24,530 bases of DNA from a virus. The translations under genes were made by a program, and so were the position numbers. Where the stretch lies: positions 1 to 24,530 of IMG/VR virus record IMGVR_UViG_3300047476_001557; one strand, written 5' to 3'. Below the pieces are notes generated by a model. The model did no database searches and was not told the origin of the DNA. It saw nothing but the letters and a program-made list of their open reading frames with translations. Below, one piece after another: positions 1 through 24,530 of this stretch. Position 1 is the first letter of the stretch, and each line of letters opens with the position of its first letter.

Positions 1-1195
1 TTGAACCTGATGTTCCTGATGAACCACTTGTTCCGCTAGTTCCTGAAGTTCCTGAAGAACCTGATGTTCCTGAAGAACCACTTGTACCACTTGTACCACT
101 AGTTCCACTTGAACCTGATGTTCCTGAAGTACCGCTAGTTCCTGATGTTCCTGAAGAACCTGATGTTCCTGATGAACCACTTGTACCGCTAGTTCCTGAA
201 GTACCACTTGAACCTGATGTTCCTGATGAACCACTTGTACCGCTAGTTCCTGATGAACCATTTGTACCGCTAGTTCCTGATGTTCCTGAAGAACCTGAAG
301 TACCGCTAGTTCCTGACGCTCCACTTACACCTGATGAGCCCGAAGTACCACTAGAACCTGATGTTCCTGAAGTACCACTAGTTCCTGAAGTTCCTGAAGA
401 ACCACTTGTTCCACTAGAACCTGATGTTCCTGATGAACCTGAAGTACCACTAGTTCCTGATGTTCCTGAAGTACCACTAGTTCCTGATGTTCCTGAAGTA
501 CCACTAGTTCCTGAAGAACCACTTGTACCGCTAGTTCCTGAAGTTCCACTTGAACCTGAAGTTCCTGATGAACCACTTGTACCGCTAGTTCCTGAAGTTC
601 CACTTGAACCTGAAGTTCCTGATGAACCTGAAGTACCGCTAGTTCCTGAAGTACCGCTAGTTCCACTAGTTCCTGATGTTCCTGAAGAACCACTTGTACC
701 GCTAGTTCCTGATGTTCCACTTGAACCTGATGAACCTGAAGTTCCTGATGAACCACTTGTACCGTCCGTTCCACTAGTTCCTGATGTTCCACTTGAACCT
801 GAAGAACCGCTAGTACCTGAAGAACCGCTAGTACCTGAAGAACCGCTAGTACCTGAAGTCCCTGAAGAACCACTTGTACCATCTGTTCCTGAAGAACCAC
901 TTGTACCGTCTGTTCCTGAAGAACCACTTGTACCGTCTATTCCTGAAGAACCTGAAGAACCTGAAGTACCACTTGAACCTGATGTACCACTTGAACCTGA
1001 TGTTCCTGAAGAACCGCTTGTACCATCCGTTCCTGAAGAACCACTAGTACCATCTGTTCCTGAAGAACCTGATGTTCCTGATGAACCACTTGTTCCGCTA
1101 GTTCCTGATGTACCTGATGAACCACTTGTTCCGCTAGTTCCTGATGTACCTGAAGTTCCTGATGAACCACTTGTACCACTTGTAGAACCCGTAAT
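1..1195 (-). repeat. Tandem 9-base repeat tract coding Gly-x-Ser triplets
   Basis: About 130 consecutive three-codon units (GGA/GGT, ACA/TCA/AGT, TCA/AGT/AGC), which read on the plus strand as variants of CCTGAAGAACCACTTGTACC. Synonymous codons vary from unit to unit, so the protein repeat is stricter than the DNA repeat. The periodicity also leaves another minus-strand frame open for hundreds of bases (325-927 and 937-1179). The tract continues past the left edge of the window. Confidence 0.9.
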
Positions 1196-2026
1196 TTCTA
1201 ACGTAATATTTCCATTACCATTATCAATCAGTGTTGCACCACTAAAGGTCATTCCAGATACATTAGTAACAGTTGTAATACCGTCACTAACACTTAATGA
1301 ACTAGTGAAACCTGTAATATCTACTTCATTACCATCAGCACTAACCAATGTTAATGTTCCATTACCATTATTAAAAGTTCCACCTGTTATTGGGGCTGTA
1401 AATCCTGTAACCGTTACAGTATCACCATTGTTATTAACTAAATCTAACGTTGAGGTACCTGAATAGTAAGTACCACCAGTGATATAAATGTCTGTACCAT
1501 GAAAGATTCTCCATCTCGCATTGTCTTTAGTCGCTCCAGACACACCTTCAATCGTATTTTCAGTCCAAGCACTAATAAAATCAATACCTTCTTGGGACCT
1601 AGCGTTTACAGTAGTATAAGTGTCTTGTTGGGTAATTGCAGATGAACCTGTCAAACCTGTTACTCCAGACCATAAAACATCGTAATTAGGAATAACATAT
1701 TGATATACCAAATCTGTTTCATGAACATATGCCAACATTCCCAATCTTCTACGACCTGATGAAATATTGTCAGAATTTAACGTTAATGTAGTATAAGTTA
1801 AACCACTATTTGGCTGAATATTGATTTGAATTGGAATTGTATTTCCCGATAATTGTTGATAACCTGTACCACTAAAGTCTAATATTAAATTTTCAAGATA
1901 ATAAACTTCTTGATACCCCCCAACTTGAGAAATAGAGAAGGTAGTACCTTGCGTACTATTTCTACTTACCCCATAAGGAGCGGTTAAGTTCTGTAGTGAT
2001 GTGGGATTTTTATACGGGAATGCCAT
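1..2026 (-). CDS. Tail-fibre-like protein with collagen-like Gly-x-Ser repeats (3' end outside window)
   Basis: Probable virion fibre or adhesin. The minus-strand frame opens at ATG 2024-2026 (MAFPYKNPTS) and stays open to the window edge, so the C-terminus is missing. Residues 1 to about 177 are a non-repetitive domain. Residues about 178-278 hold short tandem beta-type repeats of about 30 residues (TGGTYYSGTSTLDL, then TGGTFNNGNGTLTL, each ending near TGF). From about residue 279 (position 1192) to the edge the protein is almost purely Gly-Thr-Ser and Gly-Ser-Ser triplets, with rare GTD, GVS and GAS. Glycine falls every third residue as in collagen, but proline is absent. The reading frame was checked at several points and is continuous. 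It lies 26 bases after the 336-aa gene and is last in the visible adhesin block. A role in host contact is inferred from repeat type and position. Similar Gly-rich triplets occur in phage fibres and in surface proteins. Confidence 0.8.
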   Translation of the reverse strand, partial: MAFPYKNPTSLQNLTAPYGVSRNSTQGTTFSISQVGGYQEVYYLENLILDFSGTGYQQLSGNTIPIQINIQPNSGLTYTTLTLNSDNISSGRRRLGMLAYVHETDLVYQYVIPNYDVLWSGVTGLTGSSAITQQDTYTTVNARSQEGIDFISAWTENTIEGVSGATKDNARWRIFHGTDIYITGGTYYSGTSTLDLVNNNGDTVTVTGFTAPITGGTFNNGNGTLTLVSADGNEVDITGFTSSLSVSDGITTVTNVSGMTFSGATLIDNGNGNITLEITGSTSGTSGSSGTSGTSGTSGTSGSSGTSGTSGTSGSSGTSGSSGTDGTSGSSGTDGTSGSSGTSGSSGTSGSSGTSGSSGSSGIDGTSGSSGTDGTSGSSGTDGTSGSSGTSGTSGSSGTSGSSGTSGSSGSSGTSGTSGTDGTSGSSGTSGSSGSSGTSGTSGTSGSSGTSGTSGTSGTSGTSGTSGSSGTSGSSGTSGTSGTSGSSGTSGSSGTSGTSGTSGSSGTSGTSGTSGTSGTSGTSGTSGTSGSSGTSGSSGTSGSSGTSGTSGTSGTSGSSGTSGSSGVSGASGTSGTSGSSGTSGTSGTNGSSGTSGTSGSSGTSGSSGTSGTSGTSGSSGTSGSSGTSGTSGTSGTSGSSGTSGTSGTSGSSGTSGSSGTSGTSGTSGSSGTSGS

Positions 2027-2036
2027 TCAATTTCTT

Positions 2037-2044
2037 TATAAATA
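2037..2044 (-). promoter_or_regulatory. TATTTATA element upstream of the collagen-like fibre gene
   Basis: On the coding strand TATTTATA begins 18 bases before the ATG at 2026, in the 26-base gap after the 336-aa gene. It is one of three exact octamers and four hexamer matches (TATTTA) found just upstream of genes in this window. It could help translation initiation, act as a promoter element, or be AT-rich background. Confidence 0.3.
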
Positions 2045-2052
2045 TTTTTTGT

Positions 2053-3063
2053 TTATGTTTTAATGTCGCCTCTGAAGTAGTATGAACCACCAGCAGGAAG
2101 AACAGAAGGTAATAGGAATTGAGGTGTTACCCACAATACTCTATATGTACCAGCAGGAATTGCAGCACCTGAAGTAACTGTCACATTAAGTCCTGTTAAT
2201 CCTACAATTGTTCCGATTCCATTATAGATATCGCTACCACCCAAATAGGTTCCAACATTAATTGTCATGTCGTTTATGACTCCACCTACACCAGCAAGAG
2301 GAATCCAAACTGTATAGAAGTATTGTATACTTGTATTCAGATTTGAAACAGGAACATTGATTGTTCCAAATGTGTATTGATTTTGTGTTAATCCACTAAT
2401 AACCTCACCAGGGGTTTGAGCAATATTACATTTAAGTAATGATGGTGAAATATAATCACCAGTACCACTAATAAATGATGGTTGGTGTGCATATACATCT
2501 AAATCATTACTGTAATTACCACCACTATTATTTGGAGGTCCAACACTATACCAACTATACCACTCATTTGCACCGTTTGATAATGCCCAAGTCAATAATG
2601 TATTATCATCAGTACTGTCTTGTGGTTCAGCAAAAACATATGCAAAGAATGCTGGCGATGTTGGGGTCGGCGTTAATGTTGGTGTAGGTGTTGTTGTTGG
2701 AGTAGTCTCTTGTGTTGGGGTCGGTGTCGGAGTTAAACCAACCGTTGCACTTGGGGTTGGAGTTAGTGTAGGTGTTGGTGTAAAACTTGGTGTAACTGAT
2801 GGTGTTGGTGTTATACACGCCACTGGGTCGGTTAATATCAAAACCACACCATTAATTAATTCTGTTCTTGTAACACCTGTATATACAGCGGTTGTACCAG
2901 TATTACCTGTATAAATGTCAAATGGTCCTAAAGCCGTACTTCCAGCAGTCATTTGGACCAAAACATTTTGGTTACATCCCGTAATGTTTATCTGTTGTTC
3001 GATTATATCACTAACACAATTAACATCTGTATTGACAACATATATATTATATAAAACACCCAT
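2053..3063 (-). CDS. Thr-Pro-linked two-domain structural protein, 336 aa
   Basis: Unrecognised at family level; probably an exposed tail or fibre component. Residues 1-83 form an N-terminal domain with three or four Cys (NCVSD, TGCNQ, VACI) and a GPFDIY segment that weakly resembles the PFDVYV segment of the 96-aa gene at 4361-4651. Residues 85-136 are a Thr-Pro linker (TPTPTLTPTPS type). Residues 138-336 form a globular domain rich in Gly, Asn, Tyr and Trp (EWYSWYSVGPP near residue 167). No signal peptide or membrane segment is visible. The gene follows the 189-aa gene after a 62-base gap, the second largest gap in the window, and precedes the collagen-like gene. The layout of head domain, rigid Thr-Pro spacer and tip domain matches the 919-aa and 219-aa genes of the same block. 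Function is inferred from architecture and context. Confidence 0.75.
   Translation of the reverse strand: MGVLYNIYVVNTDVNCVSDIIEQQINITGCNQNVLVQMTAGSTALGPFDIYTGNTGTTAVYTGVTRTELINGVVLILTDPVACITPTPSVTPSFTPTPTLTPTPSATVGLTPTPTPTQETTPTTTPTPTLTPTPTSPAFFAYVFAEPQDSTDDNTLLTWALSNGANEWYSWYSVGPPNNSGGNYSNDLDVYAHQPSFISGTGDYISPSLLKCNIAQTPGEVISGLTQNQYTFGTINVPVSNLNTSIQYFYTVWIPLAGVGGVINDMTINVGTYLGGSDIYNGIGTIVGLTGLNVTVTSGAAIPAGTYRVLWVTPQFLLPSVLPAGGSYYFRGDIKT
2656..2811 (-). repeat. Thr-Pro linker coding repeat in the 336-aa gene
   Basis: Codes residues 85-136, mostly TPT and TPTPS units. On the plus strand it reads as repeated GGTGTTGG and GTTGGGGTCGG variants. It closely resembles the Thr-Pro tracts at 3772-4095 and 6754-6885, so the three could recombine with each other. 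Confidence 0.8.
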
Positions 3064-3079
3064 CTATAAAAACTTTACT

Positions 3080-3087
3080 TATAAATA
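3080..3087 (-). promoter_or_regulatory. TATTTATA element upstream of the 336-aa gene
   Basis: Coding-strand TATTTATA begins 24 bases before the ATG at 3063, inside the 62-base gap 3064-3125. The gap is AT-rich and shows no convincing Rho-independent terminator: only a 5-base ACTTT/AAAGT inverted pair at about 3103-3118, with no strong GC stem. Confidence 0.3.
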
Positions 3088-3125
3088 CAAACAATCCCGG
3101 ACTTTAATTAAAAAGTTTGAATTTT

Positions 3126-3695
3126 TTATATTTGAGTTACTGTTATTATCACTGAAGGTGTTCCAGGTCTATCGGGATTTACTTGTGGGGGAATTGCAAC
3201 CATTTGCATCTGTGTAGATGTTGAACTCCACATAAGGGTTATAACATCACCAGGATTTAATTCTAAAACAAAATTCCATGCAGCAACAATTAATTCATTA
3301 TTATTTGCCATGGTAACATCAGTGTTTGACCAAGGAACGTTATTTCCATTGATTTTTGGCCAAACCGAAATGAATTCAATGGCCCCCCCTTGAATTTTTT
3401 TGAATACGGAAGAAAATTGTAAATTGTATGTCCCTCCTGATGATATTGTAATGTTACCACCATCAGAAATTGTAATTCCTTCAGAATAATCTGTGGTTGA
3501 TGCACTCATTACAACCTCAGTATTTGCTGAAACAATATATTGAGTTACTTCCGAATGAAAAGCACCATGTAAATTTCCTGATGATGCGTTTCCCGCCTTG
3601 ACTTTATACGTTACACCATTTTGGGAAACTGCGAACTCCGCATCTGATGTCATTCCTGTTAATTCGGGTAATTGGGATATTGGTAAATCTGGCAT
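3126..3695 (-). CDS. Fibre-type protein with C1q/TNF-like C-terminal domain (tentative), 189 aa
   Basis: The N-terminus (PISQLPELTGMTSDAEFAVS, then GVTYKV, residues 5-32) is of a kind that often opens phage tail-fibre and appendage proteins. Residues about 45-189 are beta-rich, with alternating hydrophobic strands, an NLQFSSVFKK segment, a central ISVWPKINGNNVPWS segment, a FVLELNPGDVITLMW segment and a terminal SVIITVTQI strand. This spacing is that of C1q/TNF-like jelly-roll trimers seen at phage fibre tips, where a GD turn precedes a long strand. The fold is judged from pattern only. It starts 4 bases after the stop of the 219-aa gene, so the two are probably translated together. Likely role: receptor-binding tip or decoration protein. 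It could also be an unrelated beta sandwich. Confidence 0.7.
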   Translation of the reverse strand: MPDLPISQLPELTGMTSDAEFAVSQNGVTYKVKAGNASSGNLHGAFHSEVTQYIVSANTEVVMSASTTDYSEGITISDGGNITISSGGTYNLQFSSVFKKIQGGAIEFISVWPKINGNNVPWSNTDVTMANNNELIVAAWNFVLELNPGDVITLMWSSTSTQMQMVAIPPQVNPDRPGTPSVIITVTQI

Positions 3696-3699
3696 AATA

Positions 3700-4359
3700 T
3701 TATGTTATAATAAATTTAGACCCATCCTCTTGTAATAAGTAGAATCCGTCTTCTTGTAATAAATAGTTGTTAGGCGTTAAAGTCAACGTTGGCGTATTTG
3801 TTGGAGTATAAGTAGGTGTTGGAGTTTCCGTATTTGTTGGAGTATAAGTAGGTGTCGGAGTTTCCGTATTTGTTGGAGTATAAGTATTTGTTGGAGTATA
3901 AGTAGGTGTTGGTGTTTGAGTATTAGTTGGCGTCTGAGTTGGTGTTTGTGTAAATGTTGCGGTAGGAGTTTGAGTTGGTGTCGATGTAGGAGTCTCTGTT
4001 ACAACATCTGTTGGTGTTTGAGTATTGGTTGGTGTATTAGTTGGAGTCTGAGTTGGTGTTGGTGTTGGAGTATAAGTAGGTGTTGACCTTGGTGTTGCAC
4101 TTACGGGTAACAAATCAATCTCAAAGAAACAATTGTATCTACAATCTAAAATGTGGAATGTTGAACATCCGTTACCATCACTAACTTGAAGAATAACCTC
4201 ATTAGCACCATCAAAAATAGGTGGTAAGTAGTATTGAACAACCGTACTTAATGTACTCGCAGAACCCAAATACGTACAATTATTCATGTTTGTATCACAA
4301 ACAGTGAATAAAAAAGGTGGTGTTCCTGAAACCGCGACAATCGTTATTCTTGTTGACAT
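3700..4359 (-). CDS. Adhesin-like protein: Cys-containing module, long Thr-Pro linker and LLQEDG tail, 219 aa
   Basis: Three parts are visible. Residues 1-85 align along their length with the whole 96-aa neighbour: GT-PF near 12-16, a D with NN-T near 22-29, YYLPPIF at 43-49, DGNGC at 61-65, and DCRYNCFFEI at 72-81. Residues 89-196 are an almost unbroken Thr-Pro spacer (TPTYTPTNTETPTP units). Residues 199-219 hold a doubled YLLQEDG motif and end KFIIT. Repeated LLxEDG ends are common in phage and metagenomic fibre proteins. The gene begins one base after the stop of the 96-aa gene (TAATATG), which suggests translational coupling and origin by duplication. Probably a surface-exposed baseplate or fibre component with the N-terminal module as its base. 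That role is inferred from architecture. Confidence 0.75.
   Translation of the reverse strand: MSTRITIVAVSGTPPFLFTVCDTNMNNCTYLGSASTLSTVVQYYLPPIFDGANEVILQVSDGNGCSTFHILDCRYNCFFEIDLLPVSATPRSTPTYTPTPTPTQTPTNTPTNTQTPTDVVTETPTSTPTQTPTATFTQTPTQTPTNTQTPTPTYTPTNTYTPTNTETPTPTYTPTNTETPTPTYTPTNTPTLTLTPNNYLLQEDGFYLLQEDGSKFIIT
3772..4095 (-). repeat. Thr-Pro linker coding repeat in the 219-aa gene
   Basis: Codes residues 89-196. The plus strand shows repeated GTTGGAGTATAAGTAGGTGT and TTTGTTGGAGT units, the most regular at 3795-3905 where near-identical copies of about 45 bases follow each other. Copy number could vary by slippage or recombination. Confidence 0.85.
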
Positions 4360-4360
4360 A

Positions 4361-4651
4361 TTATGATAATATCGATAGGTTAATCGTACACACGTTGTCG
4401 TTTATCACAATTTCAAAAGCACAACCAGTTCTACAAACTAAAAATTTAGATAATTCACAATTATTTGCATCTTTAATTATTAACATAATTCCAGGTGCAT
4501 AATTAAAAATTGCTGGTAAATAGAAATATTCTATCGGTGGTACATTTGTACCAATAGTTCCAATAAATGTATTATTGTTTCCGTAATAATCTGAAACATA
4601 AACATCAAATGGTGATGTACCTGTTATGGACGTTATATCTATTCTTGACAT
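4361..4651 (-). CDS. Stand-alone Cys-containing module protein, 96 aa
   Basis: Unrecognised family, but clearly a paralogue of the N-terminal 85 residues of the next gene (219 aa). Shared points in order are SITGTSPF versus AVSGTPPF, D-(x)4-NN-T, YFYLPAIF versus YYLPPIF, a hydrophobic strand (IMLIIKD versus VILQVSD), N-C, and L-CR-x2-C-FEI. Here the protein ends about 15 residues after FEI with no Thr-Pro linker. It may be a free copy of the module, for example a subunit completing a ring or trimer, or a product of gene duplication. The ATG overlaps the stop of the 919-aa gene by one base (TAATG), so translation is probably coupled. Position in the adhesin block points to a small virion protein; the function itself is unknown. 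Confidence 0.75.
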   Translation of the reverse strand: MSRIDITSITGTSPFDVYVSDYYGNNNTFIGTIGTNVPPIEYFYLPAIFNYAPGIMLIIKDANNCELSKFLVCRTGCAFEIVINDNVCTINLSILS

Positions 4652-7410
4652 TAGGTTTCACAATTAATATCGTATTGAATGATTAAATCTATAACAACTT
4701 GTTGGTTTGCTAATTCACCCTCAGTTTGTATTGATATTACACTTGAATTATTGTCCACCGTGACTGACGAAACACCGGGAACTGTTAATAGTAAAGTTTC
4801 AACAGTATCGTACCATTGTTGGTCAGTAGGAATATCTAATAATGTTGTACCAGTATAAAATGATTGTTGATATGTAATACCACTAATAACAGCTTCAGCA
4901 ACATATGTAGCAGAACTTAAAACACAATTAGTATTACCTGATGTTAAATCATTAAATCCCTCATTTAACATTTGTAAAATTCCACGTTGTGTACCTGATG
5001 TAAACACAAAATCAGTTTCACACATTGTATAAATTTGATAAGTTGTTTGTACGGAATTACAATTAATTGTTGAGTATCTTGTTTGTACACAAGAGTTATT
5101 ATCAGTAATTGTCAAAGAGTAGGTACCACCTGTAAGACCCGAAACATATATGTCTTGTGGATTTAATGGTACATTATCTGACCATAGGAAAGTAAATGGT
5201 GGTTCACCTGATGTAATTAAAGCAGTTAATGTTCCAGTGTCACCACTACCGCAACTTGTTGGGTATAGGGAGAAATTAACACTTGATGAAATTGGTAATG
5301 TTACCGTACCTGTTTGTGTACATCCGTTAGAGTCTGTAACAGAATATGTGTAATTACCAGAACTCAAAGAATTAAAAGTAACATTCAATGATGATGAATT
5401 AATTGATGAACCGTCACTCAATTGAAACAAATAAGGAGCTGTGCCTCCCGATGATAATATTAAATTAATTGAACCATCGTTGTTATTACAAGTTCCACCT
5501 GTATAATAAGTCGTAACACTAAATAAATTTTCCGCAATTATTGTAACATTTTGACTATATGAACAACTACTATCATCTTGAATGAAGATAGTATAATCAC
5601 CACTAGTTAAATTAGTAAATGTTTGAACCGTTGAATTTGTGGTAATACTAATGGTGTTAGAGTCGGGTTTTACCAATGTATATGTATATGGTACTGACCC
5701 CCCAATTAACGAAACAAGTATTTGACCGTCATTAGCGCTACAAGTTGAGTTTATAGTATCAATTTCTACGGTATAAAAAGAATTTGGTGTTTGTATTGAT
5801 GTGTCAAATTGTATCTTACAAAGAGCAGCATCAGTAATTAACACACTAAACAAACCGGCAGATAAACCAGTAAATGTATATTCTTGTGAATATGTGACAA
5901 CAAATGTTCCATTAGAACCAGAATAAAAATAAGGTCCTGTTCCACCGGTAATCGTTAACAATAAAGCCCCGTCAGAAGTAAAACAAGTTGGTGTTTGAGC
6001 ACTCCAAGAACCCAAACCAACTGATGGTACATAATCAATAAATGCCGATTCTGTTTTAATACAACCATCTGCAGATGTTACTGTACAAGTATAAGTTCCT
6101 GTAGTTAAACCTGTGATTGAACTACCTGTTGTACCATCACTCCACAAATATGTAAATGGTGCGTTCCCTGTTACACCTGTAACAAAAATTTTACCTGTTG
6201 GGCTAGCACATTGAGTATCATTTACAATATAAAATCCAAAATCTAATGTGTTTGAAGAATAAACAATACAAGTATCTGTAGTTGCGGTACATCCACCATC
6301 ACTAATTGCCGTTACAGAATAAGTTCCTGCGGATAATGAATCAAAAATCGCAATACCATTATTTGTTGATTGTGAAGAAATTAAATTACCACTATTATAT
6401 AAATAATAATTTACATTCAAGTTACTTGAACTTGCCGATACGGTCATACTACCATTGTATAATCCACATGTTGTATTTGTGATGTTAATAAAATCAACCT
6501 CAAAATAATCTTCAACGATTGCTGTAATATAAAACTCATTATTTACAGGTGCGGTGGCATCATTGGCTCTGATGTGGTAAGTACCTGCAGGTAAACTATC
6601 TTTATATGAACCCACACCCAATTCAGGGTCATACCAATCAAAGGTATATGGTGTTGTTCCACCTGAAGCGGTAATTTGAATGGCACCCAATGATGATACA
6701 CAAGTACCTGTAATATTAAGAGTATAAGCAAACGCATTACCATTTCCAAATCCACTCAATGTTGGTGTTGGAGTTGGGTAATTTGAAGGAGTTACCGTTT
6801 GTGTTGGAGTCGTTGAAGGCGTAATTGTAACTGTAGGTGTTACAGTTGGAGTCGTGGTCAGTGTAGGTGTTGGTGTAGGTGTTGTCGCACATGGTAAAAC
6901 ACCAATACATGTTGAACAATCAGGATAAACCGCATATGAAAATGTGGGTGCTGGGTCTACATATATTGTTGAACCTGTGTATCCTGTTATAACTGTTGCA
7001 CATAAATTTAATGTTCCACCGGTTCCATTATAATACAATGCAAATACCGCACCATTTACATAATCATCAGCTAATTCAATATCACCACGTCTGAAACTAA
7101 ACGTTGAACCGTCACAACAAGCCGAAAATGTATAATAAACATTATTTGGATACATGTCCGTATTTACAGACGGACATCCTGAGGCAGAATTACAAGCACC
7201 AGCAACATTTGTTGCCAATGGTGTTAAAAATGTTTGTTTTGGTGATGAACCACCAGTTCCAAAATAATAGTAACAAGCACCATCACCACTATAGATAACA
7301 TAACTTTGGTTGAATGTCCAAGTAGCTGTATTATCAATTTCAAAAGTTTTGGTAATGACTGGTCCTGTACCCGAAAAACAGTTTCTAAAAAATGCGTTAA
7401 CTAATGCCAT
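4651..7410 (-). CDS. SprB-repeat adhesin-like virion protein, 919 aa
   Basis: Residues 1-174 are a Cys-rich N-terminal domain (CCDGSTFSF near 98, CSTC at 165-168). Residues 176-219 are a Thr-Pro linker. Residues about 228-788 contain seven divergent repeats of 70-85 residues built as T-x-C, then DG-x-I, a GGT-PY-Y segment, L-AGTY, and D-x-GC. The clearest copy has APFTYLWSDGTTGSSITGL followed by GTYTCTV. This is the SprB/PKD-like repeat pattern known from Bacteroidota gliding adhesins. Residues about 790-919 resemble the C-terminus of the 984-aa protein upstream. No signal peptide is visible, which fits a virion protein rather than a cell-secreted adhesin. It lies 24 bases after the 984-aa gene, and its stop overlaps the next ATG. 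Likely role: tail-borne host adhesion, with the repeats as stalk or sugar-binding units (inference). Confidence 0.85.
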   Translation of the reverse strand: MALVNAFFRNCFSGTGPVITKTFEIDNTATWTFNQSYVIYSGDGACYYYFGTGGSSPKQTFLTPLATNVAGACNSASGCPSVNTDMYPNNVYYTFSACCDGSTFSFRRGDIELADDYVNGAVFALYYNGTGGTLNLCATVITGYTGSTIYVDPAPTFSYAVYPDCSTCIGVLPCATTPTPTPTLTTTPTVTPTVTITPSTTPTQTVTPSNYPTPTPTLSGFGNGNAFAYTLNITGTCVSSLGAIQITASGGTTPYTFDWYDPELGVGSYKDSLPAGTYHIRANDATAPVNNEFYITAIVEDYFEVDFINITNTTCGLYNGSMTVSASSSNLNVNYYLYNSGNLISSQSTNNGIAIFDSLSAGTYSVTAISDGGCTATTDTCIVYSSNTLDFGFYIVNDTQCASPTGKIFVTGVTGNAPFTYLWSDGTTGSSITGLTTGTYTCTVTSADGCIKTESAFIDYVPSVGLGSWSAQTPTCFTSDGALLLTITGGTGPYFYSGSNGTFVVTYSQEYTFTGLSAGLFSVLITDAALCKIQFDTSIQTPNSFYTVEIDTINSTCSANDGQILVSLIGGSVPYTYTLVKPDSNTISITTNSTVQTFTNLTSGDYTIFIQDDSSCSYSQNVTIIAENLFSVTTYYTGGTCNNNDGSINLILSSGGTAPYLFQLSDGSSINSSSLNVTFNSLSSGNYTYSVTDSNGCTQTGTVTLPISSSVNFSLYPTSCGSGDTGTLTALITSGEPPFTFLWSDNVPLNPQDIYVSGLTGGTYSLTITDNNSCVQTRYSTINCNSVQTTYQIYTMCETDFVFTSGTQRGILQMLNEGFNDLTSGNTNCVLSSATYVAEAVISGITYQQSFYTGTTLLDIPTDQQWYDTVETLLLTVPGVSSVTVDNNSSVISIQTEGELANQQVVIDLIIQYDINCET
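5047..6729 (-). repeat. Seven SprB-like domain repeats (protein level)
   Basis: Repeat boundaries judged by eye start near TGTCVSS, TTCGLYN, TQCASPT, PTCFTSD, STCSAND, GTCNNND and TSCGSGD. Each repeat has two Cys, one near its start and usually one in a D-x-x-C motif near its end. Sequence identity between copies is low, so this is an old protein repeat rather than a recent DNA tandem duplication. Confidence 0.75.
6754..6885 (-). repeat. Thr-Pro linker coding repeat in the 919-aa gene
   Basis: Codes residues 176-219 (TPTPTPTLTTTPTVTPT type), joining the Cys-rich N-terminal domain to the SprB-like repeats. Third copy of this linker type in the window. Confidence 0.8.
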
Positions 7411-7434
7411 TATCTCTAAATACTAAATTTTAAT

Positions 7435-10389
7435 TTATTGGCAAGTAATGTCTATATTAACACCAACGTTTATTTGTAAGGTAGTAACTTCAGTTGTACC
7501 AGCACAAGTTAAATTATATACGGTTACGGTATTTCCATTTACATAGAAATAATACCCTTCATTAATTAATTGAGATAAATTAAATAACAATGCCGCTTTC
7601 CATTGATTATTGGTTGGAACTTGTGAAGTACCATAACCTTCAAAGAATTTACTTTGAATTACTTGGGAACCATTAATTTTAACATCAACATACCACTGTG
7701 AATACAGTGTATCTGTTAAACATTGTGACAATTGATATCCTTGTGAGTTTAAGTAGTTATATAAAACAGTATACAATACTTGTGAGAAAGAACTAACATC
7801 CGATACTTGGTTTCCAATCCAAGGATATATTGAACATGAGGCACTTTCAGTAGTACAATCATAACTAAATAATTGACCTTGAGCAATACATGGGTCATTT
7901 GTAACAGGAACCAATTGACAACCACTTTGTCTTCTATAAACAAATTTTTGTCTTTGGAGTGGTGAGTTTTCTAATCTTGTTCCAGTATTCCAAATTGTAG
8001 AAGCGGCAATCATTTGTTGTGTCAAACGAATCCAATATGGGCCCAATCCATCAACATACTCAATAAGTTTCTGATAAGTAAAATTATCATTAGGAATTCC
8101 AACATTCTCTTCAGATAACAAGTAATTGTAATAGATATTCAATAAATCAGGATATCCACTTGTTTTACCATCGGAAGAATACCATCTTGTTCTTGCATTT
8201 ATTGTTTGTTGAACAAATGTTTGGGCAAATTCAAAGAATGTTTTCTTATTTGGTTGTGGATTGATAAATGTCCAATCGTAACTACCATAACTTGGGTAAG
8301 TTGGTGTCATACCACTATTTGGTATTGGGTAGTTATAATCTTTTGACATGGACCATATGTTATAAAGAATACCTTGTCCAGGATTTAAGAACAAATCAAC
8401 ATTTTTAGCATTTAACACCAAATTATCTGATGGTGCAACATAATACGCATTGTAACCTGATTGGGTACTCACTCTGAATACAGGTGGTTGCCAACTTTTT
8501 TTATTATCAGGAACCAACTTCAAATTGAATCCCAAATTCATATATGGGAAATTTCTAAATCTGTCGAAGTATTCTTGACCATAACTAAATGGTTGTAATG
8601 TTGTTTGAATATTTGGACTATTACCTGTAAAAACAGATGAAGTTTGATTTACAACTTCAGGGCTTCTGTGTTGTGGTGTTGATTCAAACCAACCAGCACC
8701 TTTTTCAAAGAAATAATTCTCAGTATTTGCCGGTGCTTGTGGATAACCAAACTCATCCACAGGATAACTATCTCTTGTTTCAGTAACTAAATAAGTTTCT
8801 GTTGATGATGTAAATCCACTATATTGAGTTCCGTAAATTGAGAATGTAACACCCGAATTGTATGATGTTATATCTTCAACATATGTACCACCAGTAATTT
8901 GAGCGAATTGTGTATTAAATTCTCTCATATTAATTCTTTGGTCAGCAACATAAACATATTCATTAAACTCAACTAAGGCATCGGGAGCACCCACCAATCT
9001 CAAGGTAAATTCAATTGAACGTCTTGTACCTTTTGACTTAAACAAATAAGCCGAGTTAAGAATCAAATTTCTGTAGAATTGATAATTTAATTCTGATGGT
9101 GTTAGTTCTCTTGAGAATCCAGCATATTGTGTAACACCCGTTGCAGCGTAAACAGAATTTAAGAAATCATCATTTGTTATGGGCGAAATGTTTGGTGACC
9201 AACCTAATGTTTCGGCCAAGTTCTTCAATAACATTGACGGAATATCATTACCAGGTGTGTAGTTAACCGAGTTCATATACGCCAATGCGTCTATGAATAT
9301 TTTTATTTGGTCAAAACTTCTACCGTAAATTTGTAATACTTTAGCAACTTTGTGGTCAGGCGTATCAAATTCTAATAGAGAATCTGTAACCATAAACCTG
9401 GCAATTAAGTTTGTTTTGTATGCATCAAAATCAACACCAATTATGTTTAACTTTTCAAGATAAGTCGTAAATAACGGTGTTCTAATATCTAAGTTCCATA
9501 AACCATCTTTTGGCCAAGTAACCGTGGCATTTTGTAATTCAACAGCACCACCATCAGTTTGGACAGGAACATTAAATGTTGCAGTATATGGTGGTTGTGC
9601 TAATCTATTTAGTAAGAATTTTTCGACCTCATCAAAATTTTCAGAGAAGGCTTTTTCAACATAATAATCATTTGGTCGAATAACTAACGATTTAACAGTC
9701 GTACTTACACCACTAAATGGGTCACCAATAACCACCAATTTTATTACACCACTATATAAACTAGTTGATGGTGTTAAATCAATAACTTGGTAAGGGATAT
9801 CATCAACAACTAATGAGTAGTTTCTATATGAATTTGTTAAATCTCTTAATGGAGAAAATTCTTGCTCTCTATTCTGTAAATTAATCTTAGAGTTAACAGA
9901 ATAATCTAATGAGAATGGGTTTTTAATTCTAGCAACATCAATAGTTAATTCTGTTTCATTTGAAACTGAGTTATATGTAATACCAGTTGCGGTATCACCT
10001 GATGTGAAATCATAATAGTAGTCATCAACTTCAATACCTGCCGGAAAGAAATTAATTATTCTTTGAACCGATACCTCAAATCTTTTTTGTAATGAACCAA
10101 ATATTGTAAAGTTTGTGACATTTGATAAATCAAAATTTGGATAAACTCTATATTCCTTGGCTATTAACTCTCTTGACTGATTAACAGATTCAAGATTCAA
10201 ATCTTCTAATGAAACAGGTAATTGAAAAACACCAATGTTGAAATTTCTATTGTTCTTTTCAGATATACCATAACTCCATTCAAAGTTACCTTGTGTAAGT
10301 CCACCGCCTTGCACAGTCTGATTACCCACCAAATTATCAAATGGTGTTTGTGCTCCTGACGCGCCAATTGGGATGTACTTCTTAGCCAT
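7435..10389 (-). CDS. Large baseplate protein with gpI/gp7-like central segment, 984 aa
   Basis: Probably a baseplate wedge protein. Residues about 255-480 carry the most conserved-looking part: a helical stretch (LLNRLAQPPYTATF near 258, then KVAKVLQIYGRSFDQIKIFI) followed near residue 450 by SKGTRRSIEFTLRLVGAPDA. A KGT-x2-(A/S)-I segment before a helix and a Gly is typical of P2 gpI-type tail proteins, whose T4 counterpart is gp7. Length is close to T4 gp7 (1032 aa) and far above P2 gpI. Residues about 820-853 include four Cys (SGCQLVP, NDPCIAQ, DCTTESASC). The final 115 residues (about 870-984) resemble the end of the 919-aa protein. The ATG overlaps the stop of the 302-aa gene by one base (TAATG), implying coupled synthesis. 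The family call is from motif and gene order; the C-terminal half is unrecognised. Confidence 0.75.
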   Translation of the reverse strand: MAKKYIPIGASGAQTPFDNLVGNQTVQGGGLTQGNFEWSYGISEKNNRNFNIGVFQLPVSLEDLNLESVNQSRELIAKEYRVYPNFDLSNVTNFTIFGSLQKRFEVSVQRIINFFPAGIEVDDYYYDFTSGDTATGITYNSVSNETELTIDVARIKNPFSLDYSVNSKINLQNREQEFSPLRDLTNSYRNYSLVVDDIPYQVIDLTPSTSLYSGVIKLVVIGDPFSGVSTTVKSLVIRPNDYYVEKAFSENFDEVEKFLLNRLAQPPYTATFNVPVQTDGGAVELQNATVTWPKDGLWNLDIRTPLFTTYLEKLNIIGVDFDAYKTNLIARFMVTDSLLEFDTPDHKVAKVLQIYGRSFDQIKIFIDALAYMNSVNYTPGNDIPSMLLKNLAETLGWSPNISPITNDDFLNSVYAATGVTQYAGFSRELTPSELNYQFYRNLILNSAYLFKSKGTRRSIEFTLRLVGAPDALVEFNEYVYVADQRINMREFNTQFAQITGGTYVEDITSYNSGVTFSIYGTQYSGFTSSTETYLVTETRDSYPVDEFGYPQAPANTENYFFEKGAGWFESTPQHRSPEVVNQTSSVFTGNSPNIQTTLQPFSYGQEYFDRFRNFPYMNLGFNLKLVPDNKKSWQPPVFRVSTQSGYNAYYVAPSDNLVLNAKNVDLFLNPGQGILYNIWSMSKDYNYPIPNSGMTPTYPSYGSYDWTFINPQPNKKTFFEFAQTFVQQTINARTRWYSSDGKTSGYPDLLNIYYNYLLSEENVGIPNDNFTYQKLIEYVDGLGPYWIRLTQQMIAASTIWNTGTRLENSPLQRQKFVYRRQSGCQLVPVTNDPCIAQGQLFSYDCTTESASCSIYPWIGNQVSDVSSFSQVLYTVLYNYLNSQGYQLSQCLTDTLYSQWYVDVKINGSQVIQSKFFEGYGTSQVPTNNQWKAALLFNLSQLINEGYYFYVNGNTVTVYNLTCAGTTEVTTLQINVGVNIDITCQ

Positions 10390-11297
10390 TATTGTCCTGT
10401 GATATTAGTGTAACTCTTACTGAAATCAATGTTTTGATTTCTATTCTCCTTAACTTCATAAAGAAGATTGTTAAAGTCATCTTTAATTTCGTACAAGTTA
10501 AATTGTGAGTAGATATTATTTTGTGTATCGTAGATTGTGTAGATACCATCTTCCATTGATTTAGTTTGGTTACCATAAAGTGCAATACCCAATGTATCAA
10601 TATCATATTGGGATACTTGTACTTCTAAAGTCAAAGGATTAAAATATGTGTTTGATAAAATAATACTTTGTGCTGGTTGACCAATAAATGGTGTTGCGTT
10701 TGGTTTGTTTGTTGGTGATGAACTTGGAGATAGTGTACAGAAAACCAAATTAGTTTGTCCTTCAGTATATCTATATCTAACCGCCTTTTGTTGTGTGTTT
10801 GTTAAATTTTGAATAACAGGTTCACAATAAAAGTTTGATGTCACAATTCTAAAGAAATTTGGTATTTTACTACCATCAGCATTTAGATATTCAACTCTAT
10901 ATCCAACAAGTCCTTGAGCAATAAATTTATTTGCAAATTGACTTGGTACGTTTGATAAATCAATCACAATACCTTTTACGTTTGGAAGTGCCGATAAAAC
11001 ACCACAATCAGTAATTGATGTTCTAATTTCTGCTGGTCTAATATACAATGTGTATATACCAAGTTGGGTAAATGTTTCGGCTGGTAATCTTAAATTATAT
11101 AATCCACCAAGTATTTCATTTGTATTACCACCTGTGGCAGCATTATTGAAATATGGTCTTAAAATAGCTGTCGCATCCAATTGTGTTAACACAAAATCAT
11201 TTGTCACATCTCTTGATGGAGTGTAGTTCATGATGATTTGTACATCTTCGGGTGATACATCAGCCGGTCTTATGGTTCCGTATGTTCCAGTTGCCAT
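10389..11297 (-). CDS. Putative virion structural protein, 302 aa
   Basis: Not recognised. It opens MATGTYGTIRPADVSPEDV, contains GIYTLYIRPAEIRTSI near residues 80-95, a GYRVEYLNADGSKIPNFFRI segment near 131-150, and a Ser-Pro rich turn (LSPSSSPTNKP) near 190. The C-terminal 60 residues are strand- and charge-rich (EDGIYTIYDTQNNIYSQFNL, then LYEIKDD). No membrane segment, signal peptide or nuclease motif is visible. It sits between the HNH gene and the 984-aa baseplate gene, and its stop codon overlaps the next ATG by one base, so the two products are probably made together and may contact each other. A tail or baseplate adaptor is the most likely role, from context alone. The sequence before its start (TTAATTAATTAAAAAAAT) lacks both a Shine-Dalgarno and the TATTTA element. 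Confidence 0.7.
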   Translation of the reverse strand: MATGTYGTIRPADVSPEDVQIIMNYTPSRDVTNDFVLTQLDATAILRPYFNNAATGGNTNEILGGLYNLRLPAETFTQLGIYTLYIRPAEIRTSITDCGVLSALPNVKGIVIDLSNVPSQFANKFIAQGLVGYRVEYLNADGSKIPNFFRIVTSNFYCEPVIQNLTNTQQKAVRYRYTEGQTNLVFCTLSPSSSPTNKPNATPFIGQPAQSIILSNTYFNPLTLEVQVSQYDIDTLGIALYGNQTKSMEDGIYTIYDTQNNIYSQFNLYEIKDDFNNLLYEVKENRNQNIDFSKSYTNITGQ

Positions 11298-11303
11298 ATT
11301 TTT

Positions 11304-11828
11304 TTAATTAATTAACATTTTATTTGATTTTATCAGATTATCATATTTCCATAATGGTCTTAAATTTGTGTAATAATTCAAGTTACATATTTCTTCTTCA
11401 TTTTTACCACTTGATATCGGAATAATATGGTCAAGTTGCCACTCACCATAATTTTCCCAACTCATACCTTCAATAAATTTAGATTCAATATATTGTCTAA
11501 ATTCTTCAATTTCGATACCTAAACAATCAAAAGTATTTTTAGTTTTATTTTTAATGATATTACATATTCTAGCTCTCATATTACCCATTAATCTATAATT
11601 AATATCATCCAACCTTCTATTTTTTTGATACTCTGAATTATATAATGGATTTAGTTTACGATATTCTCTTTGATACTCAGTTAACTTTTCTCTATTTTCT
11701 TTATTATATTTTTTTCTTTGTTCAGATTGACATACCTTACAATGACTTCTTTTACCAAACTTACCTAATTTTTGGTTATTAAATTCATTAAGCTCTTTTG
11801 ATAAACCACATATTGAACAAACTTTCAT
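11304..11828 (-). CDS. Freestanding HNH homing-type endonuclease, 174 aa
   Basis: DNA endonuclease of the phage HNH type. Counting from the start chosen here, residues 4-33 form a zinc-binding pair CSIC (4-7) and CKVC (30-33). A basic, Tyr-rich helix follows (QRKKYNKENREKLTEYQREY). The catalytic HNH region is at 132-169: LDHIIPIS with D133-H134, NYYTNLRPLW with N155, and KYDNLIKSNK with N164. A start at 11864 (12 residues longer) is also open, overlapping the 359-aa gene by 11 bases. I prefer 11828 because the MKVCSICG start is usual for the family and a TATTTATT element sits 11 bases upstream. The gene interrupts a run of structural genes and looks more AT- and Lys-rich than its neighbours, which suggests later arrival. 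Such genes normally spread by cutting related phage genomes that lack them. Confidence 0.88.
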   Translation of the reverse strand: MKVCSICGLSKELNEFNNQKLGKFGKRSHCKVCQSEQRKKYNKENREKLTEYQREYRKLNPLYNSEYQKNRRLDDINYRLMGNMRARICNIIKNKTKNTFDCLGIEIEEFRQYIESKFIEGMSWENYGEWQLDHIIPISSGKNEEEICNLNYYTNLRPLWKYDNLIKSNKMLIN

Positions 11829-11853
11829 ATCAATAAATACTATTTTTATTTTT

Positions 11854-12933
11854 TTATGTAACATTAAAAAAACGATATCCGTAATTTATTAAGTCCCCAA
11901 GGTTGTCTACCTCACCTATTCTTTGGACTCTTTCATAGGCTGAGTTTTTTCCTCGTTCAATGAATACATTTGATTGTACTTCTGCTTGAGAAATTATTCC
12001 TAAAAGTAATTCATCTTTTACTAATGGGTCTTGAACCATCCAATCTTCAGTTAATCCTGATGATTGAATGAAATAAATTGTGTCCCCATTGGCATAATCA
12101 TAATAGTCCACATTTTGTATTGTGTAAGCAGTATACACCAAATTCATTTCAGTTATTATACCATAATCTTCACCATTTTTTTGTACGGGAACTAATAACG
12201 GATACTTAACCGCTCCGTATTGTGCCAAGTCAGTAATTCTTGATGCCGTATATCCACTAACCACAAATGGTACCGTAACATATGCCGATGATACTTGGTC
12301 AGCAACTAAATTGACAGCATCACCCGTGAATATATAATCATATGATATTGGTGTTGCAGACCATGAACCGGTGTTTGGTGTAAAGTATGCGGTTCCTTGT
12401 GGATTAAAATTTGGTACATCAACATATGGTGTTTGAATTTTTTTCTGTACCTTTGTATTACCCCAAGGATTAAATTGTGATAAAGTAATTGTATATTCTT
12501 TTGGAATAGAGGCATAAACGTGTGAGATAGAATTTGGAGTATAAGATGTAATTGGTTCAATAGGTGAACCATCCCCCCAATCCACCGTGTATTGTGATAA
12601 CTCCAAGAATGAATTAAATTCAATATCGGCAGTATTATATACATTCCATAAATAAGGGTTTGTTGTTGTAGATGAAAAAATAAAATTGGTTACAACATTT
12701 TGTTGTGAGATTGCACCATCAAATGTAGAATAGTATCCCAAATCAACGGTGTTCTGAACCAAAAGAATTGGAACGGTAAGTCCTGTAAGTAGTGATGTAT
12801 AGTTTGTATTACCCGTTAAAGTTTGGGTCATAGATGAATACACACCATAAGTCTCACCTGAATAAGTGACATCATGAATAATTGTCTTTAATACCTCAGG
12901 GGACACCCTGATTCTCATTACTTGTGTTTCCAT
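11854..12933 (-). CDS. PKD-domain virion protein, 359 aa
   Basis: Probable structural component of the baseplate or tail periphery. Residues about 110-167 form a PKD domain: QYTVDWGDGSPIEPI (WGDG at 119-122), SHVYASIPKEYTITL, then an NPWGNT turn and VQKKI strand. PKD domains are beta sandwiches common in surface proteins and in tailed-phage tails. The N-terminal 100 residues are strand-rich. The C-terminal 60 residues (about 300-359: GIISQAEVQSNVFIERGKNS, then RVQRIGEVDNLGDLINYGY) look compact and polar and may be the particle-binding end. Its ATG overlaps the stop of the 259-aa gene by one base (TAATG), so the pair is probably coupled. The HNH gene follows directly. The family beyond the PKD domain is not recognised. 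Confidence 0.75.
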   Translation of the reverse strand: METQVMRIRVSPEVLKTIIHDVTYSGETYGVYSSMTQTLTGNTNYTSLLTGLTVPILLVQNTVDLGYYSTFDGAISQQNVVTNFIFSSTTTNPYLWNVYNTADIEFNSFLELSQYTVDWGDGSPIEPITSYTPNSISHVYASIPKEYTITLSQFNPWGNTKVQKKIQTPYVDVPNFNPQGTAYFTPNTGSWSATPISYDYIFTGDAVNLVADQVSSAYVTVPFVVSGYTASRITDLAQYGAVKYPLLVPVQKNGEDYGIITEMNLVYTAYTIQNVDYYDYANGDTIYFIQSSGLTEDWMVQDPLVKDELLLGIISQAEVQSNVFIERGKNSAYERVQRIGEVDNLGDLINYGYRFFNVT

Positions 12934-13712
12934 TATGGGTTTACGTATTCATACCATTTTATGGGGTTTGTTACACCACCGACTCTATTTCCAACAGGAT
13001 AATCAAACACTTTGAAAGTTTGTGTTATGTAATCCAAATCCACTTTATAGTAAAAATATTCTTCAGGTGGGAAACTTGTTGTTCCACCCAAATCACTTTG
13101 TTTTACTTTCATCATTTTAATGAACTGACCAGTATTTGCATCAAAGAACTTGGCGGTCATATAAAACGTGTTTATATTTAAGAAATCTCTTTTCTTTAAC
13201 CAATAAATAAAAAATCCTTCTTTATCACCAATATAATCCAAACTGTATTTTGGTTTTTTAATACTAACGGTTGTTGTGTTATTTAATACGGCTGGTGTTA
13301 CCAATCCTTGTTGAACGGGAAGTATGGTTGTAATGTAAGCCTTTTGTGTTCTTGTTGTTGGACTATCGTAATAATCAATCTTCCAAAAAGATTTTGTAAA
13401 AGGTTTTTCAAAATAATAAACTTGATTGTCAGTAAACTTTGCCAAATATGAATTAATCCAAGATGGTGATGTTGCATCCCCCTGATTGAAATAAAATTCA
13501 TAGTTTAATGATGTCTTTGTATTGTCATAAACCGCATGGTCAAATCGTGTAACCTCAAAGTCATCACCTTTGTTTAGAATCTTTTCAATGATGGAAGTTT
13601 CATACTCCTCAATCGCTTCTTGGTTTCCACCAAAATCCCAAATCTGTTCCAACGGTAGAACAATGTCTTTTGCTTGGTTGTCAAAGACAACTCTTATCTT
13701 ATTCGCATCCAT
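12933..13712 (-). CDS. Putative virion structural protein, 259 aa
   Basis: Not recognised. It begins MDANKIRVVFDNQAKDIVLP with an acidic helix (NQEAIEEYETSIIEKIL, residues about 30-46), followed by strand-rich sequence high in Tyr, Phe and Lys (YYFEKPFTKSFWKIDYYDSP near 99-118; FFIYWLKKRDFLNINTFYMT near 167-186). It ends in PIKWYEYVNP. No Cys clusters, signal peptide or membrane segments are visible. It overlaps the 563-aa gene by 14 bases upstream and the PKD gene by one base downstream, so it is made within the same translationally coupled series. Placement between baseplate genes makes it a likely tail or baseplate component. Nothing in the sequence shows a more exact role. Confidence 0.7.
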   Translation of the reverse strand: MDANKIRVVFDNQAKDIVLPLEQIWDFGGNQEAIEEYETSIIEKILNKGDDFEVTRFDHAVYDNTKTSLNYEFYFNQGDATSPSWINSYLAKFTDNQVYYFEKPFTKSFWKIDYYDSPTTRTQKAYITTILPVQQGLVTPAVLNNTTTVSIKKPKYSLDYIGDKEGFFIYWLKKRDFLNINTFYMTAKFFDANTGQFIKMMKVKQSDLGGTTSFPPEEYFYYKVDLDYITQTFKVFDYPVGNRVGGVTNPIKWYEYVNP

Positions 13713-15390
13713 CTATCAACGGTTGTTCTACAATCTGATACAAGTCAGTTATGTCAAATGACGCACCTTCAGGATAAAGTCTGAAAGGTATGTTTGTGAA
13801 TGGATAGTGTGATTCATTTAAGAAAGGATAATCAACCCCCCTTCCTAAACTATCAATGTATCCATATGAGTATATATCTCTCCATATCCATTGTTGCAAA
13901 TTATTTGAGAAATAAGCGTAATTTGGTACACCCTCAACAAAGGTTGAACCAGCAGTTTCAGTATAATCTGAAAATACCTTTAATGTTATTGGATTGTGAG
14001 TTTGATAATAATATCCGTCAGGGTTTGAGTTGTTTACAGGTGATGTGTTGAATGCTTTTCCATAATACGTCATCTTATTCATATATGGAGAAATAACTCT
14101 CTCAACCTGTTCTATGTCGTTCCATTCACACCAATCACCATACATCGTGTCACCACTACGTCTTGGTAGATTAACTGTGAAATCATATGTTACACCACTT
14201 TGAGTTCTTGAATACCCCGATGTCTGAACATTCTCCAAAGAATTATTATTTGTTTGACTCCACCAAGGGTTTGTTTGACCTGGCGTCATATTGAATTTCC
14301 AACCACGTCTTAATTGATTGAACCATCCCATATATCCATTGAATTGGAATGATGCGAAAATTTGTGTTACAGGCTTCTTATTGTTATCCAATTGGTTGTT
14401 GATTTGTAAATCACGAGCCATGGTAACATTATATGTCTTTGAACTTTGGAAGTTCGTAACCCTACCAATCTTATTTGGTGTTAATGATGAAAACTGATAA
14501 AAACCCAGGTCTTGGAATGGGTTTAATTCAAATCCGTTATTGGTGATGATTGAATCGTGGGGGTCAGTAATAACCTTGTGGATTCTTACATAATATCTTG
14601 ATTTGGTTTCACCTGAATTATTAATATTAACAATTCTCTTAAACACACCTTGATTTCCTGTATTAAAGGTTGAACCAGTGTATCCAATATTTGATAGATT
14701 GAAGATGTTGGTATCTGAACCAAGGGCTCCGTTTCCTAAACTATAAACTTGAAACAAATTGTTTGTGTCATAACTAAATGATAACTCAACCCACTCACCT
14801 ACCGTTAAACCATGTGATACAGGACAAGTACATTGAATTACAGGAAAACCATTGTCAGAACCTTGTGTAATTGAAAATGGTATTCCATCACCAGATAACC
14901 AAGGATTCAAACTTGTTCCGTTTGTAAAATAGTATTGCATTGGAACTGTGTAGTCATTTTCATACGGATATGTCATAACAATACTCCAATTGTACGATGA
15001 AGCACTTTTGGCCTCAAATGAAAGTTGTTTGTTATCAACATCAGTTCTGATAAATTCAAATTCTTGATAAGTCGGTAATCCACTCCATATACCATTGGTC
15101 ACCGATTTTTCAGGATTGATGTAATAAAGATTATCTCTGAAAATATTATAGTTAGTAAAACCAACTAAGTTATTCTCATAAATGTATGATATTTTAATCG
15201 TTGGTCTGAACGATGTTGATTTTTGTCTTTCACCATCAAATACCGTAACAAGATTTAAGGATACTGTTCTGTCATAATCGATTACCTCAGATTGGGTTTG
15301 CAATAATTCTGCCTGCAAACTAATATCGGTATTTGGTGCTGACTTATATCTTAAGTCAGGTTTTATAACCACAAAATTACTTTTAGACAT
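13699..15390 (-). CDS. Putative baseplate-associated structural protein, 563 aa
   Basis: Not recognised. The protein is strand-rich throughout, with high Asn, Tyr, Ser and Thr and few Cys (CTCP near residue 190; WCEW near 422). Notable segments are VTVFDGERQKSTSFRPTIKI (about 48-67), NPWLSGDGIPFSITQGSDNG (about 162-181), SHGLTVGEWVELSFSYD (about 193-209) and an aromatic stretch FNGYMGWFNQLRRGWKFNMT (about 350-369). The end (TDLYQIVEQPLIDGCE) is acidic. The ATG overlaps the end of the 1593-aa gene by 8 bases, and its 3' end overlaps the 259-aa gene by 14 bases. In T4 the genes after gp6 are gp7 and gp8, but I see no convincing gp8 signature here. The virion role comes from context; an enzymatic role is not excluded but no motif supports one. 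Confidence 0.72.
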   Translation of the reverse strand: MSKSNFVVIKPDLRYKSAPNTDISLQAELLQTQSEVIDYDRTVSLNLVTVFDGERQKSTSFRPTIKISYIYENNLVGFTNYNIFRDNLYYINPEKSVTNGIWSGLPTYQEFEFIRTDVDNKQLSFEAKSASSYNWSIVMTYPYENDYTVPMQYYFTNGTSLNPWLSGDGIPFSITQGSDNGFPVIQCTCPVSHGLTVGEWVELSFSYDTNNLFQVYSLGNGALGSDTNIFNLSNIGYTGSTFNTGNQGVFKRIVNINNSGETKSRYYVRIHKVITDPHDSIITNNGFELNPFQDLGFYQFSSLTPNKIGRVTNFQSSKTYNVTMARDLQINNQLDNNKKPVTQIFASFQFNGYMGWFNQLRRGWKFNMTPGQTNPWWSQTNNNSLENVQTSGYSRTQSGVTYDFTVNLPRRSGDTMYGDWCEWNDIEQVERVISPYMNKMTYYGKAFNTSPVNNSNPDGYYYQTHNPITLKVFSDYTETAGSTFVEGVPNYAYFSNNLQQWIWRDIYSYGYIDSLGRGVDYPFLNESHYPFTNIPFRLYPEGASFDITDLYQIVEQPLIDGCE

Positions 15391-18300
15391 TTGGTTCGGT
15401 TCCTAAATATTGTTGTACGAATTTATCCATCGCTGTTTTACCTCTTTTTAATCCAAAGTAAAAATACCACGGTGCACTTGTTAATGTGCGTTCATTTGTT
15501 GGTTTTGTTGGTACTTTATTATAAGTACCATCAGGGTTCCTTTGGTAGATATATCCATAAGCATTTTGTATCAAGTTATTATTACCTTGGAAATAAGGTT
15601 GTAACCTTCTATCCAATTCTTGGTATTTTTTACTATCAACGATTGGATTACCACCATATGTATACCACTCATTATCTTGACTACCAAAAATGGTTGGTTC
15701 TCCTTTTGTCCACGCAGTATTAGTCCATTTGTAAAAAGGAACTTCTTGTGATTTGGTTCCCAAGTAATCAGCAATTAATGTAGTACCTGTAAACGTTCTA
15801 TCTATTCTTCTTGGCGATATTAAATCTCTATTTTCACTATAACCACTATAAAACACACCAAATACAGGACCACCAGTCTTATCACCACCAACATAAATTG
15901 GGTTGTCACCAGTAACATTTGGGTCATCGGGATAATTTTCTGCCGTAAATGGTACAATACCATATTGTGAATTGATTTGTAACATTTGTGCGAAATCACC
16001 ATCAACCCTGTCTTCACTTCTACTAAACAAAGCATTGACTGTACCCGTACCAAAAATAGCACTTGTAAGACTTTGTAAGAAACTTTGATTAACCAATCTT
16101 GAAACAACAAAAAGTTGTAATAAATTAGAATCGTCACTCCAAGAAGTTGAATTGAATCGATTCATTTGGTATCCAAAATAATTAGGGTCTTTATTTACCT
16201 CACTCTGCCAAACATATTTAGGACCCATATCCAATAATGTTGTTGGGAATAAAATGTTTTTAGTATTTACTGGTTGTGAGAAAGATGTTGACGCTCTTCC
16301 ACCAACAAAATTAGTTCCGTTATATGGACTTGAACGATAGTAAAAATTACTTGATGTTGGTTCAAACACTAAAAGGTCGCCACAATATAAATAATTAACG
16401 TTTTTGTCACCCGTAATTAAATTTGTTGATACCTGTCTATTATACGGTCTATTATTTGAATCAAAGAATACTTTGGATGTGAAAGGGAACGCAAACAATG
16501 AACCGTTAACCCAAGAGTTTACAAAGGTATGTGATAACACACCTCTACAAATAGCAAAATTCATTCTGAATCTTTGTAACCATTCGTAAAGAGAAGACCA
16601 ATCACTAACTAATGTTAATATAGGAGTGTTTACTAAAACATAACAACCATTTTTTACAATTACACCACCAGCATTATTATTACATTCATTAGTACTTGGT
16701 AATACAATAAACTCACCATTTTGATTTGTGTAACATGATAAGTCAACCATACCAGCACATGAGAAAGAATCAATTACTTTATTAATTGTACCACCTGTAG
16801 TTACATCAGGATTGTTTGTTGGGTTAATTCCACCAGCACCTGAGGCACTTCCCGTAATTGCTGAATTACCATTATCAGTAATGGTTACATATACTAAATT
16901 ATTAGACGCTTGACCAGCATAATTATTATTTTCAATTGTTTGTGGTTGTGAACCAATTGGTAATCTATCACTTCTCATTACCAATCTTTGACTATACATT
17001 GTCAAATTTTTCGCAGGATATTTTGGCGCGAAATAAATTGCTGGTAACATACCATTATTATTATCACCATTAAAAGGTGTTACAGTTGCATATGGTTTAT
17101 AATAGATATAAGAACCACCTTCAATATATTCACTTCCTTTATATCCAACCCCATTTGGTGTGAATTGTTTAGCCAACAATTCTCCTGAAGAACCGACACT
17201 AACCATTGAACTAGTTAATAATGTATTAACATCTGATGTAGGTTTGAAAACATTAATCTGTGTTTGGTCTAAAGACGAATAATATTGTTGTAAATTTGTC
17301 GTATATGCCGAATATTGAGTTCCTGCCGTAAATGTATATGATGGATAATACAAATAACCTGATTGGTTTTGAGTATTATCAGTAAATTCATTATGTCTAA
17401 CATTCTTCAAACCAGGTTGTACAGGAACGTTCAAAAAGAAATCACCTGTAACAGTCTTGTTGTTCCATCCACTGTATCCAAAAATTCTTGATAAGTCATA
17501 TTTAATTTTCTTTCGACCACTACTTGGGTCAACACCTCTTACCAAAAATATCATACCTAAACTTCCACCTGCCCAATTTTCTAAATAATTACCATAACTA
17601 TCTGTACCTACATCGTTACCTTGGTCTTTGAAAAAGGTTATTTGTTCTGAAATTTGATTTAATAAACTTGATGATAATGAATTTGAATTATTTGAAACAA
17701 ACTCATCATACGTTGTTCCTGTAATTACTTGGAAGTATTCAATATCACTCGAGAATTTGTAATTAGTTGTCTGTGCACTTGACACGCCACTCAACACATA
17801 ATTAACGGTTTTTAAGGTCTGTGTTGTTGGGTCAGCATAACTAACTTGAATTGTTTGACCTTGTTTAGTTGTTCCTGTAATACCTGTTGTATTACCTGTT
17901 GAAACCGCCTTAGGGTTAGGGTCATTTGAAAGTTGTGGTTGTTGGAAACTTAATAATTGACCTGAAGTTAAATTTGATGAAATACCTGGGTCAACAAATA
18001 AAACCATAATATTATCGTAGTGAAATAAATTAGGATTTGTTCCGTTCAATGTTGGTTCAACAACAACTTTTATTCTGTTTGAACCGGGATAAACATCAGA
18101 ATCAAAATATTTTGATTTTAAGTTAAAGTTATTTACTGTTTCCCAAATAGGTAAATTATTAATAAAACTATAACCACTATTTTTTGGTTGATAAACAGGT
18201 GTCTTTAATGTAGCATTATTAAAACCTGTACCCGCTAATGTGATTTGGAATGTCTCATCACCTGTTATCCAATTTGTTGATGTGAAAAAATCTGCATTTG

Positions 18301-20164
18301 GTGAAACAACATCGGATGATGAAGTTTTCTCAATTTCTTGCGTTGTAGGATTATTTCCTGTTTCTTCACTACCACCACAATCACACAATTGACATTCAGG
18401 GTAACTTATATTTGGTAATGTTATCTTTTTGAATGGTTCACCAATATTGTCAAAAATCTCACCAAAAGATGGTGGTTGTTGACAGTCAAGACTAATTCCA
18501 GGAATTGCATCGACAACCTTACAAATTCCATAAATAATCCAAGCAATAACACCATAAACAAATGTAAATAAGATTCTAAATAAAGGCCAAATAAAAGCTA
18601 ATACATGTAAAATAGGTATAAGCGCCAATAAAATATAATAATTTATTGGTAAAAATATGTTTAATAAAAACACAAAGAAGTCAAAACTTTGAACACCGTC
18701 AGTTGCAGGGTATTTATTATTTTCACTGGCACATGAAGAATCTGTGATTTCTTTAATACCAACAAATTTAGACCTGTTAAAACCTTTCTTATATTGGTCG
18801 TAATGTTGAGATACCGTGTAAACTTTATTATAGTCCATTTCATAGAACGTATCTTTACACGCAATCGCGTCGGCTTGATTTGTATACCCACTCCAATTAG
18901 TTCCAAAATAATATGAACCTATAAACTTTTGATAGTTGGTGTCACCTGTGTTTACAATATATGCCGGGTCATTATCAGCATCCACCCACCCATATTCTTT
19001 TACATTGGGAACCAAGAAATAACCTCTTCTAATTTCCTCACTTTCAAAATTTGTTGGTTGAGTGTATTTTATTTTGAATCTATATTTTCCTTTTGTTGGA
19101 ATACCAACTGTTGGGTCTTGACTGAATACTTGTTCACCAAATTCATTGGTAACAACATAATTCAAATTCATAGGAACATCTAAAACCCAAGTACCATCAC
19201 CATCAATAACTTTACCCCCTTGTGGTAATGTACCTTGTTCTAATATTGGTCTTCCTTGAGTATCTTGATATATTGTTTGTCTAACACTAATAATTTCACC
19301 AGGCCCTACAGATAAATTACAAAGATTACCCATATCTCTTGGTGGTTTACAATTCTTCTCAACCGCCTCATCATCGATACCTGTAACTAAAGAACCCATG
19401 AATATTGCACTTGGTTGGATATTAATTCCAACACCCCTTAAATCAAAGTCATTTCTTGCGATATTAATTTGACAAACTTCAGGTTGACCCCAAAATGGAT
19501 TAACATTAACACTTTGATTAATATTAACAATTTGTGGTAATGAATATAAATTTGTAGATGACTTAAAGTTAACTCCATCTAATTGGTCAGCACTTGCCCT
19601 ACCCATTCGGATTAAATCTTGTGGTGATTGTGAAAAAGGACCGATGTCCGATAAATCACAATCCATAACTAAAGTGTGAGCACCAACAGGAACCCCCATA
19701 ATCATATAGTCACCACTTCCGTTTGTTTTTACCGAAAACTTATAATACTTGTCATATACTTCAATAACGGCTGGATTTGTTAACACATCATTTCTTGTAG
19801 GAAAAGTTCCTGTTGGTATATGACCTGTGTGTTGTTGGTCATAAGGTAATAAATTATATCTGTAACCGTCTTCATTTACATCTGTTAATGATGTGTAAGG
19901 GTAAAGTGTTGATATAATATCATTATTGGCATCATCATCTGTTAATGGAACAAATACCGAAACCTTAACATTTGGAACTCCATAACCCCCATTGGCAACC
20001 ACACGACCAACCACCACACCATAATCGGCACACATTCTTGTGTAAACGTCTTCCGACCTTACTTTTAACGAAAGTATTTCAAGTTGTTCGAAATCTTGGT
20101 CTAACTGAATACTAATTTCTCTGTCGACCCCGACCTGTGTTTTTAATCTAATTGTTTCAGGCAT
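15383..20164 (-). CDS. Giant baseplate-region protein with carboxypeptidase-regulatory-like domain and internal hydrophobic segment, 1593 aa
   Basis: Largest gene of the window, probably a peripheral baseplate or tail protein. Residues about 45-175 look like a carboxypeptidase-regulatory-like beta sandwich: GVVVGRVVANGGYGVPNVKV at 49-68, DGYRYNLLP at 99-107, then VKTNGSGDYMIMGVPVGAHT at 145-164. Residues about 180-480 continue strand-rich with several Cys. Residues about 491-555 are strikingly hydrophobic (FFVFLLNIFLP, YYILLALIPILHVLAFIWPL, FTFVYGVIAWIIYGICKVV) and would score as two or three membrane helices. A Cys cluster (ECQLCDCGG) follows near residue 588. The remaining 1000 residues are Asn, Ser, Thr and Tyr rich, with no motif I recognise. 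The start ATG lies 73 bases after the gp6-like gene, and an inverted repeat lies in that gap. The 3' end overlaps the 563-aa gene by 8 bases. The virion role is inferred from context. Confidence 0.75.
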   Translation of the reverse strand: MPETIRLKTQVGVDREISIQLDQDFEQLEILSLKVRSEDVYTRMCADYGVVVGRVVANGGYGVPNVKVSVFVPLTDDDANNDIISTLYPYTSLTDVNEDGYRYNLLPYDQQHTGHIPTGTFPTRNDVLTNPAVIEVYDKYYKFSVKTNGSGDYMIMGVPVGAHTLVMDCDLSDIGPFSQSPQDLIRMGRASADQLDGVNFKSSTNLYSLPQIVNINQSVNVNPFWGQPEVCQINIARNDFDLRGVGINIQPSAIFMGSLVTGIDDEAVEKNCKPPRDMGNLCNLSVGPGEIISVRQTIYQDTQGRPILEQGTLPQGGKVIDGDGTWVLDVPMNLNYVVTNEFGEQVFSQDPTVGIPTKGKYRFKIKYTQPTNFESEEIRRGYFLVPNVKEYGWVDADNDPAYIVNTGDTNYQKFIGSYYFGTNWSGYTNQADAIACKDTFYEMDYNKVYTVSQHYDQYKKGFNRSKFVGIKEITDSSCASENNKYPATDGVQSFDFFVFLLNIFLPINYYILLALIPILHVLAFIWPLFRILFTFVYGVIAWIIYGICKVVDAIPGISLDCQQPPSFGEIFDNIGEPFKKITLPNISYPECQLCDCGGSEETGNNPTTQEIEKTSSSDVVSPNADFFTSTNWITGDETFQITLAGTGFNNATLKTPVYQPKNSGYSFINNLPIWETVNNFNLKSKYFDSDVYPGSNRIKVVVEPTLNGTNPNLFHYDNIMVLFVDPGISSNLTSGQLLSFQQPQLSNDPNPKAVSTGNTTGITGTTKQGQTIQVSYADPTTQTLKTVNYVLSGVSSAQTTNYKFSSDIEYFQVITGTTYDEFVSNNSNSLSSSLLNQISEQITFFKDQGNDVGTDSYGNYLENWAGGSLGMIFLVRGVDPSSGRKKIKYDLSRIFGYSGWNNKTVTGDFFLNVPVQPGLKNVRHNEFTDNTQNQSGYLYYPSYTFTAGTQYSAYTTNLQQYYSSLDQTQINVFKPTSDVNTLLTSSMVSVGSSGELLAKQFTPNGVGYKGSEYIEGGSYIYYKPYATVTPFNGDNNNGMLPAIYFAPKYPAKNLTMYSQRLVMRSDRLPIGSQPQTIENNNYAGQASNNLVYVTITDNGNSAITGSASGAGGINPTNNPDVTTGGTINKVIDSFSCAGMVDLSCYTNQNGEFIVLPSTNECNNNAGGVIVKNGCYVLVNTPILTLVSDWSSLYEWLQRFRMNFAICRGVLSHTFVNSWVNGSLFAFPFTSKVFFDSNNRPYNRQVSTNLITGDKNVNYLYCGDLLVFEPTSSNFYYRSSPYNGTNFVGGRASTSFSQPVNTKNILFPTTLLDMGPKYVWQSEVNKDPNYFGYQMNRFNSTSWSDDSNLLQLFVVSRLVNQSFLQSLTSAIFGTGTVNALFSRSEDRVDGDFAQMLQINSQYGIVPFTAENYPDDPNVTGDNPIYVGGDKTGGPVFGVFYSGYSENRDLISPRRIDRTFTGTTLIADYLGTKSQEVPFYKWTNTAWTKGEPTIFGSQDNEWYTYGGNPIVDSKKYQELDRRLQPYFQGNNNLIQNAYGYIYQRNPDGTYNKVPTKPTNERTLTSAPWYFYFGLKRGKTAMDKFVQQYLGTEPNV

Positions 20165-20181
20165 CCTGTTCTTTTATTGAT

Positions 20182-20201
20182 AAATAGTTTATGCACTATT
20201 T
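20182..20201. repeat. Short inverted repeat in the gp6-1593-aa intergenic gap
   Basis: AAATAGT and ACTATTT form perfect 7-base arms around a 6-base loop (TTATGC). It lies 18 bases before the 1593-aa start, in the longest gap of the window (20165-20237, 73 bases). Too AT-rich for a classical terminator. It could be an operator, an mRNA hairpin near the start, or chance. The rest of the gap is AT-rich with no other structure I can support. Confidence 0.35.
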
Positions 20202-20237
20202 TCTAAATAATAAGAAGGGATAATATAAAATAAATCA

Positions 20238-22079
20238 TCAACTAAATGTAGTTGTCTGATAATTCTTAACTCTTACTACGATATCTTTAGATGGGAACCT
20301 TATTTGGTAGATTTGACTTGGTTCGGCAAATATTGTGTTATCTGTTAAAGATATTTTCTTTGTCGCTTCATCTGAGTATGGCATCGATGTTTGTGCTGAA
20401 CTATATTGTCCACCAACTTTTCCGTAAATTGAAATGTCCGTCAAACTGACAACACCATTTTCTGCTTGGATAAGTCTACTTAATTCTGAAAGAACAATAT
20501 TCTCACCTAATCCTCTTACAGCAGGACTAAAGAATGTTGTTACTCTGTCAATGACATTTGAAATTACAACCCCTGAGTTTTGTGTAGAATCTAACACGAT
20601 TGAAACTTCAACACCCAAGTCAATAACCTGAGCACTACCAATGGTAACATAATCATTAATCATTCGGTAATTAGATAAGTAATCAGCTAAGTTTTGTTTC
20701 AAGGTTTGTGAAACATCTGATGTTAAGTTACCACTCGCATCATATGATAAAACCTGAACATTAATCTTGTTATTATTTTCGGTAATTGATACTTTGGCAG
20801 GTGCACCAAACTCACCAGGCATGTTTCTGATAATTGCTTCATAATCATGAATCGTTACCGCTCTGTTTTGAGCTGCAAAGTTAAATGTTACATAATTTCT
20901 AACTTCTTCAGTTGATGGATAACCCGCACCACCAATTGCGGCTGTTACGTTATTACAAGTTAATGAATTGATAACTTGGTTGTTTAATATGTCAGATGGA
21001 CCTACAACTGAAAAATCAACAGCCCCAATTTGTGTAATTGTGTTTACACCCAAGTTTGTCGCTAAACCACCACCAATTCTATATTGGATAAACATTGTGG
21101 TATTTGCTTGTGGTGTATTACCCAATGACATTGAGTTGTTTTGATATCTTTGAATTTTCAAAGGAACATCCAAAGTTGTGAATTGTCTTAATTGGTCTTC
21201 AGCAGTATTGGTTCCTCCACCGAAAGTAATCTTCATAAAACCTTCAGGTGTGTATTCAGTGATAAATCTATCTTGTGTTTGAATATAGGTTCCAACTTTA
21301 ATCGCTGGGTCATCAGATGGTTTTGATGGGTCGGCAATAAACACTCTGTCTTCAGCTAAGGCTTGTACTTCATACCATCTTCCATTTGGACTTAAGAATT
21401 CTTGAGATGTTGGTACGTTTGAATACGCAGTACCTTCTCTCTGAATAATGGATGTAATACCCAAAACATTTTTTTCAGGTAAGAAAAATTCAAAAAAAGG
21501 TCTTACATCATTTGGTGTAATAACTCTTTTGAATACCTTTGTAATACCATTAACTACAGTTTCTCTTTTTGTGATTGTGTAATTAATAAGGTTATTATTA
21601 GCATCAAAATTTGGTATCTTTAATCTATTTGGAAAACCATCTTGGTTAAATGGTGATGCAAAATTTATATCGTAGATTGTTTCAAATACTTGTCCCGCAC
21701 CGTTAACCTGACTACCACGTCTTAAGATACCCAAATATCTTTCATCTTCTTTATCACCAAATGCCGGTACTGTAATTGAAAAGTCAACCAAGGCAACTGA
21801 TGGTCTCTGACCAGGAATTTTTAACCCATAAGTTCTTGCGATGTTATAGATTGATGAACGTTGTTGTGCGTATTGAAGAACAGTTTCTTGAATACTTCTA
21901 TCAATATGATAATGTAAATTATCTGCAACGGCTGCGTTCAAATCCAAAAACACAGAAAAAACCGAAGCGTCATTGAAGTTGTCAATTAATTCTGGATAAT
22001 ACGTTCTCGTATAATTGATAAGTTCCTGACGAATTGCTTGGAAATCTCTTACCGTGTATGAAATTTTTCTTTGAGCCAT
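20238..22079 (-). CDS. Baseplate wedge protein, gp6/gpJ-like (Baseplate J family), 613 aa
   Basis: Forms the wedge ring that links baseplate arms in contractile tails. Length is near T4 gp6 (660 aa) and twice P2 gpJ. The N-terminus (YTVRDFQAIRQELINYTRTY, residues 8-27) and the following NFNDASVFSVFLDLNAAVAD stretch are the usual opening of phage gp6-type proteins. The central part has the Baseplate-J pattern: GAGYPSTEEVRNYVTFNFAA, then RAVTIHDYEAIIRNMPGEFG near residues 405-424, then AKVSI. This corresponds to the T-x-x-DYE-(x)n-PG-V-A-KV motif of the family. The C-terminal third (DYVTIGSAQVIDLGVEVSIV; then ENIVLSELSRLIQAENGVVS) also fits. It begins 5 bases after the gp25-like stop. The W-J order matches P2. 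A TATTTA element lies 12 bases before the ATG. Confidence 0.9.
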   Translation of the reverse strand: MAQRKISYTVRDFQAIRQELINYTRTYYPELIDNFNDASVFSVFLDLNAAVADNLHYHIDRSIQETVLQYAQQRSSIYNIARTYGLKIPGQRPSVALVDFSITVPAFGDKEDERYLGILRRGSQVNGAGQVFETIYDINFASPFNQDGFPNRLKIPNFDANNNLINYTITKRETVVNGITKVFKRVITPNDVRPFFEFFLPEKNVLGITSIIQREGTAYSNVPTSQEFLSPNGRWYEVQALAEDRVFIADPSKPSDDPAIKVGTYIQTQDRFITEYTPEGFMKITFGGGTNTAEDQLRQFTTLDVPLKIQRYQNNSMSLGNTPQANTTMFIQYRIGGGLATNLGVNTITQIGAVDFSVVGPSDILNNQVINSLTCNNVTAAIGGAGYPSTEEVRNYVTFNFAAQNRAVTIHDYEAIIRNMPGEFGAPAKVSITENNNKINVQVLSYDASGNLTSDVSQTLKQNLADYLSNYRMINDYVTIGSAQVIDLGVEVSIVLDSTQNSGVVISNVIDRVTTFFSPAVRGLGENIVLSELSRLIQAENGVVSLTDISIYGKVGGQYSSAQTSMPYSDEATKKISLTDNTIFAEPSQIYQIRFPSKDIVVRVKNYQTTTFS

Positions 22080-22084
22080 TTATG

Positions 22085-22546
22085 TTAAATATTGATAATA
22101 ACAAAATCTTTCGAATTGAAAACATCATTACTGATAGAATAATCAATTCTTACTTTTGCGGTATATTCAGATACGTTCTGATTTGGTAAGGTTAATTCGG
22201 GATTTACAACATTTCCTGCAGTGGTTACAGTCTCACCAGCGGCCTCAGTTGTTGGTGCCGTAATTGAAATGTTTGTTAATTGTAATTGAGGCATGAACTT
22301 CTCAACAGAATCTCTAATTTCAGATTCTATATTTCTAAATGTAGGTCCATCCAATGGTTCAAAGATGTATTCGTACAATCTTGTACCAAAATCAGGTAAA
22401 AAATATCTTGACCCTTTTCTCGTTAATAATAAATGAATTAAGTTACTTCTGATTTCCTCAGCAGCATAATCCGTTAAGTCCAAATACTTTCCGTTGAAAG
22501 AATCAACAAAGGGGAAACTTAAACCATATGTTTTACCATTAGCCAT
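22085..22546 (-). CDS. Baseplate wedge protein, gp25/gpW-like (lysozyme-related family), 153 aa
   Basis: Small wedge protein that joins the baseplate to the tail sheath in T4 (gp25), P2 (gpW) and related injection machines. The GPW/gp25 signature is clear at residues about 29-66: EEIRSNLIHLLLTRKGSRYF, then LPDFGTRLYEYIFEPLDGPT. This is the NL-x-LL-T-x-x-G-x-R, P-FG-x-L, (L/I)FEP pattern. Residues 70-90 continue the usual helix (RNIESEIRDSVEKFMPQL). There is a short Thr/Ala-rich insertion near 95-115, and the end is a strand pair (YTAKVRIDYSIS, FVIINI). Its ATG overlaps the DUF5522-like stop by 8 bases, and the gp6-like gene follows after 5 bases. TATTTATA lies 12 bases before the start, at 22551-22558. 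Confidence 0.93.
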   Translation of the reverse strand: MANGKTYGLSFPFVDSFNGKYLDLTDYAAEEIRSNLIHLLLTRKGSRYFLPDFGTRLYEYIFEPLDGPTFRNIESEIRDSVEKFMPQLQLTNISITAPTTEAAGETVTTAGNVVNPELTLPNQNVSEYTAKVRIDYSISNDVFNSKDFVIINI

Positions 22547-22781
22547 TGTCTATAAATATAGTTGTGTTTCCTTTTTTGTGAGCAGGAAAAAAAGGACAGT
22601 GTCTACAACCTGAACCACAACAATGTCCTCGACTTAAATGGAATTCTTTAGTAAAAACATATTTTCCGTTTTCAATATAAAAAGAAGAAGGGGAAAGTTG
22701 TTCACTTCCCCCCTCAATAGATGTTTTTATATCTTCTTTATTTAATTTCACAAGCTCCACCAGCACATGCCAACTCACCAC
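22539..22781 (-). CDS. Small Cys-rich DUF5522-like protein, up to 80 aa
   Basis: Function unknown. From the ATG at 22781, residues 41-63 carry the DUF5522 hallmark: YVFTKEFHLSRG followed by CCGSGCRHCPF, with Cys at 54, 55, 59 and 62 and His at 53 and 61, which could bind a metal or act as thiols. Members of this family are usually only about 50-70 residues, so the first ten residues may not be translated. A GTG at 22749-22751 (reading VKLNKEDIK) gives 70 aa and cuts the overlap with the reductase from 44 to 14 bases. The C-terminal tail (AHKKGNTTIFIDNG) overlaps the gp25-like start by 8 bases. The family is frequent in Bacteroidota genomes, which supports the host guess. A link to reductase thiol chemistry is possible but only suggested by adjacency. 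Confidence 0.78.
   Translation of the reverse strand: MVSWHVLVELVKLNKEDIKTSIEGGSEQLSPSSFYIENGKYVFTKEFHLSRGHCCGSGCRHCPFFPAHKKGNTTIFIDNG
22551..22558 (-). promoter_or_regulatory. TATTTATA element upstream of the gp25-like gene
   Basis: Coding-strand TATTTATA begins 12 bases before ATG 22544-22546. It lies inside the last codons of the DUF5522-like gene, so a signal here would be embedded in coding sequence. The same 11-12 base spacing is seen for the gp6-like, 919-aa and HNH genes. Confidence 0.35.
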
Positions 22782-24530
22782 TCAAATCTGTGTTGTCTTG
22801 TAATTCAACCACTTTTGATAAGTCAATTGTATGAAGTTTAGCGAATAATCTTTCGTACTCTTCTTTTGTACAATCTTCAAATGGTGCTTGAATGTAACTT
22901 CCACCATCGTAAGGTAATACTGATAAACCATTGTAAAAGTCACGGTTTTCCCACATCCACTCACCAGCCAATTCCCAATCTTCATTTTTCAAACTGATTG
23001 TTGCCGATACGTTGTGTGTGTTAGAACCACTTCTGTGACCAGGTCTTACCCACTCTTGTGTAATTTTCTTAACACGGTCTAACAATTGGAATGGAGATTC
23101 TGTTCTCAAAATAGCCCCTTCAGGAGATTTTTGTGGAACCGAAATAACAGCGGTATCGTGTGGACGGAAGAATTCATCTTCAACCAACTCAGGGTGGTAG
23201 ATAGACAAGTATTGGTAAATTGCCTCATTCTTACCAACACGGACTCTACGGATGTAGTAATCGTTGTGCCATGCGTGGATACCTGAAGATGTTCCCAATG
23301 TCAGAGATGTTGTCCCAGCAGGTTTTACAGTAGTTGTACGAGCCGACTTGTTAACACCAATCAACTCAGCAACTCTTGCGTTTTCTTCTTTAACAAGTTT
23401 AGCAGCTTCTTTCATATTGTAACCCAATACAACACCTGAACCGATACCTGTCATAGATACACCAATCAACGCTTCTTTTTCAGTTGTACGTTTCCAAATA
23501 TCTCTCAAGTAATGGAAATCAGTGTAACCTGCTTGAAGTGTCCCGATAAAAGCCGCAGCTTTAACACGGTTGTTCAAATCCTCTTGTGATTCAATGTCAG
23601 AAACATTTACCTCACACAAGTTACAGAATTGATTTGGTCTCAATGCAATTTCACAACATGGGTTTGTTCCCCAATCTTTATCGTTTGTGAAGTAGATACC
23701 AGGTTCACCAGCTCCCGATGCTTCAACTCTTTTCCACAAATCCATAAAGAAATCTTTTGTGATTTTGTGTCTAACCAAAGCCGCTGAGTTGTTAGCTCTA
23801 CCTCTTTGTGGGTTTGTTTCCCACCAAGCACCTGACTTACAAGCAATCATATCGTTGTCATCAGCTGAGAACAATGATATCAAAGCCGCTCTACGAATAC
23901 CACCTGCAAGAACTGCATCTGCAATGTGACATACCATATCGTGTACTTCAATCGGTGATAATTTTTCACCATCTTCTTTAGCATCCAACATACCTTTCAA
24001 TTTGTGGATACAATCTTTCAATGGTTGAGGACCCGGTGCTTTACCACCTGATGTTACAAGTTGAGCCCCTTTTGGTCTAACATCTGAAAAATCAAATTCA
24101 GGTGTTGACAAGTTCTCGCCAAAGTAAGATTTCATTAATACTTTAATTGCGTCAGCCCAACCTTCAATAGAATCACCAACCAAGAATCTTCTTGTTCTAT
24201 TTGGGTTAGGTTTTCTAATTTCAGGAAGTTTCTCTACGTGATGTTTTTGAACTGAGTATCCAACACCAGTTCCACCCAACAACAAGAACATTGTTTCTGA
24301 GAATGCGTCCAAGTGGTCAATAGGAAGGTAAGCACAGTTGTAGATTCTGTTTGGAGAAATCTCAATTGGTTTACCACCAAATTGCATTGACCTCATTGAA
24401 GGTAATACTTTTTTATCATACACATACTTGTATACGTCCACAATTTCACCTGCGATGTGTGGGTATTTCTTGATGTGCATGTTCATGTTTCTTGTTACCA
24501 ATTCTTCCCAAGTTTCTCTTCTTTCCAACT
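22738..24530 (-). CDS. nrdJ: Adenosylcobalamin-dependent class II ribonucleotide reductase (5' end outside window)
   Basis: Converts ribonucleotides to deoxyribonucleotides using a 5'-deoxyadenosyl radical from coenzyme B12. The visible 596 residues match the monomeric Lactobacillus RTPR type. Counting from M at 24528, C65 (IYNCAY) fits RTPR C119. C291 in TNPCCEI fits the thiyl-radical C408, with N289 and E293 at the right spacing. C302 (QFCNL) lies 11 residues on, as C419 does. The C-terminal CAGGAC (C588, C593) has the same five-residue spacing as the RTPR redox pair C731/C736. GGTGVGYSV near 85-93 and KPAGTTSLTLGTSSGIHAWH are family segments. The frame is open to the window edge and RTPR is about 740 aa, so the true start lies upstream. 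One difference is CC in place of the usual CG after the proline. Phage reductases of this type supply dNTPs for replication. This gene precedes the baseplate operon. Confidence 0.93.
   Translation of the reverse strand, partial: LERRETWEELVTRNMNMHIKKYPHIAGEIVDVYKYVYDKKVLPSMRSMQFGGKPIEISPNRIYNCAYLPIDHLDAFSETMFLLLGGTGVGYSVQKHHVEKLPEIRKPNPNRTRRFLVGDSIEGWADAIKVLMKSYFGENLSTPEFDFSDVRPKGAQLVTSGGKAPGPQPLKDCIHKLKGMLDAKEDGEKLSPIEVHDMVCHIADAVLAGGIRRAALISLFSADDNDMIACKSGAWWETNPQRGRANNSAALVRHKITKDFFMDLWKRVEASGAGEPGIYFTNDKDWGTNPCCEIALRPNQFCNLCEVNVSDIESQEDLNNRVKAAAFIGTLQAGYTDFHYLRDIWKRTTEKEALIGVSMTGIGSGVVLGYNMKEAAKLVKEENARVAELIGVNKSARTTTVKPAGTTSLTLGTSSGIHAWHNDYYIRRVRVGKNEAIYQYLSIYHPELVEDEFFRPHDTAVISVPQKSPEGAILRTESPFQLLDRVKKITQEWVRPGHRSGSNTHNVSATISLKNEDWELAGEWMWENRDFYNGLSVLPYDGGSYIQAPFEDCTKEEYERLFAKLHTIDLSKVVELQDNTDLSGELACAGGACEIK

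Follow-up and report, generated by a model that had tools for sequence, protein, structure and literature searches.

A large conserved protein in a phage baseplate operon

The window analysed here, meaning the whole stretch of DNA under study, is the 24.5-kb viral record IMGVR_UViG_3300047476_001557 (24,530 nucleotides). Its minus strand encodes a ribonucleotide reductase, a gp25-like baseplate wedge protein (22085..22546) and a gp6-like baseplate wedge protein (Baseplate_J; 20238..22079), directly followed by a confirmed open reading frame for a 1593-aa protein (15383..20164), hereafter the big protein; all window features given below lie on this strand. An 80-aa DUF5522 protein (22539–22781) is encoded in the interval between the reductase and gp25-like genes. 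Beyond the big gene are five more conserved genes, including an endonuclease VII-like gene within the tail operon (11304–11864), which is probably a mobile insertion as it was not found at that site in the listed relatives that cover it. The strand also encodes a collagen-like tail fibre and a 919-aa SprB-repeat-like protein (4651–7410), the latter with weak similarity to the variable part of the big proteins of a sister clade (clade 2, below).

The gene order gp25 – gp6 – (small protein) – big gene was found in the window and in most of the 24 loci compared. At one locus among those compared (L117:5006-5929), gp6 and the big gene are separated by a gene for a 308-aa membrane protein that has an alpha/beta-hydrolase-like motif. 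A contractile sheath gene was present in 10 of the 14 long records sharing the operon, and several related records with the same operon are 200–362 kb long; these are therefore huge contractile-tailed phages. Matches to SprB and Por_Secre_tail in clade-2 relatives, together with the presence of relatives in Bacteroidota MAGs, offer a lead, and only a lead, to Bacteroidota hosts; phage contigs are not reliably binned, and relatives were placed in other phyla as well.

Architecture and relatives of the big protein

In both AlphaFold2 models the big protein is strand-rich over most of its length, with a single long helix. Residues 1–490 (18695..20164) are the family’s most conserved part (pN/pS 0.08–0.12), and the first 260–490 residues are common to all deep relatives. 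Residues ~46–250 (19415..20029) weakly resemble a transthyretin-like/CarboxypepD_reg-like domain, below curated cut-offs: matches to PF13620 had E-values of 0.034 for the window protein and 0.0023–0.16 for five relatives, all under the cut-off, and the N-terminal model matched transthyretin-like or Ig-like structures at Z scores of about 5–7 (all <8), which possibly reflects only a common arrangement. Cys478 (18731..18733), just before the long helix, is invariant in clade 2 too. The helix itself, our proposed membrane-inserting element, spans residues 496–552 (18509..18679) and is hydrophobic apart from a polar stripe; His520 (18605..18607) stands on this stripe and is H in 33 of 34 non-redundant relatives. 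After the helix comes YPECQLCDC (residues 588–596; 18377..18403), an instance of a clade-1-specific motif, YP[DE]CxxC(xC), which might bind metal. A strand-rich, variable region (residues ~620–1180; 16625..18307), missing from compact homologues, precedes the C-terminal core (residues 1185–1593; 15386..16612). The core carries the motif N-[DS]-W-x-x-G-x-[LIM], seen in the window protein as N1216-x-W1218-x-N1220-G1221-x-L1223, and in compact homologues this motif stands shortly after the helix region. Invariant cysteines are unusually many (residues 45, 231, 282, 436, 478, 591, 594, 1136, 1144, 1161, 1174 and 1206); in a structural protein made in the cytoplasm, these could form disulfides or metal sites.

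The big protein gave no Pfam, PHROG or PDB-sequence match above cut-offs, the exception being a SprB repeat in one clade-2 relative. Searches of family profiles against the sequences of solved structures returned nothing at E up to 1, tblastn with five queries against 50,697 phage records gave no hit, and Foldseek found no significant match for the C-terminal model (394–1593). A relative is present in BFVD: A0A8S5LA66, an uncharacterised protein from the metagenomic Myoviridae sp. ctPuP5, with 32% identity over 615 alignment columns and a Foldseek E-value of 3.4e-44. No cultured relative of the family was found in our searches. The post-gp6 genes of the nearest annotated phages, Flavobacterium immuto and Microcystis Mel-JY01, and of the metagenomic LR756508, had neither a family profile match nor a hydrophobic stretch of the kind described next.

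The hydrophobic segment is not a chance feature

A first-pass annotation of the window had drawn attention to a nearly charge-free hydrophobic stretch at residues 491–555 of the big protein, and its location proved exact (18500–18694, with residue 491 at 18694 and residue 555 at 18502–18500). Only four of the 65 residues are charged (D495, R530, K549 and D552), 6% compared with 16% for the whole protein, and residues 496–529 form a charge-free run of 34 residues. The best 60-residue octanol sum was −34 kcal/mol, compared with −25 for the lowest of 5,000 shuffles of the same protein; it is this sum that lies beyond the shuffles, as the 19-residue KD peak alone does not. With KD 2.0 over 50 residues and an octanol value of −16.6 kcal/mol over 19, the segment is a membrane-grade helix, and it is conserved. 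The Cys cluster ECQLCDCGG, described in the same annotation as following shortly after, is indeed at residues 590–598 (18371–18397).

The annotation had named absence of the segment from close homologues as something that would refute its reading, and we found it instead in essentially all relatives recovered in the window’s own clade and in the sister clade. One scan alone yielded 596 relatives in public viral contigs. In the first scan, every relative recovered had a hydrophobic peak in the same region, and in the second and third scans the peak was likewise present except in L129, in which the reading frame is broken, and L190, in which the contig ends before the site. The break in L129 (L129:7491-11222) falls in or near the hydrophobic region and may be an error, a frameshift or an intervening element. 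Each of the 157 full-length relatives scored contained two or more 19-residue windows under −3 kcal/mol in the segment region; as that threshold is met elsewhere in these proteins too, the strong evidence is the sum over 50–60 residues.

Across 34 non-redundant relatives, column conservation in the segment was 0.31–0.47, compared with about 0.75 in the core, and despite this residue turnover mean KD held steady at 2.0–2.2 and charged residues at 2–6%. Segment pN/pS (0.10–0.34) was looser than that of the core and clearly constrained. Its length ranges from about 60 to >100 residues, and in some relatives the ~100-residue versions contain Gly-rich helices typical of multi-pass membrane proteins. 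Because the segment occupies the same place in essentially all clade-1 and clade-2 relatives although its residues change, we conclude from these sequence comparisons that it is real and selected, and not there by chance.

In a tree of the N-terminal region, clade 1 (to which the window belongs) and clade 2 were each set apart from the remaining sequences by a single branch (100/100 and 100/99). Clade 1 has a long segment, with YP[DE]CxxC in nearly all members; clade 2 has a segment without the YPDC motif; and in the deep relatives L192–L197 the segments are mostly shorter. Two further deep relatives, the compact L191 (766 aa) and L198 (732 aa), have no segment. In L191 the N-terminal core runs to the N[DS]WxxGxL motif with no intervening hydrophobic stretch, so the segment lies between two halves of the core, and these helix-less relatives show that the core protein can exist without the helix.

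One long predicted helix with a narrow polar stripe

The first-pass annotation expected the segment to score as two or three transmembrane helices. By a 19-residue window scan it does so (octanol −9.5, −16.6 and −8.9 kcal/mol at residues 491, 511 and 531), but AlphaFold2, in two jobs on different fragments, predicted a single continuous 57-residue helix, 496–552, at pLDDT of about 80–90; the models are of monomers and have low pTM (0.49 and 0.54). Such a helix would be ~85 Å long, beyond what one bilayer needs. In clade 1 the family-averaged hydropathy was most strongly periodic at 100.5 degrees per residue, with a permutation p of 0.0002, and the polar stripe was found both in the window protein alone and in clade 2 (permutation p about 0.0002). 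The phases of the two halves of the helix, 57 and 30 degrees, roughly match, which supports one continuous helix.

The less hydrophobic positions (498, 502, 506, 509, 513, 520, 523, 527, 530, 534 and on) make one stripe that takes about a third of the helix positions. Clade 2 on its own has the same pattern, with an invariant Cys and two invariant Asn, and a third Asn in 13 of 17 sequences, spaced 8 and 7; the three Asn make up a ladder.

A long continuous helix with periodic polar positions would also suit a soluble structural element that never meets lipid, whether as the core of a bundle of three or six helices or buried in a groove of the baseplate; virion proteins can bury long hydrophobic helices. 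In a soluble coiled coil, however, the narrow stripe is expected to be hydrophobic. Here the pattern is reversed: the narrow stripe is polar and about two thirds of the surface is hydrophobic. The prospect raised beforehand, that the segment would turn out to be the core of a soluble bundle, thus did not come true, as this inside-out pattern is unlike such a core. Variation in segment length between relatives also speaks against a soluble helix, and so does the membrane protein that accompanies the segment in clade 2; we regard this explanation as improbable.

A small membrane protein accompanies the segment in clade 2

In clade 2 (L163–L190), a small protein of 105–127 aa is encoded directly upstream of the big gene at 28 of 28 loci (for example, L185:5646-5990). 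It begins with an MGCNCK-like sequence and has a single strong hydrophobic helix bearing a P-I-I-[NM] motif; nearly all members also have an acidic tail, the whole following the pattern MGCNCK...LPIIN...WFMF...LNK...poly-acidic...VDVEDIT. Its PHROG matches were weak (E 0.002 or worse) and to families of unknown function. The small protein occurs in all six clade-2 long records and in none of the eight clade-1 long records; in clade 1 we found no small protein upstream of the big gene in the loci examined, and none anywhere in those eight records. In clade 1, six seeming candidates for an upstream membrane protein turned out to be fragments of gp6, and two DNA matches to the MxCxC start in clade-1 records were unrelated proteins.

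A small membrane protein with an MxCxC-like start (MCC in L196) is encoded at the same place in the deep relatives L192–L197, and L191 and L198, which have no segment, have no such protein. The presence of the segment is therefore accompanied either by a neighbouring membrane protein or, in clade 1, by a longer segment with its own Cys motif. As there are few independent changes on the tree, this correlation is suggestive and not proof. In L163 and its relatives the hydrophobic regions of the big and small proteins share a G-F...P-[IL]-I-[NM] pattern, as in LGFLIGILLLPLINIAIIW and MGFLIYVMNALIIPIINVLI, perhaps because the two have faces that match within one bundle, or because of a duplication.

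The small membrane protein, whose gene separates gp6 from the big gene in clade 2 and in deep relatives, also speaks for another reading, in which the membrane concerned is that of the infected cell. The helix, with the small protein in clade 2, could tie the growing baseplate to the inner membrane and then, when the cell lyses, be shed or masked. A role in assembly is favoured by the possibility that a membrane-grade helix around residue 500 is inserted in the producing cell while translation is under way; co-translational insertion would naturally act on a hydrophobic helix at about residue 496. This arrangement would be likened to the docking of T6SS baseplates on their membrane complex; in Bacteroidota the T6SS baseplate is recruited to the multi-pass membrane protein TssN (PMC10781749). 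Set against such an assembly anchor are the lack of a small partner in clade 1, the need to extract the baseplate from the membrane, and the big protein itself, which with its variable region, adhesin-like (SprB) in clade 2, looks like part of the virion. We consider it possible, although rather unlikely.

The segment lies outside the putative tape measure

In three long related records we scanned 38–50 kb of the tail/baseplate region, comprising some 80 ORFs, for 50-residue octanol scores. The big protein, which only one of the three records covers in full, scored −27 and the small clade-2 protein −9.4, and no other ORF fell under −3.2. The segment is thus as unusual for a baseplate operon as the first-pass annotation held, the small protein being the only other tail/baseplate gene product in the related records with a hydrophobic stretch.

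Putative tape-measure genes in these records scored +0.9, +15.2 and +16.9. The first, an 822-aa gene in the clade-2 record G004, matches the tape-measure family phrog_167 (E 1.7e-9); in the clade-1 records G006 and G008 the genes are like-placed, after the tube and hub genes, and assigned as tape measures by position only. Matches to the tube family PF06841 were all under the cut-off. Tape measures are known to carry channel-forming hydrophobic stretches (PMC10038345, PMC10996793 and PMC5099701), and the first-pass annotation had offered a tape-measure-like element as one reading of the segment. The big protein, however, is strand-rich and not mostly helical, and is encoded beside gp25 and gp6, with the phrog_167 match in a separate gene and like-placed genes in the two other records. 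That it is the tail tape-measure protein is therefore very improbable indeed, and the description can be kept only by analogy.

A proposed role in membrane insertion at host contact

The membrane character of the segment is well supported. From the operon, we infer that the big protein is present in the virion. Our preferred reading, which could equally prove right or wrong, is that the segment serves a large protein of the baseplate or tail tip as a membrane-inserting module, exposed and inserted at host contact. While the virion is free, each subunit would keep its one hydrophobic helix packed on those of the other subunits or on the baseplate. A change of baseplate shape at the host surface would expose the helices, and these would then enter a host membrane together, forming an oligomeric bundle whose hydrophobic sides face the lipid and whose polar stripes are turned inward, to anchor the tail and possibly line a passage. 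In the sister clade, the small one-helix protein encoded upstream would share the job of insertion; in the window’s clade, the longer segment and YP[DE]CxxC motif may have replaced it. Entry is favoured over assembly indirectly, as the tape measure, the known home of such segments, is empty here. The great length of the predicted helix counts against this reading, as do the deep relatives that have the core protein and no helix.

The earlier suggestion that such a piece might help to cross the inner membrane is one we do not endorse. A wedge protein at the periphery of the baseplate would encounter the outer membrane before any other and stay at the cell surface, from which a route to the inner membrane is hard to see; inner-membrane crossing has no more support than anchoring in the outer membrane or a part played in assembly. 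More specifically, and tentatively enough that we doubt it as a whole, the phages may have a two-part baseplate insertion apparatus outside the tape measure, in which long inside-out helices act with a small Cys-rich, one-helix partner in one lineage, or with its functional replacement in the other, as an oligomeric anchor or pore in the membrane at firing.

How contractile-tailed phages get their DNA across the envelope once the tail has contracted is still an open question. The membrane-active tail parts that we found described are segments of tape measures and the hub legs of T5, and here the main membrane-grade segment among the tail/baseplate genes is in a baseplate-operon protein. The natural series of a long segment, a shorter segment with a small partner, and neither makes the question approachable by comparison, in a family of at least 596 public-contig relatives that has no Pfam or PHROG entry.

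Comparison with known systems

Membrane-active hydrophobic stretches in phage tails are already known; our literature searches turned up no description of one that lies in a protein of the baseplate operon and is paired with a small membrane protein. By gene position, as the first large gene after a gp6-like gene and near gp25, the big protein resembles T4 gp7 and TssG, with no solved structure matched by the family profiles at E up to 1. To our knowledge, T4 gp7 has not been described as having a large hydrophobic helix.

The Bacteroidota T6SS with TssNQOPR is likewise a contractile machine whose baseplate works beside membrane proteins (PMC10781749). In that system, however, membrane and baseplate functions belong to different proteins, and the membrane proteins do their work in the producing cell; neither the big nor the small protein had a Pfam match of the TssNQOPR kind above the cut-off.

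Membrane helices are predicted in two regions of three in the TP901-1 tape measure (PMC5099701) and five are predicted in the R-type diffocin (PMC10996793), and deletion of the first hydrophobic region in TP901-1 abolished infection (PMC5099701). These are tape measures by gene and function, whereas the putative tape-measure genes of the huge phages have no such stretch. In phage T5, pb2* has 46 hydrophobic residues, taken as two membrane helices that form a channel; in the proposed T5 model the pb2 stretch would be expelled and would form an outer-membrane channel, with the hub legs anchored in the outer membrane (PMC10038345). General family searches gave no relation between pb2, a siphophage tape measure, and the strand-rich baseplate-operon protein described here, but as a virion protein with a long hydrophobic stretch pb2 makes T5 the closest working model.
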